Positions 1 through 64,000 of a DNA stretch of 64,000 nt are shown here, piece by piece. Position numbers and translations under genes: made by a program. The DNA is from Parapedobacter tibetensis (lineage in GTDB: Bacteria > Bacteroidota > Bacteroidia > Sphingobacteriales > Sphingobacteriaceae). The DNA is taken from assembly GCF_024704835.1 (NCBI RefSeq), contig NZ_JAMXBE010000015.1:1-64000 (forward strand), written 5' to 3'. Each line of letters starts with the position of its first letter. Position 1 is the first letter of the stretch. The notes below the pieces were generated by a model. It was not told where the DNA came from. It did not search any database and worked only from the letters and a program-made list of their open reading frames with translations.

Positions 1-369
1 ATAGGCTACACTGGAGTTGCCACAGTTCAGAACATTAACTACATAATCACCTGAAAGCGGGTCTTTGCCCAACAAACGCCGGGTAGTATTCACCAGGGAG
101 TCCGGTTGAAAAGTAAGCTCATTCTCAAACCTGATTTGGTATTCATTTTCGGCTATCTTTTTTACCGGGAGCACCCTTGATGTACTGTCGCCCGACTGTA
201 AGAGCAACTCATGCCCTATCCTGCGGAGCAAAACTTCCCTTCTGGAAATATCAAAATCGTCATTACCCGTCATACTGAAAGCTGCGCAGATCACAGAAAT
301 AAACAAAAGCAGCATCCCTCCGAACAGGTACTTGCGTTCCCCAGACAGGATATTTCGGCTATCTAGCAT
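1..369 (-). CDS. N-terminal part of a membrane-anchored sensor-like protein (partial)
   Basis: An open frame starts with ATG at 369 on the minus strand and runs off the left edge, giving 123 residues without a stop. It has a short basic N-terminus, one hydrophobic segment at about residues 15-32 (LFGGMLLLFISVICAAFS), then a charged extracytoplasmic-looking stretch containing RREVLLRRIGHELLLQSGD. One membrane anchor followed by a soluble sensor-like domain is typical of Bacteroidota sensor histidine kinases, and the text resembles the N-terminus of such kinases as I remember them. No kinase motif is visible because the rest is outside the window. The coding frame is fairly secure; the kinase assignment is inference. 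Confidence 0.55.
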   Translation of the reverse strand, partial: MLDSRNILSGERKYLFGGMLLLFISVICAAFSMTGNDDFDISRREVLLRRIGHELLLQSGDSTSRVLPVKKIAENEYQIRFENELTFQPDSLVNTTRRLLGKDPLSGDYVVNVLNCGNSSVAY

Positions 370-549
370 AGTGTCAATATTTTATTTACAAAGTTTACAT
401 TTTTATTTACAATACAAGCTCTCTGCGTTGAAAAATATCAAAGTAATTTTGTTGAATCAAATTTGATAAGATATGAAAAATAAAAATACGTCTTATGCAA
501 TCTGATTTATCAGTAGAATCTCTATGTTATTTAATAAACCCAAAAAAAT

Positions 550-1089
550 ATGAAAAAAGTAATTTATGCGCTGATGTTACCACTGGTTGTGGTGAGCGGA
601 CTAGTATTTACAAATCCTGAAATCAAAAATGAAACTACCAAGAAGTCACCCCAAAAACCACTTTCAGTTGCTGAAAGGAAAGCCGAAAGGAAAAAATGGG
701 AGGCTACACCTGACGGTATAAAGTACAAAAAATGGGAGGCTTCTCCAGAAGGTAAAAAAGTGCTTACCGGTGCTGCTAAAATAAGGAAGCATATAACTGC
801 TTTTACCAATATGGAGGCTGTTGTAACCTCTCTTTCTCTTCCGCCAGGATCAAGATTAGGTTTCGGTGTTATGGCCAGGATTAATGGTGACGATTATATT
901 GTAAAATTTGAGCCGGAAAAGTCTCAACTTGAGCAATTGCATAGCCTGAAAGTTAACGACAAAATAATTATAAGAAGCCATAGCGTATCGCACGCGCCTA
1001 AGTATTCATATCCAATAGTATCGTGCGAATATGTAGAACGAGATAGTAAAGTAATTTTTAAACGTGTCCCCCGAAAAGGCGGTTGCTGA
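550..1089 (+). CDS. Secreted hypothetical protein with a duplicated KWEA motif
   Basis: This 179-residue protein is not a family I recognise. It begins with a basic start and a hydrophobic signal-like segment (residues 4-20), then a lysine-rich linker. That linker holds two copies of a short unit, KKWEATPDGIKYK and KKWEASPEGKKVL, at about residues 48-72. The C-terminal 90 residues look like a compact beta-rich domain. It ends with a cysteine after KGG. It lies 11 bases upstream of the propeller lipoprotein at 1101, so the two are probably co-transcribed and both exported. The start at 550 is the first ATG of the frame and sits directly before the signal segment. Confidence 0.7.
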   Translation: MKKVIYALMLPLVVVSGLVFTNPEIKNETTKKSPQKPLSVAERKAERKKWEATPDGIKYKKWEASPEGKKVLTGAAKIRKHITAFTNMEAVVTSLSLPPGSRLGFGVMARINGDDYIVKFEPEKSQLEQLHSLKVNDKIIIRSHSVSHAPKYSYPIVSCEYVERDSKVIFKRVPRKGGC

Positions 1090-1100
1090 GTAAATAAATT

Positions 1101-2129
1101 ATGAAATACATACACTTATATATTTTGTTGTTGATGTTCGTTTTTTGCACTTCTTGTGGACAAAATCAAACAAGCGTACCAAAACAAAATAACAGGAGCC
1201 ATAGATCAGGATTATCCGAGTCTCAACTTAAAGAGGCGGCCGCTTCGAAGGTACCTATGAGTATGGTTCGGAATGTAAGGCAAGCAAAAAACGGGGACAT
1301 TTTAATTGCTTCTTATGTAGGTGTTTATCGATACGATGGAGCATCTTTTACCAATATGACAAGTACAATAGAGTGGCCGACCTTCTGGGATGTGTTGGAA
1401 GATAGAAAAGGAAACCTTTGGTTGGCTTCCCAAGATTCGGGTGTTTACTTCCAGCCTGCCGAACAGAACGGCTTTATGCATTTTAAAGCAAAGGATGGGA
1501 CTGGCATTAGTTCAGCGCTTCATATTTATGAAGACAGAGCCGGTAATATTTGGTTCGGAGCAAGCCGTTACGATGGGAAATCTTTTCGGACCTTTACCAC
1601 AAAAGGTGGATTTCCCAGTAACAATATTCGTTTACTCCTTGAAGACAAAACCGGCAAGCTTTGGTTTGGCGCACAAGGAGAAAATATGTTCGTTTATGAT
1701 GGAAAAACATTTACCGTTTTAAAGAACAACGATGGCAAAGCATTTAAAAACGTTTGGTCAATAATCGAAGATAAAAAAGGAAATATTTGGTTCGGTGATG
1801 TTGATGGTCTTTGGCGCTATGACGGCAGAACCTTTACGAAGGTATCACAGAAGGGTGCTTATGTTATAATCGAAGATAAGAAAGGAAACATCTGGACTAC
1901 TGGTGAAGTCAAACTCTATGGGAACGTCTGGGCACTTTCCCGTTATGATGCAAAGTCCTTGTACAATGAAAAGCCCACTGTAACCGAAATAATGTTAATA
2001 AAAGAAGGGGCGCTTTTGGGGCTTCTGGAAGCTAACGATGGAAGTATTTGGGTTGGATCTATGAACGGAGTGTATCGGTATGATGGAAAGACCATTTCGG
2101 ACTTTAAAAGTAAAGAGGGTCAGAAATAA
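1101..2129 (+). CDS. Lipoprotein with two-component-regulator propeller repeats
   Basis: This 342-residue protein has a lipoprotein signal ending at FCTSC (residues 15-19), so it is probably anchored to a membrane. The body consists of repeated Reg_prop-type units: EDRKGNLWLAS, EDRAGNIWFGA, EDKTGKLWFGA, EDKKGNIWFGD and NDGSIWVGS. These are the blades found in the sensor part of hybrid two-component systems such as the one at 21.3-25.4 kb. No membrane kinase, receiver or DNA-binding domain follows, so here the propeller stands alone. A binding or structural role outside the cytoplasm is inferred. It is paired with the secreted protein upstream. Confidence 0.8.
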   Translation: MKYIHLYILLLMFVFCTSCGQNQTSVPKQNNRSHRSGLSESQLKEAAASKVPMSMVRNVRQAKNGDILIASYVGVYRYDGASFTNMTSTIEWPTFWDVLEDRKGNLWLASQDSGVYFQPAEQNGFMHFKAKDGTGISSALHIYEDRAGNIWFGASRYDGKSFRTFTTKGGFPSNNIRLLLEDKTGKLWFGAQGENMFVYDGKTFTVLKNNDGKAFKNVWSIIEDKKGNIWFGDVDGLWRYDGRTFTKVSQKGAYVIIEDKKGNIWTTGEVKLYGNVWALSRYDAKSLYNEKPTVTEIMLIKEGALLGLLEANDGSIWVGSMNGVYRYDGKTISDFKSKEGQK

Positions 2130-2484
2130 ATGCATAGAGCAACTAACTTGAAGATGTAGTTGTGTTCATAATAGAATTGGAAAGATAAAAAACTACTTCC
2201 AGAACATAAGCTTAAAACCAAGTCGGATGGATGAGCACTTGACAGATATTCAGATTTAATGCTCGTAGAGTAAAATGGAATGAATGAGGTAATTATAACG
2301 GCCTTAAAATAATGTAGTATCTGTATACGGTAATGGCACGATATATTTCAGTTCTGACCCACTGTTTCGACTTTAATCCTGTTTTGATAATTCAGAAAGT
2401 GGTTTTCAAGTCAATAAAGTGGCAATTTTCTTTAAATCTTCAATAAAATGGTTCGATAATAATCCTGTTTGGAATACTAAAAAG
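2130..2484. other. Gene-free stretch with short direct repeats, possible insertion-sequence remnant
   Basis: No coding frame is convincing here. Between about 2350 and 2475 short units recur: CAGAAAGTGG, CAATAAAGTGG and CAATAAAATGG. TAATCCTGTTT appears near 2373 and again near 2459. Multiple terminal repeats of this kind, and text like CAGTTCTGACCCACTG, recall the ends of IS21-family elements of Bacteroidota, but no transposase or clear element boundary is present. Confidence 0.3.
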
Positions 2485-2524
2485 CCGGATTGAGTTCTAA
2501 TTTAGTTCTCATTCCGGTTTTTTT
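2485..2524. terminator. Bidirectional terminator-like hairpin
   Basis: CCGGATTGAG (2485-2494) pairs with CTCATTCCGG (2508-2517), with one T-T mismatch. A run of T follows on the plus strand and a run of A precedes it, so it could end transcription from either side. It lies between the plus-strand pair ending at 2129 and the minus-strand genes starting above 2509. Confidence 0.55.
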
Positions 2525-2670
2525 GCGCCATAAATCGCTGTTAATCCAATAGATAAGCAAGGCATCTTGATTAACTTTTCCGGTTCGATGTTCTCCATTT
2601 TGAAAAACCCATTTTTCAGGAAAGACTGAACCAATAATTTCTCTTTTGCCCTTAATATTTGCTCTGACAT
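2509..2670 (-). CDS. Small hypothetical protein, 53 residues
   Basis: An ATG at 2670 opens a 53-residue frame ending at TGA 2509-2511, just inside the terminator hairpin. It starts MSEQILRAKEKLLVQSFLKN and ends YGAKKPE. The first half could form an amphipathic helix. It lies 10 bases downstream of the DUF2461 gene on the same strand, with AGGAG about 20 bases ahead of the start. I do not recognise the sequence. It may be a real downstream gene or a remnant. Confidence 0.35.
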   Translation of the reverse strand: MSEQILRAKEKLLVQSFLKNGFFKMENIEPEKLIKMPCLSIGLTAIYGAKKPE

Positions 2671-2680
2671 ACGATGGTTA

Positions 2681-3346
2681 TTAATCCTGGCTCCTGTTCA
2701 GAAAATCATCAAAAGGTTTTAGTGCTTTAAAAACGTCCGCCGAATACGTTACAAATTCTTTTGATAAAACAGTTTTATCATCGAGTTTATGAACGGCCAG
2801 GTAACTTTTATATTTAAGCAGTTCAATATCGGGGTGATCTTTAGGAACCCCCTTAGGTGCCTTTACCAGCTTCTCTCCTTCGATTTCTTTGAAATATTTT
2901 TTAAAAGCAGCACTTGTAATTATTTTCTTTAATTCCTCCCCATGATAATCAATTTCAGCACGTATGTTTTTCAACCATGGTGCCGGAGGAAGATAAGCGC
3001 CACCTGCCAGCATGGAATCACCGACAGCGAGATGAATATAATAACCAGCTTTTGTATGGATTTCTGACTTGCTTTTTGCTGAAGTAATGTGCGCGCCGAA
3101 GTTGGTTTTGTACGGAGACTTATCTTTTGAAAATCGTACGTCACGGTAAATCCTGAATATGCAATCCTTAGCCTGCAAATGACTTATGCCTTTATCATAC
3201 TTGGAAATTTGCGAGATCAGGGAATTAATATATTCTTCAAAATCTGCTTTTGCTTCTTCAAAGCGTGATTTATTATCCATGAACCAGTCTCGATTGTTGT
3301 TCTTTTTCAGATCTTTCAGAAACTGGAAAGTAGCTTTTGATATCAT
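2681..3346 (-). CDS. DUF2461 domain-containing protein
   Basis: This 221-residue protein matches the DUF2461 (TIGR02453) family along its whole length. The usual opening (FLKDLKKNNNRDWFMDNKSRF), the central DCIFRIYRDVRFSKDKSPYKT block and GYYIHLAVGDSMLAGGAYLP are all visible. The molecular function of the family is not established; it is a soluble cytoplasmic protein with no signal peptide. The start at 3346 is the first ATG and matches the usual N-terminus. It stands with a VOC-family gene on the same strand, 57 bases upstream. Confidence 0.9.
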   Translation of the reverse strand: MISKATFQFLKDLKKNNNRDWFMDNKSRFEEAKADFEEYINSLISQISKYDKGISHLQAKDCIFRIYRDVRFSKDKSPYKTNFGAHITSAKSKSEIHTKAGYYIHLAVGDSMLAGGAYLPPAPWLKNIRAEIDYHGEELKKIITSAAFKKYFKEIEGEKLVKAPKGVPKDHPDIELLKYKSYLAVHKLDDKTVLSKEFVTYSADVFKALKPFDDFLNRSQD

Positions 3347-3403
3347 ATCATTATAGTTTGTGGAAAATTATAAAGAAGGGAGAAAAAATTCTCCCTTCAG
3401 ATT

Positions 3404-3775
3404 TTAGCTCATTGAATGCAGTGCCACCCGGTTGCCTTCGGTATCGGTAAAATGAGCCATGAATCCATTTTCGCCGATCGACGTTTTCGGCATCAGAATT
3501 TTTCCGCCGGCATTCTCTACCTTCGATAGGGGGACGCTTAAATCTTCACCTCCGTTCAGATAAACTACACTTCCTTTACCGGAAGGTTCGTATCCTTCAC
3601 CTTGTACTACTGCTCCTCCTACCTCATCGGGTGAAAAGCCGGGAAGGAAACCGTAGTTAAGACCGCGAGGAGAATCCATTTTGTGTACGTCTCCTCCCAA
3701 TACCTGCCCATAAAATGCGCAGGCTCTCTCGAAATTTTTTGCTGGTATTTCAAACCAATTGATAACGTTTGCCAT
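3404..3775 (-). CDS. VOC (glyoxalase/bleomycin-resistance) family protein
   Basis: The 123-residue protein is a single glyoxalase-like VOC domain. It opens NVINWFEIPAKNFERACAFY and ends with the metal-side strand GFMAHFTDTEGNRVALHS. The longer frame reaching 3829 adds an unlikely N-terminus, so I place the start at ATG 3775 (MANVINWFEIP). VOC proteins bind a divalent metal and act in lyase, isomerase or resistance reactions; the substrate cannot be told from the sequence. It lies upstream of DUF2461 on the same strand and they may share a transcript. Confidence 0.88.
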   Translation of the reverse strand: MANVINWFEIPAKNFERACAFYGQVLGGDVHKMDSPRGLNYGFLPGFSPDEVGGAVVQGEGYEPSGKGSVVYLNGGEDLSVPLSKVENAGGKILMPKTSIGENGFMAHFTDTEGNRVALHSMS

Positions 3776-3939
3776 AATGTGATTTTTTTGGTAAATAATT
3801 TTTCTTTGCCTGAACAAAGATATGAGCACAGGTTTTACCGTCCTAGCTTAAAAATTTAAAAAACGTAGACTTCTAAAATATATAATAGTTAGATATTGTA
3901 TTAAATTCTATCTTTATTTAAATAAATACGTGAAATTCA

Positions 3940-5373
3940 ATGATCAAAAAAGGCAACTTGTTTTTACTTATCAAATCCCTTTCAAAAAGTGAAAAACGGT
4001 ATTTCAAGATTTATGCGGGAATGAGTGGAAGAGATACCAATTACCTCCAGTTATTTGACGCAATTGACGCACAAAAAGAATATGATGAAGAGGAAATACG
4101 AAAGAAACTCAAAGGAAAAAAATTCTTATCACAGCTTCATGTTACCAAGATCTATTTAACAGAGCTTATTCTGAAAGCACTGAAAAATTATCATTCCGAT
4201 ACTTCCGTGCATTCCAAGCTTCTCGATCTATTAAAGGATATTGAACTGCTCTTCGACAAAGAGCTGTATGATCTCTGTTATTATAAAATACAGAAAGCGG
4301 AAGATCTCGCAGGCAACTATGAAAAGTTATCCCTGCTTACTGAAGTCTCTTTCTGGAAGAGAAAACTCGCCTTGGCGGTTTCAGGCGACCTGAAAGACAT
4401 TCATTCTTTGTTGGTAAAAGAAAGGGAGGCGATTGAGCAAATGAGCGTCCTTAATACCTACTGGCAACATACCATTAATATAAGCAATCTTATTAATGAT
4501 GATCATTTTATAAGAAAACTTACGGAAACAAAAAGCAATATTGCTTACGCGCTTCAATCGCAGGTATTACATTACCATATATTATATGGTCTCCATTTTA
4601 TGAAAGGAGATATTAAAAAAGCCGAAAAGCATATTTCCGAACTCATTAAACTCTTAGAAGAATCTCCTGATCACATAAAAGAAGATCCCCATTCCTATGT
4701 CACAGCCATCGGGAATAAAATCGGATTATATCTTTCAAGTAAACAATGGGATGAGATTCCGGCTTTGATCCATAAGATCCGTGAAGTGCCCCTGAAATAT
4801 AAACCGAAAAATGAAAGCAGGTTTACCGTTCGTCTATGGCTGAGAACGTTTAATGTTGAGCTTGAAATGTATCGAGATTCCAGGCAACTAGAAAAAGGGA
4901 TTGCGCTGATGGATGAAATTCAGCAATTTATAGAAAAGCGGCGGAAAGCGATACCCGCTGATTACATACTATTATTCTACTATCAATTTGCGAATATATT
5001 TTTTCTTAAAAAAGAATACGCAAAGTCGTTGCGCTGGTTGAATGAAATACTAAATTCCAACTTTGTAAACATAAGAGAAGACATTCAATCCTATGCCCGC
5101 ATCCTTAACATTATCGTACATTTTGAACTAAACAACATTATTGTATTAAGGTATGCTGTAGACAGTTGCCGTAGATTTCTAAAGAAAAAAAGTACAGAAA
5201 TCAGTTCTGGTAAAAAATTATTGAATTTATTTTCAAAGCTTAGCCATGCTTATCCGGAAGAATATCAGGCAATTTTCAAGAAAGCACATACTGAACTTTT
5301 CCCGCCTCATTTCAGGCAAACTCAGGATTATATTGATATAAAAGGCTGGTTGGAAGAGAAAATAAAAATCTGA
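3940..5373 (+). CDS. Large helical hypothetical protein of Bacteroidota
   Basis: This 477-residue protein has no signal peptide or membrane segment and is rich in K, E, L and I. It is made almost entirely of predicted helices in a repeating pattern that recalls TPR or similar solenoids. The N-terminus LLIKSLSKSEKRYFKIYAGM is typical of an uncharacterised cytoplasmic family common in Bacteroidota. No catalytic motif is visible. It stands alone, with AT-rich DNA on both sides. A scaffold or protein-binding role is only a guess from the fold. Confidence 0.75.
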   Translation: MIKKGNLFLLIKSLSKSEKRYFKIYAGMSGRDTNYLQLFDAIDAQKEYDEEEIRKKLKGKKFLSQLHVTKIYLTELILKALKNYHSDTSVHSKLLDLLKDIELLFDKELYDLCYYKIQKAEDLAGNYEKLSLLTEVSFWKRKLALAVSGDLKDIHSLLVKEREAIEQMSVLNTYWQHTINISNLINDDHFIRKLTETKSNIAYALQSQVLHYHILYGLHFMKGDIKKAEKHISELIKLLEESPDHIKEDPHSYVTAIGNKIGLYLSSKQWDEIPALIHKIREVPLKYKPKNESRFTVRLWLRTFNVELEMYRDSRQLEKGIALMDEIQQFIEKRRKAIPADYILLFYYQFANIFFLKKEYAKSLRWLNEILNSNFVNIREDIQSYARILNIIVHFELNNIIVLRYAVDSCRRFLKKKSTEISSGKKLLNLFSKLSHAYPEEYQAIFKKAHTELFPPHFRQTQDYIDIKGWLEEKIKI

Positions 5374-5487
5374 ACTGTTCTGTCTTAAAAAGTACAATGA
5401 AACCGACATGATTAAAATAATCATTATTCACATTCCTGTCTATTTTTAACTGCGTTCATGAATACTTCTCAGTTAAACCCACAGGGG

Positions 5488-5571
5488 TCCGCCAGCTGGC
5501 GGATTAATCATCAAAGGTTCCATCCCGCTAGGCGGGACAGGTACTGACCATTGAACCGAGCTTGCGAGCTC
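5488..5571. repeat. Cluster of three small palindromes (REP-like)
   Basis: Three hairpins lie in 84 bases of gene-free DNA. TCCGCCAGCTGGCGGA (5488-5503) is a perfect palindrome. TCCCGC/GCGGGA (5523-5537) has a TAG loop. GAGCT/AGCTC (5558-5571) has a TGCG loop. They are GC-rich inside AT-rich surroundings. Such clusters resemble repetitive extragenic palindromes; the rest of 5374-5781 shows no gene. Confidence 0.5.
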
Positions 5572-5781
5572 ATTGATGCCTTGAAAAGTCAAATAATGAC
5601 ATCAATAAAATTAAAAATAAACAGATGAAATCAATGAACTTACACCCTATAGTAAATCGTTAAAAAATATTATCGAAACACTCCGGGTATGGGGTGTTGA
5701 GCACAAAAACCACATCATTAAACTCCCCATGGTCTCTCGCCTCAAAATGGTTGCTTTTTTTAGGCAATGTGGCCAGCACTG

Positions 5782-6207
5782 TTACACCACTGCAAACAAT
5801 ATGCTGGCAACAATCATCCAAATGCCCACAACCAAGCCCAAGACACCAAGCTTCCCTTGCTTAGGCGCTATTTTGGCACGTAGCTGCTCGGCCTTATTTT
5901 TAGCCTCTTGGCTTCCCGATAACAATAACTTGTTAATCAGCCCATATCCGAGCATAAAGCCCAACGCGGCTTGGATAGCACTGCCCACAAAAAGTGTTGT
6001 CCACCATATGGGGGCCGATGTAAGCCATCCGAGGTTTAATACGGCACTAATGATACCCCATATCCCCCATAAGCAAAACACAAGGCCGATCCACCCTTGA
6101 TACGGTTCGATTTTAGCCAATAGGTCTTTTGCATCAGGTTTCTTTGATAGTATCAATGACGGTACAGCTAAGATACTCAACAGGATAAGTGTAATTCCCC
6201 AAATCAT
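5782..6207 (-). CDS. Small integral membrane protein
   Basis: From ATG 6207 ([11 protein letters not shown]) this is a 141-residue protein with about four hydrophobic segments: residues 2-20, 38-58, 66-92 and 117-138. Two similar charged linkers, [22 protein letters not shown] and [15 protein letters not shown], precede the second and last segments, which suggests an internal duplication. The frame can be extended to 6261, but the added residues lack a credible start. I do not recognise a named family. It lies 84 bases downstream of the sensor kinase gene on the same strand and could be co-transcribed with it. Confidence 0.65.
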
Positions 6208-6290
6208 AATGTTATATTTTAATACGTTAATTAATAAGACCAAAACTACTTGTTTCAGCAATGGCGGTCAATCCCAGTTTTCAGGGGTTT

Positions 6291-8351
6291 TTAGCCCAAA
6301 TCGGCTTGGTCTGCACATTCGATAGTAATGCTTGTTCCAATCCCTTTCTCGGCGTGTATATCGATACTGCCATTCAGGAATTCCACCCTTGCTTGAACGT
6401 TAATAAGACCGGCACCTTTCTTCTCGTTCAATCTATCCATATCCAACCCATTTCCATCATCTTCAACCGTTAAAAAAATCATGCGGTCTACTTGCTGTAA
6501 TTGAATAAGTATTTTTGAAGCTTGAGCATGCTTGATGGCGTTGTTTACCAGTTCTTGCATAATCCGGTATAAGACAACCTGCCGGGAATGAGGCATCTCA
6601 TCCACATAATGGAATACTTGGCTTTCGATATTAATGGCAGGTGTGTTGAGCTTTTGGCAATATTCCCGAATGGCTTCGGCAAGACCAAATCTCATCAAGA
6701 TTTCGGGCATCATGCTATGGGCAATATGCCGCAATTCATTCACCGCATCGTCTAGCCCTTTCATGGTTTTCTCAATCAATTGGCGATGAAGGGAATCCTT
6801 CAGCATAACCATGATACCCGACAATTCCATTTTGATGCCCGAAAGCAGGCCCCCCAATCCATCGTGCAGATCCTTGGCCAGCCGACTTCTTTCCTCTTCC
6901 TGTCCTTCAAGCATGGCAGATAATAGGGAAATGCGATGTTCTTGTTTCATCTTATCTATTTCCATCTGATGCAGCTGTTCCTGTTGTTTCATCGCCTTTA
7001 CCCTATTTTTATAGGCATAAACGAGAAACAATGCGGCTAATAGAAAAGCTGCCACCAAAGCCACATACACTTGGCTAAGCTTCCGATTATAGGCTACCTT
7101 TTCCTGCAGCACCGCTAGTTCTCTTTCCTTTTTGCTTGCTTCATACTGCGCCTCAAGTTGTTTAGAAAGGTTCATTTTTTCGATGTCAAACAGATTGGTA
7201 TATGCATCGACGTACTCTTTATAATAGTGCAACGCTTCCCCCAAGTTTCCCTGTTTCTCCCGCATGACAGAAAACGACTTTGAAATTTTCAACGCTGTTT
7301 TATTGTCAATGATTGGTTCTTGATATAGGGTAAACACCGCATTGGCAAGGCACAATTCAGCATGTTGGTAGTCAGCTTCCGCTATGGCATCATCCCCCAG
7401 CCGGATATAACAATTGGCTAACGTAATGTGTGCGTTGGTTCGTTTCGCCTCATCCATGGCCATATCCAAATAGTGGGATACGGTATCCCTAGGCGTGGCA
7501 GGTATGTAGTCACTGTATACCTCAGCAATTCGGTAAGCTGTAGCGGCCAGTTCGGTGAGGTGCACCAAACGATCGCGATACCGTTGCATCACAGGGATAG
7601 CGCGTTTATAATAAGAAAGTGCCGAGTCTATCCCAAACCGTTGGGTGCTGTCATTGCGGTAGCCATTCATGAAACTATTGGCCATGGTATGGTAGGCAGC
7701 AACAAGCACATCCGCATTATTGCTCCTCATTGCCGATGATAGCGCCATCCGTGCATATTTTTCCTGATTGAGTAGGTCATTCCACTGTCCGAAAAGGCCC
7801 GACAGCTCTCCGTATATACTACTTTCATAAGCGTAGGCTTCCGTTCCTTCCAGCAGGCGCGCACCTTCCAGAAAGCTCGCAATGGCTCCTTGTGGTTCAT
7901 TCTGCCGGATTTCCATCCAGCCCTTGTTATATTGCACATAGCCTTTTATGGCCTTGTCGTCAGTAAGTGCATCATAGTGCAAAGCGCTGTCCAAACATTG
8001 TTGGGCCAATACGGGGTTCTCACTCTCACTGTATTGGCTGGCGAGCAACGAATAAAGATAAGCCTTATGCTGGGGTTCCCCGTGGATATCCGCTCGTTTC
8101 AACGCATCTTCCAATAGGGTGCGTGCTTCTTCAGGGTTTTTTCTATAGTATACAATGTGGGCCAGTTTGCCCATTGCCATAATTCGTTCACCCTGTGGCA
8201 AATCAGGCTTTGAAAGCACCAGTTTCAATGAATCCGCTGTGATGTGTGCCTTTACCGCTAGGCAACTAATGAAAACGAAAATCCCAACCAAGATAGTTTT
8301 CAATAAACCGCATGGATTATGCGATTTGACGTCGGTATATTCATTATTCAT
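6291..8351 (-). CDS. TPR-linked sensor histidine kinase (NarL/HisKA_3 type)
   Basis: A 686-residue protein. After an N-terminal hydrophobic signal or anchor segment (about residues 18-36) comes a long TPR-like helical sensor region (50-410). A transmembrane helix follows at about 428-448, then a coiled coil. The kinase core shows the HisKA_3 phosphoacceptor block ARDLHDGLGGLLSGIKMELS (about 492-512) and an ATPase domain with ELVNNAIKHAQAS and DDGNGLD. Kinases of this type phosphorylate a LuxR/NarL response regulator on Asp. No such regulator with a receiver lies next to it, so its partner is elsewhere. I prefer ATG 8351 (MNNEYTDV) to the upstream possibility at 8420. Confidence 0.88.
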   Translation of the reverse strand: MNNEYTDVKSHNPCGLLKTILVGIFVFISCLAVKAHITADSLKLVLSKPDLPQGERIMAMGKLAHIVYYRKNPEEARTLLEDALKRADIHGEPQHKAYLYSLLASQYSESENPVLAQQCLDSALHYDALTDDKAIKGYVQYNKGWMEIRQNEPQGAIASFLEGARLLEGTEAYAYESSIYGELSGLFGQWNDLLNQEKYARMALSSAMRSNNADVLVAAYHTMANSFMNGYRNDSTQRFGIDSALSYYKRAIPVMQRYRDRLVHLTELAATAYRIAEVYSDYIPATPRDTVSHYLDMAMDEAKRTNAHITLANCYIRLGDDAIAEADYQHAELCLANAVFTLYQEPIIDNKTALKISKSFSVMREKQGNLGEALHYYKEYVDAYTNLFDIEKMNLSKQLEAQYEASKKERELAVLQEKVAYNRKLSQVYVALVAAFLLAALFLVYAYKNRVKAMKQQEQLHQMEIDKMKQEHRISLLSAMLEGQEEERSRLAKDLHDGLGGLLSGIKMELSGIMVMLKDSLHRQLIEKTMKGLDDAVNELRHIAHSMMPEILMRFGLAEAIREYCQKLNTPAINIESQVFHYVDEMPHSRQVVLYRIMQELVNNAIKHAQASKILIQLQQVDRMIFLTVEDDGNGLDMDRLNEKKGAGLINVQARVEFLNGSIDIHAEKGIGTSITIECADQADLG

Positions 8352-8454
8352 CTTCAAACAGTTTGGTATATAAAACAGGGACAATATGACATTAAGGCCT
8401 CCGCAAAAATAAAGAAACACTTGACGATGGACAATCCCTGAAAACAGCCAAAAT

Positions 8455-9240
8455 CTACTCGATTGTGAATGGAGTCAAATCGATAGGTTCTCTTACGGTA
8501 AACGTCTGTGTACGCAATACGATGGTTTGTTGCTTGATTTTCTTCTCCGAAGCGAGGACAATTGCGCCTGGCCCAGCATGCATGTTTTCGGCAGGTAATT
8601 CATTGAAACCCCATTGCCGCCCTTCAGACCACAAGGTCACCGTCCTCCCATCTTCGTATTCCCAGGTTGTACATGGATGTCCGAGTACTTGAGCTGCTTT
8701 CGGACCATGGATGCCTGTTTGGGTGAGTTTATGCAGCTCTTCGGGGGTGGGGCGGCCCGACAAGGAAGCGAATTGCAACGCAAAGGCTTCCGGTATGCCA
8801 GCTTCTTGTTCAGCCACGGTACTATCGCCAAGGTTGTACGTCACCGTATTACCCGGAGTCTTGATTTCCAATGTCCCCGCATAGGTTATGGCAAACCGGC
8901 ATTCGCCTGGATGATGGTATGGACCACTCATGGTAAAACCCCATGATTCACGCCTGAGGGCAACCCGATCTCGGGTAATAGCCAATTGATAGCGTTGGGT
9001 TCCCAACGTTTCCAATTCATCGCTTGTAAGTTCTTGCACCAAAAGGCCGGAAGATTTAGCTGATTCAACAGCACGTAAGTAGCTCGACTGCATGCTATTC
9101 ACTCCGTCCATCAATGCTTGTACCGTTTGGTCGACATAAATGTCGGGATGCGCGTTGCCCTTATCGGACTGGCATCCGCCCAATAGAAGCATCAATCCAA
9201 AAACGCACACGAAACACGTTGCTGTCCAATGACCGATCAT
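8455..9240 (-). CDS. Hypothetical lipoprotein
   Basis: This 261-residue protein has a lipoprotein signal with the lipobox LLGGC at about residues 19-23, followed by a mostly beta or mixed body. I do not recognise the family. The C-terminal third (TVTLWSEGRQWGFNELPAEN) reads like a domain seen in periplasmic proteins that measure or bind something on the envelope, but no motif supports a function. It lies upstream of the sensor kinase on the same strand with a gap of about 100 bases. Confidence 0.7.
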   Translation of the reverse strand: MIGHWTATCFVCVFGLMLLLGGCQSDKGNAHPDIYVDQTVQALMDGVNSMQSSYLRAVESAKSSGLLVQELTSDELETLGTQRYQLAITRDRVALRRESWGFTMSGPYHHPGECRFAITYAGTLEIKTPGNTVTYNLGDSTVAEQEAGIPEAFALQFASLSGRPTPEELHKLTQTGIHGPKAAQVLGHPCTTWEYEDGRTVTLWSEGRQWGFNELPAENMHAGPGAIVLASEKKIKQQTIVLRTQTFTVREPIDLTPFTIE

Positions 9241-9452
9241 GGGCCAAAGTTATCCTTTTCCAGTTATATAATCAACGGAATAAGCATAGCGCCTTGACGC
9301 CCATCACCTGCCATCCCCCTTGCTAGCACATTATTCAATCGGTGTGCAGGTCGTATCCTCGCCAAAAAATCAATTGCTGTAAATCTTTAAGATGATATTG
9401 TCATATAAATGTCATTACCACGCTATCTATTTTTAACCGGTCTAAATAACTC

Positions 9453-9460
9453 TATTTTTG
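9453..9460 (+). promoter_or_regulatory. Bacteroidota -7 promoter element for the TonB receptor
   Basis: TATTTTTG at 9453-9460 fits TAnnTTTG and lies about 30 bases ahead of the preferred start at 9491. The upstream TTTG element is weak (a T-run near 9430). Confidence 0.45.
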
Positions 9461-9490
9461 CGGCGTTTCAAATTAACACCATTTATCAGG

Positions 9491-11833
9491 ATGAAGCTAC
9501 GCTACACTTTTGTCGGTATCCTAACCCTCCTTTCCGCCTTACTGCTTGCACAAACTCCCCAGAGCAAACTGGTGGGCCACATTGCAGATATCAATGGATC
9601 CGCCTTGGCAGGAGCAACGGTTCAACTCAACGGTACTACAGGCAGCAGCGGATTAAAGGTCGAAACCAACGCCAACGGCGATTTTTTACTTGAATTATCT
9701 CCCGACGAATACAGTGTGAAGTGCAGTCATATCGGTTACCGGTCAACCCATGAGGACATCCGCCTAATTGCTGACAGTACCATACATATGGAGGTAACGC
9801 TGGCACAGGATGTGACACTCGATGAAGTGGTCGTTACCGCTGGCCGCATCGCGGAAAGTATCGATGAAGTCCCATCATCTATCAGCATACTGAATGCGAA
9901 GCAAGTCCAGGAGCAGGCCAACATCAACCCCTCGGTTGCTTCCATCCTCGGAAATACCATCCCCGGACTTGGGACAGGCACCAACAAAGCCACCAATAGC
10001 GGGCAGACACTTCGGGGCCGACAGGTATTGGTGCTCATCGACGGCGTTCCGCAATCGACCCCTTTAATGAACGGCAGCAGGGACATCCGAACGCTTGATC
10101 CCGCGGTAATTGAACGCGTGGAAGTCATCAAGGGTGCAACCTCCATTTATGGTAATGGATCTGGCGGAGGCATCATCAACTTCATTACGAAACAACCGGA
10201 TTCGGGCAAGTCTTTCGGGGGAACAAGTAGTATCGGCACCGGTGGTAACCTCGCCCATCCGTCGAATACCATGGGTTACCGGTTTTCTCAATTGTTTACC
10301 GGTACGGTCAATAAGTTTTCCTATGTATTCAGTGGCACCTATAACTATACTGGTGTATTAAAAGATGCCAAGGGCAACGTAAATGCACAGGCAGATGGCC
10401 TGGGCGAAAATTCATTGTATAATATTTTCACTAAACTGGGGTACAGGCCAAACGACAAGAGCGCGTTTATGGTTTCTTACAACCTGTTTCGGAGCGTCCA
10501 GCACAGTGATTACATCAATACGGTTGGCAAATATGGCGAAGACCCCTCCATCGGCGTAAAGGGTGAAAATCTGGGTGAGTCCGCCGGAACACCGTACAAT
10601 CATAACATATTGGTGTCATATCAGCACAGTGCCCTCCCCTACAACACCGTGCTTGATGCGACGGCTTACTATAATCGATTTGTTTCCATGAATCGCTATG
10701 TAGAAAACGGTACGGCGTGGTACGGACCGGGGCAAACAAAGATCCAGTCGTTTAAAAAAGGCATTCGTGTAAACCTCCATACCCCCTGGAAAATGAGCGA
10801 TCGATTCGGCGTTGAATTCACCTATGGGTTGGACTTATTAAATGACCTTACGAACCAAATATTGACCGATGGACGTGTGTACATACCAGACATGGACATG
10901 GTTAACCTCGCGCCCTATGCGCAACTAAAATTCGATCTATGGGACAATTTGGTGCTCAAGGGCGGCTTACGCTATGAAAATGCCAGCGTAAAGGTGCAGG
11001 ATTTCAGCACCATCGCAACAGGACCGAATGGCGAAGGTAGCGTGGCCATCAAAGGTGGAACGATACCGTACCATGCTACCATGTTCAATGCAGGCCTGCG
11101 TTATAATAGGTATGCCGTTTTTAACCCCTTCGTTAGCTTTTCGCAAGGGTTTGCCATCAACGAACTGGGACGTATCCTGCGACGTGCGCAAGAAAACACG
11201 CTGGATCAAATTGAAACCGATCCGATTATCACCAACAACTATGAAGTGGGCTTCAGCAGCCGTATCCGCATGTTCCATTTTACAGCGGCTTACTACATTA
11301 GCACATCAAAATTCGGCGCCAACCTGGTGGACGTAGGCGGTTATTTGACGGCACAGCGCGAACCTGAACATGTTCAGGGCTATGAAGTAACCGCCGATGC
11401 GTATCTCGATGAAAAATGGACGACCGGCGCCAGCTATTCGTTTGTAGAGGGCAAAGCCGAACAGGATGACGGCACCAAGGTATACCTAAACGGTATCCGT
11501 ATCGCTCCGCTAAAGGCAACGGCGTACCTGGCTTTCCGCCCGTCGTCGATTACCGAGCTGAAACTCAACTGGGTCTATACCGGAAGCAGGGACCGGTTTG
11601 AGCCCCGTGCGAATGGTACCTATGCCAATAGCGAAGGTCCGATAACATCCGTAAACCTGCTCAATTTCTCGGCCATGTACCGCATCAGCAGCAAGATCCT
11701 GATTGGATTGGGTGTCGAAAACCTGCTGAATACAGCGTATTACCCCGTGGTGAGCCAATACCGGGGCATCGATGCGGAATACGTGCGTGGCAACGGCGCA
11801 TCTGTGAACGTGAACCTATCTTACAGTTTCTGA
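9491..11833 (+). CDS. TonB-dependent outer-membrane receptor, probable iron/siderophore uptake
   Basis: A 780-residue protein from ATG 9491 (MKLRYTFVG), which has AGG just ahead; the frame extends to 9458 but without a better start. It has a signal peptide (residues 1-20), a carboxypeptidase-regulatory-like domain (about 25-105), a plug with VVVTAGRIAESIDEVPSSIS, GQTLRGRQVLVLIDGVPQS and VIERVEVIKGATSIYGNGSGGGIINF, then a 22-strand-type barrel ending in aromatic SYSF. This architecture is that of FecA/FhuE-like receptors that take up ferric siderophores with TonB energy. The PepSY membrane protein 4 bases downstream supports iron uptake. The ligand is not deducible. Confidence 0.9.
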   Translation: MKLRYTFVGILTLLSALLLAQTPQSKLVGHIADINGSALAGATVQLNGTTGSSGLKVETNANGDFLLELSPDEYSVKCSHIGYRSTHEDIRLIADSTIHMEVTLAQDVTLDEVVVTAGRIAESIDEVPSSISILNAKQVQEQANINPSVASILGNTIPGLGTGTNKATNSGQTLRGRQVLVLIDGVPQSTPLMNGSRDIRTLDPAVIERVEVIKGATSIYGNGSGGGIINFITKQPDSGKSFGGTSSIGTGGNLAHPSNTMGYRFSQLFTGTVNKFSYVFSGTYNYTGVLKDAKGNVNAQADGLGENSLYNIFTKLGYRPNDKSAFMVSYNLFRSVQHSDYINTVGKYGEDPSIGVKGENLGESAGTPYNHNILVSYQHSALPYNTVLDATAYYNRFVSMNRYVENGTAWYGPGQTKIQSFKKGIRVNLHTPWKMSDRFGVEFTYGLDLLNDLTNQILTDGRVYIPDMDMVNLAPYAQLKFDLWDNLVLKGGLRYENASVKVQDFSTIATGPNGEGSVAIKGGTIPYHATMFNAGLRYNRYAVFNPFVSFSQGFAINELGRILRRAQENTLDQIETDPIITNNYEVGFSSRIRMFHFTAAYYISTSKFGANLVDVGGYLTAQREPEHVQGYEVTADAYLDEKWTTGASYSFVEGKAEQDDGTKVYLNGIRIAPLKATAYLAFRPSSITELKLNWVYTGSRDRFEPRANGTYANSEGPITSVNLLNFSAMYRISSKILIGLGVENLLNTAYYPVVSQYRGIDAEYVRGNGASVNVNLSYSF

Positions 11834-11837
11834 AGCC

Positions 11838-12989
11838 ATGGCCCGTAAGCTCTTCCGCTACCTACACAGATGGCTGGGCTTAACCACCGGGCTCATTGTC
11901 TTTATTGTCAGTGTCACTGGATGCATTTATGTTTTTTCCGATGAGCTAAAGGGGCTATTTTACGGCAAGCGCCTGTTCATCGTCGAACAGGAGGCTGCCT
12001 TCCTACCGCTGAGCGTCCTAAAAGACAATGCACAGCGCGCATTGGATCCATCGCATCCGATTACCAGGTGCGATGTCTTCCCCAAGGGAAACCGCTCGTG
12101 GATATTCCGCGCAGCGAAAACCAAGCCAGGGGCCATAGGCTATTGGAATTACTACCCATATTACTATCGAGTTTACGTCAACCCCTACAACGGAGAGATC
12201 GTCCATATCGAAAATAGCAAATGGGAGTTTTTCCAAGTGGTACTAAGCCTACACATGAACCTGTTGCTGGGTGAGCGTATAGGCAAACCCCTCGTGGGCT
12301 ACGCTGTTGTCGGTTTCCTATTCATCCTCATCAGCGGGGTAGTGCTTTGGTGGCCTAGGAAATGGAAAAAAAAGAAACTGAGGCAACGCTTTGCCATCAA
12401 ATGGAAGGGATCCGTGAAACGCGTCACTTACGACTTACATAACGTGCCGGGGTTCTATATCCTTATACCTGTGTTCATCATCGCGACGACAGGGTTGGTT
12501 TTCTCCTTCAATTGGGCGGACCAAGCGGTGCAATACCTCTTTAACGGAGGCACGCCTGCAATGAAAAGAACCCTACCCGTTTCAGCTCCCTCCGCCCAAT
12601 ACGCCGACAGCGCGCTGGACACTGCGGTGAGATCCGTCATGCATGCGCATACCGGCGCCGATATGCTTTCCATCCGGTTCAGGGCGGGGGAAACCTCGCC
12701 CATCGATATCCAAACCCGTTTGCGGAAAAGCCGGACCAGCACTTTCGTATGGTATTATTTCGACCGTAATGACGGTCGACTGCTCACCAAATATGGCCAC
12801 CGGGATATTACGGGAGGCGAAAAGGTGCGAAGCATGAACTATGACTTACATGTGGGCTCCATTGGAGGTACCGCCACCAAGATATTAGCCTGCTTTTGCT
12901 CACTCATCTGTGCGAGCCTGCCGGTAACTGGTTTTCTGATCTGGTATAACAAAAGACGCAAGCGTGGTATTGCCAGGGTCGGCGCCTAA
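11838..12989 (+). CDS. PepSY-associated TM protein (PiuB-like), probable ferric reductase/iron uptake partner
   Basis: This 383-residue inner-membrane protein belongs to the PepSY_TM family. It has about four membrane helices, at about residues 15-37, 147-172, 201-225 and 345-366. Conserved blocks such as RWLGLTTGLIVFIVSVTGCIYVF, LHMNLLLG and LHVGSIGG carry histidines likely to bind haem. Members work beside siderophore receptors, some as reductases releasing iron in the periplasm or cytoplasmic membrane. Its start lies 4 bases after the receptor stop, so the two form an operon. Reductase activity is inferred from the family. Confidence 0.88.
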   Translation: MARKLFRYLHRWLGLTTGLIVFIVSVTGCIYVFSDELKGLFYGKRLFIVEQEAAFLPLSVLKDNAQRALDPSHPITRCDVFPKGNRSWIFRAAKTKPGAIGYWNYYPYYYRVYVNPYNGEIVHIENSKWEFFQVVLSLHMNLLLGERIGKPLVGYAVVGFLFILISGVVLWWPRKWKKKKLRQRFAIKWKGSVKRVTYDLHNVPGFYILIPVFIIATTGLVFSFNWADQAVQYLFNGGTPAMKRTLPVSAPSAQYADSALDTAVRSVMHAHTGADMLSIRFRAGETSPIDIQTRLRKSRTSTFVWYYFDRNDGRLLTKYGHRDITGGEKVRSMNYDLHVGSIGGTATKILACFCSLICASLPVTGFLIWYNKRRKRGIARVGA

Positions 12990-12998
12990 AAACAATGA

Positions 12999-13370
12999 CT
13001 ACCCCTTAGCAAGCTGTTCTTTCTTGAGAATATCTTGATGTTTGACAACATAGGCAATGGCCTCTTTTACCAAATCGTTGAGTGACATTTGGCGTGTAGC
13101 AGCCACCATAGCCGCATCTTTGTGGAGGTCGCTTGGGATACGCACGTTGAAGCTGCCTTTAAACGTTTTTTGCGGCGATTTACCAATCGCTTCGCAGGTA
13201 GCGATATAGTCGTCAACAGCTTCATGAAATGCATTTTTCAATGCTGGTGTGGATGTCGCTTCATAGGTTACCAGATCATCAATTCCCAAAATTTTTCCAT
13301 GCAACACCTCGTCCTCCGCTTGATAAGAAACGGTTCCGCGATAGTCTTTATAGGTCAATATATCGTTCAT
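12999..13370 (-). CDS. hicB: HicB family antitoxin
   Basis: A 123-residue protein with the HicB layout. The N-terminal partially degraded RNase-H-like domain opens YKDYRGTVSYQAEDEVLHGK and includes YEATSTPALKNAFHEAVDDY. A C-terminal ribbon-helix-helix segment, FNVRIPSDLHKDAAMVAA, binds DNA. HicB neutralises HicA and represses the operon. It overlaps the toxin gene by 4 bases (start at 13370, toxin stop at 13367), the usual tight coupling. It converges on the PepSY gene with only 9 bases between stops. Confidence 0.92.
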   Translation of the reverse strand: MNDILTYKDYRGTVSYQAEDEVLHGKILGIDDLVTYEATSTPALKNAFHEAVDDYIATCEAIGKSPQKTFKGSFNVRIPSDLHKDAAMVAATRQMSLNDLVKEAIAYVVKHQDILKKEQLAKG

Positions 13371-13621
13371 AATCTGTGTAATTTCTTTAATATAACGATA
13401 GTTTCTTCAATGGCATACCGCTTTACAATATTCCGCGGATGCGGCTTGTGTAGGCTGATGATATGCTTTTCATCATCAACAAATTTTCTACGGGAACCAC
13501 CCGTTTTGCCGGTCTTCAATTCCTTAAAACCAAAATAAGCTATTACATTAATAAACTCTTCCCAAGTAAAATCCTTGGGTACTTCGATAAAACGCTTAAC
13601 TAATTTCTCTGATCGACTCAA
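13367..13621 (-). CDS. hicA: HicA family mRNA interferase toxin
   Basis: This protein of about 84 residues carries the HicA double-stranded-RNA-binding-like fold, with GGSRRKFV and the catalytic histidine in ISLHKPHP. There is no ATG in the frame. By alignment in mind with HicA proteins that begin MxKxEKLLKRF, I place the start at TTG 13621 (SRSEKLVKRF). A second TTG at 13633 lies inside the palindromic operator and is less likely. HicA cleaves mRNA until bound by HicB. A weak TTG start would keep toxin levels low relative to HicB, which has ATG. Confidence 0.85.
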   Translation of the reverse strand: MSRSEKLVKRFIEVPKDFTWEEFINVIAYFGFKELKTGKTGGSRRKFVDDEKHIISLHKPHPRNIVKRYAIEETIVILKKLHRL

Positions 13622-13628
13622 GGGCAGA

Positions 13629-13649
13629 TGCAACTATAATATAGTTGCA
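13629..13649. promoter_or_regulatory. Probable HicB operator
   Basis: TGCAACTAT (13629-13637) and ATAGTTGCA (13641-13649) form a perfect inverted repeat with a 3-base centre. It lies at the expected transcription start of hicA, next to the minus-strand promoter (TAAGTTTG at 13655-13648). Autorepression by HicB is the known mode for the family. Confidence 0.6.
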
Positions 13650-13711
13650 AACTTAGATAAATTTGCTTTCTTCTGCAAATATATTTGGTTGCGTAAAAAA
13701 GCAAAGTTATC
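13648..13711 (-). repeat. Promoter-carrying inverted-repeat element, copy 1
   Basis: Arms GATAAATTTGCTTT (13656-13669) and AAAGCAAAGTTATC (13698-13711) pair with one mismatch over a 56-base span. Read on the minus strand, the element holds TTTG (13679-13676), 20 bases, then TAAGTTTG (13655-13648), a consensus Bacteroidota promoter for hicAB. Related copies lie at 25377-25440 and 36857-36914. Confidence 0.6.
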
Positions 13712-13788
13712 GGCCTGCTCGGCTGCCACTAAGAAGCCTTAATGTTTTCAAAGGTAATTAAAATGCCCCCTACCGTCTATACCGGAAA

Positions 13789-14820
13789 TCATCTTTGAGG
13801 ATGACGAGTGGGCACTGCTACCCATGTAAGGACAACCTTTCCAAAATGTTTCCCTTCATCAAAATAAGTCAATGCCTCGGACAATTCCGATAATGGAAAA
13901 ACCCTGTCTATCACAGGCGTCATGTTATTAACTTCTATTGCCCTATTCATATCCTCAAATGCGGTTTTTGAACCAACCTGGACACCAACAATGGACAGGC
14001 ATTTTTGTATTATATCAAATACAGATAAATTTGTACTTGCACCACCCAACAAGCCAACAACCGCAATTCTGCCACCGAGTTTCATCGCTTCTATGGTTTT
14101 TCCTATTTCTGCCCAAGACATTTCCAAAGCTAAATCGACACCCTTCCCTCCTGTCAGTTCCAACACCATTTTCCCCCAATCCGGATTAGTTACATAATTG
14201 ATGGTTTTATCAGCCCCTAACTGTTTCGCTTTTTCCAGTTTCTCGTCTGAACTTGAAATAATAATGACTTTCGCGCCGATTGTTTTAGCAAATTGCAATG
14301 CAAAAATGGAAACCCCACCTGTCCCTTGTAGCAAAACGGTTTGCCCTGGCTTCAATTGTCCCGCATTAACAATAGCTTCCCACGCCGTAAGCCCGGCAAT
14401 TGGTAAGGAAGATGCCTCTTCGGCGGTCAGGTTAGATGGAATTTTCACCAGTGAGCTTTCCGGTAAAGTAATGTATTCCGAAAACACGCCTTGTACCGCT
14501 GTGCCCAAACGACTTTTCAAATCAACTGGCTTCAGACCTCCCGATTGCCATGATTGGATAAAATGTGTCGCAACCAAATCTCCAACGTTAAGTGTTAAAA
14601 CATCGCTTCCTATTTGCTCAACAATACCAACGGCGTCAGAACCTAAGATATGTGGCAATTTAGTCCCAAAAGCCCCTTTTGCAATCATTAAATCTAATTG
14701 GTTGAACGATATTGCGTTAACTTTTACCAAAACTTCATTTTCCCGAATGCTTGGAATCGCCTGCTCTTCTATGGTTACATTTCCCAAACCATATTCGTTT
14801 TTAATAAGTACTGCCTTCAT
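13789..14820 (-). CDS. Zinc-type alcohol dehydrogenase / quinone oxidoreductase family protein
   Basis: A 343-residue medium-chain dehydrogenase/reductase. The N-terminal GroES-like domain (HILGSDAVGIVEQIGSDV) is followed by a Rossmann domain with VLLQGTGGVSIFALQFAKTI and IISSSDEKLEKAKQLGADKTI. The zinc-ligand cysteines of classical alcohol dehydrogenases are absent, so it more likely reduces quinones or enones with NADPH. Substrate is unknown. It is divergent from the HxlR regulator at 14947, which probably controls it: HxlR regulators often control a neighbouring oxidoreductase in response to reactive carbonyls or quinones. Confidence 0.88.
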   Translation of the reverse strand: MKAVLIKNEYGLGNVTIEEQAIPSIRENEVLVKVNAISFNQLDLMIAKGAFGTKLPHILGSDAVGIVEQIGSDVLTLNVGDLVATHFIQSWQSGGLKPVDLKSRLGTAVQGVFSEYITLPESSLVKIPSNLTAEEASSLPIAGLTAWEAIVNAGQLKPGQTVLLQGTGGVSIFALQFAKTIGAKVIIISSSDEKLEKAKQLGADKTINYVTNPDWGKMVLELTGGKGVDLALEMSWAEIGKTIEAMKLGGRIAVVGLLGGASTNLSVFDIIQKCLSIVGVQVGSKTAFEDMNRAIEVNNMTPVIDRVFPLSELSEALTYFDEGKHFGKVVLTWVAVPTRHPQR

Positions 14821-14844
14821 AATTCTTTAGTTAAACATGAAATG

Positions 14845-14876
14845 CAAAAGTAGTTTTACACTATCTTTGTGTCAAG
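14845..14876. promoter_or_regulatory. Overlapping divergent promoters of the dehydrogenase and HxlR genes
   Basis: On the minus strand TTG (14875-14873), 20 bases, then TACTTTTG (14852-14845) fits the Bacteroidota promoter for the dehydrogenase. On the plus strand TATCTTTG (14862-14869) could serve the HxlR gene. The two overlap. GTATGC occurs twice just to the right (near 14876 and 14892) and could be part of a regulator site. Confidence 0.5.
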
Positions 14877-14946
14877 TATGCACTTTTTTGTATGCTAAGA
14901 ACCAAAAACATACTATTGTTGATTATCAATGCTATAAAAATTCACA

Positions 14947-15297
14947 ATGAGGAAAATAAATTTGGATGAGCCTATTTGTTCTGTTGATTATGCCTTCAAA
15001 AGAATAGGTGGGAAATACAAAGGGCGTATTATTTGGTATTTAAACGCACATGTTGTAATGCGATATGGAGAACTTAGAAGAGCGATAAGGGACATAACTC
15101 CAAAAATGTTGACGCAGACCTTGCGTGAGTTAGAAGATGATAAACTCATCACACGAAAGGTATATCATGAAGTACCTCCAAAAGTGGAATACTCGCTGAC
15201 GGAAACAGGAGCGGAACTCATTCCGTTCATAGACCACTTACGGCAATGGGGCGACCGACAAATTGAGAAAGAAAAATTAAATCCCATACTATGCTGA
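14947..15297 (+). CDS. HxlR family winged-helix transcriptional regulator
   Basis: This 116-residue protein is a single HxlR domain. It opens with the cysteine-containing PICSVDYAFKRIGGKYKGRI and continues with RYGELRRAIRDITPKMLTQT, LRELEDDKLITRKVY and VEYSLTETGAEL, ending WGDRQ. The Cys near the N-terminus is at the position used by thiol-sensing members. HxlR proteins bind as dimers to short dyads between divergent genes. Its neighbour across a 126-base gap is the dehydrogenase, a likely target. Confidence 0.92.
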   Translation: MRKINLDEPICSVDYAFKRIGGKYKGRIIWYLNAHVVMRYGELRRAIRDITPKMLTQTLRELEDDKLITRKVYHEVPPKVEYSLTETGAELIPFIDHLRQWGDRQIEKEKLNPILC

Positions 15298-15383
15298 AAA
15301 GTACGAATACCCAACATCGGCCAGTTCAAGCAGGAGATGTCAATTAATTCAACTATCTTTCGCACCACTATTTTTCAGTTGTT

Positions 15384-17165
15384 ATGCCGTTCCATTACGT
15401 TATTATATATTGCTTTGTATCTATCGTTCTTCTTGCTTTTTGCCCTATCGCCGTAGCCCAGCTCCCTACCAAACCATCCAATGAGCAAGCAGCTACGATT
15501 GACAGCTTTTATCATGAAGGCAGCCAGCTGTTGTTAAGCGGAGACCTGGATGCGGCTCATCAGCGGTTCAGCGAAGGATTATCGGTCGCTAAAACGCAAG
15601 GGGATTCCCTAAACATCGGTCGGTTTTACCACGGATTAGGCACCGTGCTGCAGCACCAGCAGGCCTATGAAGAGGCCTTGCTCCATTATCACAAAAGTAT
15701 AGCGTTTATCCAGGAGGACCAATATCCTGACGAAGTGGGAAAGACCTATGGAAACCTCGGCGCGCTCTATGCCCAGCAAAAGGATTTTCAGCATGCAAGG
15801 CAGTACCTTGAGCGTGCATTGGCTACGATAAAAGAAGAAAATGTCAGGCGGCTCCATATCATGGCCAACCTTGCTGCACTATACCTTGACCAAGGCGATT
15901 TGGAACAAGCTGAATCCCTAACCCTTGAAGCGATTACATCGGCAAAAACACTTAACCAGGCGTATATTGAAGCCACTCTATACACCAACCTAAGTAAATT
16001 ATACACGGAAACAAACCAGTGGAAACGGGCCATTCCGGCCGGCGAGCGGGCTTTGCACATCAAGGATAGTATTAAACAGGGCAGTTTGGTGGCACCCCGT
16101 GTTAATATCGGGTATGCGTATGAAAACCTAGGAGCACTTGACACGGCCATGAAGTACTACCACGATGCGCTGGGAGATGCCTCTGGAACGGAACTGTTGG
16201 GGGTATTGCAGAACCTGAAACGCATTGCTAAAAAAGTCGGGAATCTACGCGAATCACTGCGCTATTATGATCGCTATGACCAGGTAAAAGACTCCATCGC
16301 AGAACTGAATCGCCAGGCGCAGGTAGCCGAACTCACGGAAAAATACGAATCGAAACAAAAGCAGGGCGAAATCGACCATCTACAAGCTGAAAGTAAATTG
16401 CAAGGAAAATTGATTGCCCGGCAACGGGTTTTAGTTGGTATTTCGTTGGCTTTGCTCCTGCTGTTCGCTGTATTGGTGTATGTATGGCTCAAACAAAACA
16501 AGACGCGGCAGGCATTGGAAAAATCCAAGATGCAACAGCGGTTTCTCCTTACCCAGCTCAATCCCCATTTCATTTTCAATGCGCTGCAGAGTGTACAAAG
16601 CTACATTTTCAAAAACAAACCGGAAACTTCCATGGAATACTTGAACAGCTTTGCCAAGTTGATCCGGTCTGTTCTGGAGCATTCAGACCACGACACCATT
16701 TCCCTGGAAGAAGAAATGGAAATGATCCGCAATTTTTTGCACCTGCAGCAACTCAACCATCAAAATGACTTTACGTATGAAATTACACCTGGTGAACCCC
16801 CTGCGGAGCTAGATGGCCTCCATATACCGGCTATGTTAGTCCAGCCCTTTGTAGAAAATGCGGTAATCCATGGGATGCGAGACGTGCCTGAAGGAAAAAT
16901 ATCCGTTAATTTTAAACAAGAGGAAGGCCTATTAAAGATCACGATCTGCGATAATGGCAAGGGCATACAGCTGCAAAAAAGACAAAAGGCCAATGCCCTA
17001 CACCGTTCCATGGGGACGGAGATCATCCATAAAAGAATACGTGAATTCAACAAGGTGAATGAACGGAAAATAAACGTGCAGATAACGCCGTTTAGGGAGC
17101 ATCCGGAGTTTCCTGGCACGAAGGTGGTGCTGGATATACCGGTTCTAACCTATAAAAATACATGA
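15384..17165 (+). CDS. TPR-linked LytS-type sensor histidine kinase
   Basis: A 593-residue protein. It has a signal peptide (residues 1-26) and an outer TPR region (about 35-310) with repeats such as GRFYHGLGTVLQHQQAYEEA. One membrane helix lies at about 346-368. The cytoplasmic His_kinase (PF06580) block FLLTQLNPHFIFNALQSVQS carries the phosphorylated His, and a HATPase region with FVENAVIHG and DNGKGI follows. It phosphorylates a LytTR response regulator, here encoded directly downstream with a 4-base overlap. Confidence 0.92.
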   Translation: MPFHYVIIYCFVSIVLLAFCPIAVAQLPTKPSNEQAATIDSFYHEGSQLLLSGDLDAAHQRFSEGLSVAKTQGDSLNIGRFYHGLGTVLQHQQAYEEALLHYHKSIAFIQEDQYPDEVGKTYGNLGALYAQQKDFQHARQYLERALATIKEENVRRLHIMANLAALYLDQGDLEQAESLTLEAITSAKTLNQAYIEATLYTNLSKLYTETNQWKRAIPAGERALHIKDSIKQGSLVAPRVNIGYAYENLGALDTAMKYYHDALGDASGTELLGVLQNLKRIAKKVGNLRESLRYYDRYDQVKDSIAELNRQAQVAELTEKYESKQKQGEIDHLQAESKLQGKLIARQRVLVGISLALLLLFAVLVYVWLKQNKTRQALEKSKMQQRFLLTQLNPHFIFNALQSVQSYIFKNKPETSMEYLNSFAKLIRSVLEHSDHDTISLEEEMEMIRNFLHLQQLNHQNDFTYEITPGEPPAELDGLHIPAMLVQPFVENAVIHGMRDVPEGKISVNFKQEEGLLKITICDNGKGIQLQKRQKANALHRSMGTEIIHKRIREFNKVNERKINVQITPFREHPEFPGTKVVLDIPVLTYKNT

Positions 17166-17947
17166 TGAATAACCCAAGGCCAGATAAACCGTTATCCTGT
17201 CTCCTCGTAGAGGATGATCCACAATCCATGGAATACATGGTTGGTATTCTACAAGCCCATGCTCATAGCTTAGCTTGCTATCAAGCCAAAACCCTTAAAG
17301 AAGCCGAAGCATTGTATGCCGCTCATGATCCGAGGCTACTTATATTGGATATCAATCTTCCGGACGGGGATTCCTTTGAACTGCTAGCCAATATCACTGA
17401 GCAACAAGAAGCGCCCATTCCTTTTAAAGTCATCTTCACTACCGCCTTTGCCAACTATGCTGTAGAGGCGTTTAAAATCAGCGCACTCGATTACCTACTG
17501 AAACCGTTTACCCCCCATGAATTGACAACAGCCGTAGACAAGGCGTTGATTGACTTGGACATGGAACAATACCGACAACAACTCGATGCTTTTTTCCACA
17601 ACCAGCAACAAGAAGACCCACAACATAAGAAAATCGTACTCAAAAGTGTGGACAATATCCATGTGGTAAAGATTCCTGAAATCAGTCAGGCGGTGGCCGA
17701 CAATAATTATACGGTGTTCCATTTGATTGACGGTCGCACCATAACCGTTTCCCTGCCCTTGAAATCATACGAACAAAAACTTTCACCTTGCGGCTTTATG
17801 CGTGTCCACCAATCGCATTTGGTCAACCTCAGCCATATCAAAACCTTCCAACGAAAAAACAACATGTTGATTTTGGAAAACGGCATCGCCATACCGGTTT
17901 CCCTTAATAAAAGACCATTGCTACTGGATTACCTAAACACCTTATAA
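17162..17947 (+). CDS. LytTR family response regulator
   Basis: A 261-residue protein with an N-terminal receiver (about residues 12-125). Its acidic pair is in LLVEDDPQS, the phosphoacceptor Asp is in LLILDINLPDGDSFELL, and the lysine is in DYLLKPF. The C-terminal LytTR DNA-binding domain contains FMRVHQSHLVNLSHIKTF. It overlaps the kinase gene by 4 bases (ATGA), so the two are translationally coupled. Either ATG 17162 or 17165 could be used. Its targets are unknown; the secreted protein 142 bases downstream is one candidate. Confidence 0.93.
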   Translation: MMNNPRPDKPLSCLLVEDDPQSMEYMVGILQAHAHSLACYQAKTLKEAEALYAAHDPRLLILDINLPDGDSFELLANITEQQEAPIPFKVIFTTAFANYAVEAFKISALDYLLKPFTPHELTTAVDKALIDLDMEQYRQQLDAFFHNQQQEDPQHKKIVLKSVDNIHVVKIPEISQAVADNNYTVFHLIDGRTITVSLPLKSYEQKLSPCGFMRVHQSHLVNLSHIKTFQRKNNMLILENGIAIPVSLNKRPLLLDYLNTL

Positions 17948-18088
17948 CCTATCGGCAAATTCTCATCAAGTATAGGCAAATCCTAAAAGCACAGCCATAA
18001 TCAATGCTGTTCAGCAATAGCTTTTGTAATTTTATGGGCCGGTTTATGCGGTTTTATAATCTTAGTAATCTTTTAAAAATAACATAAC

Positions 18089-18928
18089 ATGATGAAAACA
18101 TCCCATATTTTTACAATAGTTTGCATAGCTGGAGGCCTATTAACGTTCACGATCGCCGAAGCACAGCTACTGAAAAAAATCGGAAAGAGTATCACGAAAA
18201 AGGTGGAAGACAGGTTTGAAAAAGAAGCCGACAAGGCAATGGATAAAATACTCGGCGAAGATACCGGCGTGCCCGGCTCAGGCGCATCGGACGATCCGCT
18301 GCGGGAACTCCCTCCCACGGTGTATGACTTTACACCGGGCACTACAGTTATTTTTGAGGACGATTTCAATAACGATGCCGTGGGTAGCATGGCCAGGAAA
18401 TGGCGAAGCAATGGCAGTGGCACGATAGCGGCCGCTGAGCATGGAGGAGCAGAGCAATGGTTTCAGCTTACATCGGGAAATATCTACAGAATCGCAAACC
18501 TTGAAGAGCTACCGGAAAACTTCACCGTAGAATTCGATTTGATTACCCGTTGCGAAGACGCGGATAAGATCTATGGTGGTTCCTTTGGGTTAACACGAGA
18601 CAATCAGACATCGGGCGATGGGTGGAACCAATCCATTGCTGCGGTCGGTTTTGGGTGGTGGTCAGGGAATCCTGTAAAGTTCAGTAGTGAATCAGGAGAT
18701 AAAAAGAGCCTTGGTTTTCCCATGAAAAATTATGCCAGGCGCACCATGCGGGTTGAAATCCAGATTACCAATGGCAACTGGATGAAGGTCTATTTCGACA
18801 AATATAAAATCCTTGATACGGACATGATGTACGCTGATTCACCGAAGTATTTTTACATAACTGCTCCAAAACCTGACGGTAAATACGACCGGACATATAT
18901 CGACAATGTGCGTATTTCAGCATTATAA
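18089..18928 (+). CDS. Secreted lectin-fold protein resembling an OmpA-family N-terminus
   Basis: A 279-residue protein with a signal peptide ending near AEA (residues 22-24) and a charged helical segment KKIGKSITKKVEDRFEKEAD. The rest is a concanavalin/LamG-like beta domain (VIFEDDFNNDAVGSMARKW, NFTVEFDLITR, GSFGLTRDN, YIDNVRIS). In Bacteroidota this layout commonly precedes a C-terminal OmpA peptidoglycan-binding domain. Here the protein stops before one, so it is a short or truncated form. Surface or periplasmic binding is inferred. It follows the LytTR operon. Confidence 0.72.
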   Translation: MMKTSHIFTIVCIAGGLLTFTIAEAQLLKKIGKSITKKVEDRFEKEADKAMDKILGEDTGVPGSGASDDPLRELPPTVYDFTPGTTVIFEDDFNNDAVGSMARKWRSNGSGTIAAAEHGGAEQWFQLTSGNIYRIANLEELPENFTVEFDLITRCEDADKIYGGSFGLTRDNQTSGDGWNQSIAAVGFGWWSGNPVKFSSESGDKKSLGFPMKNYARRTMRVEIQITNGNWMKVYFDKYKILDTDMMYADSPKYFYITAPKPDGKYDRTYIDNVRISAL

Positions 18929-19209
18929 TTGGTGATCCCTCCCATATCCGGGTTTGGTATTCGAGCAGGGGTAATTGATATTCGTAAGCTATCGGTTTTT
19001 AGAAGCGCTCGGATATGCTATATCACCGTACCGGTGATCACGTTGGTATAGGTGATGGCCGGCTCCGTCCCGATATACGCCGCGCGGAACCCGTATTCCC
19101 TGAAACAAAAATCACACCAAATCGTACACCGATGTGTACCTACGGGCTACCAGTGGACGGGCCACAGCACAAAGACTTCAGAAAAAGTAGTACATTCGTA
19201 TGGCCGAAC
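18929..19209. other. Intergenic, no secure gene; possible minus-strand remnant
   Basis: On the minus strand a frame ending at TAG 19018-19020 reads REYGFRAAYIGTEPAITYTN before its stop and is about 45 codons long without a start. It looks protein-like but belongs to no family I recognise. The plus frame that extends the AraC gene leftward through this region looks non-native. Confidence 0.25.
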
Positions 19210-20058
19210 ATGGAAATATACCAACATATCCCCAAACATCCCTTATCAGGTTTCATCCAGCATATTGTTTATGTAAATGGCGCATTGCCCATCCCCTACA
19301 TCACGGAACTGCCGGAGAGTGGAATAAACTTGGTGATTGAATTGAATGAAAACACCGTCAATACCGTTTTTCCTGAGAAGACCCTGGGAATCAAGATCGA
19401 TATGAAAAACGCATGGATTTCAGGCATACAGAAACAAGCCATCACCTATAAAAACAATCCGGATTCCACCATTATAAGCGTCCGTTTCACAGCCGGGGGC
19501 TTTTTTTCGCTAACCAAAATCCCGGTTACGGCAATAGGCCACGTGGGTATTGAGGCAGAGACCCTCTTGGGGAATTCGTTTAAACACCTATACCAGCAAC
19601 TGCTCAACACGGCCACCGTGCCAGGGAAGTTTGCGCTTATTGAACGGTATTTTTTACAATATGCCATTGAAGAAACCATGGAGCAGGATATCGTGCGGTT
19701 CGTCAACCAGCATATCGACAAGCCCATCGACTGGTTGATCCACAAATCCGGCTATTCCCAAAAACATGTTATCCACTTGCTCAAAAAACATACGGGCTTT
19801 TCCCCCAAGTACCTGCAGCGGATCCATCGGTTCCATCAAGCGGTGAAGGAAATCCAGCACCATAAACACCATGTCAATTGGTTTTCGATCATCCATCGGT
19901 ATGGGTATTACGACCAGGCCCACTTCATCAAAGATTTTTCGCATTTCGCTGGCATAAAGCCCATGGAGTATTTGCAATCCCAGTTGGCGTTAGCGGAGAA
20001 TAGCTTGGTCCCGGATATGATCTTGAATCCCACAGAAACCGCGTCAAAGCAAAGGTAA
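19210..20058 (+). CDS. AraC family transcriptional regulator
   Basis: From ATG 19210 (MEIYQHIPKHPLSGFIQHIV) this is a 282-residue regulator. It has an N-terminal cupin-like ligand region of the DUF6597 kind and a C-terminal HTH_18 domain with KPIDWLIHKSGYSQKHVIHL and FSIIHRYGYYDQAHFIKDFS, then HFAGIKPMEYL. The open frame continues upstream to 19015, but those residues do not resemble the family. It is followed after 62 bases by an epoxide hydrolase gene on the same strand, a likely target or partner. Confidence 0.88.
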   Translation: MEIYQHIPKHPLSGFIQHIVYVNGALPIPYITELPESGINLVIELNENTVNTVFPEKTLGIKIDMKNAWISGIQKQAITYKNNPDSTIISVRFTAGGFFSLTKIPVTAIGHVGIEAETLLGNSFKHLYQQLLNTATVPGKFALIERYFLQYAIEETMEQDIVRFVNQHIDKPIDWLIHKSGYSQKHVIHLLKKHTGFSPKYLQRIHRFHQAVKEIQHHKHHVNWFSIIHRYGYYDQAHFIKDFSHFAGIKPMEYLQSQLALAENSLVPDMILNPTETASKQR

Positions 20059-20120
20059 ATTTTTTACAATGGTGGGATTCCCGTACCAGCTACCTTTGTC
20101 TTAAACAAAAAATAACAGCT

Positions 20121-21233
20121 ATGACACCCTTTCAAATTGAAGTACCGCAGAACGTATTGGATGATTTATCAATGCGATTGAAACAATCCAGGTGGACGGA
20201 TGAACCGGAAAACGCCGGGTGGAACTTTGGCACCAATCCGCACTATTTACGGGAACTGGTAAACCACTGGCAGACCGAATACGATTGGAGAACCCACGAA
20301 GCAGCAATTAACGAACTACCCCAATACAAGACTGAAATCGATGGCATCACCATTCATTTCATTTATGTAAAAGGAAATGCAGAAAATGCTTCCCCGATCA
20401 TGTTGAGCCACGGGTGGCCAGACTCGTTCTACCGCTTTCTCAAGATCATTCCTACATTGACCAACGGTACAGACAAGCGTCCGGCTTTCGATCTGGTGAT
20501 CCCTTCCATACCCGGATTTGGCTTCTCCCAGCAAACGGCTATAGATAGTGATAAAACGGCGGCATTGTTTAATAAGCTCATGACCGAAACGTTAGGCTAT
20601 TCATCCTACTTTGCCGCAGGAGGTGATATGGGCACGTTGATCACCAAGTCGCTGGCGGTTCAGTTTCCGGATGTTGTAGAAGCCATTCATTTAACCGATG
20701 TGGGCTATCCCAATGGTAGTGAAGACTGGAGCACGATGACACCCGCTGAGCAGGAGTTTGGGCAACAGATCCAGCATTGGTTCTTCACCGAGGGAGGATT
20801 CAACATGATCCAATCCACCAAGCCACAAACATTGGGCTATGCCCTCAACGATAGCCCGGTAGGCTTGGCCTCTTGGATCATCGAGAAATTTTACGCTTGG
20901 AGTGACAATGATGGCGACCTGGAAACCTGTTTCACCAAAGATGAATTGATCACAAACATCATGATTTATTGGGTAAGCCAATCCATCAACTCGTCCATTA
21001 GAACCTATGCCGAAAATGCACGCGCCGCTTATATGGGTGGCTTGCAGTCATCCCAACGTGTCGCCGTGCCTACGGGTATATCACTTTTTCCCAAAGAAGC
21101 GCAGTTTCCCAGAGAATGGGCTGAAAGGATGGCCAACGTCACCAGTTTCAACAAAATGGACAAAGGCGGTCATTTTGCGGCCATGGAGCTGCCAGAGCTA
21201 TATGCCAAAGAACTTGCCGACTATTTTGGCTAG
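20121..21233 (+). CDS. Epoxide hydrolase (EHN-type alpha/beta hydrolase)
   Basis: A 370-residue alpha/beta hydrolase with the N-terminal EHN lid domain (IEVPQNVLDDLSMRLKQSRW) used by microsomal-type epoxide hydrolases. The oxyanion motif is HGWPDSFYRFLKIIP and the nucleophile Asp is in AAGGDMGTLITKSLA. The C-terminal His is probably in DKGGHFAAMELPELYA. Such enzymes open epoxides by an ester intermediate to give diols. There is no signal peptide. The substrate is unknown. It lies downstream of the AraC regulator. Confidence 0.9.
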   Translation: MTPFQIEVPQNVLDDLSMRLKQSRWTDEPENAGWNFGTNPHYLRELVNHWQTEYDWRTHEAAINELPQYKTEIDGITIHFIYVKGNAENASPIMLSHGWPDSFYRFLKIIPTLTNGTDKRPAFDLVIPSIPGFGFSQQTAIDSDKTAALFNKLMTETLGYSSYFAAGGDMGTLITKSLAVQFPDVVEAIHLTDVGYPNGSEDWSTMTPAEQEFGQQIQHWFFTEGGFNMIQSTKPQTLGYALNDSPVGLASWIIEKFYAWSDNDGDLETCFTKDELITNIMIYWVSQSINSSIRTYAENARAAYMGGLQSSQRVAVPTGISLFPKEAQFPREWAERMANVTSFNKMDKGGHFAAMELPELYAKELADYFG

Positions 21234-21286
21234 CCATGTTCATAAGCGGGCCAACGAATAGGAAGAGGTAGGTACGCCTACCCTTC

Positions 21287-24200
21287 CTATTTACTACCAA
21301 CAGCCAAGGTATCCGCCACAAATTTCTTCGGACTTTTCCCATAGACTCTTGTAAATGACCGCGTAAAGTTTGCCGGTTCAGTAAACCCGACGCTATAAGC
21401 AACCTCAGCCACCGTAAGGTCGCCAGCAATCAGTAGGGTTGCGGCCTGGCGCATGCGAATACCGATCACGTATTCCTGGGGCGTATAACCAGCTACTGCC
21501 TTTAATTTACGGGAAAGCTGACGACGGTTCATCTTGAGCGTTTCGGCTAAACTGTCGATATCAAACCGCGAGTCTGAGAGGTGATGTAATACGGCCTCTT
21601 CGGCACGCCTCATAAATTCCTGATCCATCACCGCCAAATTGGACAAATTGGCTTCAAAGTGATAGGCCTTTGCTTCGTTCGCATACCATTCACGAAGTGT
21701 TTTACGAGAGGCCAATAGACTCTTCACCTGGGCCGCCAGCACATCCGAGTTGAATGGTTTGGTGATATAGGCATCGGCACCACTGCCATATCCTGCAATT
21801 TTGTGTTCATCCCGCTGTTTTGCTGTCAGCAATATCACCGGTATATGGCTTGTTTTCTCGTCAGCCTTTAGACGACTGCAAAGTTCCATACCATCCATCT
21901 TAGCCATCATAATATCACTGATGATCAGATCGGGCACAAGGGACATCGCTTGCTCAAGGCCATCCAGGCCATTGGACGCCTCTTTCACAACATATTTTCC
22001 GGTCAGATTTTCACGGAGATAAGCCCGCAGGTCTTCGTTATCTTCGACCAGCAGCAGAATAGGGCAATCCGCGCTACCGTCTTCGAAATCACTAGGCTCA
22101 ATCGGTTCACTATTCTCCATTGCCGACAATTCCGGTTTTTGATCGTCGGGATAATCATCTATATCGGCTTCTATCTCCACTTTGGCTGGTAAGGAGACAA
22201 CGAACCTGGCGCCTTGTCCCTCACGCCCATCCTCGAAAACCTCTCCTTTCAGCAATAACGTCAGCTCCTTAACCACCGCCAGACCTATCCCTGTCGAATC
22301 CATATCAAATTGCCCCAATTTATCGACCTGAAAAAAAGCTTCGAAAATCCGGTCTTTATACATCCGCGGTATCCCAGGTCCCGAATCCTCAATCTGTATT
22401 TTCAAAAAAGCTCCACGCTGATGGTCATTACCTGTCTGCGTCAGCACCACGATCTCCCCATGCTCGGGTGTGAATTTTATCGCATTGGACAGCAGATTAC
22501 TGAGTATTTTATCCAATTTATCCAAGTCGGTAAATACGACCGGAAAACTGGTCTGAAACCGGAATGACAAGCTTATTTTCCGTTCGTCGACTCTATTTTG
22601 GAAACGTTCCGCAAGTTCACCCACAAATTCGATAATGTTGAACGAACTGATATGTACCTTCAAATTACCTTCCGACTTGCGAAAGTCTAATAATTGGTTG
22701 ACCAGATTGAGCAACCGCGTTGCATTTCTATAGGCCAATGCCCCTAATGATTTTGCCTGCGTTTGTGATAGATCGTTGCTGACAATTTGCCTCAACGGAT
22801 CCAGTATCAGCGACAGCGGTGTACGAAGCTCATGGGATATATTCGTGAAAAAGTTAATTTTAAGCTCATTTAACTCCGCAATCTCCTTGCTGGCCAGTTT
22901 CTGGTAAAAAATATCGCCCTTTAGCCGTTCGCGTATACGTATTTCTCGAAACAAAAAATACAATCCGGAGGTCAACAAAATGGCATAAACAACATAAGCA
23001 TAACCGGATTTCCATATCGGTGGTTTGATGATAATTTTGAGGGATACGCCCTCTTCATCCCAAGTTTCCCGGTTATCCGACACCTTAACCCGGAATATAT
23101 ATTCCCCAGCATCCAGGTTGGTATAGGTTGCTTCCGTCCTATTCCCGTTGAATATCCAATCCTTATCAAACCCTTCCAGCTTATAAGCATATTGGTTGCG
23201 CTGCGCAGAAGTATAGCTCAATGCGGCAAACTCGATGGTAAAGACAGTTTGATCGGGGTCGAGTGTTATTTCATGCGCAACGCTGATATTTCCCACCCGT
23301 TTATGCAGCACCCCATTGCCAACATCACTATTGGGTAAACGGAAATCGGTGATTACTACCGGAGGCGGGTTGCTACGCACATGTATGTTATCTGGGTCAA
23401 ACATATTGAATCCATCCACTCCACCAAACAGAAGGTCCCAAAAGGGGCCGACCACCCCTGCACCCTGCACAAACTCATTCCCTTGGAGACCATCTTCAAC
23501 GCCGTAATTTCTTATTTCCAAGGTATTGCCATCGAGGAAACTTATTCCCCTCACTGTGCTCACCCATAGATTGCCATTGCGATCCTCCAGGATATGGTTC
23601 ACAATGTTGTTTACTAAGCCGTCGGTTTCTGTGAAAACCGTAAAATTACGCTGTTTCGAATTGTACAGATAGAGCCCTCCACCCATGGTACCCACCCAAA
23701 TACGCCCCTTTGAGTCCTGATGGATAGCATAGACGACATTGGAACCGAGGTTTGAATTTCCTTTATTCAGGTACGTGAAACGTTCGGTATCTGGGTGGTA
23801 AATGTTTACGCCATAGTAGGTGCCAATCCAGATATTTCCGTCTGCATCTTCCATCAATGCCCTGATCGTCTCATTGTTCAAGCGTTGCGTATCTACCCCA
23901 TAGCCGAAATGCTTGGCCACACGACCATTGGGATCCAGTACAGTTACCCCTCCGCCATTGGTGCCGACCCATAAATTGCCCTTCTTGTCTTCCAATAAAG
24001 CATAAACTGCGTTGTTCCGTAGTTTGCCGTTTTCTTTATGATAAACATCCAGGGTATGCCGGGAGGTGTTTAACCGGACAAGGCCTTCGTCGTACGTGCC
24101 TACCCATAACGATTCCTGACTGCTGCTCATCAACAGGGAAAGGATGACGTCACTTGGGAATGAAGCCGCCCCCGATTGCTTATTATAAGGCGTATAACGA

Positions 24201-25357
24201 TTTGACACCATGTCCCATAAATGTAAGCCGCCGCCATCTGAACCCATCCAGATTTTCTCATCTTTATCCACAGCAAATGAGGAAACCACGTTGGTATTGG
24301 TGTTGATATCTACTGGATTGCGGATTTGGTACTTACGGAAAAACAACTGATTCTTGGCAAAGACGTTTACGCCACCAGCGAATGTGCCTACCCATAGGAC
24401 CCCTTGCCTATCATAATATAACGAGTAGATGGAATTGTGGCTCAACGACTGGACGTCATTGGCATTTCGTTGGAACAAGGTCGACTTTCCACTTCGCCGA
24501 TTCAACAGCACTAAGCCTTGCTCCGTTCCCACCCACAAACTATCACTGCCGCTTTGGCATAGCGTATGGATGGCTGTATTACCAAGCGAAACGGGGAGAT
24601 TGGGCGACGCCGTTCGGGGAATACCCTCCTTATCCATCATAAACAGTCCATTTCGGGTACCTACCCAAATGCTTCCTTCGGAGTCTTCTAATAATGTCGT
24701 CACTTCAACGGCTCCGCCCAGCATTCCGTTTGCGGCTGTCAATGGAATGGCGGACAACTGTCCCGCTCCCTTTTTCAACATGAACCCTCCTTGTGACGTC
24801 CCTATCCAAAGCGTCCCCTCGGAGTCTTCACATATCGCACTAACTGATAGATGCGCTATCTCTTTAAATCGTTCATCATTATGGGAGGCAGCAACCACCC
24901 GATTTTCCTCTCTATCAAGCACATATACTCCGGCAAAGGTACCTATCCACAAGACGCCCATGCTATCCTCATACAGTGTATTGACGGCTCCGCCTCCGTA
25001 GGTAACGAACGAGTCATCCTTGCGGTTATATCGAGCAATACCTTCGCCGCGCGTTGCGACCCATAAGGTACCCGACCGATCTTCGAGCAGGCTACTAATA
25101 TGGTTGTAGGAAATTGATGTACTGTCTGCTGGATTGTGCTTATAGACCTTAAATTGGTAACCGTCGTATCGATTGAGCCCATCCTGCGTGGCAAACCACA
25201 TAAAACCCATCCTGTCTTTTAGGATAGACGCTACCATACTTTGCGACAACCCATCCTTCGTACCGATATGCTGGAAGTGGATGGGGAGCCCAGCTTGGCT
25301 GAACGCCAAACCTATAACGCTAAATACCGATATCAGAAATGTCCAAATACGCTTCAT
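21287..25357 (-). CDS. Hybrid two-component system sensor/regulator (SusR/HTCS type)
   Basis: A 1356-residue single-protein signalling system. In order: a signal peptide (1-20); a double propeller of Reg_prop blades (about 30-690, with many LWVGT/IWIGT units); a Y_Y_Y domain (about 690-765); a membrane helix (about 775-795); a kinase with NISHELRTPLSLILDP (His near 845) and an ATPase ending near 1080; a receiver with VEDNEDLRAYL and IISDIMM (about 1105-1220); and an AraC HTH (RQLSRKLKAVAGYTPQEYV, FTEPANFTRSFTRVYGKSP). Proteins of this kind sense oligosaccharides in the periplasm and activate the adjacent sus genes. It sits downstream of the SusC-SusD-SGBP genes on the same strand, with its own promoter element. 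Confidence 0.95.
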   Translation of the reverse strand: MKRIWTFLISVFSVIGLAFSQAGLPIHFQHIGTKDGLSQSMVASILKDRMGFMWFATQDGLNRYDGYQFKVYKHNPADSTSISYNHISSLLEDRSGTLWVATRGEGIARYNRKDDSFVTYGGGAVNTLYEDSMGVLWIGTFAGVYVLDREENRVVAASHNDERFKEIAHLSVSAICEDSEGTLWIGTSQGGFMLKKGAGQLSAIPLTAANGMLGGAVEVTTLLEDSEGSIWVGTRNGLFMMDKEGIPRTASPNLPVSLGNTAIHTLCQSGSDSLWVGTEQGLVLLNRRSGKSTLFQRNANDVQSLSHNSIYSLYYDRQGVLWVGTFAGGVNVFAKNQLFFRKYQIRNPVDINTNTNVVSSFAVDKDEKIWMGSDGGGLHLWDMVSNRYTPYNKQSGAASFPSDVILSLLMSSSQESLWVGTYDEGLVRLNTSRHTLDVYHKENGKLRNNAVYALLEDKKGNLWVGTNGGGVTVLDPNGRVAKHFGYGVDTQRLNNETIRALMEDADGNIWIGTYYGVNIYHPDTERFTYLNKGNSNLGSNVVYAIHQDSKGRIWVGTMGGGLYLYNSKQRNFTVFTETDGLVNNIVNHILEDRNGNLWVSTVRGISFLDGNTLEIRNYGVEDGLQGNEFVQGAGVVGPFWDLLFGGVDGFNMFDPDNIHVRSNPPPVVITDFRLPNSDVGNGVLHKRVGNISVAHEITLDPDQTVFTIEFAALSYTSAQRNQYAYKLEGFDKDWIFNGNRTEATYTNLDAGEYIFRVKVSDNRETWDEEGVSLKIIIKPPIWKSGYAYVVYAILLTSGLYFLFREIRIRERLKGDIFYQKLASKEIAELNELKINFFTNISHELRTPLSLILDPLRQIVSNDLSQTQAKSLGALAYRNATRLLNLVNQLLDFRKSEGNLKVHISSFNIIEFVGELAERFQNRVDERKISLSFRFQTSFPVVFTDLDKLDKILSNLLSNAIKFTPEHGEIVVLTQTGNDHQRGAFLKIQIEDSGPGIPRMYKDRIFEAFFQVDKLGQFDMDSTGIGLAVVKELTLLLKGEVFEDGREGQGARFVVSLPAKVEIEADIDDYPDDQKPELSAMENSEPIEPSDFEDGSADCPILLLVEDNEDLRAYLRENLTGKYVVKEASNGLDGLEQAMSLVPDLIISDIMMAKMDGMELCSRLKADEKTSHIPVILLTAKQRDEHKIAGYGSGADAYITKPFNSDVLAAQVKSLLASRKTLREWYANEAKAYHFEANLSNLAVMDQEFMRRAEEAVLHHLSDSRFDIDSLAETLKMNRRQLSRKLKAVAGYTPQEYVIGIRMRQAATLLIAGDLTVAEVAYSVGFTEPANFTRSFTRVYGKSPKKFVADTLAVGSK

Positions 25358-25376
25358 ACGCCTCCCACGTTAATGA

Positions 25377-25440
25377 CAAACTTAGATAAATCCGCTTTTA
25401 TATGCAATTTAATCGCGTTGCATATAAAAGTGGATTTATC
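25377..25440 (-). repeat. Promoter-carrying inverted-repeat element, copy 2
   Basis: Arms at 25385-25407 and 25418-25440 (23 bases each) pair with one mismatch around a 10-base loop. On the minus strand the sequence ends in TTTATCTAAGTTTG, giving the -7 element TAAGTTTG (25384-25377), with TTG about 20 bases further back. It drives the hybrid sensor gene 20 bases downstream. Copies 1 and 3 are at 13648-13711 and 36857-36914. Confidence 0.65.
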
Positions 25441-25516
25441 GGTCTCTCCTCTGCCATTGAAAGACAACTTTTATAGAGGAAATATAGATAATATGCCTTC
25501 ACATATCGCACAATTG

Positions 25517-26692
25517 TCATTCCCGTATCTTCACAATCCTGAAGTTGTCCCAAGCCAAATCGACGTCAGCGGTTTGTGTTCCTTCCCCATTGTCATAAAA
25601 AATATTGAACCCCAAGCCTTTGATGCTTTGGTAAGTGCCAGGGTTATTGTTCAATTTAGACAGTGATATCGCTACCGTTTTCCACCCGTTCGTTTGCAAG
25701 GTTTCATTTTCGGCTGGCTCCCAAAACATGGCAAACTGCCAGTTGAAATTAAACTCCACGTTACCATCCTTTAAGCCTTCCCCTGGCACATTTATTTCAA
25801 ATTTCAGCGCCAGGTTTGTAATCGGTTCACCGTCCGCAATATCATCCGGATATTGCAGTTTAGCCCCATCCGTCGGCGTAGCTAAATCTTGGCACCACCA
25901 TGTACCCGGTGTGACGTTGGGCATATTCCAGTATAGGTATTTGTCTGCATATGGAGGTATCGCCGCGTATGAATCGGTAATGATTGGCTTCGGTCCCCAA
26001 GGTGCGAACCCGTTCTTATCGTCGAAATTCAAGAATACCTGTGAGTCGTCATGCCAAGTCGCCATGGGCGCGCTGCTGCTGGATCCCCCTTCGTTGACCA
26101 ACGTAAGCGCACCAGCTTGCGTAGCCCCCGGTGGAACCTTCACTGTCGCCAATAGCCCGTCATCCGATCCTGCAAATTCCGTGGCTTCAATACCCCCGGG
26201 AAAGGTAATTGAACGAAGCAGGTAAAGGTATTGCCCTTGCAGGAGGATGGTTTCTCCGGGCATTCCAAACTCGTTGCTGATGGCAGAAACAATCGGTTCA
26301 GGTGGCACAACGGGGAAATTTACCTCAGCCAAACCATTTTTAGTAACCACTCGAACCGTGTTGAGATCTTCTGGATTCAATATACCAAACGGCATGTTTC
26401 CCGGAATCGTCACCACCAAGGTTCGGTCGGTAGCGAGTGCTGGATTAAACACCGTCTCATATCCGTTAAAAAACACGCCGGTTGCATGGCTGAAACCAGT
26501 CCCCATAATTACCACCGTTTCACCGGGCAATGCCCGGGTAAGCAAGCTGTCGTTAGGGGCCGGGCTAATGGCCCGGAGGCCGGTAATAGTAGGCCTTATG
26601 GATTGGTCTTGCTTTTCGCAGGCCATCATCAGAAAAAGGCCAAAAACGACACCGATAACAACGGTGCTAAAAATCATTCTATCGCGTAACAT
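25517..26692 (-). CDS. Surface glycan-binding lipoprotein (IPT/TIG, SGBP-like)
   Basis: A 391-residue lipoprotein with the lipobox LMMAC (about residues 21-25). Two IPT/TIG-type immunoglobulin-like domains follow: about 35-125, with GETVVIMGTGFSHATGVFFNG, and 130-210, with GETILLQGQYLYLLRSITFP. A C-terminal beta domain (about 220-390) resembles the ligand-binding domain of Bacteroidota SGBP-B proteins. Such proteins sit on the cell surface and hold polysaccharide for SusC/SusD. It lies 22 bases after susD on the same strand. The glycan bound is unknown. Confidence 0.82.
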   Translation of the reverse strand: MLRDRMIFSTVVIGVVFGLFLMMACEKQDQSIRPTITGLRAISPAPNDSLLTRALPGETVVIMGTGFSHATGVFFNGYETVFNPALATDRTLVVTIPGNMPFGILNPEDLNTVRVVTKNGLAEVNFPVVPPEPIVSAISNEFGMPGETILLQGQYLYLLRSITFPGGIEATEFAGSDDGLLATVKVPPGATQAGALTLVNEGGSSSSAPMATWHDDSQVFLNFDDKNGFAPWGPKPIITDSYAAIPPYADKYLYWNMPNVTPGTWWCQDLATPTDGAKLQYPDDIADGEPITNLALKFEINVPGEGLKDGNVEFNFNWQFAMFWEPAENETLQTNGWKTVAISLSKLNNNPGTYQSIKGLGFNIFYDNGEGTQTADVDLAWDNFRIVKIRE

Positions 26693-26714
26693 AGCAGTCG
26701 ATATGGTTTAAAAA

Positions 26715-28340
26715 TTAATCGTTTAGTTTGCTAAAATCAAAAGGCTCCGGGTCTAAAGACAGGTTAGGCGCCGCCAGCTTTTCAGCTTCCGGAATGGGCA
26801 GATAAATGCTCTGTTCCGAAGCAGCATAATAGGCGGGCTCATAGGTCACATCATACAACCGTGGGTTTTTCGAACCCGACACGTATGAAATCGTATACGA
26901 CCCTTTATCCTGTTTGGCAATGTAATCCAATGCGCCGGCCTTATCAAAATAATACCACCGCATCACGTCATACCAGTGGATGCCTTCCATCACCGTTTCG
27001 ACGCGTTTTTCCTGGAGGATATCCATAAAATCAATCGATGATTTTGGCAGCATTTTAGCGCGTTCGCGGACGACATTAAAGTATGTCAGCGCTTCGGCGT
27101 CTGACGTGGATGATGCATTTCCCAATATGGCGTCGGCGGCAATCAGAAATACCTCCGGCAATCGCATCATATAGGTGTTGACATAGGCCGTCATAAATGC
27201 TCCTTTACCCCCATTATCCTCCGGTGTGCCGATGATGTACTTTTTGACATTGGCAATGGAAGTAGACTCATAGGTCAATCCTCCTGATTGCTGGTTGATT
27301 TCCGGGTAATGATCCTGGTTGAACATAAACGTGGCTTTCCGCCGTATCGAATCCTGTGGATTGTCCATGTAGTAACGGATTAGGTTTGCCGATGCGCCAT
27401 GGGCCGCTCCCCATCCATCGCCCGTTCCGGTTACTTGTGGATCGAACGCCATATAGGCTTGATAGGAGTTATTGACACCCCAAGGGGTAGAAACGGCCAT
27501 CCATTGAATGGCAAACAGACCTTCTTGGTTGTTGTTCGAGCTATTATTGTTTTTGGATAGGAAAAGATCGGCGTAATTACTCTGCATGGCATAGTTACTT
27601 TGATGGATGACCGTACGTGCATAATATGCAGCGCTATCCAGATCATCCTGCGTTCTGTTGCCGGTTGCCTTGCCCAGTCCTGATCGGGTCAGATACATCC
27701 TGGCCAGCATTCCCGCTGCTGAATACTTGGTTAGCCGACCTTGTTCACGGGGTATTGGCGGGAGATGTTCTTCTGCAAACCGAAAATCCCTGATGATGAA
27801 CTCCCATATACTTTCCTTTGTATTTCTCCTGATTTCCGAATCAGCCATTTGTTTCTCACTGTCATAGATAATGGGTATCTCTCCCCAGTTCATAACCAAG
27901 TAGTAGTATGCCAGTCCGCGCATAAACCTCGCCTCACCGATGCCCTCGTTCCGCTCCGCTTCTGACACGCTGACCGCACGGGTCCTAATATTGTGCATAA
28001 CAATATTGCTTTGGGCCACAATCTTATAAAAGGATTTATAAGCAGGAAGCAACGTATTTTGGTCCGTTGCAGGTACGGCAAATCGATAAAACATTTCGCG
28101 GTCGTTGGAAATCATATTTCCCGCCCGGGCATCACCAATGGCCAATGCCGCTTTATCGTTATAGTCAAACCAAACAATGTTGTATAACGGACCTGTGGCG
28201 GCTCTTAGCTCTTCGGCCGTATTGTAAAAGTTCGCTTCCGTAATTTGGTCTAGCGGCGGCCGGTCCAAAAAACCCTTTCCGCAGGATTGCAATAGCAGAA
28301 ATGAGATAAGGAAGGCACCTGTATTTTTTATTCGTATCAT
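26715..28340 (-). CDS. SusD/RagB family nutrient-binding outer-membrane lipoprotein
   Basis: A 541-residue lipoprotein (lipobox LLQSC near residue 20) with the SusD layout. The N-terminal region has GFLDRPPLDQITEANFYNTA and TPR-like helices (EARFMRGLAYYYLVMNWGEIP). The C-terminal RagB region has PEVFLIAADAI, QEKRVETVMEGIHWYDVMRWY and PIPEAEKLAAPNLS. SusD forms the lid of the SusC channel and binds the glycan. It lies 60 bases downstream of the SusC gene. Specificity cannot be read from sequence alone. Confidence 0.95.
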   Translation of the reverse strand: MIRIKNTGAFLISFLLLQSCGKGFLDRPPLDQITEANFYNTAEELRAATGPLYNIVWFDYNDKAALAIGDARAGNMISNDREMFYRFAVPATDQNTLLPAYKSFYKIVAQSNIVMHNIRTRAVSVSEAERNEGIGEARFMRGLAYYYLVMNWGEIPIIYDSEKQMADSEIRRNTKESIWEFIIRDFRFAEEHLPPIPREQGRLTKYSAAGMLARMYLTRSGLGKATGNRTQDDLDSAAYYARTVIHQSNYAMQSNYADLFLSKNNNSSNNNQEGLFAIQWMAVSTPWGVNNSYQAYMAFDPQVTGTGDGWGAAHGASANLIRYYMDNPQDSIRRKATFMFNQDHYPEINQQSGGLTYESTSIANVKKYIIGTPEDNGGKGAFMTAYVNTYMMRLPEVFLIAADAILGNASSTSDAEALTYFNVVRERAKMLPKSSIDFMDILQEKRVETVMEGIHWYDVMRWYYFDKAGALDYIAKQDKGSYTISYVSGSKNPRLYDVTYEPAYYAASEQSIYLPIPEAEKLAAPNLSLDPEPFDFSKLND

Positions 28341-28400
28341 CGTGTTAGCTATTTTTTATCTGAAAATGCTTATGAACAATTATCCTTAGTTATTGGCCGA

Positions 28401-31400
28401 CTAGAAGTCGACGCTCAGGTTGAATGAATACATCCGGGTGGGCGGATACCTACCATTATCAATACCGGCCACCAAAGACCCTCCATAGGAAAACATTCCC
28501 ACTTCCGGATCGTATCCTTTGTATTTTGTAATCGTAAAGACGTTCTGTACATTGATTCCCGCCTTGATATTGCCAATGAAAGCGATATTGCGGTAAAAGC
28601 TTTTGGGAAACACATAGCTTAGTGCGGCATTTTTCAGGCGTATATAGGAACCGTCTTCTATGTGGGCATCGTTAATCCGCCCATTGCCGTTGGGGTCGCC
28701 GACGACAATACGCGTGATGTTATGTCCCGGATTGGTCAGATAACCATCGGTGGAACCCGCGTCGAGCGTGCTCGGACGCGCAAAATTGGCTACTTCCTTG
28801 AAGTAATTGTTAAATACGCCGCCGGAGCCCGGGCGTCCATACGTGGCGCGTGTAAAGTTATAGACATCATTGCCATATGCCCCTGTAAAGAAAATGTTCA
28901 ACTCAAACCCTTTATAGGCCAATGCATTGTTAAACCCGAAGGTAAACTTCGGCCATGGATTTCCAATAACTACCCGATCTAATTCATCCACTACACCGTC
29001 GTTATTGACATCCCTGAATTTGATATCCCCTATCCAACTAGCCTGTTCAGGATGTGCTTTTACCGGGTTCGTCGTTTGCGCAGCGTGGTTTTGTATCTCC
29101 TCAATACTTCCGAATAATCCGTCATGAATATAACCGGTAATCAGTGCCGCGGTATGTCCAACCCGAGTTTGCGTAATCACGCCCTCATAATTGATTAGCA
29201 TGCCATTTTCGTCACGCAACATGGTTATTTTGTTCCTGTCAACCGAAATATTGGCACTGGTACGCCATTCGAAATTGTTTTTCCGGATATTCACTGAATT
29301 TAATGTAACGCCGAAGCCTCTATTCCGCATGGATCCAACATTCGTTGTTGGGAACTGGATATATCCCGGCGAGTAGGCGATATCTCCACCAGAATAATAA
29401 GGATATTGATTGGTTGTCAGCAAATCGCTTATATTTTTAACGTAGGCATCTGCAATCACTTCGAGCCGGTTATTGAACATATGCAAGTCAAAACCGACGT
29501 TGAAGGTTTTCGCCGTTTCCCAACCGAGCGTCGGATTGGCAAAATTCTGCGCGAGCAAGCCTGTTCCCCAAGGGGTAGGCACGGTCTGCAAGCGTGCAAA
29601 ATACCCACTACCCTGTGAATTGCCGGAGAGCCCGTATTCGACACGAAGTTTCAGTTCATCAATGCGCTTCACTTCGCTCATGAAGTTTTCATTGGAGACC
29701 CGCCAGGCCACCGAACCGGAAGGGAAATATCCCCAGCGATTATCCGGACCGAAATCAGACGACCCGTCGGCCCGGTAGGTAAGCTGAGCGATGTACCTGT
29801 CATTAAACACATAGTTCAACCGTCCGAAAAACGATTCCCTTGCACCATCACTCCGACTACTTCCATTGGTTGCAGTACTGGCGTCGCCATACCCGAGTTC
29901 AGGAATCAGGTTACTCACAAATTGTTCCCGCGCAGCGGAAAGTCCTTCGCTACCCCATTCCTGCGCCTCGTGGGCTACCATCGCATTTAAACTGTGCTGC
30001 CCAAACTGTTTATCGTATTGCACACGGTTGTGCACGTTGTACCAATACGAGTTCCCGCTATCTCTGGACGCTTTCGTAACATCATTTACATAGCCCCCAA
30101 ACTGGTAAGAGGGATTAAAGGAATAGCTGTTCGTATACTCAATCCGACCATTCACTTCACTGTGCCATACGAGTCCGCTGATGATATTGACATCGGCATA
30201 TGCCCCTCCCCAAAAAGCCCTTGACCGATTTCTGTTGTCATTGATACTGGCCAATGCGATGGGGTTGCTCGATTGGAACTGCGTACTGATGGGCCCGCCC
30301 CAAGAGCCATCGGGATTTCTGACCGGGATGGAAGGATTCTGTGAAATCGCCGTATGCAACAGGCGTCCGCTTGACACATTGATCACCTCCTTAGCCTGGT
30401 TTACATTCATGTTGGTTCCGATTTTCAACCATTGCCGGGTTTGGTTATCCAGGTTCAAGCGAACGGAAGCACGATCAAATCCGGATCCAAGCACAACACC
30501 TTCCTGTTTGAAATACTCCGTTGAGAAATAGAAGGTAGTCTTATCGTTCCCTCCGCTCAGGTTAAGCGAATGCTTTTGCAGCAGTGTTTTACGGAATAAT
30601 TCACGCTGCCAATTGGTGCCTTCGCCCAAGACCGACGGATCAGATAACTCCACATCGGCAGCAGCAGCACCGGCAGCGGCATAAGCATTTCTAAACTCGG
30701 CCCATTCGCGAAGGTTCATCACTGGCATATATGCCGGCACGTCCTGCATGGTCATCAGCGTTGAAGCGTTAATCTTGGTCTCACCCGATTTCCCGCGCTT
30801 CGTGGTAATCATGACAACGCCACTTGCGCCGGCAGACCCAAAAATCGATGTGGCTGAAGGCCCCTGTAATACGTTGATCGACTCGATATCATCGGGATTT
30901 ATCCCGGCCAGCGAATTAAACCCCGATGTTTCGCCAGGGTTGCTAGGCTTGATCTGCACACCATCGATGACATATAAGGGCTGGTTATTCCCCGTCACTG
31001 AATTGAGCCCTCTGATAATGACCGATGGTGCGGCTCCGGGTTGACCGCTTGATGTGACCAAGACATTAGCGGCGCGGCCCTGCAGAGCCTGTTCAAGCGT
31101 GGTGTTTACCGTCCGCTGAATTTGCTCCGCACTGATGGATACCTGCGAACTGGACAAGTCGGTCTTCTTCATCCGTCCGTACCCTACAATGGTGACTTCG
31201 TCCAATGCGCGGAGGTCTTCCGTCAGTTCAACTTCGACGTACCCTTCCGCCCCAATACTTACTTCTTGTGTTGCGAAGCCAAGGCGCCGAAACTGCAACT
31301 GGTTGCCCTGTCTGGCCATGATGGAAAACAAACCGTCGCCACTGGTATGCGTCGAGCGGTTCGTCCCTACGACCACTACCGTCACGTCCGGCATGGGTTC

Positions 31401-31568
31401 GCGCCCCACGCTATTGACAACCTTCCCCCGCACCTCACGCATATCTTGCGCATGAAGATTGCTGAAAGGCAGCACCATCATCAGCACCCAAAAAAACAGC
31501 CTAGCATCGAGGGGAAAATAAACCCGAGTTCTTCCCGCGAAAAACAAATTTGTACAAATTTTCGTCAT
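28401..31568 (-). CDS. SusC/RagA family TonB-linked outer-membrane transporter
   Basis: A 1055-residue protein with an unusually long basic N-terminus before the signal core (about residues 24-41). A carboxypeptidase-regulatory-like domain follows (REVRGKVVNSVGREPMPDVT). The plug has the family marks VTIVGYGRMKKTDLSSSQVS, PSVIIRGLNSVTGNNQPLYV, IDGVQI and INVLQGPSATSIFGSAGASG, and a large barrel completes the protein. It imports large substrates with TonB energy as a complex with SusD. Upstream is 426 bases of DNA holding the peptide remnant and a terminator, so it is the first gene of the sus operon. Confidence 0.95.
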   Translation of the reverse strand: MTKICTNLFFAGRTRVYFPLDARLFFWVLMMVLPFSNLHAQDMREVRGKVVNSVGREPMPDVTVVVVGTNRSTHTSGDGLFSIMARQGNQLQFRRLGFATQEVSIGAEGYVEVELTEDLRALDEVTIVGYGRMKKTDLSSSQVSISAEQIQRTVNTTLEQALQGRAANVLVTSSGQPGAAPSVIIRGLNSVTGNNQPLYVIDGVQIKPSNPGETSGFNSLAGINPDDIESINVLQGPSATSIFGSAGASGVVMITTKRGKSGETKINASTLMTMQDVPAYMPVMNLREWAEFRNAYAAAGAAAADVELSDPSVLGEGTNWQRELFRKTLLQKHSLNLSGGNDKTTFYFSTEYFKQEGVVLGSGFDRASVRLNLDNQTRQWLKIGTNMNVNQAKEVINVSSGRLLHTAISQNPSIPVRNPDGSWGGPISTQFQSSNPIALASINDNRNRSRAFWGGAYADVNIISGLVWHSEVNGRIEYTNSYSFNPSYQFGGYVNDVTKASRDSGNSYWYNVHNRVQYDKQFGQHSLNAMVAHEAQEWGSEGLSAAREQFVSNLIPELGYGDASTATNGSSRSDGARESFFGRLNYVFNDRYIAQLTYRADGSSDFGPDNRWGYFPSGSVAWRVSNENFMSEVKRIDELKLRVEYGLSGNSQGSGYFARLQTVPTPWGTGLLAQNFANPTLGWETAKTFNVGFDLHMFNNRLEVIADAYVKNISDLLTTNQYPYYSGGDIAYSPGYIQFPTTNVGSMRNRGFGVTLNSVNIRKNNFEWRTSANISVDRNKITMLRDENGMLINYEGVITQTRVGHTAALITGYIHDGLFGSIEEIQNHAAQTTNPVKAHPEQASWIGDIKFRDVNNDGVVDELDRVVIGNPWPKFTFGFNNALAYKGFELNIFFTGAYGNDVYNFTRATYGRPGSGGVFNNYFKEVANFARPSTLDAGSTDGYLTNPGHNITRIVVGDPNGNGRINDAHIEDGSYIRLKNAALSYVFPKSFYRNIAFIGNIKAGINVQNVFTITKYKGYDPEVGMFSYGGSLVAGIDNGRYPPTRMYSFNLSVDF

Positions 31569-31759
31569 AAAATAAGTTCATTAAATAGTTGTTAATAAAG
31601 GTCTGTATTACCATTGGTCCATTATTTAATGTTAGCTTTATTAGATTCCATGATGTTATGTGCGGAATTGAAAAAAGCTATAATTGGTTATTCAGGGCAA
31701 TATTAAGCTAAAACAAGAAAAACGACTTATCATTTTTCCGCAAAAGCTTATCATATTAG

Positions 31760-31897
31760 GCACCAAAGAAAAACTCGTATGGTACCTGCATAAAACTGGC
31801 AGGATTGAGCAATCAGATAAAGGAATACCGGGCTGTATTTAATGCATGCGTGGAGGCCTTTATCGCCAGCATCCCCGAAGCGCCTTCAGGTCATTAA
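31760..31897 (+). pseudogene. Remnant of a second precursor peptide (C-terminal part)
   Basis: A 45-codon open stretch runs from after TAG 31757-31759 to TAA 31895-31897 and has no ATG. Its end reads VEAFIASIPEAPSGH. The peptide encoded at 35702-35854 ends IDAWIETLPEAPR. The shared pattern is [VI][ED]A[FW]I[AE][ST][IL]PEAP, in both cases at the C-terminus, and both genes are followed by a strong terminator. No double-glycine leader can be found in frame, so the start has been lost or shifted. It lies just beyond the 3' end of the peptide-exporter gene and points toward it. Confidence 0.55.
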
Positions 31898-31932
31898 CCC
31901 CAAGGGGTTCGGTAATCGCGCACATGCGATTG

Positions 31933-31970
31933 ATCCCGGTGTGGCCATGGCCACACCGGGATTTTTTGTT
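31933..31970. terminator. Strong bidirectional terminator
   Basis: A perfect 30-base palindrome at 31933-31962 (arm ATCCCGGTGTGGCCA) is followed by TTTTTT on the plus strand. It lies between the converging peptide remnant and transporter gene and could end transcription from both. Confidence 0.8.
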
Positions 31971-31994
31971 AGCGTCCGTCCGTGATGCACGTGC

Positions 31995-34166
31995 CTAGGC
32001 CGGTACCTCTTCCCCCAGATTCAGTGTTTGCTGGCGGCAAAGTTCGTAATATGCCCCTTTCGCTTTCAGCAAGTCCGCATGCGTCCCCTCTTCGATTACC
32101 GCTCCGGCCTGCATGACCACGATGTTGTCGGCTAATGCCACTGTGCTCAGTCGATGGGCAATGAGGACGATGGTTTTCCCCCCGTTGCGCATGGTGGCTA
32201 TGGCCTGTTGGATGTATTGCTCGGCAGCCGGGTCGAGCGCTGAGGTTGCCTCATCCAAGATCAGTATCTCAGGGTTGCGGTACATAGCCCGTGCAATAGC
32301 CAGGCGCTGTCGCTGCCCGCCCGATAAGGTTGCGCCGTTCTCCCCGATGTAGGTATGGAAACCGGCCGGCAACTTTTCGATGAAATCCATCATGCCCAGC
32401 GCGGCACACACTGACATCACGCGGTTCATATCGGGTTCGAAATCACCCACGGCGATATTTTCGACAACATTACCTGCGAAAAGGTCGATTTGCTGCGGCA
32501 CCACGCTCACCACACGGCGCAAGCTCTCGTGGCTGAGGTAGCGGATATCCAAATTCCCGATGGTGATACTTCCCGCTTTTATGGGGTAAATCCCCTGCAA
32601 GATCGACAGGAGTGTGGTCTTCCCCGATCCGCTTTCGCCTACCACGGCGGTGATCTTGCCCTGGGGGATCAGCAGGTTGAGCTGCTCGAAAACGCTCACC
32701 TGCGAACCGTAGCGGAAGCTCACCTCTTTAAAACGGATATCGCCCACCAGTTCCCGGCTCAGTTCGGCCTTTTTCCCCGTCTCCTCCCGCTCCAGGTCCA
32801 TGATCTCGAACAAACGGTCGGCGGCGATCAATGCATCCTGTATCGTCCGGTTCATACCGATCAAGCTACTGACCGGGGTGGTAAAATAGCCGATGATGGC
32901 GTAAAAGGATAACAGCTCGCCCGGGGTAATGCGGGTATCCAGCACAAATCCCGCGCCCACCCACAGCAGGATGATGGTGAACAAACCGGTGGCGAAGCTA
33001 CCCGAATTGCCGATCCAAAGGGCATTCACCGACGAACGGTACACCGTACCCAGAAAGCGTATGAAGCGGTTTTCCGTCTTCATGTTGGCATAGTCTTCCA
33101 GTCCGAAACGCTTCACCGTCCCCACGGCATTCACCGACTCCACCAGTTGCGACTCCAATGCAGCCGAGTGTTCCATGACCTTGCGCTGGGTCTTCCTGTT
33201 CACCTTATTGGAAAAGAAGTAAATCAGCGCATACAACGGTACCACCAGGAGCATCACCAGCGCCAGCTTCCAGTAATAGCTGAACATCAATGCGAATGAA
33301 AAGACGATGATGAAGATATTCACAGCGAACGTAATCAGCACATCATTGATGAAGAGCCTGATCTTCATCGCGTCATTGATCCGGGAAATGATCTCGCCTG
33401 TACGCATCGTATCAAAAAAGCGCTGGGGCAGCCTGAGCAGGTGTTTGTAATAGCCGAGAATGAGCCGTGCATCTATCTGCTGGCCGGTCTTGATGGTAAG
33501 GAGCGTCTTTGCATGATTGATAAAGGTCTGCAGAAACAACAGGGCTATCATCACTACCCCCATCAGGTTCAACAAATTGCGGTTGGCGCCCGGGATAACC
33601 TGGTCCACAATTTTCTGCAGGAATATCGACGTGGCCAACCCCAGCACCGTATAGCATACCGCCCCCACCAGCACCTGCACCAACACACTGCGGTGGGGAC
33701 GCAGCAAAAACCAAAGCCTGCTCGCAATGGGTATTTTTTCGTTCCCCGCCTTGAATTGCTCATTTGGCGCCAACAAGAGCAGTACGCCGGTCCACCGTTC
33801 CTTGAAATCCGCATGCCTGAGTTGATGCATGCGTCCATCTGCCGGATCCATCACCTCGATGGCAGTTTTCGTCACCCGGTAAACCACCACGAAATGATGC
33901 AACCCTTCTCCCACCACCACATGGGCGATGGCCGGTAGTGGCACTTGGGACAGGCTTTCCCACGGGCATTTCACCCCTTTGGCAGCGAAGCCCAACTGCT
34001 CGGCCGCCTCGATCAGTCCCAGTACGTTCGTTCCCTTTTTGTCGGTCGATGCATACTGGCGGATACGGGCGATGGGCAGCTTTAGCCGGTAATGGCCGGC
34101 CACTGACGCCAGACAGGCTGCCCCGCAATCGGTCATATCGTGTTGCTTAACGTTAATCTTTGCCAT
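31995..34166 (-). CDS. Peptidase-containing ABC transporter (C39 domain, bacteriocin/peptide exporter)
   Basis: A 723-residue protein starting at ATG 34166 (MAKINVKQHDMTDCGAAC). The N-terminal C39 cysteine peptidase (about 1-130) has its catalytic Cys in DMTDCGAACLAS, His in HHFVVVYRV and Asp in VMDPADG. Six membrane helices follow (about 160-440), then an ATPase with Walker A GESGSGKTT, signature LSGGQRQR and Walker B ILILDEATSALD. This class cuts leaders after Gly-Gly and exports the mature peptide. The HlyD gene lies 13 bases upstream on the same strand. The divergent double-glycine peptide at 35702 is the natural substrate. Confidence 0.95.
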   Translation of the reverse strand: MAKINVKQHDMTDCGAACLASVAGHYRLKLPIARIRQYASTDKKGTNVLGLIEAAEQLGFAAKGVKCPWESLSQVPLPAIAHVVVGEGLHHFVVVYRVTKTAIEVMDPADGRMHQLRHADFKERWTGVLLLLAPNEQFKAGNEKIPIASRLWFLLRPHRSVLVQVLVGAVCYTVLGLATSIFLQKIVDQVIPGANRNLLNLMGVVMIALLFLQTFINHAKTLLTIKTGQQIDARLILGYYKHLLRLPQRFFDTMRTGEIISRINDAMKIRLFINDVLITFAVNIFIIVFSFALMFSYYWKLALVMLLVVPLYALIYFFSNKVNRKTQRKVMEHSAALESQLVESVNAVGTVKRFGLEDYANMKTENRFIRFLGTVYRSSVNALWIGNSGSFATGLFTIILLWVGAGFVLDTRITPGELLSFYAIIGYFTTPVSSLIGMNRTIQDALIAADRLFEIMDLEREETGKKAELSRELVGDIRFKEVSFRYGSQVSVFEQLNLLIPQGKITAVVGESGSGKTTLLSILQGIYPIKAGSITIGNLDIRYLSHESLRRVVSVVPQQIDLFAGNVVENIAVGDFEPDMNRVMSVCAALGMMDFIEKLPAGFHTYIGENGATLSGGQRQRLAIARAMYRNPEILILDEATSALDPAAEQYIQQAIATMRNGGKTIVLIAHRLSTVALADNIVVMQAGAVIEEGTHADLLKAKGAYYELCRQQTLNLGEEVPA

Positions 34167-34179
34167 AAACACAAATCAT

Positions 34180-35337
34180 TTACAGGTTAGGGTTGAGCCA
34201 GTCATCCGCCTTGTCATATAAGAGTTGGAAAAGCGTACGCTCGGCCACTTCGAAACGCGCCCGGAAACTCATCCCCTTCTTGAGCTTACCGGCGTATCCG
34301 TTGGGTAAATACAGCACATGCTTATCCAGTTGGCACCGCACCAGAAAGGCAGGTGCTTGATGCTGGCTTACCGCGACATCGTCCGAGATATCGATGATAT
34401 GTCCATCTACCATTCCCCATTGGTTGTAGTTGAAGGCATCGATCTGGAACCGCACCGGCATGCCCTTGGCCAGCAAGCCGATATCCTTGGGCGACACCCT
34501 CACTTCGGCCACCAAACCCGAGTCGGGTGAAATTTCCGCAAGGGTTTCCCCTATGGCCGCGAAACTGCCCGGCAGCACACCATTGAAGTTTTGTATCGTT
34601 CCGTCCACCGGCGCCCGTACCGAATAAAGTTCCTTCTCCTTGTCGAGCTGCTGTTTTTGGGCAACAGACTCCCGGAGTTCCAGCTGCAGCCGGTTCAGCT
34701 CGGTTTGCCATTGGCTCATCTGCTTATCGTACAACAGGTGCCGTTGCTTCCTGGTCTTTTCCAGCTCATACACCTCCCGGTCAAACTCGGCATTGGATAT
34801 CATCTTTTTATCATACATGCTTTTCTGGCGGTCGTGGCGCGTTTGTACCTGCGCTAGTTCCAGCTGCGCTTCGGCCAGCTGCTGCTTGAACAGGTGGTAT
34901 TGTTGCTCGTAAAGCGGGGTGGCCAGCGACACCGGCGGAGGCTCCTCGGCCATGGGAACGGCGACCAGCTGCTGCAAATCACCCAGCCGCTGCCTGAGCT
35001 CGCGTTGCCGGTCGCTGGCATACCCTCCCTGATTTTCCAAGATATCCGCTTCGAGCGTAAACAGCAGCGTCCCGGCCTTGACATGTTGGTTTTCGGTCAC
35101 TAATACGTTTTCAAGCCTCCCGCTGACGGGCGACTTCACCATGTTGCGCTCGTGGATGGGCCTTACGATGCCTTCGCCGCCCACACTCACCGCCACCCGG
35201 ATAAAAAACAAGGAAACGAAGCCCAGGATCAGGAACAGCAATACCGCCTGGTAGACCACCTTTGTCCGTGTATGGTGCTGCTGGAAATGGTTTTCGACCG
35301 TGAACTCCATGATTTCGGTCGGGAAAATTCGGTTCAT
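34180..35337 (-). CDS. HlyD family membrane-fusion protein
   Basis: A 385-residue adaptor from ATG 35337 (MNRIFPTEIMEF); a TTG at 35343 is less likely. A short cytoplasmic start precedes one membrane helix (about 28-48, AVLLFLILGFVSLFFIRVAV). A biotinyl-lipoyl half-domain (GRLENVLVTENQHVKAGTLL), a long coiled coil (about 105-235) and a second lipoyl half with SVRAPVDGTIQN follow. It bridges the ABC exporter to an outer-membrane TolC-type channel. No TolC gene is nearby. It forms one operon with the C39 transporter. Confidence 0.92.
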   Translation of the reverse strand: MNRIFPTEIMEFTVENHFQQHHTRTKVVYQAVLLFLILGFVSLFFIRVAVSVGGEGIVRPIHERNMVKSPVSGRLENVLVTENQHVKAGTLLFTLEADILENQGGYASDRQRELRQRLGDLQQLVAVPMAEEPPPVSLATPLYEQQYHLFKQQLAEAQLELAQVQTRHDRQKSMYDKKMISNAEFDREVYELEKTRKQRHLLYDKQMSQWQTELNRLQLELRESVAQKQQLDKEKELYSVRAPVDGTIQNFNGVLPGSFAAIGETLAEISPDSGLVAEVRVSPKDIGLLAKGMPVRFQIDAFNYNQWGMVDGHIIDISDDVAVSQHQAPAFLVRCQLDKHVLYLPNGYAGKLKKGMSFRARFEVAERTLFQLLYDKADDWLNPNL

Positions 35338-35495
35338 TCGCAAATAATTTAATCCTCAGTTGCCTCATGGAACCTGCATTTTCATCGGCACTTTTTGCTT
35401 TCATCGGTGATGAAGCTTGCGTTCGCCTCCGGCTTCCGCAGGTTTCATCCCGCTAAAATAGGTGCCGTTAGGGCTTCCATAAAAATCTTCCCCCA

Positions 35496-35607
35496 ATCCG
35501 TCTGCATCGGGTTACTTTCCGTCCGGCGTAAAAAAGTATCCGTTTATCCGCAGTTCTTGGCTTCAACGGCAGTGGTCGGAACGGATACTAACCCGATGCA
35601 TGCGGAT
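35496..35607. repeat. Nested inverted repeats upstream of the peptide gene
   Basis: Outer arms at 35496-35514 and 35589-35607 pair at 17 of 19 positions. Inner arms GTATCCGTT (35536-35544) and AACGGATAC (35580-35588) pair perfectly. The whole could fold as a branched hairpin of about 110 bases. It lies in the 364-base gap between the divergent HlyD and peptide genes, which otherwise shows no convincing gene. A regulatory leader or a mobile-element scar are both possible. Confidence 0.5.
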
Positions 35608-35701
35608 ATGGGTTCCTCCATGCAATCCGCTGTTACAAGCCCTATGTTAGAACTGTTGTACAACAATGTGTTTATTTTTTAACCTTTAAAATTCAAAAAC
35701 T

Positions 35702-35854
35702 ATGAATTTAGAAAATTTAAATGTCCAGGCGCTCACAGAACGTGAGGCCATGGAAACGACAGGAGGCAATTTAACGTCCTGGATTGTTACCCCTGACATG
35801 ATGTGGGCGATTATCGATGCCTGGATCGAGACCCTTCCTGAAGCTCCCAGGTAG
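35702..35854 (+). CDS. Double-glycine leader precursor peptide (bacteriocin-like or signal peptide)
   Basis: A 50-residue peptide that starts at ATG 35702 after an A-rich stretch. The leader (residues 1-22) begins MNLENLNVQALTE and ends EAMETTGG, with the spaced hydrophobics L6, V8, L11 and M17 typical of ComC/bacteriocin leaders read by C39 peptidases. Cleavage after GG would release 28 residues, from NLTSWIVTPD to WIETLPEAPR. The product is acidic with four Trp/Ile-rich turns and no Cys, so no disulfide or lanthionine is expected. It is divergent from the C39 exporter operon and is followed 22 bases later by a terminator. No immunity or modification gene is recognised nearby. Confidence 0.85.
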   Translation: MNLENLNVQALTEREAMETTGGNLTSWIVTPDMMWAIIDAWIETLPEAPR

Positions 35855-35875
35855 TTGATGACGGGGTAGTCAGAG

Positions 35876-35907
35876 AAAGCCCTTGTCCATACGGCACAAG
35901 GGCTTTT
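35876..35907 (+). terminator. Rho-independent terminator of the peptide gene
   Basis: AGCCCTTGT (35878-35886) pairs with ACAAGGGCT (35896-35904), flanked by AA and TTT. Confidence 0.8.
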
Positions 35908-36023
35908 CTGTAAGCTTACGTTTGGCAGCCGCATCATCTCCTCAAGTAGTGTGCGGCAAAATACATCAAATTCTAAATGGTTAGCCGCCATGTTTATAAT
36001 AGCTTCCAGGCATTTGCTACCCC

Positions 36024-36166
36024 TCACCTCGCCCGTTCGTTTTCCTGCGCGCCCGTCGACCGGCTTCGGTAGGTGGATGTGGTAAGTTTACCGAAATTGT
36101 AAGTGACGATTACGCCAAAATTATTCTGGGTATAATCCCTCCGGTAATAGATATCCGTTTGCAGCC
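36024..36166 (-). pseudogene. C-terminal fragment of an outer-membrane beta-barrel protein
   Basis: A minus-strand frame ending at TGA 36024-36026 reads LQTDIYYRRDYTQNNFGVIV and TYNFGKLTTSTYRSRST without a start. Alternating aromatic residues and the closing YNFGKL are typical of the last strands of Bacteroidota barrel proteins of the TonB-receptor or PF14905 kind. The reading breaks off near 36166, where a truncated plus-strand gene begins, so a deletion probably joined two broken genes here. Confidence 0.55.
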
Positions 36167-36461
36167 GATGGGGAATGGCAGACTGTTCTTACCCATAAAA
36201 GCAGCCATCAGAAAGCAAATAGGCAAACAGGCGGGTGATTTCGTGAATGTGGTTTTATTCAAAGACAGCGCGCCTTTGGAAATCCCGGATGAGCTTGTCA
36301 TGTGCTTATCCGACGAGCCAACTGCTTACGAGAAATTCAAGCAACTAACGGAAGGCGAGCAAAAAGCGTTTATCGATTGGATTTATTCCGCGAAAACTGA
36401 CGAGACAAAAGTCAATCGGATTGCAACTACAATAAACAACCTGCTAAACGGGCAAAAATAA
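36159..36461 (+). pseudogene. Truncated DUF1905/YdeI-like protein
   Basis: A 100-residue frame reads QPMGNGRLFLPIKAAIRKQI and then GKQAGDFVNVVLFKD, which is the second half of a DUF1905 domain. The YdeI-type helical tail follows (AYEKFKQLTEGEQKAFIDWI). Full members have about 50-60 more residues at the N-terminus, which are replaced here by a fragment of a barrel gene on the other strand. The ATG at 36159 is therefore probably internal. Whether it is still expressed is unclear. Its 3' end overlaps the convergent DUF1304 gene by 18 bases. Confidence 0.6.
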
Positions 36462-36827
36462 CAAAGCAGCCAAAGTCAGGATAGCTGGCAGACCTTGCAG
36501 AAATAAGATTTTCTTGCTTGCGGTAACCGCACCATAAATCGCCGCAACGGCAACACAGGAAACAAAGAAAATGGCAATGTGCCGGCTCCACATGGGGTCA
36601 TCTATCAGTAGCGACCAAATAAGCCCTGCCGCCAAAAAACCGTTGTACAGCCCTTGGTTGGCTGCCAACGTCTTGGTTGGTGTAAAAAGATGGTCGGGCA
36701 GGCTCCCTTTAAATGTCTTCTTGCCCACCGTCTCCCATGCAAACATCTCGATCCACAAAATATACAAATGCTCAATAGCCACTAACGCCACCAGTATTTT
36801 TGCTATAAGCGTCATATGCGTATCCAT
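36444..36827 (-). CDS. DUF1304 family membrane protein
   Basis: A 127-residue protein with four membrane helices, matching DUF1304 along its length: AKILVALVAIEHLYILWIEM, the conserved FTPTKTLAANQGLYNGFLAA, and a last helix ending LLFLPV. The family has no proven role. It begins at ATG 36827, about 30 bases downstream of a strong promoter in a repeat element, and converges with the truncated DUF1905 gene. Confidence 0.9.
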   Translation of the reverse strand: MDTHMTLIAKILVALVAIEHLYILWIEMFAWETVGKKTFKGSLPDHLFTPTKTLAANQGLYNGFLAAGLIWSLLIDDPMWSRHIAIFFVSCVAVAAIYGAVTASKKILFLQGLPAILTLAALLFLPV

Positions 36828-36856
36828 TTTAATTCATGAAGATGGGTTTTCATTTT

Positions 36857-36914
36857 CAAACTTAGATAAATTTGCTGTATATGCAATATAATTGGTTTGC
36901 AAAAGCAAATTATT
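36857..36914 (-). repeat. Promoter-carrying inverted-repeat element, copy 3
   Basis: CAAACTTAGATAAATTTGCT (36857-36876) matches copy 1 almost base for base. The partial right arm AGCAAATT lies at 36904-36911. On the minus strand it gives the -7 element TAAGTTTG (36864-36857), with TTG about 20 bases back, upstream of the DUF1304 gene. Confidence 0.6.
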
Positions 36915-38031
36915 TGTTGTTGTTTGTTTTTAGCAGTACTCATGAATACTTCGCAGTCTATCGATCTACTACAACCCAAATACGGTTCAGGTATATTCCA
37001 TTGCTACGTAACATCACGTGGGAACGGTATACTTCCGCATCGGGACGGTTTACTTTGTGGTACACGTGGTGAAACGGCATGGCAAAATCGTATTCCGGGT
37101 GGCATAAACAGGCTTAAGATGCATGAAAATAGGCTTTTAATGCGCCGACCGCAAATGGTTCGGCGCCCGATAGGCATCGTTGTACGTCAAACGGGTCTGG
37201 GTTTTCGTGGAAGGGACATGCCGTGGGGTCGCACCTTTTTTCACTTGTTCGATATGTATTGTCCTTTTGATAAAAACCGGTTTGGTGTTAACTGACCTAA
37301 TATACTTTTTCGCTGGCAGGGAAAAGACGTGCCGTGGAACCGTATCTTCAGTAGTGCAAATAGACCCCAGATGTGCGTGCATTATTTCGTATGAGATATC
37401 TATTGCATCATAGATAAGTCGCGTGTGATCTAAATATGTGTGCATTGTTTTTGCATGAGCCGCAGGTACTCCCCTTTTGATTCATGCTGCATCGTTATGC
37501 TCGGATCCAATGCGCTTCGGATTGGGTACCGGATGCTGTCGCGGTGGCCCTATATTGCCTTTTCTGGGTATCGGGCGCTGCCGCTTGGAAATAGCTATCG
37601 GCTTTATCGGAGGTGCTTACTTTTTATGAGAATAGATACGGTTACACGCAAACCCGGTATTGTTTTCCAGCAACCCAGGATTGTTCCATTACGGCAACGG
37701 ATAGGTTTTGTTGGAGACAATACCGTTCCGCCGCAGAATCGTATTTCGTCACAGTGTTTGTTTTTTCCTATAAAGAATGTTGCGTAGCATTTACACGGAA
37801 GTGCTCACTTCCTGCACTGCATGGGCCATGTCACCGGGCGAGATGTGCCGGGGCCAAGAGTAAACGAGTATGGCTGGGCTACCATCGGGCCGGTTAGCCG
37901 GAAAACAATCCTGTTTGCCATATTTGCGGTATACCCTGCTTTAGCAAATTGATATTCCATGTCTTCCCGGTACGACTTCGTGCGTCGACCGCCCTTCCAC
38001 GCGTTACCGCTATTCAACCAGCCGACACCGG
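36915..38031. other. Gene-poor stretch with degenerate internal repeats
   Basis: No frame in this 1.1 kb looks like a functional protein: the longest frames are rich in R, Y, G and C and lack any fold pattern. Short units recur with drift. GTGCCGTGG or TGCCGTGG is followed by a CGTATC/CGCACC-like tail near 37213 and 37327. GGTACCGGATGCTGTCGC near 37526 is echoed by GGTATCGGGCGCTGCCGC near 37567. This suggests decayed repetitive DNA rather than plain spacer. Confidence 0.4.
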
Positions 38032-38265
38032 TATATTCGTTACGGGGATGGCGAGTTGCCGGTCACTGCCGGACGGATTGCCAAGGCCATGAAAGAATCC
38101 GCAGCGTACGTACACCCGAAGCCTACTCTTGAAGGGATGGAAGCCGCTTATGCGGATTACCAACCGAAAGCTGTCGAGGCAGCCATGGGAGGCCGTGTCT
38201 ACACCACTGCCGAGCGGGAAAGTAAACGTAGGCCGGCAGGCCTGTCGGTTGTTGTGGGCGCATGA
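38032..38265 (+). pseudogene. Fragment of a Bacteroidota hypothetical protein family
   Basis: The frame reads YIRYGDGELPVTAGRIAKAM, then a segment with YVHPKPTLEGMEAAYADY and a GGRVYTTAERESKRR end, before a stop. The order (Y-x-x-AEL start, AM, a FP/HP-P-PTL block, helix, then R-rich helix) is that of a family of about 200 residues often found in Bacteroidota. The stop and the frame change after KRR, with a better continuation in another frame (RQACRLLWAHDKVCF), indicate a frameshifted remnant. Confidence 0.4.
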
Positions 38266-38395
38266 CAAGGTGTGCTTTGGCATGGAAATGGTCCAGTACC
38301 TGTATGCCATGGGCGGCAAAAAAATAGTTATCAAACGTTGTCCAATTTTGAAAACTCGATTGTCATTAGACTTTAACAACAAAAAATTCAAAAAA

Positions 38396-38860
38396 ATGGA
38401 ACAAAGACTAAATTTCAACGAAACAGGAGTAGATGCTATGAAAGCGCTGTACAACATTGCAGTGCACTTGGGTAAATCGACTATCGAGAAAAACCTATTA
38501 GAACTGATTTATTTCAGGGTATCACAAATCAATGGCTGTGCGTTTTGCTTAGATATGCACTCGAAGGATCTACGGGCCAAAGGCGAAACAGAGCAACGCC
38601 TATATGCGCTAAGCAGTTGGCGGGAAACACCCTTCTATTCCGAAAAAGAACAGTCGGCATTAGCTTGGGCAGAAACCCTTACACAACTTAATAACGGGCT
38701 TTTACCTGATGACATCTATGCCGAAGCAGGCAAACATTTTACCGAAAAAGAATTAGTAGATTTGACCTTGGCCGTTACGACGATCAACACCTACAATCGA
38801 TTCAATATTGCCTTTGGTGCACCGGTGGGCACTTACAGGGTTGGACAATTTGGAGGTTAG
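38396..38860 (+). CDS. Carboxymuconolactone decarboxylase / AhpD-like family protein
   Basis: From ATG 38396 (MEQRLNFNETGVDAMKALYN) this is a 154-residue helical protein of the AhpD-like class. The redox/proton-relay motif is in NGCAFCLDMHSKDLR, the CxxC-x3-H arrangement of peroxidase-associated members. The C-terminal half has LVDLTLAVTTINTYNRFNIA. These proteins reduce peroxides or act as disulfide partners. It is followed after 39 bases by the YCII protein and then the sigma factor on the same strand, so it belongs to that stress-type operon. Confidence 0.9.
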   Translation: MEQRLNFNETGVDAMKALYNIAVHLGKSTIEKNLLELIYFRVSQINGCAFCLDMHSKDLRAKGETEQRLYALSSWRETPFYSEKEQSALAWAETLTQLNNGLLPDDIYAEAGKHFTEKELVDLTLAVTTINTYNRFNIAFGAPVGTYRVGQFGG

Positions 38861-38899
38861 GAAAGCGATAGTAAAAGATTAACAATTAGAATTAATAAA

Positions 38900-39256
38900 A
38901 TGACTGAGTTCTTATTAGTGTTCCGTAGGGACAATACAACAAAGGAAGAGCAACCCTCCCCAGAACAAATGCAAGCAGCAATAAAACCTTGGCAGGACTG
39001 GATAGGAGGAATTGCAGCTCAAAACAAATTAGTTAGGCCTCCGCAAAGATGGAGCGCGGAAGGCAAAGTTGTAAGGGCAAACAACCTGGTCACAGACGGA
39101 CCCTATGCCGAGATCAAAGAATCAATAGGCGGCTTAATTTTTGTGAGGGCAGCTGATTTTGACGAAGCGGTAGAAATCGCAAAAGGTTGCCCAGTTTTAG
39201 CATGGGGAGGAAATGTTGAAGTGAGGATGGCCGTTTCACCTGCGGAAAACAGTTAA
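38900..39256 (+). CDS. YCII-related (DGPF-type) protein
   Basis: A 118-residue YCII/DGPF domain protein. It opens with EFLLVFRRD; the family motif appears as NLVTDGPYAEIKESIGGLIF, and the end is CPVLAWGGNVEVRM. DGPF proteins are commonly encoded beside ECF42-group sigma factors and are thought to work with them, as here (sigma factor 46 bases downstream). No enzymatic reaction is established for this subgroup. Confidence 0.9.
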   Translation: MTEFLLVFRRDNTTKEEQPSPEQMQAAIKPWQDWIGGIAAQNKLVRPPQRWSAEGKVVRANNLVTDGPYAEIKESIGGLIFVRAADFDEAVEIAKGCPVLAWGGNVEVRMAVSPAENS

Positions 39257-39261
39257 AATAG

Positions 39262-39293
39262 CGGATGCCTTTGCGCTTATGCAAAGGCATCCG
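39262..39293. promoter_or_regulatory. Hairpin between the YCII and sigma-factor genes
   Basis: CGGATGCCTTTGC (39262-39274) and GCAAAGGCATCCG (39281-39293) pair perfectly around a 6-base loop. A short TTT follows. It could be a weak terminator or an attenuator, and it argues against the ATG at 39279, which lies in the loop, as the start of the sigma factor. Confidence 0.5.
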
Positions 39294-39302
39294 TTTCAAG
39301 TT

Positions 39303-40559
39303 ATGGAAGAGGAAGCGCTTTTACCGCATTTATTCAGGACCGAGTATCGAAAAATGGTTTCGGTACTTTGTTATCTGTTTGGCATTAAACACCTAGAAAT
39401 TGCTGAAGATATCGTCAGCGATACATTTCTTTCGGCAACGGAATTATGGGGCATGGATAAACCCCCTGAAAACCCAACTGCCTGGCTTTATACCGTTGCT
39501 AAAAATAAGACCAAAAACTACCTGAAACGAAATGCTCTTTTTGAGCAAAAGCTTGCGAAAGAAATAACATACACGGCAAACGAAGCTGATGAAATTGAGA
39601 TTGACTTATCGGAAAAAAATATTAACGATAGTCAACTGGCTATGATGTTTACGGTTTGTAATCCATGTATATCGGTCGAAGCGCAAGTTGCCCTTGCCTT
39701 AAATTTGCTTTGCGGTTTTGGCATACAGGAGATCGCAGACGCATTTTTAACCAACAAGGAAGTAGTTTATAAAAGGATAAGTCGGGCGAAAGAAAAATTA
39801 AAATCGGCAAACATAAAAATCGCACAACCTTCGATTTCTGCGATCGACGAACGGCTGGAAAGCGTCTTGACAACCTTATACCTATTGTTCAACGGGGGCT
39901 ATTATTCTGTTTCACAAAACACCACACTGCGCAAGGACCTTTGTGCCGAGGCGATGCGACTAACCTATTTGCTGGTAGAAAACGAACAGACAAATACCCC
40001 TGCCGTAAATGCCTTGCTAGCTTTGATGTGTTTTCATTCCTCACGATTTGACGCACGACTCACTGATAATGGGGAAATCATTCTATATGAAGATCAGGAC
40101 GAAACACGTTGGAATAGCGCACTCATTGAAAAGGGCACCTATTTTTTAAACCAAGCTGCTACAGGAAATCGAGTATCAAAATACCATTTAGAGGCAGGGA
40201 TTGCTTATTGGCATACACACAAAGAAGACACCAATGAGAAGTGGGAAAATATCCTGCAACTTTACAATCAATTGCTGCAAATCGAATATTCACCTATAGC
40301 TGCATTGAACAGAACTTTTGCGCTTTCAAAAGCCAATGGAAAAAAGACAGCCATTAGGGAGGCGGAAAAGCTTAAGCTTACAGATAATCACTTCTATTAT
40401 TCACTATTGGGTAGTCTCTACATCAACTTGGATAGTGCACAAGCCTTGCAACATTTTCAAACCGCTTTTAAGCTTGCAAATTCAATCGCTGACAAGGCGA
40501 CCATCAGAAAAAACATCGACTGGTTGATTACCGAGAAAACTGTTGCTAACAATAAATAG
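39303..40559 (+). CDS. ECF42-like RNA polymerase sigma factor with C-terminal extension
   Basis: A 418-residue protein from ATG 39303 (MEEEALLPHLF). The sigma2 region (about 10-80, HLEIAEDIVSDTFLSATELW) and sigma4 region (about 115-170, LCGFGIQEIADAFLTNKEVV then RISRAKEKL) are followed by a 240-residue helical extension of TPR type (LYLLFNGGYYSVSQ, ALNRTFALSKANG, HFYYSLLGSLYINLD). This long extension with a DGPF neighbour is the mark of the ECF42 group, in which no anti-sigma factor is used and the extension governs activity. What signal it reads is unknown. Confidence 0.9.
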   Translation: MEEEALLPHLFRTEYRKMVSVLCYLFGIKHLEIAEDIVSDTFLSATELWGMDKPPENPTAWLYTVAKNKTKNYLKRNALFEQKLAKEITYTANEADEIEIDLSEKNINDSQLAMMFTVCNPCISVEAQVALALNLLCGFGIQEIADAFLTNKEVVYKRISRAKEKLKSANIKIAQPSISAIDERLESVLTTLYLLFNGGYYSVSQNTTLRKDLCAEAMRLTYLLVENEQTNTPAVNALLALMCFHSSRFDARLTDNGEIILYEDQDETRWNSALIEKGTYFLNQAATGNRVSKYHLEAGIAYWHTHKEDTNEKWENILQLYNQLLQIEYSPIAALNRTFALSKANGKKTAIREAEKLKLTDNHFYYSLLGSLYINLDSAQALQHFQTAFKLANSIADKATIRKNIDWLITEKTVANNK

Positions 40560-40590
40560 AAAACTAAAAATCGTGACAAAGGTGCATATT

Positions 40591-41136
40591 TTATACGGTC
40601 ACACTATCCACGTTTACGCTGTGTGCTTTCCGTTTCAACAATAACGCGCTGATCAATGAAATTACCAATCCCAGTGGGAATACCTCAGAATAAGTGATCA
40701 GTACCACCATCACCGGATTTTTGTACAGGTCCTTGAACTTGGCCATTTCTTCAGTCTTTTTGGCCAATTCGGTGGGATTGGCACCATCAGATTCGGCGTT
40801 GCGAAGCACATAGTCTGTATACTTATCCATGAAATCAGGGATAAAGCCATAGTAGTAAACTAACCACACCAGCACATAGATGGTGGAGGCCACCAAGGTG
40901 ATGTATAGCCCTGTTTTGAAGGCTTTGCCAAAGGAAATGATACCATTGAGGTACTTGTTCCGGTAGTTTCGTATACCAACGAAAATGAACGAGAATGCGA
41001 CGATCATCGCCGCATAGCCTGCGATATCGTTGCCTTTGAAATCTTCACTATGGTAGCATAAATTGACGGAATACACCATCATTCCGGTGATAATCAATCC
41101 CGATATCAGTCCGAATACAATTACATTTTTCTTCAT
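40591..41136 (-). CDS. DUF4199 family membrane protein
   Basis: A 181-residue membrane protein of the Bacteroidota-specific DUF4199 family. There are four hydrophobic segments (about residues 5-25, 38-56, 73-95 and 143-166), an extracytoplasmic helical stretch with MDKYTDYVLRNAE between the third and fourth, and a short charged tail. No role is established. It is the only minus-strand gene between the sigma factor (convergent, 31 bases between stops) and the LuxR-type gene upstream. Confidence 0.88.
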   Translation of the reverse strand: MKKNVIVFGLISGLIITGMMVYSVNLCYHSEDFKGNDIAGYAAMIVAFSFIFVGIRNYRNKYLNGIISFGKAFKTGLYITLVASTIYVLVWLVYYYGFIPDFMDKYTDYVLRNAESDGANPTELAKKTEEMAKFKDLYKNPVMVVLITYSEVFPLGLVISLISALLLKRKAHSVNVDSVTV

Positions 41137-41248
41137 CTTTAAAGGCTGTTATTTGGTGTAAAGATGAGCGATTCGTTCCATGTTTTATTCATACTTTTGG
41201 GTGATTTCAGCAATTAGCTAGTTATTCACCCTTAAGGATGACCCATCG

Positions 41249-41722
41249 TTAGGGAATGATACCTAGCTTCTTACCCATATCTACCGCTTGAGTCCGACGT
41301 TTCACGTCCATCTTTTCAAAAATCCGCGAATTATGTGTTTTCACGGTATTCAATGAGACAAATAGCCTGGCTGCGATTTCTTGGTTGCTCAATCCTTCCG
41401 CCATTAACCTCAATACTTCCAATTCCCGAACGCTCAAACCGAGCTGTACAAGTGCTTTTTCATTTAAGGTGAAAGTCTCTTGGTTCTGTACATGGATTTC
41501 CTTTTCTATGATGACAATTCGCTCCTTAGGTTTGGTCAATTTCAAGGCAAGCCATATCCCTAGTACCGTAAAGATAATGGCAATGGCGCCCACATAGATT
41601 TCGAAATAGTGGTCAATAATGACGAGACGTAGCTTAATCCATTGCAATAAAAACAACAGCATTGCCAGCGAAATGCCGTAAAGTAAGGGTATCTTATATT
41701 TGGTAATGAATTTTGTAGGCAT
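41249..41722 (-). CDS. Membrane-anchored LuxR-type HTH protein
   Basis: From ATG 41722 (MPTKFITKYKIPLLYGI) this is a 157-residue protein. Two membrane helices come first (about 10-32 and 41-63). A short linker leads to a LuxR/GerE HTH domain at the C-terminus (LSVRELEVLRLMAEGLSNQE then VSLNTVKTHNSRIFEKM). There is no receiver. Such one-step membrane-bound regulators exist in Bacteroidota; the signal is unknown. Frame extension to 41800 adds residues that overlap the neighbour's leader and is not preferred. Confidence 0.85.
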   Translation of the reverse strand: MPTKFITKYKIPLLYGISLAMLLFLLQWIKLRLVIIDHYFEIYVGAIAIIFTVLGIWLALKLTKPKERIVIIEKEIHVQNQETFTLNEKALVQLGLSVRELEVLRLMAEGLSNQEIAARLFVSLNTVKTHNSRIFEKMDVKRRTQAVDMGKKLGIIP

Positions 41723-41825
41723 CTTTTCAACAGCTACCGAAAACAAACTTATGAAAATATGTGGACTTACAAAGATACTGAGGTTTTTGTCAGCAGTCAT
41801 TAATCAATTTTTACTATCTTCCCGC

Positions 41826-42713
41826 ATGTTTCTGTCCCAACCCATTGTCCAGGCCTTGGAAGCCGCCATTAAAGGGGTGGTGCCAAATGATTACCAGATC
41901 AAGTCCATAGTGTCAGTTTCCGGTGGTGATATCAATCGTGCATACCACATCAAAACCCAATCGGGCCAATATTTCGTAAAGGTCAATGATGCTAATCGGG
42001 CCATCCAACTATTTTTGGCCGAATCAAAAGGGTTAATGTTGCTACGGGAATCGTCGTCCAGCGTCAATGCCCCGCATACATTCACCGTAGGTCAAGCCCA
42101 TGGCGACACTTTCATTCTCATGGAATGGATAGACATGGGAAGCAAAAATGATGCAGGCAGCCAAGCGTTATTGGGCCGCATGGTGGCTGCACTGCACCGT
42201 CATCATGCGAACGACTTCGGCCTCGATCACGACAACTTTATTGGTAGCTTGCTACAAATCAATACCCAATCGGCTGATTGGACAGATTTTTTTATCCAAC
42301 AGCGACTGCAAAAGCAATTGGATATAGCACAAAAGCAGTTACTCAATACCAGTTTGCAGCGGCAGTTCGATCAATTGTTCGCCCGCTTGGATACGCTTTA
42401 TCCCCAAGAACCCCCATCCTTACTGCATGGTGACCTATGGGGTGGCAACTACCTAATAGGCACAAATGGCCAACCTGTATTAATCGATCCGGCGGTATAT
42501 TATGGGCACCGTGAAATGGATATCGCCATGACCAAGCTATTCGGCGGCTTTTCACAACGGTTTTATGCGGCTTATCATGAGGATTATCCTTTGCAGGATG
42601 ACTGGGAAACACGTATTGACCTTTGGAACCTCTATCCCTTACTGGTGCATTTCAACCTGTTTGGCGGCGGTTACCTTAGTCAGTTAAAAAATTGCCTGAA
42701 GCAGTATATATAA
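41826..42713 (+). CDS. Fructosamine kinase family protein
   Basis: A 295-residue protein starting at ATG 41826 (MFLSQPIVQALEAAIKG). It has the aminoglycoside-phosphotransferase fold: a nucleotide-binding lobe with FFVKVNDA-like FVKVN, VSGGDINRAY, LMEWIDMG and ANDFGLDHDNFIGS. The catalytic loop is LLHGDLWGGNYLIG and the metal Asp is in LIDPAVYYGHREMDIAM. Fructosamine kinases phosphorylate sugar adducts on amines and so allow protein deglycation. It stands divergent from the LuxR-type gene and converges with the Rieske gene. Confidence 0.93.
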   Translation: MFLSQPIVQALEAAIKGVVPNDYQIKSIVSVSGGDINRAYHIKTQSGQYFVKVNDANRAIQLFLAESKGLMLLRESSSSVNAPHTFTVGQAHGDTFILMEWIDMGSKNDAGSQALLGRMVAALHRHHANDFGLDHDNFIGSLLQINTQSADWTDFFIQQRLQKQLDIAQKQLLNTSLQRQFDQLFARLDTLYPQEPPSLLHGDLWGGNYLIGTNGQPVLIDPAVYYGHREMDIAMTKLFGGFSQRFYAAYHEDYPLQDDWETRIDLWNLYPLLVHFNLFGGGYLSQLKNCLKQYI

Positions 42714-42721
42714 AAGGTTTT

Positions 42722-43051
42722 TTAAAATAACCTGGTCAACCAGCTTTCTTCCAGACCGATAAACCATCCTTCAGGCCTTTGCTCAAGTGGGTACACGTGT
42801 ATGTAATCGCCCTGCCCCTCGTCGCCTTTGCCACTTTCCAAATCAAAGGCGTGCCGATGGTATGGACAAATTAGCCTACCCTTTTCACACCATCCTCCGG
42901 AAAGATCGGCTCCAGCATGCGGGCAACGTACTGAAGTCGCATATAACTTATCGTCATGGCGGATGATGCAGACATTCTTGCTGTCTATCCTTGCTTTCCG
43001 GATACCATCTGTTTGGGGGATGGATGAGTTTTCTATTTTTACCCATTTCAT
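42722..43051 (-). CDS. Rieske [2Fe-2S] ferredoxin-like protein
   Basis: A 109-residue stand-alone Rieske protein. The cluster ligands are visible in CPHAGADLSGG and CPYHRHAFDLESG (Cys-x-His and Cys-x2-His). It resembles the small subunits and ferredoxins that pass electrons to oxygenases or nitrite reductases, but no oxygenase gene is nearby, so the partner is unknown. No signal peptide; cytoplasmic. The gene ends 9 bases from the end of the convergent fructosamine kinase gene. Confidence 0.92.
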   Translation of the reverse strand: MKWVKIENSSIPQTDGIRKARIDSKNVCIIRHDDKLYATSVRCPHAGADLSGGWCEKGRLICPYHRHAFDLESGKGDEGQGDYIHVYPLEQRPEGWFIGLEESWLTRLF

Positions 43052-43174
43052 GGTATTCCAAAAATAAGAGTTCTTGTCTCATTATTATTATAAACCTTCT
43101 ATCGCCTCTTTTTAAGCCAATTACTCACCACAGTTTTTATTCAAATGTCGTTCGTGAATACCATGCATTTTATC

Positions 43175-43182
43175 TAAGTTTG
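43175..43182 (+). promoter_or_regulatory. -7 promoter element of ychF
   Basis: TAAGTTTG in the context TTTATCTAAGTTTG lies 26 bases ahead of the start at 43209. The upstream element is weak (TTCG near 43151). Confidence 0.5.
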
Positions 43183-43208
43183 CACCGTTTTATAAAAATC
43201 CAGACTTC

Positions 43209-44309
43209 ATGGCATTACAATGCGGCATCGTAGGCCTACCCAATGTAGGTAAATCCACGTTATTCAACTGCCTTTCCAACGCAAAAGCGCAGGCAGCCAA
43301 TTTTCCCTTTTGTACCATCGAACCCAATGTGGGGGTCATTACTGTACCGGATGAACGGTTGAATAAGCTGGCAGAATTGGTAATCCCACAGCGGGTGGTA
43401 CCCAATACGATTGAAATCGTTGACATCGCCGGCTTGGTGAAAGGTGCGAGCAAAGGCGAAGGCTTGGGAAACCAATTCCTTGGGAATATCCGCAATACAG
43501 ATGCCATCATCCATGTATTGCGTTGTTTTGATGATGGCAATGTGGTACACGTTGATGGATCTGTAGATCCCGTGCGTGACAAGGAAATCATCGATACGGA
43601 ATTACAATTGAAAGACCTGGATTCGGTGACCAAACGCCTCCAAAAGGTAGAAAAGCAGGCTAAAACCGGGGGAGATAAGGAAGCGAAGCGGAGCTACGAA
43701 ATCTTATCTGTAGTGAAAAACCATTTGGAATCTGGCAAATCAGCCCGTACAGCGCCTATTTCAAAGGAGGATTTTGAATTTATCGATGACTTGGCGTTAC
43801 TTACCGTAAAACCCATCCTATACGTCTGCAACGTGGATGAGGCATCAGTCAATACAGGCAACACCTATGTGGACCGGGTGCGTGAAGCCATCAAAGACGA
43901 GGATGCTGAATTACTGGTCATTTCCGCGCAGATTGAATCGGAAATCGCACAACTGGAAAGCTATGAGGAGCGCCAGCTTTTCTTGGAAGACCTTGGCCTC
44001 AACGAATCGGGTGTGAACAAGCTCATCCGTGTAGCTTATAAACTGCTGAAACTCGCCACCTACTTTACGGCTGGCGTACAGGAAGTACGTGCGTGGACCA
44101 TCGAAAATGGGTTTACCGCCCCTCAAGCTGCGGGTGTAATCCATACGGATTTTGAAAAGGGGTTTATTCGTGCCGAAGTTATCAAATATGAGGATTTCAT
44201 CAAATACGGCTCAGAAGCCGCGGTAAAGGAAGCAGGCAAGATGGGTGTAGAAGGTAAGGGCTATATTGTGCAAGATGGGGATATCATGCATTTCCGATTC
44301 AATGTATAG
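43209..44309 (+). CDS. ychF: Redox-regulated ATPase/GTPase YchF
   Basis: A 366-residue Obg-family P-loop protein. Motifs: Walker A GLPNVGKSTLFNCLSNAKAQ, switch FPFCTIEPNVG, G3 DIAGLVKGASKGEGLGNQFL, and the altered G4 YVCNVDE that makes YchF prefer ATP. A helical insert (about 130-190) and the C-terminal TGS domain (DFEKGFIRAEVIKYEDFIKY) complete it. Length is normal for the family. It associates with ribosomes and affects stress responses. It is a housekeeping gene. Confidence 0.97.
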   Translation: MALQCGIVGLPNVGKSTLFNCLSNAKAQAANFPFCTIEPNVGVITVPDERLNKLAELVIPQRVVPNTIEIVDIAGLVKGASKGEGLGNQFLGNIRNTDAIIHVLRCFDDGNVVHVDGSVDPVRDKEIIDTELQLKDLDSVTKRLQKVEKQAKTGGDKEAKRSYEILSVVKNHLESGKSARTAPISKEDFEFIDDLALLTVKPILYVCNVDEASVNTGNTYVDRVREAIKDEDAELLVISAQIESEIAQLESYEERQLFLEDLGLNESGVNKLIRVAYKLLKLATYFTAGVQEVRAWTIENGFTAPQAAGVIHTDFEKGFIRAEVIKYEDFIKYGSEAAVKEAGKMGVEGKGYIVQDGDIMHFRFNV

Positions 44310-44347
44310 CTTTGTATAGCTCTGCATACAGCTTGATGTAAATATAC

Positions 44348-46081
44348 CTATCCAAACAAGAGTTTAATCCCGAGCATCCATACCAAAATAGCTGAGCCAA
44401 CTAGGCCTAGCACTTTTGCCAATGCCGTAGTGAGGCCAATAACGGCTTTTTTACGACTATTAATAGGCCATACCCCTATAGGATTTACTTGTTCCTGAAA
44501 TGTTTTAAGTACAGTTTCATTAGTGGGTTTGCCAAAAGTCATACCAACAACCATACCGACCAAACTGGCCAACGATGTATAGATAAGTTGTGCTTCAAAT
44601 GGAATATCAAGGAAAAATACGACTAGCAATGCGGTAATCAACCCAAATCCCATACTTGCCAGCTCGGCCGTGGCGTTGACTCTCCACCAAAGCCAACGCA
44701 ATGCTGTAGGAATACCCAATGCTGCACCAATGAACGCTACCCACCGCCATGCCTGTTCAATGGTATTAATTTGAAAACTCACCAAGATAGCCATACAAGC
44801 AAATCCCAGCACAGCCAATCGGGCTGCCCAGAATTTTTGGCGTTCGGTTGCCTTTGGATGTAACCGCAGGAAGATATCGTTTACCACGTATGAAGCGCCC
44901 CAGTTAAAATGTGTATCTACCGTACTCATAAAGGCTCCTAAAAGGCTGACAATAACCAACCCCAATACTCCTGAAGGCAACAATTCACCCATTAGCACGG
45001 AATAGGCCAGCTCTCGGTCAGCCGTCCCGTCTTTTACCATTAATGGATAGGCACTTTCCTCACCGAGTGGTATAAGCACCAATGCGGCAATAGCTACAAT
45101 AAACCAGGGCCATACACGTACAAAATATTGCCAAAATATAAAAAGCAAAGCTGCCTTCTTTGCATGTTTTTCGTCTTTGGTGGTGCTGAGCCGTTGCATG
45201 GTGAACCCTCCCCCGTCGGAAGGCACATTAGCATACGACTGCACCAATAGGTACATGCCAAACATAAAGGCTCCCATTCCAATCGCTTGTAACCATCCGT
45301 CACCGGCGGCGGGAAAAAATGTTAAGAACTCATGATCCTCACCATATAGGGAAGTCAACCCTGATTGGATGCCTGATTTTCCGCCTACCGCCTTCCATGC
45401 GGTAACAGCAAACCATATACTCCCAATTATTCCGATGGCAAACTGAATTAAATCGGTAAAGATAACCCCTCGTATACCACCAAGGGAAGCATAAAAAGTA
45501 ACGATGGCGATGAGGGCAAAAATGGTCAATACATCGCTTGGGGAACCTAACGCCGATTCCCCGGGCATAAAATTTCCAACGATAGCCACCAATCCAGGCG
45601 TCCATTCCTCCCAGTGGAAAAATGGCTCTACAATCTTGCCCATGGCACGCAACACCCAGCCCAAAATGATGGCATTATAGACAAACCCATACAGGGTGGC
45701 CCGAAACCACCGTAACATGGAAGCCGTCTTCCCTGAATACCGCAATGCGATGAATTGGGCATCTGTTATTACCCCGCTACTGCGCCACATGCGAGCAAAG
45801 ATGATTGCCACGGCCGCGTGCACTGCAATCCACGACATCCACACCCAGTTGCCCGATAATCCCCTGGCGGCCACGATACCGGTAATCGCCAGCGGTGTGT
45901 CTGCTGCAAATGTGGTGGCTGCGATGGATGTACCGGCCCACCACCAAGGGAGAGACCTATCGGCAAGGAAATAGCTTTCCATACTGGTGCCAGCCTTTTC
46001 CTTTACCCAAAAACCCACCCCTATTGCGAACAATAAATAACATGCTATGAGCAACCAATCAATAAATTGAAGCGACATCAT
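44348..46081 (-). CDS. Sodium:solute symporter family protein
   Basis: A 577-residue membrane protein of the SSF family with about 13-14 helices. Typical text includes WLLIACYLLFAIGVGFWVKE at the start, SLPWWWAGTSIAATTFAADT and LPSGVLGLVIVSLLGAFMST in the middle, with the sodium-site residues in the STVDTHFNWGASYVVNDIF region. It takes up a small solute with sodium. The solute cannot be told; members with this start sometimes act in sugar or amino-acid uptake. It stands alone, converging on ychF. Confidence 0.93.
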   Translation of the reverse strand: MMSLQFIDWLLIACYLLFAIGVGFWVKEKAGTSMESYFLADRSLPWWWAGTSIAATTFAADTPLAITGIVAARGLSGNWVWMSWIAVHAAVAIIFARMWRSSGVITDAQFIALRYSGKTASMLRWFRATLYGFVYNAIILGWVLRAMGKIVEPFFHWEEWTPGLVAIVGNFMPGESALGSPSDVLTIFALIAIVTFYASLGGIRGVIFTDLIQFAIGIIGSIWFAVTAWKAVGGKSGIQSGLTSLYGEDHEFLTFFPAAGDGWLQAIGMGAFMFGMYLLVQSYANVPSDGGGFTMQRLSTTKDEKHAKKAALLFIFWQYFVRVWPWFIVAIAALVLIPLGEESAYPLMVKDGTADRELAYSVLMGELLPSGVLGLVIVSLLGAFMSTVDTHFNWGASYVVNDIFLRLHPKATERQKFWAARLAVLGFACMAILVSFQINTIEQAWRWVAFIGAALGIPTALRWLWWRVNATAELASMGFGLITALLVVFFLDIPFEAQLIYTSLASLVGMVVGMTFGKPTNETVLKTFQEQVNPIGVWPINSRKKAVIGLTTALAKVLGLVGSAILVWMLGIKLLFG

Positions 46082-46294
46082 TAAATAACTGGATTTATGC
46101 GATGAAAACCAATCGCAGCGAAGTAGGCAAATTTATAAATAATAATTTAATCAAAAACCTCATCGGTTTATCGCGGACGCACGGCAAACCTAAGAAGCAT
46201 CGCTTGCGACGTGAGCTTTAGCGGTTTTGCGCCTTCGCGAGAAAACAGAAAACTGCCATGCATCCATAGGAATCACTTAATAAAGCCCGGTCTG

Positions 46295-47617
46295 TCAGTA
46301 AGCCTCGATATATACTTTGATGGAATCGGCGTCCAAGCGTGAGCGGAACCATTGTTCCAATTTTTGTTTTTCAGCATTGGTCTTGCGGGAATTCGTTGAT
46401 CCCACAATCAACGCTTGGTAAATGCTCGATCGGAGGGAGTCGCCAAAAATAACCTGCTCGCTCGCGCCACAGGTTCTGATTTCCGGAAAAATCGGTTGCA
46501 GCTCAGCCAACAACTGCTTCCCCAGCTCCTTCTGTCTGGCAATGCTATCTTGTCGTTGGAGGTGTTTGGCAAGTTCGCCCCTCAATCGGCTGATTTCTGA
46601 TTGGCTCCTTCCCATCGCCTGCAACTCATCCTGCCCGTCGGATATGGAAAAACCCTGTTGGATGATCAATGTTGTCCCCTCCAGTGGATAATTATTGATT
46701 TTGCTTTCTAGTCTGCTTTTCTCCTCATCCGTGATTGGCTTTCCCCCGTATACCAATCGAATGCTTCGTTGAGAAGGGTCTACTTCTGATGAGAGCAGGT
46801 AATCATCTTCGATATAGGTTTCGTTGCGGATGAATGTATTCGCATGTTGGTTAAAACGCTCTTGCTGAACCAAGATATAACCAAAATAAAGACTCGGGAT
46901 CATGGTGATGGTCACGATAAAACTCACCCACCTATTAGCCGATTTCTTTAAACCCTCTTCGGTTTCATGCCAGATCGGGTACTTTAGGAAACGGACAATC
47001 ACCAGTGTCGCCGCGGCAATGAAAACGGTGTTGATGGTGAAAAGGTAAAAAGCGCCGAAGAAATATGGCCAATTAGCTGTAGCAAGGCCATAACCAGCGG
47101 TACACAATGGAGGCATCAATGCAGTGGCGATAGCTACTCCGGGAATCACATTCCCCTTCTGCTTACTCGAAAGCGCTACAATACCCGCAAGCCCACCAAA
47201 CAGCGCAATCAGTACATCATATATATTCGGTTGGGTACGGGCCAAGAGTTCAGAATGTGCCTCATTGATGGGGGTGACAAAAAAATAGCAAGTGGAGGCC
47301 ACCAAGCTGGAAGCCACAGCGAAGCCGAAATTGGTCAACGCTTTCTTCAATAAGCTAAATTCATAGGTGGCCAAGCTATAGCCGATACCCAATATCGGGC
47401 CCATTAAGGGAGAAATAAGCATCGCACCAATAATCACAGCTGTGGAATTGACATTAAGCCCCACACAGGCAATGATGATTGCAAAAATCAATATCCAAAG
47501 GTTTGTTCCCCTGAAATAAATCCCTTTCTCTACCGTGTCATGGATGATGTCGTAATCCTCCCGTTCGGAAGCAATGTTGAATTTCTTGATGATGGTAATG
47601 ATATTCATAAACGGCAT
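46295..47617 (-). CDS. DUF389 family membrane protein
   Basis: A 440-residue protein with the DUF389 membrane domain at about residues 35-235: TAVIIGAMLISPLMGPILGI, GGLAGIVALSSKQKGNVIPG and VAIATALMPPLCTAGYGLAT. A soluble C-terminal region (about 250-440) with a coiled stretch (SEISRLRGELAKHLQRQDSI) follows. Some DUF389 proteins (TIGR00341) are proposed transporters, without a proven substrate. The start could also be ATG 47608. It is the last chromosomal gene before the tRNA used as the integration site. Confidence 0.88.
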   Translation of the reverse strand: MPFMNIITIIKKFNIASEREDYDIIHDTVEKGIYFRGTNLWILIFAIIIACVGLNVNSTAVIIGAMLISPLMGPILGIGYSLATYEFSLLKKALTNFGFAVASSLVASTCYFFVTPINEAHSELLARTQPNIYDVLIALFGGLAGIVALSSKQKGNVIPGVAIATALMPPLCTAGYGLATANWPYFFGAFYLFTINTVFIAAATLVIVRFLKYPIWHETEEGLKKSANRWVSFIVTITMIPSLYFGYILVQQERFNQHANTFIRNETYIEDDYLLSSEVDPSQRSIRLVYGGKPITDEEKSRLESKINNYPLEGTTLIIQQGFSISDGQDELQAMGRSQSEISRLRGELAKHLQRQDSIARQKELGKQLLAELQPIFPEIRTCGASEQVIFGDSLRSSIYQALIVGSTNSRKTNAEKQKLEQWFRSRLDADSIKVYIEAY

Positions 47618-47810
47618 TTTATTCGGTGCGCCATCACCATCAGGTATATGGCATGCACCAAATATAAGCGAAAATAATAAAGCTATTATCTGCCAATGGG
47701 TGATTATTTGGAAAAAACCATCACTATAGGTGAACGATATGGGCCATCATGATTAAAAATTTCAAGATGCAGTTCAAATAAATAAACCAAATCAATATCT
47801 TTGCACTCCC

Positions 47811-47882
47811 GTTCCCGTAGTTCAATGGATAGAATTTCAGATTCCGGTTCTGAAGATAGGGGTTCGAATCCCTTCGGGAACA
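47811..47882 (+). tRNA. tRNA-Arg (anticodon CCG)
   Basis: A full cloverleaf can be drawn: acceptor GTTCCCG (47811-47817) with CGGGAAC (47875-47881), anticodon arm TCAGA-TTCCGGT-TCTGA with anticodon CCG, and T-arm AGGGG-TTCGAAT-CCCT. CCA is not encoded. The integrase gene begins 200 bases downstream, so the 3' half of this tRNA is the likely attachment site. Confidence 0.93.
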
Positions 47883-47919
47883 CAAAAGACCACCAAAGAC
47901 GGTCGGTCAGATTCAAAAG

Positions 47920-47945
47920 CAGCCTTTAAGACATCTTAAAGGCTG
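47920..47945. terminator. Hairpin after the tRNA gene
   Basis: CAGCCTTTAAGA and TCTTAAAGGCTG pair perfectly around CA, followed by TTCTTAATTT. Probable terminator of the tRNA transcript; it lies on the element side of the presumed junction. Confidence 0.65.
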
Positions 47946-48019
47946 TTCTTAATTTATTGCAATTCAACCAAAACCACCCGAATTCGACAAAAAGAATCCC
48001 CAAAAGAACCCCGAAACCC

Positions 48020-48050
48020 TTGTTTATCTCAATGGTATTTGCTACCTTGC
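48020..48050 (+). promoter_or_regulatory. Probable integrase promoter
   Basis: TTG (48020-48022), 20 bases, then TACCTTGC (48043-48050), a near match to TAnnTTTG, about 34 bases ahead of the integrase start. Confidence 0.4.
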
Positions 48051-48083
48051 ATTATTGTTAAAGCTGTTAAAAACCAATTGATT

Positions 48084-49442
48084 ATGAGCAGGACGATCAA
48101 AATCGAATGCGGCATCAATTTCCGGTTGAGGGAAGCAAACGCCACCAAACCCACACCCATCACGTGTTTTGTGGAGTACAACGGCAAGCCAGTGGTAAAA
48201 ATACCCACCGGAGCAAAGGTACTCCCCGCCAAGTGGAACACGGAAAAGGAACGGCCCATCGGCGGTATGAAAGGATTGGAAAAGGCCGAGGCAAACACCA
48301 TCGTCGAAAAACTGACCTCGGTAAAGGCCGCTGTGGAAACCGAGTACCGGACATATGTAAACCGGCACCACGCCTATCCGGACAAAGCGCTATTCAAGCA
48401 ACAGGTCATGCAATCGCTTAGCGGGGGTTCCATTGATAATGCATCCGAACCCACCCAATCGCTACTTTCCTTTTTCGACCGACAGATAGAACTAAGCCGC
48501 CAAGGCAAGCGCGTCATCCTGAAAGGAAAACGCAGGGGGCAGCGATATCGGACGGGTACGATAGGTTCGTACGAGGGGAGCCACCAGCTACTGCTCGAAT
48601 ACGTAGATGACAGGAAACTGAAAGGGCTGAACTTCATGGACATTACGATGGACTTCTATTACGACCTACAGGACTACATGTTTTCTGTCAAGGAGGTTTC
48701 GCTGAACTATTTCGGCAAGATCATCAAGCACGTCAAGCTGTTCATGGGTGAGGCCGAGGAATTGGGGTGGCATTCCAACGCGGCATACAGGTCCAAGGCC
48801 TTCATCAAGATGCAGGAGGAAACCGATGCCATCTACCTGAACATCCAGCAACTGGAAAAGATACGGGCGCTTGACCTCGCGGGGCATCCCGGACTTGCCA
48901 ACGCACGCGACCTGTTCCTGCTTGGCGCATGGACGGGCCTGCGCTTCCAGGACTATTCGGTGATGGCCAAGAAGGCGCGTGTAATGGGCGACTTCATCCA
49001 TATCGAAACAGAGAAAGTTGGCGTATCAGTCGCTATCCCGATATTACCGGCCACGCGGGAGATACTGGAAAAATACCGCTTGGAGGATGGCACATACGCA
49101 TATCCCAACCCCATCAGTAACCAGAAGCTGAACGACTACATCAAAACCATCGCGAAGATGGCGAAACTCGACCATGCCATTATCCTTTCAGTGCCGGAGG
49201 CTGGCAAACGGGTACAGGTGACCATACCGTTTTACCAAGCCGTGGACACGCACACGGCAAGGCGTTCGTTCGCGACCAATATGTACAAACATTACAGGCT
49301 TCCCGCCCTTACCATCATGAAGATAACGGGGCACTCCACCGAAGCCAATTTCTTCAAGTATATCCGGATGACACCGGAGGAAAACGCGCAGCTGATACTG
49401 GATGCGGTAATGGCAAAAGCAGAGTTAGAACCGGTCGGATGA
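48084..49442 (+). CDS. Tyrosine recombinase / integrase
   Basis: A 452-residue integrase from ATG 48084 (MSRTIKIECGINFRLRE). An N-terminal arm-binding region (VEYNGKPVVKIPTGAKVLPA) and SAM-like core-binding domain (about 130-230) lead to the catalytic domain. Its first Arg is in LLGAWTGLRFQDYS, the HxxR is DTHTARRSFATNMY, the second His is in KITGHSTEANFFKY, and the nucleophile Tyr is the Y of FFKYIR. This is the phage-integrase SAM-like type typical of Bacteroidota elements. Position 200 bases after tRNA-Arg implies it integrates there. Confidence 0.95.
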   Translation: MSRTIKIECGINFRLREANATKPTPITCFVEYNGKPVVKIPTGAKVLPAKWNTEKERPIGGMKGLEKAEANTIVEKLTSVKAAVETEYRTYVNRHHAYPDKALFKQQVMQSLSGGSIDNASEPTQSLLSFFDRQIELSRQGKRVILKGKRRGQRYRTGTIGSYEGSHQLLLEYVDDRKLKGLNFMDITMDFYYDLQDYMFSVKEVSLNYFGKIIKHVKLFMGEAEELGWHSNAAYRSKAFIKMQEETDAIYLNIQQLEKIRALDLAGHPGLANARDLFLLGAWTGLRFQDYSVMAKKARVMGDFIHIETEKVGVSVAIPILPATREILEKYRLEDGTYAYPNPISNQKLNDYIKTIAKMAKLDHAIILSVPEAGKRVQVTIPFYQAVDTHTARRSFATNMYKHYRLPALTIMKITGHSTEANFFKYIRMTPEENAQLILDAVMAKAELEPVG

Positions 49443-49458
49443 CCAAAACACAGCATAG

Positions 49459-50499
49459 ATGGACTTACAGGACTTCAAACGCCTAAACAGCCTACTTAAC
49501 GATTACACTTGGTACGGCTGGACATTCCTGCAAACGGGCATGGGGCTGGAATGGGATGCCATGCCCGGACGCGACTATTTTGCAACCCGTTGGATGGAAT
49601 TTTTCAGGGGCATCAACGATGGCACCTACCACCGTTTGGCCGGAGCCATCACCGATACGGCATACCTACCCCGTTTCAGGGAGGAAGTGCGCACGAGACT
49701 GGCCCCGTTGCTTGCGGAGCTGGAGGCGGCAACCCCGGAACGCGGCATGCGGAAGATACGGGTGCGTATCGACGTGGACAAATTCAGGCGTTACGAAACG
49801 GGGTTGAAGCAGATGAGCAGTGATAACATCATCTTCGATATGATACAGGACGACGACGATATAAGGGATACCTATTTCATAGACGGCGACCCCGACCAGA
49901 TCCGATCCTACCTCATTCAGGGCATTAGGGGCGTCCTCGACCAATACAACTCCGCGGAGCGCGAAAGGATAAGGGAACTTGAAAACGCGCTAAAGGAAAT
50001 GGAAATCGCGATGGTGGAAAGGAATATGCTATTGGCTGTCAAGCAGACGCAGCAGCAAGACCTTGCCCTCAAAGTCAACGAGCAGCAGGCTGAAATAGCC
50101 ACCCTCGCGGAACGTAACCGCGCCTTGGAGGAAATACTAACGAAATACCAGCAGGAAGAAGAAGCGGACGGCGCCGGAGCCGACCAATCCGGCCCCATCA
50201 AGGACGGTAAACTCCGGATGTACTACCTTTACAAACTGGGCTTCCTCGACAATGCCATCTGGAACGACCAGATCAAGTATGGCCAACGCGCCATAATACT
50301 ACGGAAAATCCTTGGCGGCGGCCCCATCGAACAGGGCACCGCCCTGCGGTACTACAAACTGTTCAACAGCATGGGGAGCACCGAACTGCGGAGTTACGAG
50401 GCCGACAATGAACACAAAGTGCTTGACTACCTGAAAAGCATCTGCCCCGGCGTGAAATTTACCAAGGGAAAATTCGTCAATAGCATCAGGAAAGCATAG
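49459..50499 (+). CDS. Hypothetical element protein with central coiled coil
   Basis: A 346-residue protein I do not recognise by function, though similar proteins are often found next to integrases of Bacteroidota elements. The N-terminal half is mixed (YTWYGWTFLQTGMGLEWDAM). A coiled coil rich in E, Q and N lies at about 165-235 (REEAERERIRELENALKEME-like). A C-terminal helical domain (about 250-346) has MYYLYKLGFLDNAIWND, which resembles small domains of RteC-type element regulators. It lies 16 bases after the integrase, so it is probably co-transcribed. A regulatory role is a guess. Confidence 0.7.
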   Translation: MDLQDFKRLNSLLNDYTWYGWTFLQTGMGLEWDAMPGRDYFATRWMEFFRGINDGTYHRLAGAITDTAYLPRFREEVRTRLAPLLAELEAATPERGMRKIRVRIDVDKFRRYETGLKQMSSDNIIFDMIQDDDDIRDTYFIDGDPDQIRSYLIQGIRGVLDQYNSAERERIRELENALKEMEIAMVERNMLLAVKQTQQQDLALKVNEQQAEIATLAERNRALEEILTKYQQEEEADGAGADQSGPIKDGKLRMYYLYKLGFLDNAIWNDQIKYGQRAIILRKILGGGPIEQGTALRYYKLFNSMGSTELRSYEADNEHKVLDYLKSICPGVKFTKGKFVNSIRKA

Positions 50500-50571
50500 T
50501 GCCAATGTAGCGTTATGCTCCGCAATCCCGTTCATCGTGTATATACCAACAAACTTTATTCTTTATAAACC

Positions 50572-51195
50572 ATGAAGCATATTTATTTACTCTTTGCCAT
50601 CCTTGTCCTTGCCGCTTGCTCCAAAGAGGAAGTCCACGGACCTTGGAACCTTAAAAATGGGCAGGAAGTGGAAGTGCTGGTCAGCCATCGCTACGGTGCG
50701 ATAGGTGACCAATTGCTGCTACTTCCCCGAAATGAACCCGGAAGCATGCACCTCTCCGGCTTTACCGAACGGGAACCCGGCTATAACTACCGGGTGAAAG
50801 CAAGGATGGTCGCACCGGAAGTCCCGGCGATGGACGGCCCCGCTTACCATCTTGAATTCATCGGGGTCGTCAGCGAAGAGAAATACGAGGGCAATGAGCC
50901 TTTCGAAATAGCGCTTATCCAGTCCCATGTGCCTGGAGGCCCGGTAATCATGCTCCGGAAACAGGATGGCCACTACCATTTTATCCCCGAAAGGCTAACC
51001 CTCACCCATGCCAATGAGGAAGTGGGGAGCCAACTGGAAGAAATATGGCAGCACAACAATGAACTGCTTGAAAACTATCAAACACACGGAACGCCCCCTG
51101 TGATAAAATGGAGGGCAATCAAAGCCACCGTGACCCACGACCCGGAAAACTTTGGAAAATCCTATTTGGTGTCACATATCGAGTTTACCGAATAG
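50572..51195 (+). CDS. DUF4377-like lipoprotein
   Basis: A 207-residue lipoprotein with lipobox LAAC (about residues 13-16). The body has GFTEREPGYNYRVKARMVAP, the core of the DUF4377 domain, which is a small beta domain found in envelope lipoproteins of Bacteroidota. The usual tandem of cysteines in some members is absent. No function is established. It stands in the element between the hypothetical protein and the HTH gene and may be cargo. Confidence 0.7.
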   Translation: MKHIYLLFAILVLAACSKEEVHGPWNLKNGQEVEVLVSHRYGAIGDQLLLLPRNEPGSMHLSGFTEREPGYNYRVKARMVAPEVPAMDGPAYHLEFIGVVSEEKYEGNEPFEIALIQSHVPGGPVIMLRKQDGHYHFIPERLTLTHANEEVGSQLEEIWQHNNELLENYQTHGTPPVIKWRAIKATVTHDPENFGKSYLVSHIEFTE

Positions 51196-51345
51196 CAGCC
51201 CACAATCTGGTCTAATCAGTTCCCTGTCCGGCCTGCGGTGTATTCCCCAAAAGGACGGAGTATCGTGCAAACCTGACAAATATGAAATAGTGACCAATCC
51301 CCCTTTGAATCCCCACGAACATTGCTCCATACAAATACGTTTGAT

Positions 51346-51648
51346 ATGGCGCAGATATTCACAAGCTATTCGGACAGGGAGTTCAAGGAAATCCTATCCG
51401 AGCAGGTAAAGGGGGCCGTCAGGGAGGCACTCCACGGGGAAACAGCAGAAAAGCAGACCGCACCCACGCCCAATCTCGGGTACAGGTCAAGGGCAGAGAC
51501 AAGGCGGCTGCTTGGCGTGGCCTATTCCACCATGCACTATTGGGAAAAGTCAGGCATCCTCGTGCCCGACCGTATCGGCCGCAAGGTCTACTATTCGGAC
51601 GAAGCCATTGCGGGCGCCCTAAGCAGGAAAGGGGGGCAATCCAAATGA
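51346..51648 (+). CDS. Helix-turn-helix (MerR/excisionase-like) protein
   Basis: A 100-residue protein from ATG 51346 (MAQIFTSYSDREFKEILSE). An N-terminal helical region is followed by a MerR-like winged HTH: YRSRAETRRLLGVAYSTMHY, WEKSGILVPDRIGRKVYY and a closing helix. Proteins of this HTH_17 kind on Bacteroidota elements act as excision factors or as regulators of mobilization. It lies upstream of the presumed oriT and mobC, which suits either role. Confidence 0.85.
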   Translation: MAQIFTSYSDREFKEILSEQVKGAVREALHGETAEKQTAPTPNLGYRSRAETRRLLGVAYSTMHYWEKSGILVPDRIGRKVYYSDEAIAGALSRKGGQSK

Positions 51649-51654
51649 GGACAC

Positions 51655-51870
51655 CCTTCGTATCGGCACATCTGTCTATACATATATCCGGCTATATGGA
51701 AAGCCCCGGAACGCCGGCCTACCCTATCCCCACCGACCGCACCCCTATTAGCAGACTTGTAGGGAGCGAGTTTATTTTTTTGCAATGCAAAAAACCCGAT
51801 TGCCACGCCCATGCGGTGGCAATCGGGCCGATGCTCCCGTTGGTCGCAATCTTCAGAATTGGAAGGAGGA
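51655..51870. other. Presumed oriT region upstream of mobC
   Basis: This 226-base gap lies directly ahead of mobC and the relaxase, the usual place of an origin of transfer. It holds a small dyad CATATA/TATATG (51681-51698) and a strong hairpin CCCGATTGCCAC (51795-51806) with GTGGCAATCGGG (51816-51827). No nic site can be named from sequence alone, and the hairpin might instead be a terminator or mobC operator. Confidence 0.45.
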
Positions 51871-51874
51871 GACC

Positions 51875-52255
51875 ATGACAGGGCCGGCGAAAGAAGAAAG
51901 AAACGGGACAAAATCACGTAAACGCGGACGGCCGAAAAAGGCCATCACGCGCAGCGGTTCGCTGGTGGTGCGGCTGACCCCGATAGAGCGGTTGGCCATC
52001 GCGGGAAGGGCAAGGGATGCGGGCATGCGGATAAGCGACTGGTTCAGGCAGGCGGCGAAAAACGCGGTGGTGAAACCACGGCTATCCAAAGAGGAAGCCG
52101 GATACCTGCGCATGCTGTCCGGTATGGCCAACAACCTCAACCAGCTTACCAAGCTGGCCCATACCGCCGGGCTGGTATCCATCATGGGAAACTGCCGTGA
52201 ACTGCTCACGGCCGTTGAGGGGTTAATCAAAAAGATTGGCAGCGATGATAGGTAA
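51875..52255 (+). CDS. MobC-type mobilization/relaxosome protein
   Basis: A 126-residue protein. Start ATG 51875 is fixed by a strong Shine-Dalgarno GGAAGGAGG 8 bases upstream, unusual for this window. It has a basic N-terminus (KSRKRGRPKKAI), a ribbon-helix-helix like part (SLVVRLTPIERLAIAGRARD, MRISDWFRQAA) and the MobC helix (LSGMANNLNQLTKLAH). MobC proteins open DNA at oriT and help the relaxase. Its end overlaps the relaxase start by 11 bases. Confidence 0.92.
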   Translation: MTGPAKEERNGTKSRKRGRPKKAITRSGSLVVRLTPIERLAIAGRARDAGMRISDWFRQAAKNAVVKPRLSKEEAGYLRMLSGMANNLNQLTKLAHTAGLVSIMGNCRELLTAVEGLIKKIGSDDR

Positions 52256-53219
52256 GCAGATAACGGGGAAAAGCTTCGGCGGGTGCATCCGCTACCTGCT
52301 GCAAAAGGAAAAGTCGGCCGTACTGGATGCTAAGGGCATACGCGACTACGACACCAAGGCGATCATCAATGACTTCAACGCGCAGCGCAGATTAAGGCCG
52401 TCATTGGGCAAGGCCGTGGGCCACGCCGTATTGAGTTGGAGTAATGAAGACCGGCCAAAACTCACGGTGGAAAAGATGGCGGCGCACGCAAGGGAATACA
52501 TGGAAAAGATGGGCATCACCGATACGCAGTACCTTGTGGTGCTTCATACAGACCGGAACCACCCACACCTGCATATCGTGTACAACCGCGTGGACAATTC
52601 AGGCAACACCGTAAGCAATTACAACCTATGGGAGAAGAACCACAGGGTGTGCAGGGAGATGACCGAGCGCTATGGTTACCACATGGGCAAGGGTAAGGAA
52701 CAGGTAAACAGGCAGGCATTGCGAGGCAGGGAAAAGGTACGCTACGTGATTTACGATGCACTGAAGCCGGCCGTAGCCAAGGCTACTTCATGGAAGCAAC
52801 TTGAAAAGCTGCTTGCAGCCAGAGGCATCGGCATCCAGTACAAATACCGTAGCGGCACCAAAGAGGTGCAGGGTATTTCCTTTGAAAAAGACGGTGTGAA
52901 ATTCAAGGGGTCGGCCATTGACCGGCAATTCAGCTTTGTGGGTCTTAACAAGCAGTTACAAAGGAATAGGGGTTTGGAACACTCCACGGCCGAAAACCTT
53001 ATGAGCAGGCGTACATTGGGCGAGCAGATCAGGGAGGTGCTGGATACGCACCACGGGCGGCAGCAATCCCATGAGCCATCGCACGGCGCGGGCCTGCTCG
53101 ATATACTATTTGCCCCGGTATACATCGCTCCGGAACCCGACCCCGTAGGCGATGCGGAGAAACGCAGGCGGAAACGGAAAAAACAAGAAGCGGAACAATC
53201 ACGGGGAATCAGCAGGTAA
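52245..53219 (+). CDS. MobA/VirD2-like relaxase
   Basis: A 324-residue relaxase of the PF03432 family from ATG 52245 (MIGKQITGKSFGGCIRYLLQ). The metal-binding histidines are in LVVLHTDRNHPHLHIVYNRV (HxDxNHPHLH), and the active Tyr is probably Y20 of RYLLQK. The C-terminus is lysine and arginine rich. It nicks oriT and leads the strand in transfer. It is shorter than relaxases with added helicase or primase domains, which fits a mobilizable rather than self-sufficient element. It is translationally coupled to mobC. Confidence 0.95.
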   Translation: MIGKQITGKSFGGCIRYLLQKEKSAVLDAKGIRDYDTKAIINDFNAQRRLRPSLGKAVGHAVLSWSNEDRPKLTVEKMAAHAREYMEKMGITDTQYLVVLHTDRNHPHLHIVYNRVDNSGNTVSNYNLWEKNHRVCREMTERYGYHMGKGKEQVNRQALRGREKVRYVIYDALKPAVAKATSWKQLEKLLAARGIGIQYKYRSGTKEVQGISFEKDGVKFKGSAIDRQFSFVGLNKQLQRNRGLEHSTAENLMSRRTLGEQIREVLDTHHGRQQSHEPSHGAGLLDILFAPVYIAPEPDPVGDAEKRRRKRKKQEAEQSRGISR

Positions 53220-53232
53220 AACCATAACAGGC

Positions 53233-53823
53233 ATGAAAGAAATACAGGAACTCGAAAACAGATTAAAGGACACCGCCGATTTGCAGTTGCAGCAGGAGCG
53301 GCGCATCACGGAACTGGAAAACCGGAAGGTGGAGGTGCCGGACTACGGGGACCAACTGGCCGAAATCCAAAGTGCGTTGCAGCAGATACGGGCGGCACTG
53401 CCCGATCACGCCGTGACGCATGAACTCGGACAGCGCATGGAGCGGCTTGCGGCCAAAATGCCCGACACCATGAAGGTGACCCACCAGCATGATTTCTCTG
53501 ACCGATCAAGGGGTACCATCATCGGTGTCTTTCTTCTTTTGGCAGCATTTGCCGCCACGCTTGCCGTAGCCTTCCACCTATGGCAGCGGAACGGTGAGCT
53601 ACAGGCCAACGATGTCAAATACCGCATGGTACGCCAGTATTACCCAACGGCCGCTGCATGGGCGGAGCGCGCCTACACGGCCAATCCCGATTCGGCACGG
53701 ATGGACGTTGAGCGGCTGGAAGCGGTGCAGGAGGCGTTTCGGCTGGCCGAGAAAGCGGCTTTAAAAAAAGAAAAAGAGGCCGAAAAGGCACGGAATAAAG
53801 TAGATAGGATGAGGGAAAAGTAA
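53233..53823 (+). CDS. Membrane-anchored mobilization accessory protein
   Basis: A 196-residue protein from ATG 53233 (MKEIQELENRLKDTADLQLQ). An N-terminal coiled coil (about 1-60) leads to a soluble part, a single membrane helix (about 98-118, GTIIGVFLLLAAFAATLAVA), and a charged helical tail ending in KKEKEAEKARNKVDRMREK. Proteins of this plan are regularly the third gene of Bacteroidota mob operons. Function is unproven; attachment of the relaxosome to the membrane is a reasonable inference. It begins 13 bases after the relaxase stop. Confidence 0.78.
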   Translation: MKEIQELENRLKDTADLQLQQERRITELENRKVEVPDYGDQLAEIQSALQQIRAALPDHAVTHELGQRMERLAAKMPDTMKVTHQHDFSDRSRGTIIGVFLLLAAFAATLAVAFHLWQRNGELQANDVKYRMVRQYYPTAAAWAERAYTANPDSARMDVERLEAVQEAFRLAEKAALKKEKEAEKARNKVDRMREK

Positions 53824-53875
53824 GCTGCGACGCCATAAGACCGGAGACTTTCGCCTCGGTTTTACGCTGTCGTTA

Positions 53876-53907
53876 TTTGGAAAGAAGGGGCGGTATCACT
53901 ATCTTTG
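53876..53907 (+). promoter_or_regulatory. Consensus Bacteroidota promoter
   Basis: TTTG (53876-53879), exactly 20 bases, then TATCTTTG (53900-53907). This is the best promoter match in the window and predicts a start near 53913, with no coding frame behind it. Confidence 0.65.
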
Positions 53908-53912
53908 TACTT

Positions 53913-53981
53913 AGGTTTAGGTTGATAGCCCCTAATCCCATTGGGGCGAGTCCCTGTTCCGGTAAGGAACAGGGATTTTTT
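53913..53981 (+). ncRNA. Candidate small RNA of about 70 nucleotides
   Basis: From the predicted start near 53913 the transcript would fold a hairpin CCCC-T-AAT/ATT-GGGG (53929-53946) and then a strong terminator, TCCCTGTTCC (53951-53960) with GGAACAGGGA (53966-53975) and six T. No gene lies in it, and the next gene (54056) is on the other strand and ends here. It sits just after the mob operon. It could instead be only a terminator for the mob genes, with the promoter match accidental. Confidence 0.5.
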
Positions 53982-54055
53982 GCGTCAATTAATGCGGCTA
54001 TGGATCAGATCGTGCCATGGCGAGAAAGAGCGGACAGCCATGCCGGTAATCAAGG

Positions 54056-55168
54056 TTACAGAAGTTTGGTCAGCATCCTGTCCCACTCATCGAAAAATTC
54101 AGGCGGGCGGTGGCTAAGTTTTCCTTTGTCCTTCAAGATTACGGAATCGACCATTGGCAGGATTCCGTTGTTCGATCTGATATTCCTGATATGGATAAAC
54201 TTTATTTGCCCATCCACCAAGATATTTTCCCTGAAGGAGAGCCTCACGCTGTTCAGGATATGGTCACTATGGGATTCGATGATGATCTGTACCCCATTGG
54301 CAGCCGCCAACGACAGCAGGCGGCCTATTTTCACTTGGGCAGATGGATGCAGGTGCGCTTCGGGATTTTCCACGATGACCAGATCGCCTTTTTTCGCCCG
54401 CAAAGCGGCCAATATCACCGGCATGCTAAACGTGAACCCAAACCCGACCTGCAAGGCTGAATATGCCATACCTTTGGCTCCTTCGAATTGGTAGGATAGC
54501 TTCACGCGCGATTCATCCAATTCCGTTACCCTTGTCTTTACGGGCAACGACATGATATCGGATAACCAGGCATTCAGGTTTTCATACAAGTCCGGCGACG
54601 AGAGCGAAGGATGCATCAGCTGTTCCATGCCGATCTGCTCATTGTTCAGCAACGCATCATTGATATAGGCGGGTGCAAGTTCGCCCTGAATACCGAGCTT
54701 CGTGTTATAGGCCCGTTTTTCCTTCTTGTAATACGTCTCCCTCGGCCCCCAGCGCTCCGCATCGAGAAACATGAAATCTTCTTGGAATAATGCTAGCTTT
54801 TCCAAAGGGCCAGTTCCCGTGTGGGTACAATTAAGCACTTTCGATTTTGGATTCGTCGCGTCAATATCCCACACATGCTTATCCCCATCAATGGTTTCCA
54901 GCCCAATGGCAACATTCGTCGCATCAGTCGTTTCCAACGCATACAAGAGGGCTTCGGCACTTTCAAGGTTCACATAGTCGTTCGATAGGTCCACCTTGCT
55001 TTGGGAGGTAAGGTAACCGATTTCGTAACTCTGTTTCAGGAGAAGGAGCGATTGGATGATGCTGGATTTACCCAGGCCGTTTAACCCTGATATCAAGGTA
55101 AGCGGCGCTAGTTCAAACTCTTCTTCTCTGAATATCTTGAAATTTTTTAGGTGTAGTTTGGTTAACAT
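54056..55168 (-). CDS. DUF3696 AAA ATPase (SMC/OLD-like)
   Basis: A 370-residue ABC/SMC-type ATPase. It opens LTKLHLKNFKIFREEEFELA with Walker A ISGLNGLGKSSIIQSLLLLK. The distal half has the signature region (AYSALQVGFGFTFSMPVILA), Walker B DLVIVENPEAHLHPSAQ and the H-loop IIIESHSDHILNSVRLS. The C-terminal DUF3696 part ends near the stop. Proteins of this kind are frequent in defence islands and on mobile elements, often as the ATPase half of a pair. No TOPRIM or HNH partner is directly beside it; the DUF1016 nuclease 51 bases upstream is the nearest candidate. Confidence 0.88.
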   Translation of the reverse strand: MLTKLHLKNFKIFREEEFELAPLTLISGLNGLGKSSIIQSLLLLKQSYEIGYLTSQSKVDLSNDYVNLESAEALLYALETTDATNVAIGLETIDGDKHVWDIDATNPKSKVLNCTHTGTGPLEKLALFQEDFMFLDAERWGPRETYYKKEKRAYNTKLGIQGELAPAYINDALLNNEQIGMEQLMHPSLSSPDLYENLNAWLSDIMSLPVKTRVTELDESRVKLSYQFEGAKGMAYSALQVGFGFTFSMPVILAALRAKKGDLVIVENPEAHLHPSAQVKIGRLLSLAAANGVQIIIESHSDHILNSVRLSFRENILVDGQIKFIHIRNIRSNNGILPMVDSVILKDKGKLSHRPPEFFDEWDRMLTKLL

Positions 55169-55219
55169 GGTATAGTTCTGTTTGCCTAGTATTGACGTAG
55201 ATAGTTGATCTGCATGATA

Positions 55220-56236
55220 CTACTTCAGCAATTTTCTGATCTCGTTGGCTTCAGGCAAGACCTTTTTTAAATTCTTTGGTAATTTTTTAGTCAAACTGTA
55301 TTCAGCTACCCCAATCGGCTTATTGGATATTCGCAAAGCATATTCTACTTCTAAGTTGTCCTTTTCCGCGCACAGCAATATACCGATCGAAGGGTTTTCA
55401 TGGGGTTGTTTTACCGTATCATCCAAAACCTCTAAATAATAGTTCAGTTGGGCTGCATGTGATGGCTCAAATTTTCCGGCTTTGAGTTCGACAGCAACCA
55501 TGCATTGGAGATGGCGGTGATAAAAAAGCAAATCAATGAAATATTCATTGCGGCCAAGTTTGATTTTGTATTGGTTCCCCATATAGGCAAACCCATACCC
55601 AAGTGCGAGCAACACATCCCTGATGTTCTCAATCATTTTGTTTTCCAATTCTCGTTCTTTGACGGGTTTCGTGATGCCGAGAAAGTCCAAACTATATTCA
55701 CTCCGAATGGTTTCTTCCGCTTGTTCTGCTAGGTGTTCGGGCAATGTCACTGCGAAGTTGTGTTGTTTCTTTTCAACTAAGCTTGCGTTATAGGTGTCAG
55801 CTTTGATAAAGTTGAGCAAAACATTCCGGCTCCATCCATTCAGAGTGGTTTGTTTTATGTAAAACTCGGCTTCTTCTATTGAATTGGCTTTACTCATAAT
55901 CAATAGGTTATGCCCCCATGGAATTTCTGCAACAAGCTGTTGCAGATTTGGATGAGCCGAATACTGTTCATAGAATCGGCGCATATTCCACAAGTTCCGG
56001 GTCGAAAAGCCGCTATCATTCGGAAATTGTTTCTGCAGATCCGAAGCTAACCTTTCCACAATTGACTTGCCCCAACCATATTGCTCTTGCCGCTCAATGA
56101 TTTTCTGGCCCACCGAAAAATAACGTGCTATTTGTTCCCTATTAATAGCTCTTATGGCCGTGATACGCCCGGCTAGGAATTCATGTTTTACTTCCTCAAA
56201 CAGTTTCTGGTATTCTTTTTCGTGAATGGGTTTCAT
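55220..56236 (-). CDS. YhcG/DUF1016 family PDDEXK nuclease, first copy
   Basis: A 338-residue protein with the N-terminal DUF1016 helical domain (about 10-150, VGQKIIERQEQYGWGKSIVE, FSTRNLWNMRRFYEQY, LVAEIPWGHNLLIM). The C-terminal PDDEXK nuclease (about 165-330) has FIDLLFYHRHLQCMVAVELK, giving the D and ExK active-site residues. Family members are linked to restriction systems and mobile elements. The biological target is not established. A perfect hairpin lies inside the gene at 55926-55946, over the codons for LQQLVA. A second copy of the family is encoded 299 bases upstream. Confidence 0.92.
   Translation of the reverse strand: MKPIHEKEYQKLFEEVKHEFLAGRITAIRAINREQIARYFSVGQKIIERQEQYGWGKSIVERLASDLQKQFPNDSGFSTRNLWNMRRFYEQYSAHPNLQQLVAEIPWGHNLLIMSKANSIEEAEFYIKQTTLNGWSRNVLLNFIKADTYNASLVEKKQHNFAVTLPEHLAEQAEETIRSEYSLDFLGITKPVKERELENKMIENIRDVLLALGYGFAYMGNQYKIKLGRNEYFIDLLFYHRHLQCMVAVELKAGKFEPSHAAQLNYYLEVLDDTVKQPHENPSIGILLCAEKDNLEVEYALRISNKPIGVAEYSLTKKLPKNLKKVLPEANEIRKLLK
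55926..55946. repeat. Intragenic hairpin in the first DUF1016 gene
   Basis: TCTGCAACA-AGC-TGTTGCAGA: a 9-bp perfect stem with loop AGC, within the codons for LQQLVAE. The same 22 bases recur at 56266-56287 outside any intact gene. Confidence 0.75.
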
Positions 56237-56257
56237 GTATCTTACTAATATAGACCG

Positions 56258-56452
56258 TCAGTAAATTCTGCAACAAGCTGTTGCAGAATTTAATTTCCTG
56301 TTCTTTACCGGCAGTTGGCCCTTGTCATCCACACCGATCAACATCCTGCCCCCCTTGCTGTTGGCAAAAGCCGTCAGCGATTCGATCATGGCATCGGTAA
56401 ACGAACTTTTAAATTCGGTATGTATATCCTCTTTGTGTTTTGACTTAGGCAT
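56258..56452 (-). pseudogene. Truncated AlbA_2/Schlafen-type DNA-binding protein
   Basis: The 64-residue frame begins with the AlbA_2 (PF04326) start KEDIHTEFKSSFTDAMIESL, then TAFANSKGGRMLIGVDDKG. The match is lost after about residue 50, and the last eleven residues (LNSATACCRIY) are read from the palindrome at 56263-56291. Full members have 200-500 residues. The gene was therefore cut off exactly where the palindrome lies. Before the break it would have been an ATP-dependent DNA-binding regulator or defence protein. Confidence 0.7.
56263..56291. repeat. Intergenic copy of the DUF1016 hairpin
   Basis: AAATTCTGCAACA and TGTTGCAGAATTT form a perfect 13-bp stem around AGC. The centre is identical to the hairpin inside the first DUF1016 gene. 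It overlaps the 3' end of the truncated AlbA_2 frame and lies 27 bases ahead of the nuclease start. Confidence 0.8.
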
Positions 56453-56534
56453 TACTAATTGTTACGATTTATCTCCTTACCCGATTCTCGTATCGCCGAT
56501 ACGACAATTTGCTCATTTGAAAATATCGGCCTTG

Positions 56535-57557
56535 TTATTCACTGGCTTCGCCATCGTCACATTCACCGAGTATGCGATAGAAATCATCCTCATCCGGCAG
56601 ATATTGCGCAATCTCTTTTGGCAGTTGTCGATAATGATAAGTAGATACCCCCATCGGCTTATTGACCAATTCGAGCGCATATTCTACGGTTAGCGTGCTT
56701 TTGCTCTTGCAAAGTAGAATCCCGATACTTGGGTTATCCTCCGGGTATTTTATGATTTTATCCAATAAATGGAGGTACCAATTTAACTGTTGGCTGTGTT
56801 CCGGTTTGAATTCCGTTGCTTTCAGTTCCAAAGCAATCATGCATCTTAGTTTACGGTGATAAAACAAAATATCGATAAAATATTCTTTGCCATCCAATTC
56901 CAAGCGGAATTGGCGGCCCATGAATGCGAAATTGTTTCCGAATTGGCCTAAGGTTTTCGTGACGTTATCTATCAGTGCGTTTTCAAGTTGCTTTTCAGTG
57001 TGGGTGTCTTCCAATCCTAAGAAAGAGAGATTGTATTCATCCTTGAATTCCAATCGATAGGTGCTAAGGTCGGATTCTTTCAATGCTACGGAAAAATTGT
57101 TTTGGAATTGTAGGCGTTTACTGTACGCGTCAAAGCGTATCTCCTCCTCTAAAACGCTTCGACTCCACCCCCTTTCTCCACACATTTGGAGGTAAAATGT
57201 GCGTTGGTCGGAATCTTTTACCTTTTCAAATATCAGGCTGGTGTGCCCCCATGGGATTTTGGCCACAAGCTGTGGCCAAAATTCGCTTTGGCGTGTCTCC
57301 TCAAAAATAAGTTTCATCCTCCGCAGGTTCCGCGCCGACAAACCTTTCACACCCGGATAGGCTGCCTGTAAGTCTATTGACAATGTATCGATAACACTCA
57401 TTCCCCACCCACCTTTTACACGTTCAGACAGCACATGGCCAAAATCGAGATACATCAAGATAAGCTCTTGGTTTACCAACGAATAGCTTTTGTACTGTGC
57501 CGTTGCTATCCGTTCTTTCAGGGTAGCTAATGTCTGATGATAGTTTGATGGTACCAT
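56535..57557 (-). CDS. YhcG/DUF1016 family PDDEXK nuclease, second copy
   Basis: A 340-residue protein with the same layout as the gene at 55220. The DUF1016 helical domain (GHVLSERVKGGWGMSVIDTL, LSARNLRRMKLIFEETRQ, LVAKIPWGHTSLIF) is followed by a PDDEXK domain with FIDILFYHRKLRCMIALELK. The two proteins are clearly related but diverged, so they are not a recent duplication. It carries a 12-bp hairpin at 57256-57282 over the codons for WPQLVAK, the position matching the hairpin in copy one. It is preceded by two XRE-type regulator genes on the same strand. Confidence 0.92.
   Translation of the reverse strand: MVPSNYHQTLATLKERIATAQYKSYSLVNQELILMYLDFGHVLSERVKGGWGMSVIDTLSIDLQAAYPGVKGLSARNLRRMKLIFEETRQSEFWPQLVAKIPWGHTSLIFEKVKDSDQRTFYLQMCGERGWSRSVLEEEIRFDAYSKRLQFQNNFSVALKESDLSTYRLEFKDEYNLSFLGLEDTHTEKQLENALIDNVTKTLGQFGNNFAFMGRQFRLELDGKEYFIDILFYHRKLRCMIALELKATEFKPEHSQQLNWYLHLLDKIIKYPEDNPSIGILLCKSKSTLTVEYALELVNKPMGVSTYHYRQLPKEIAQYLPDEDDFYRILGECDDGEASE
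57256..57282. repeat. Intragenic hairpin in the second DUF1016 gene
   Basis: ATTTTGGCCACA-AGC-TGTGGCCAAAAT: a perfect 12-bp stem with the same loop and inner bases (ACA-AGC-TGT) as the other two copies but different outer arms, both changed together. Confidence 0.8.
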
Positions 57558-57692
57558 TAAGTATTTGTCTCTTTCTGAAAATAGCTAATCAGCGATTACT
57601 CCTCGCTCTTACCAGCACTTTTCTTACGCGTTCTTTTAGGTTTTTGAGCCAATCGGCTTACGAGATAGTTACATCAGCCATAACAAAATGCG

Positions 57693-58070
57693 TTATGATT
57701 TATCCCCTTGCTCCACCTTTTTCTCCGGCCACACGATATCAGGTTTAATGGCTGAAATCAGATCTTTTACTAGTTCGGCTAGGCCTCTATCGGCGTTGTA
57801 TACAACCTCCTTGATATAACCATGATTGCTGTTACTATAAGTGCCAGAGCCAATATTAAGATGTGTGGCAGAATCTCCTTCTCTCAGAAACTCCCCAAAG
57901 GGGATGTCATATGCTTTGGACAATTTCTCGGCGTCTTCAAAGCTTGGGGGCGTTACGCCGGTGAAAATAGACATATAATGATCCAATTCCATATTTGCCT
58001 TTTCTGCAGCAAGTGGTAAATCCCATTTCAGCTCACTGTTCTTTGCTTCTAGGATATGAGGTGTAATCAT
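57693..58070 (-). CDS. XRE-like regulator, second of a pair
   Basis: A 125-residue protein with a weak N-terminal HTH of XRE type (DLPLAAEKANMELDHYMSIF, SFEDAEKLSKAYDIPFGEFL). A Gly/Ser/Asn linker GSGTYSNSNHGYIKEVVYN and a C-terminal helix (LAELVKDLISAIKPD) follow. The linker and following helix match those of the gene just upstream (SSGSYSNSNNGTIEKYENN), so the two are related. It starts 3 bases after that gene ends. Probably a regulator or antitoxin-like partner. Start ATG 58070. Confidence 0.75.
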   Translation of the reverse strand: MITPHILEAKNSELKWDLPLAAEKANMELDHYMSIFTGVTPPSFEDAEKLSKAYDIPFGEFLREGDSATHLNIGSGTYSNSNHGYIKEVVYNADRGLAELVKDLISAIKPDIVWPEKKVEQGDKS

Positions 58071-58073
58071 AAG

Positions 58074-58463
58074 TCAAAGTTTTTTGTTGTTGATCAGTTT
58101 TTCAATTAGAGTAGTGAATATTTTTCGCTCTTCTTTTGCACTTTTTAATTCCTCACGCAGCAAATCTACCAATTCTTTGGGTACGTTGTTGTTTTCATAC
58201 TTCTCAATTGTTCCGTTATTCGAATTACTGTAACTCCCGCTACTGTAGTTGTTGTGGACAACCGACGCTTCAGTCGAATAAAAGTACTCCGGATCTATAT
58301 CGTATATTTTGGCAAGTTGCTTCGCGCGATCCACGCTAAGTCTAATTTGCTGAACTTCAATTTTATGATAAGCTGCCTGACTAATACCAAGTTCCGTGGC
58401 GACATATTCCTGACTGAAACCGTATTGTTCCCTTAACTTCCTTAATTTTGGTCCTATTTCCAT
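58074..58463 (-). CDS. XRE family transcriptional regulator
   Basis: A 129-residue protein. A complete XRE HTH lies at residues 5-62 (KLRKLREQYGFSQEYVATEL, GISQAAYHKIEVQQIRLSVD). The Asn/Ser linker GSYSNSNNGTIEKYENN and a C-terminal helix LVDLLREELKSAKEERK complete it. It is the first gene of a minus-strand series that leads into the DUF1016 nuclease, and probably represses it by binding the dyads just upstream. Confidence 0.88.
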   Translation of the reverse strand: MEIGPKLRKLREQYGFSQEYVATELGISQAAYHKIEVQQIRLSVDRAKQLAKIYDIDPEYFYSTEASVVHNNYSSGSYSNSNNGTIEKYENNNVPKELVDLLREELKSAKEERKIFTTLIEKLINNKKL

Positions 58464-58477
58464 GACAGTAATAAAAG

Positions 58478-58569
58478 GTTATTATTTAATAACAATATGT
58501 TGTTGCCTATATTTATTAATTATCAGAGCTTTACAGCATTAAATGACTGATTAAACAAAAGCAAATATA
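58478..58569 (-). promoter_or_regulatory. Promoter and dyads upstream of the XRE genes
   Basis: TATATTTG on the minus strand (58569-58562) fits TAnnTTTG. GTTATT/AATAAC (58478-58493) and AACA/TGTT (about 58491-58501) are dyads between it and the start at 58463. Autoregulation is a family-typical inference. Confidence 0.4.
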
Positions 58570-58691
58570 TACATAAAAGAAAACAAACACGATATTTTTG
58601 TTATAAACGTGAATATTGTTTGAAAGTAAAGTGAAAATTAAATAGTTCTTTTTATCTTGTGGCTCTTTTAAAGATAATTTAGAGCCTTTAC

Positions 58692-58903
58692 GAGCCTCGT
58701 TCAGCGAATCTGGTAATTCACACCTACGAGCGTAAGTAAAGTGTCCGGCCCCTATATTGCTATAGGGCCGGTGCTTGCTTAGTTCTTTTGTAGGTGGCCA
58801 ACTCTTCGGAGTTGGTAGGCTTTACCAGAGCCTGCTGACATTAGACTTTGTAAGTTACCGGCCCTATAGCTAATTACCGATAATGTAAAGAAGTTCGAGG
58901 CTC
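58692..58903 (+). ncRNA. Candidate structured RNA with alternative folds (riboswitch- or leader-like)
   Basis: A gene-free 212-base stretch can fold into a nested, branched structure. P1: GAGCCTCG (58692) with CGAGGCTC (58896). P2: TCAGC and TCTGGTAA (58701-58716) with TTACCAGA and GCTGA (58822-58838). P3: CACCTAC (58721) with GTAGGTG (58790). P4: CCGGCC and CCTATA (58745-58756) with TATAGGGCCGG (58761-58771). P5: CCAACTC-TTCG-GAGTTGG (58798-58815), a UUCG tetraloop. P6: ACATTA with TAATGT (58838, 58881). CTATAGGGCCGGT (58760-58772) also pairs fully with ACCGGCCCTATAG (58857-58869), which excludes P4. G-U extensions of P3 and P5 exist only on the plus strand. A hairpin near 58959-58976 followed by seven T lies before the TlpA gene. 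I match it to no known family. Confidence 0.5.
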
Positions 58904-59130
58904 ATTGTTGAAAAACGATAATGAGCGATACCCAAAAGACACGAAAATTTTCTGTCTGCTTACCAAACGGCAAGCGGCAGGGATTTTTTTGTTTTTGCCC
59001 GCTTCCCATCCAGTCATTTTCGGCCAAAAACCAATATAAAAATATCATCAAAAGCCCTGTTTAGTGCATCTCGTACCTCTGAATTTCTCGGACTAACTTA
59101 CTTATTATCCAATGACTTACCTAACAGGAA

Positions 59131-60627
59131 ATGCACGTTTTTACACGTACCGGGCAAGCCATGCCCAAAAATATCCAAACCAATAGCACCCACATAAAAG
59201 AAACGGGCGGTGCTGCACCGCACCGCCGAAAAAATCATGTGTTTGGAAGCCGTGCAGGGTTCCGCGTAAGCGGGGCCTCATTGCACGGCGATACCCATGC
59301 ATCCTCACTATCGGGCCCAATCCTGAACCACACCAAGAGGCCTATACCAAGCCTCTCGTTTTTTGCTGCCTTACTTATAGGAGTGACACACGCATCAGCC
59401 AACGTGCATCCGACCGACACCACAAAAATCGGCATCCAAGCCCTGCAAATCGGTGACCCCATACCGGAAGAAGTGTGGAATATGCCGCTGCAAGTGGTGA
59501 ACCACCCAGAGGGCAAGGAAACCATTACGCTTGCTGATTATAAAGGCAAATTGATCCTACTGGATTTTTGGGCCACATGGTGTTCTTCCTGCGTTGCACA
59601 GTTTCCAAAACTCGAACAACTGCAACAAAAACACGCCGACAGCTTCAATGTCCTTTTGGTTTCGAATCAAAGGGAAAAGGAAGTGCTTCCCTATTTTGAA
59701 AGATATAAAAGCCGGAACAACGTCAAATTAGCACTCACTTCCGCAATTGACGCTAAGAACATCGAAACCTATTTCCCGTTCATATCCGTACCGCATTACG
59801 CTTGGATAGGCTCAAATGGGACGGTCTTGGCAATTACAGGGGCTGCCGAAATCGGAACTGCCCAATTCTCCCAACTGCTGAGAAACCGAGTCCCGAACAT
59901 TCCGACCAAAAAGGATATTGATACAGGAAAGCCGCTGTTTATGGGTGATGACCTGCCGTTGGACCAGCTTCAGCAATATTCGATTTTCATAAAGGGCTAC
60001 CATTCCGGTGTTGGCACCGGAATAGGTCCACGCAAAACCAACGGAATTGTTCATGGCAAATACCTTTCAAATTACAGCATTTATAACCTATATGCCGTTA
60101 CGGTAAAGGAAATATTCCCTGACTTCAACAAGGCAAGATGCGTTCTCGAAGTGGAAGATACCGCGTCCATCGTGATCAGCCAATCCGAGCCGTTTAACCG
60201 CGACAAATACCACTCCTATGAACTGATCGTTCCTGTCGGGATTGCAGATTCACTCCATCATATTATGCTCTCGGAGCTTAACCGTTACACGGGCTACAAT
60301 GGAAGAATCGAAAAAAGGAAAATCAGATGCCTGGTCATCGAAAGGAATGGCACCAATACCTTGGCATCAATCGAAACGGGCGGGGGACAGCCAATTGAAT
60401 CCTTAATAAAACACTGGAACTGGGCGAAAGACAACGGTACCGAATGCTACCCCGAGGCCATTCCCCTCATTGACGAAAGCCACTATACCGGACTATTGCC
60501 CAAAGAAATAGTCCGCATAACGGAAACGGAGCGACTGAATGCCGCTTTGATACCATACGGTTTAAAAATAACGGAAGCGGAACGCGAACTTGATATGTTC
60601 GTCCTAAGCGATAAAAACCACCGATAA
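59131..60627 (+). CDS. TlpA-type thioredoxin-fold protein
   Basis: A 498-residue protein. A 70-residue basic lead with no clear fold precedes a hydrophobic segment (about 73-90, LSFFAALLIGVTHASA) that looks like the true signal peptide, so translation may start later than ATG 59131 (ATG 59161 is another choice). The TlpA/redoxin domain (about 100-255) has LLDFWATWCSSCVAQFPKLE with the WCxxC active site and a cis-Pro site in SVPHYAW. The C-terminal 240 residues have no domain I recognise. Such proteins reduce or exchange disulfides in the periplasm. It lies 32 bases ahead of a SusC gene, a pairing common in Sphingobacteriaceae. Confidence 0.85.
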   Translation: MHVFTRTGQAMPKNIQTNSTHIKETGGAAPHRRKNHVFGSRAGFRVSGASLHGDTHASSLSGPILNHTKRPIPSLSFFAALLIGVTHASANVHPTDTTKIGIQALQIGDPIPEEVWNMPLQVVNHPEGKETITLADYKGKLILLDFWATWCSSCVAQFPKLEQLQQKHADSFNVLLVSNQREKEVLPYFERYKSRNNVKLALTSAIDAKNIETYFPFISVPHYAWIGSNGTVLAITGAAEIGTAQFSQLLRNRVPNIPTKKDIDTGKPLFMGDDLPLDQLQQYSIFIKGYHSGVGTGIGPRKTNGIVHGKYLSNYSIYNLYAVTVKEIFPDFNKARCVLEVEDTASIVISQSEPFNRDKYHSYELIVPVGIADSLHHIMLSELNRYTGYNGRIEKRKIRCLVIERNGTNTLASIETGGGQPIESLIKHWNWAKDNGTECYPEAIPLIDESHYTGLLPKEIVRITETERLNAALIPYGLKITEAERELDMFVLSDKNHR

Positions 60628-60659
60628 CCAAACATCCATACTTTTTCATTCTCAATGTT

Positions 60660-63600
60660 ATGAAGTACTTTATATTGTATTCTTCTTTACTGGTTTCACT
60701 ATTCCTTGTCCACACAAATCCGCTGTCAGCACAAAAGCTGCTCCGCGGAACCGTGCTTTCACAGGAAACTAAGCAACCTTTGCCGGGCGCTTCGATTACG
60801 AATATCAATACCAAAGAAACGGTTTCCACTGACATGCAGGGGCGATTTTCCATCCGCTTGTCCGGCAACACGCCCTCACTTACCGTGAGTTTCGTGGGAT
60901 ACCGGGAGCATACGCAATCCTTACCATCCCCCTTTCCCGACACATTGCTGGTCTACCTGACAGCCGCAGAAAATTTAATCGAAGAAGTGACCGTCTCAAC
61001 GGGGTTCCAGCAATTGCCACGTGAGCGGGCCACGGGCTCCTTCAGCCACATCAATGGAAACAAGCTCCAGCAACAGGTCAGCACAGACATACTAAGCAGG
61101 CTTGAAGCCGTTGCGAACGGTTACATGGTAGACAGGAACAATAACACAAGCGGGAGGGCATTGGTCCGTGGTGTAGGAACGTTCAGCGGCCCGACCGACC
61201 CCTTGGTTGTTGTCGATAATTTCCCTTACGAGGGCGATATAAACAACATTAACCCAAATGATGTGGAAGGCATCACCATACTGAAAGACGCATCGGCAGC
61301 ATCGATATGGGGCGCACGTGCCGCAAACGGTGTCATTGTCATCACCACAAAAAAAGGGAGTTTCAACCAACCCCTGCGGATCAATTTCAATGCAAACGCA
61401 ACGCTGGGTAACAAACCGGACCTTTATTACCTGTCCCAAATGACCTCGTCGGATTATATCGAGGTGGAAACGATGCTTTTCGATGCGGGATATTACAATC
61501 GGCATATTAACAATGCCAACAAACCGCCACTCACCCCGGTCGTGGAGCTTCTCATCAAACGGCAAACCGCAAATGCCACGGAACTGGCCGCCATTGACCA
61601 ACGGATCGATGCCCTGCGGCAAATCGATGTGCGGAGGGACTTTTTGGACCATTTGTACCAACAGGAGTTCAACCAGCAATACGCGCTTACATTACAGGGT
61701 GGAAGTGATCGGTTGGCGTGGAACGCATTGGCGGGATATGACCGCAACACAGATAACCTCGATGCCACTTTCCAAAGACTCAATCTCAAATTGGCAAATA
61801 CATACCGCCCGTCCGACAATCTGCAAATAAGCACGTCATTGCAGTATACACAGAACAATGCGACCAACGGCAGGCCGGGTTATGGGCAGATAACCTACTA
61901 CGGATCGTTGTACCCTTATGCGGAATTGGCCGACCAAGCGGGCAATCCTTTATCCCTTACCAAGAATTACCGGCAAACCTTCATTGACGAAACCAATGAA
62001 ACGGGCAGATTACTCGACTGGAGTTACATACCATTGGAAGACTACAAACATTCCGGGCTGTCGACCGTCACACAGGACATTCTCATAAATACCGGAATAA
62101 ACTATTCTTTCCTTAAAAGCCTTGATCTGGACGTAAAATACCAATATGAAAGGCAAGATAACAAGGGCCGTAACCGGCAGGGATCAGGAAGTTTTTTTAC
62201 CCGTGACATCATCAATTATTATACACAGATAGACCAGGAAAACAACGTTGCCAGACCTGTGCCGATAGGCGACATACTTGATCTATCCAACGAAACGCTG
62301 CAAGCCCACCAAGCCCGGATACAAACCAATTTCAACGAGTCTTTCGGTCCGCACAATATTACTGCGTTGATTGGGGGCGAGGTACGCCATGCTAACGTAA
62401 ACCGCAACAATTACCGCATTTATGGCTATGACGATGCGGTCCTTACATTCGGCAATGTCGATTATACCCGACAGTACCCGAACTTTGTAAACGGAAGTTT
62501 GAGCTTTATCCCAAACAGCCAGAACATGGAAAGCGGGACAACACGCTTCGCTTCTTTTTTCGCAAACGGCGCTTATGAATACGATCAAAGGTACACGGTA
62601 TCTTTCAGTGCGCGGAGGGACGCTTCAAACCTTTTCGGCTTGAATACAAACGACCAATGGAACGCCTTCTGGTCCGCAGGAGTGGCGTGGGAAATATCAA
62701 ATGAACAATTCTACAAAATCGATAATCTGCCCTATTTGCGGCTTAGGGCTACTTACGGGGCGTCCGGCAACATTGACCCAAGTATGGTTGCCGCGACCAC
62801 CATTGCCTATAACGCTGGTGTAAGCGCAGGTACGGCAACGCCTTGGGCTTCTTTCAGGAATTACTACAATCCGGACCTGCAATGGGAAACTTCACGGATG
62901 CTGAACATAGGGATTGACTTCCGGTCAGCACGCCAACGGATCACAGGCAGTATCGAGTACTTTCAGAAAAACTCGGTCAACCTTTTTGGAACGGCAGAAA
63001 TAGACTATACAGGCGGGATAGGCTATTCGATAACGAAAAATGTTGGCAGTATGGTCGGGAAAGGCATGGATACCGAAATCGTTACGAAAAACCTGACGGG
63101 GAAATTTTCATGGCAGACCAACCTCAATTTAAGCCATTATACAAGCGAAGTTGTCGAGAACAATATCCTTGACCGCGTGTCATCGATTGTTGGCGGCCAG
63201 TTCGGCACAAGGGCAAACACAAGTATCCCCGGAAGGCCAGTCAATGCCCTATTTGCCTACCGTTGGGCAGGGCTATCAGGCGATGGGGGGCATCCGTTGG
63301 GCTATTTAGACGGGGAACCGAGCAATGACTACAGGCAGCTTACCGGAAATGCAAGGACCGTCGGGGACCTCGTTTATATTGGCCCATCCACGCCTACGTG
63401 GTTTGGTAATCTCGGCAACAACTTTTCCTATGGAAATTTCAATTTACAGGTGGCATTTAGTTTCCGCTTGGGCTACTACTTCCGTAAGCCGTCCATCCAA
63501 TACACAGGTCTCTTTAACAATGGCTCCAATCAACATTCGGATATAGCCCTGCGATGGAAACAACCCGGAGACGAAATGAGGACTCACGTCCCGTCAATGG

Positions 63601-63878
63601 TCTATCCGGCCAATACCGCACGCGATAACTTTTACACAGGTTCAGAGGTGCTTGTAGAACGGGGAGACCAGATAAGATTCCAATACGTCAATTTTTCATA
63701 CAATTTCAGCCCGCTGGTACCGGCGAGGTTTTCAAACTTAGAGGCTTTTGTGTATGTCACCAATTTAGGTGTCATTTGGAAGGCCAGTAACAGTGGGATC
63801 GATCCGGACTTTTTCAGGGAGGGAATGATACCTAACGCAACAACATATAGTTTTGGAATACGAGCATCGATCAAATAG
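60660..63878 (+). CDS. SusC/RagA family TonB-linked outer-membrane transporter, element cargo
   Basis: A 1072-residue protein. Signal peptide (1-24, ending LSAQ), regulatory-like domain (LRGTVLSQETKQPLPGASIT), plug with EVTVSTGFQQLPRERATGSF, RALVRGVGTFSGPTDPLVVV, and ITILKDASAASIWGARAANG, then a barrel ending YSFGIRASIK. The STGFQ-LPRERATGSF text marks the SusC subgroup found with TlpA proteins and SusD. It is distinct from the SusC at 28401. The substrate is unknown. It lies between the TlpA gene and a SusD gene on the same strand. Confidence 0.94.
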   Translation: MKYFILYSSLLVSLFLVHTNPLSAQKLLRGTVLSQETKQPLPGASITNINTKETVSTDMQGRFSIRLSGNTPSLTVSFVGYREHTQSLPSPFPDTLLVYLTAAENLIEEVTVSTGFQQLPRERATGSFSHINGNKLQQQVSTDILSRLEAVANGYMVDRNNNTSGRALVRGVGTFSGPTDPLVVVDNFPYEGDINNINPNDVEGITILKDASAASIWGARAANGVIVITTKKGSFNQPLRINFNANATLGNKPDLYYLSQMTSSDYIEVETMLFDAGYYNRHINNANKPPLTPVVELLIKRQTANATELAAIDQRIDALRQIDVRRDFLDHLYQQEFNQQYALTLQGGSDRLAWNALAGYDRNTDNLDATFQRLNLKLANTYRPSDNLQISTSLQYTQNNATNGRPGYGQITYYGSLYPYAELADQAGNPLSLTKNYRQTFIDETNETGRLLDWSYIPLEDYKHSGLSTVTQDILINTGINYSFLKSLDLDVKYQYERQDNKGRNRQGSGSFFTRDIINYYTQIDQENNVARPVPIGDILDLSNETLQAHQARIQTNFNESFGPHNITALIGGEVRHANVNRNNYRIYGYDDAVLTFGNVDYTRQYPNFVNGSLSFIPNSQNMESGTTRFASFFANGAYEYDQRYTVSFSARRDASNLFGLNTNDQWNAFWSAGVAWEISNEQFYKIDNLPYLRLRATYGASGNIDPSMVAATTIAYNAGVSAGTATPWASFRNYYNPDLQWETSRMLNIGIDFRSARQRITGSIEYFQKNSVNLFGTAEIDYTGGIGYSITKNVGSMVGKGMDTEIVTKNLTGKFSWQTNLNLSHYTSEVVENNILDRVSSIVGGQFGTRANTSIPGRPVNALFAYRWAGLSGDGGHPLGYLDGEPSNDYRQLTGNARTVGDLVYIGPSTPTWFGNLGNNFSYGNFNLQVAFSFRLGYYFRKPSIQYTGLFNNGSNQHSDIALRWKQPGDEMRTHVPSMVYPANTARDNFYTGSEVLVERGDQIRFQYVNFSYNFSPLVPARFSNLEAFVYVTNLGVIWKASNSGIDPDFFREGMIPNATTYSFGIRASIK

Positions 63879-63884
63879 ACAACC

Positions 63885-64000
63885 ATGAAAACAGTAAATA
63901 ATTCATTAAAAACAATTCTTCTTTATCCATTTTTTGCAGCGCCCTTCTTGCTTTCAGGGTGCGGGGATTTCTTTGACGAGAAGTCCGATAAGAAACTCGT
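63885..64000 (+). CDS. SusD/RagB family lipoprotein (partial, cut by window end)
   Basis: ATG 63885, 6 bases after the SusC stop, opens a frame with a lipoprotein signal ending in PFLLSGCGDFFDEKSDKKLV, which runs off the window. A lipobox LLSGC and the D-F-F-D-E-K start right after SusC are typical for SusD. Only 38 residues are visible. Confidence 0.8.
   Translation, partial: MKTVNNSLKTILLYPFFAAPFLLSGCGDFFDEKSDKKL

Follow-up and report, generated by a model that had tools for sequence, protein, structure and literature searches.

A PEAP-ended double-glycine peptide of Parapedobacter tibetensis, its C39 exporter and a candidate LytTR-controlled promoter layout in Bacteroidota

Introduction

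In the 64,000-nucleotide stretch of Parapedobacter tibetensis DNA analyzed here (hereafter the window), a short precursor gene lies divergent from the genes of an HlyD-type adaptor and a C39 peptidase-containing ABC exporter. The initial annotation saw in this locus a small family of bacteriocin-like or signaling peptides with a conserved PEAP end, one copy of which had decayed. Which of these roles would the exported peptide have, and what would control its expression? C39 export combined with LytTR-type peptide sensing is known mainly from Gram-positive bacteria. Where it treats Agr and ComDE, a survey of two-component quorum sensing assigns these systems to bacilli and clostridia (Agr also to α-proteobacteria) and not to Bacteroidetes (PMC8895600). 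No description of the present set of peptide, exporter, kinase, and regulator was found in the literature searched.

Results

The precursor has a homologue in another order

Split at the double glycine, the precursor consists of the leader MNLENLNVQALTEREAMETTGG and the core NLTSWIVTPDMMWAIIDAWIETLPEAPR (Table 1). A homologue in Algoriphagus resistens, which belongs to a different order (family Cyclobacteriaceae), occupies the same position, divergent from HlyD, and its last 13 residues (IDAWIETLPEAPR) are identical. The 50-residue double-glycine precursor is therefore real, and the proposed pairing of a PEAP-ended peptide with a C39 exporter recurs in a second genome. Over codons 38-50, 13 of 13 residues are the same in spite of 7 synonymous changes; judged from these codons, the C-terminus of the PEAP peptide is under purifying selection.

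The window peptide alone, searched against 301 genomes, gave mostly chance matches (E 0.01-0.05), the useful one being that in S. gobiense. Matches in L020 and L023 proved to be GG peptides of other kinds and that in G005 a frame inside another gene. A plasmid search returned a single weak match, inside an annotated enzyme gene, and a PHROGs search returned none.

Table 1. Features of the locus and the A. resistens homologue (positions in the window unless a locus is given).
Feature	Position	Strand	Basis or remark
Probable decayed PEAP-type copy	31760..31897	+	without start, leader or operator
Terminator hairpin behind remnant	31932..31963	+	terminator scan and folding
C39 peptidase-containing ABC exporter	31995..34172	-	TIGR01193, 540 bits (cut-off 524); Pfam domains; clade
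HlyD-type adaptor	34180..35343	-	TTG start as listed
Exporter promoter box TATTTTAG	35453..35460	-	33 bp behind third repeat
Exporter promoter, three 9-bp repeats	35494..35544	-	AACGGATAC, GACGGAAAG, GACGGATTG, 12 bp apart
Peptide promoter, two 9-bp repeats	35580..35588 (AACGGATAC), 35601..35609 (TGCGGATAT)	+	12 bp apart
Peptide promoter box TATGTTAG	35643..35650	+	33 bp behind second repeat
Precursor gene	35702..35854	+	ATG, 50 aa; 22-residue leader ending ETTGG, 28-residue core ending IDAWIETLPEAPR
Terminator-like hairpin behind peptide gene	35875..35907	+	folding
A. resistens PEAP homologue	L119:5643-5795 / L135:15644-15796		C-terminus and adjoining homologous C39 exporter

A probable remnant lies behind the exporter

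On the far side of the exporter, a frame without a start codon runs open to VEAFIASIPEAPSGH and a stop. No leader was found in any frame around it, nor an operator-like promoter before it. In a C-terminal alignment to the two real peptides, its score of 48 is exceeded only by those two among 65,819 stop-terminated segments. A chance match is an unlikely explanation of this PEAP-like end: the score is only 4 above that of the best unrelated segment (44) and start, leader, and operator are lacking, but the match is in C-terminal register with the stop, roughly 0.006 matches of this kind would be expected within 5 kb of the gene (estimated from segment counts), and the frame occupies the convergent place behind the exporter in which S. 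gobiense has an intact peptide. We conclude that it is probably a decayed copy of a PEAP-type peptide. The shared ending, initially considered too specific to be chance, is thus firm evidence for the precursor, with its counterpart in a second genome, and makes the remnant likely, not certain. Both hairpins, described as strong terminators, fold better than all 200 of their respective shuffles; of the two, the simple terminator scan detected just that behind the remnant, and the 5 sites that it reported in total equal the shuffle mean.

The exporters form a single clade

The exporter gene product contains C39, ABC-membrane, and ATPase domains (Pfam), and for the HlyD-type adaptor, comparison with relatives makes an ATG at 35337 a likelier start than the listed TTG. 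A GG leader and a C39 exporter, as expected of a class II bacteriocin, are present, and so is the accessory protein that is further expected of a LytTR-controlled GG-peptide regulon of the pln/Com type. All exporters of the peptide-bearing genomes fall in a single clade (67 rows, SH-aLRT 100) of a quick tree made without bootstrap, in which some long, doubtful rows lie outside that clade; each of the 5 peptide-bearing genomes has an exporter of this one clade.

Peptide and exporter promoters share a layout

Direct 9-bp repeats with a 21-bp period precede the peptide gene as well as the exporter operon transcribed away from it. The layout common to exporter and peptide promoters comprises three such repeats 12 bp apart, followed after 33 bp by TANNTT(A/G)G; the box before the window peptide is presumably the Bacteroidota -7 box. 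Distances downstream differ, as the exporter box lies 115 bp from the likely HlyD start in the window and 4 bp from it in the four relatives. A palindrome, GTTGTACAAC, is found near the start of transcription and is also present in L016 and L095.

The three-repeat layout occurs at 11 places in 1.70 Mb, exclusively before HlyD (5 of 5 genomes) or before peptides sharing the leader described below (6 places); as it was derived from these same promoters, only its absence elsewhere is independent. Across 246 other spacer and distance settings, matches average 0.016 with a maximum of 2, and the reversed sequence has none. In 605 kb of the window's own genome, even the two-repeat layout is limited to the window peptide, the exporter, and a second peptide on contig C5; elsewhere, this form has one occurrence in L188 and one within the kinase gene of S. 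gobiense. Of the 11 peptide genes, 6 are preceded by three repeats and 2 by two; the PEAP gene of A. resistens also has two, but its box deviates. The remaining 2 genes, each situated some 100 bp downstream of another peptide gene, lack repeats.

As described in passages of PMC2714321 and PMC6193735, LytTR operators consist of 9-bp repeats separated by 12 bp and are found upstream of operons for peptides, transport, and regulation. In sequence, the shared layout resembles these operators of plantaricin-type regulons. The five regulator upstream regions contain no 9-bp repeats, and a positive loop onto the sensor is therefore not visible.

The family is defined by its leader

The leader family comprises 11 intact copies in 5 genomes from 3 orders and is not covered at Pfam or NCBIfam cut-offs. 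Its second member in the window's genome, on contig C5, apart from the PEAP peptide, carries the 24-residue core RYIMPFTDKDVWDEVFVVRNPDFY. The proposed family thus exists, but PEAP marks one subtype, with 2 of the 11 intact peptides; on the sequences at hand, the family is defined by leader and promoter, not by the PEAP end. The leader model matches 3 of 379 sampled Sphingobacteriaceae genomes, one of them with altered copies only, and with a PEAP homologue in Cyclobacteriaceae, the Sphingobacteriaceae suggested as search range are too narrow. The gene set is rare and appears to move between bacterial orders.

Could these peptides be LytTR-regulated bacteriocins, the varied cores forming an arsenal and the two-component system sensing something else? 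A single genome can encode several dissimilar cores (AGSA1 has 3 and A. resistens 4), one of which contains 4 cysteines, and this would suit the explanation. So would the leaders of 8 of 10 members, which resemble the class IIb bacteriocin model TIGR03949, although no match reaches a cut-off (best E 0.015). All 11 cores (10 distinct) are neutral or acidic, with net charges of 0 to -3, whereas most class II bacteriocins are cationic. LytTR systems do control bacteriocins in streptococci and lactobacilli, according to passages of PMC6193735 and PMC2714321; on the other hand, no bacteriocin family model matched the window peptide or the 10 members over its cut-off, and no immunity or modification gene was recognized among the 10 neighboring ORFs scanned, as had been stated initially, although a small ORF of unknown function may still encode immunity. 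The ORF at 36159-36461 was set aside as a candidate immunity gene: it contains an OmdA domain but no more than the end of DUF1905. With neutral or acidic cores and no recognized immunity gene, bacteriocin action, one of the two roles first proposed, is neither shown nor favored, and we regard it as a rather improbable main function.

Candidate kinase and regulator genes lie on a separate contig

In the four other genomes, genes for a TPR-sensor histidine kinase and a LytTR response regulator lie beside the peptide/exporter set. In the window's genome, the set is split: exporter and PEAP peptide are on C7 (the window), the second peptide is on C5, and kinase and regulator are on C85, away from the exporter. 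The initial statement that no receptor gene is recognized therefore holds for the neighborhood but not for the genome. LytTR and response-regulator domains were found in the two regulators tested (own and A. resistens), and a His_kinase domain in the three kinases tested. Read from its sequence, the kinase has a lipoprotein-like start and a single membrane segment. The S. gobiense kinase sensor was modeled as a helical superhelix (from 2 sequences, mean pLDDT 60); its PDB matches are headed by TPR proteins, a common fold, and ranks 31-50 include the peptide sensors RapI, NprR, and Rap.

Among the 379 Sphingobacteriaceae genomes, a closest-type regulator was found only in those of the window and S. 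gobiense (68% and 71% identity, with the next match at 64%), and the same two are the ones with intact peptides. In a regulator tree from which 4 of 20 outside regulators are missing, the window genome's own regulator groups with those of S. gobiense and both Algoriphagus (97/96), and that of C. japonensis is not part of the clade formed by the other four. Besides the two closest-type regulators, 18 neighborhoods were drawn from 59 regulator matches (14 of regulators with 57-64% identity to the A. resistens regulator and 4 from the 47-51% band; flanks shorter at contig ends). They contained no GG peptide pattern and one two-repeat match, suggesting that only the closest regulator clade goes with the peptides.

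A regulator other than that of the C85 pair might bind the repeats, for instance that of the TPR-kinase/LytTR pair at 15384-17947, only 18 kb away in the window; the genome encodes 14 regulators with matches of E ≤ 1e-10. However, identity to the A. resistens regulator is 34% for the regulator at 15384-17947 and 68% for that on C85, which also groups with the regulators adjoining the set in other genomes. We therefore consider it very unlikely that the C85 pair is not involved.

Discussion

An exported peptide under LytTR control is, on this evidence from sequence, a likely outcome. As expected from the protein families, the C39 exporter would cut the leader after the double glycine, and HlyD, together with an outer-membrane channel whose gene lies elsewhere, would convey the 28-residue core out of the cell. 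In sequence architecture, one promoter layout is common to the peptide gene and the exporter operon divergent from it, and its repeats are probably bound as operator by a LytTR response regulator, in the window's genome that on C85, with the C85 kinase (TPR-superhelix sensor, one membrane segment) as its putative partner. In the least certain step, a mature family peptide may be sensed by the TPR domain of the kinase, so that exporter and peptides would rise together as the peptide accumulates. That the peptide is the signal of the kinase has, in our estimate, slightly less than an even chance, and the window PEAP peptide cannot be the general signal, as PEAP peptides are confined to 2 of the 5 genomes. 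Export and LytTR control with self-sensing as the leading role is nevertheless the scheme that we moderately favor. More tentatively still, and with the odds somewhat against it, the set may represent a plantaricin/Com-like sensing regulon in Bacteroidota, with interchangeable GG-leader cores, one C39 clade, a TPR superhelix as reader, and LytTR acting on triple repeats; the set would move between orders and the peptides would spread as leader-plus-promoter units with new cores.

With peptide, exporter, candidate kinase, regulator, and operator all nameable in one Bacteroidota genome, the question of peptide sensing is open to test, and leader and promoter, which stay constant while the cores change, could be used to find more such peptides.

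The pln regulon of Lactobacillus plantarum and the streptococcal LytTR peptide regulons Com, Blp, and Sil likewise combine GG-leader peptides and a C39 exporter with accessory protein; their kinase with a LytTR regulator has a probable counterpart here, encoded beside the set in the four other genomes and on a separate contig in the window's. Kinases of the pln/Com type are polytopic (AgrC/ComD type), whereas here a TPR-sensor kinase has one membrane segment. For pln, a passage of PMC2714321 gives 9-bp repeats spaced by 12 bp upstream of the peptide and transport operons; such repeats are found here too, but there are three instead of two before the exporter and most peptides, together with a Bacteroidota-type promoter box. 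In further contrast to pln/Com, the regulator genes lack the repeats that would mark autoregulation, the set is split over three contigs in the window's genome, and the signal role is putative. Double-glycine peptides beside C39 exporters in Bacteroidota bacteriocin/RiPP clusters, as presented in parts of PMC10352776 and PMC4573289, share the GG leader, the C39 exporter, and HlyD; here, by contrast, no radical SAM or other modification gene is recognized, and the promoter is shared and LytTR-like, with a leader family beyond Pfam/NCBIfam cut-offs. The TPR superhelix of the modeled S. gobiense kinase sensor recalls Rap/NprR-type peptide receptors, a likeness of fold only. Those receptors are soluble cytosolic proteins binding re-imported peptides, whereas the TPR domain here would be the sensor of a membrane kinase.

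Peptide gene, exporter and probable remnant

In agreement with the initial annotation, the window carries a 50-residue double-glycine precursor beside a C39 exporter. Its 22-residue leader ends in ETTGG and its 28-residue core in IDAWIETLPEAPR. Hairpins 3' of the stop codons of both this frame and the open stretch on the far side of the exporter beat all shuffles in folding. For the latter stretch, previously considered a decayed copy, the C-terminal match score of 48 ranks first among 65,819 segments once the two true peptides are set aside (runner-up, 44), and the stretch lies convergently behind the exporter, a place taken in Sphingobacterium gobiense by an intact peptide. Score and position favor decay, while the absence of a start codon, a leader and an operator speaks against it; judging by sequence, it is probably a decayed peptide copy.

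Features of the peptide locus in the window
Feature	Position	Strand
C39 peptidase/ABC exporter	31995-34172	minus
HlyD adaptor	34180-35343	minus
Precursor gene, 50 codons, divergent from HlyD	35702-35854	plus
Open stretch lacking a start codon, far side of exporter, ending in VEAFIASIPEAPSGH	31760-31897	

The ORF at 36159-36461 encodes an OmdA domain (Pfam title 'Bacteriocin-protection') and, as it keeps only the end of DUF1905, is probably truncated. A carboxymuconolactone decarboxylase family gene is found near the peptide in both the window (38129-38860) and A. resistens (L135:16062-16538), which may be coincidence.

A rare leader family in five genomes

Used as a single query, the window peptide retrieved a second member from its own genome (contig C5, position 118707; MNLEHLNVAELSSEELVETTGGRYIMPFTDKDVWDEVFVVRNPDFY) and one from S. 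gobiense. A DNA pattern of the shared leader, scanned over a collection of one genome per species (84,980 species by its description), yielded four records: S. gobiense, Chitinophaga japonensis, Algoriphagus sp. AGSA1 and A. resistens. In all four, the peptides adjoin a C39 exporter, itself adjoined by an HlyD gene. The A. resistens peptide (MNVEHLNLQELTEHGAVETTGGSVPTWMFTIEWMNAVIDAWIETLPEAPR) is 64% identical to that of the window and likewise divergent from HlyD, so that a PEAP-ended peptide beside a C39 exporter recurs in another genome. Both peptides share 15 of 22 leader residues and 4 of 15 in the middle; codons 38-50 encode the same protein despite seven synonymous differences, and the C-terminus is thus under selection.

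Leader model A3 (ten rows) identified 11 intact members: four in A. resistens, three in AGSA1, two in the window's genome and one each in S. gobiense and C. japonensis. One AGSA1 peptide (L137:11982-12137) has four cysteines in its core, unlike the other ten. The family is rare, with matches in 3 of 379 sampled genomes of the window's family (its own, S. gobiense and G213) and only in the respective host itself among 295 genomes of the A. resistens family, 294 of the C. japonensis family and 33 of the AGSA1 genus. Both matches in G213 are altered, one having SGR in place of TGG and the other a stop (contig C48; L134:9237-9386 and around 9621-9755), and this genome yielded neither an exporter at E 1e-150 nor a regulator at E 1e-65. 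Sister C39 exporters are accompanied by a different, widespread double-glycine family, MKLQELNxNEMKEINGG, of about 77 residues, often in two to three copies, with a Gly/Ser-rich core and an end like SFSLGNNIGGSLEGLFQSLTS (e.g., loci L063, L067, L070, L079, L082 and L084; own genome, L014:11707-11943).

The host genomes span three orders, that of the window belonging to the same family as S. gobiense. Their exporters form one group (SH-aLRT 100) in a 67-row tree, yet the window exporter is closer to those of Algoriphagus (82-83% identity) than to that of S. gobiense (75%), and only 2 of 24 residues distinguish the C5 core from one in AGSA1. Each of these similarities suggests horizontal transfer. 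An IS1595-type transposase gene is located about 220 bp from the C5 peptide.

A common promoter layout

Upstream regions share 9-bp repeats (NNCGNWWNN) with 12-bp spacers, followed after 33 bp by TANNTT(A/G)G. Across 1.70 Mb (96 loci, for the most part further C39 loci of the family), the three-repeat layout occurs at 11 distinct places, namely before HlyD in all five genomes and before six leader-family peptides. When spacer (6-18) and distance (24-42) were varied over 246 alternative settings, the mean was 0.016 matches (maximum 2), and none was found in reversed sequence. Since the layout was derived from these same promoters, only its absence elsewhere counts as independent.

The two-repeat layout occurs at 14 places in 1.66 Mb, including all 11; the others are the window peptide, one further A. 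resistens peptide and the interior of the S. gobiense kinase gene. One additional match lies in locus L188. At the PEAP peptide of A. resistens, two repeats are present but the box deviates; repeats are absent from two family peptides located about 100 bp behind another peptide. In 605 kb of the window's genome (395 kb of it additional sequence), the two-repeat layout is confined to three sites, those of the window peptide, the exporter and the C5 peptide. In the four relatives, the exporter promoter box ends 1-4 bp 5' of an HlyD ATG (L056:6502, L135:15400, L137:15776, L138:13397), so the transcript would be nearly leaderless; in the window, 115 bp separate the box from the likely HlyD start.

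Regulator and kinase

In all four other genomes, the set is adjoined by a response regulator together with a kinase 666-721 residues long; Pfam assigns LytTR to both regulators searched (own and A. resistens) and His_kinase to all three kinases searched. The window neighborhood has no such close pair, consistent with the earlier statement that no receptor gene is recognized; for the genome this does not hold, as contig C85 carries such a pair (regulator 146800-147570, kinase adjoining). The C85 regulator clusters with its S. gobiense counterpart and the two from Algoriphagus (support 97/96), that of C. japonensis falling outside. At E 1e-65, a regulator is present in 58 of 379 genomes of the window's family; the closest type is confined to the window's genome and S. 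gobiense (68 and 71%; next 64%), the only two with intact peptides. A TPR-sensor histidine kinase/LytTR regulator pair lies in the window at 15384-17947, 18 kb from the peptide, its regulator being 34% identical to that of A. resistens.

Outside the Algoriphagus pair, the kinase sensors are less conserved (36-54% identity) than the kinase domains (60-73%). A structure model of the S. gobiense kinase, built from two sequences (mean pLDDT 60 overall; about 61-92 across most of residues 60-400; <50 in the kinase part), shows the sensor as a helical superhelix. Its PDB matches are headed by designed TPR proteins and LGN, with RapI, NprR and Rap at ranks 31-50.

The earlier finding is correct in its core and larger in extent than first seen; what is notable is not the PEAP motif but the common promoter layout and the LytTR/TPR-kinase pair.

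Possible function and relation to known systems

On the simplest account, secreted peptides and exporter would be jointly controlled by a LytTR regulator, the set being split over three contigs in the window's genome. That the peptide is the signal of the kinase is a tentative reading, to which we give slightly less than an even chance. The TPR sensor, the joint control of peptide and exporter and the divergence of both sensors and cores favor it; the occurrence of several dissimilar peptides in one genome and the lack of repeats upstream of the set's regulator genes do not. A fair rival is that the peptides act as bacteriocins, against which stand the net charge of 0 to -3 in all 11 cores and, as already annotated, the lack of a recognizable immunity or modification gene among 10 neighboring ORFs.

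Published LytTR operators of HdrRM/BrsRM systems consist of 9-bp repeats with 12-bp spacers (PMC6193735). The plantaricin regulon has such repeats (consensus TACGTTAAT) and spacers before its regulatory, transport and peptide operons (PMC2714321). While the repeats before the regulatory operon have no counterpart at the regulator genes here, the set resembles that regulon in carrying 9-bp repeats with 12-bp spacers before both peptide and exporter genes.
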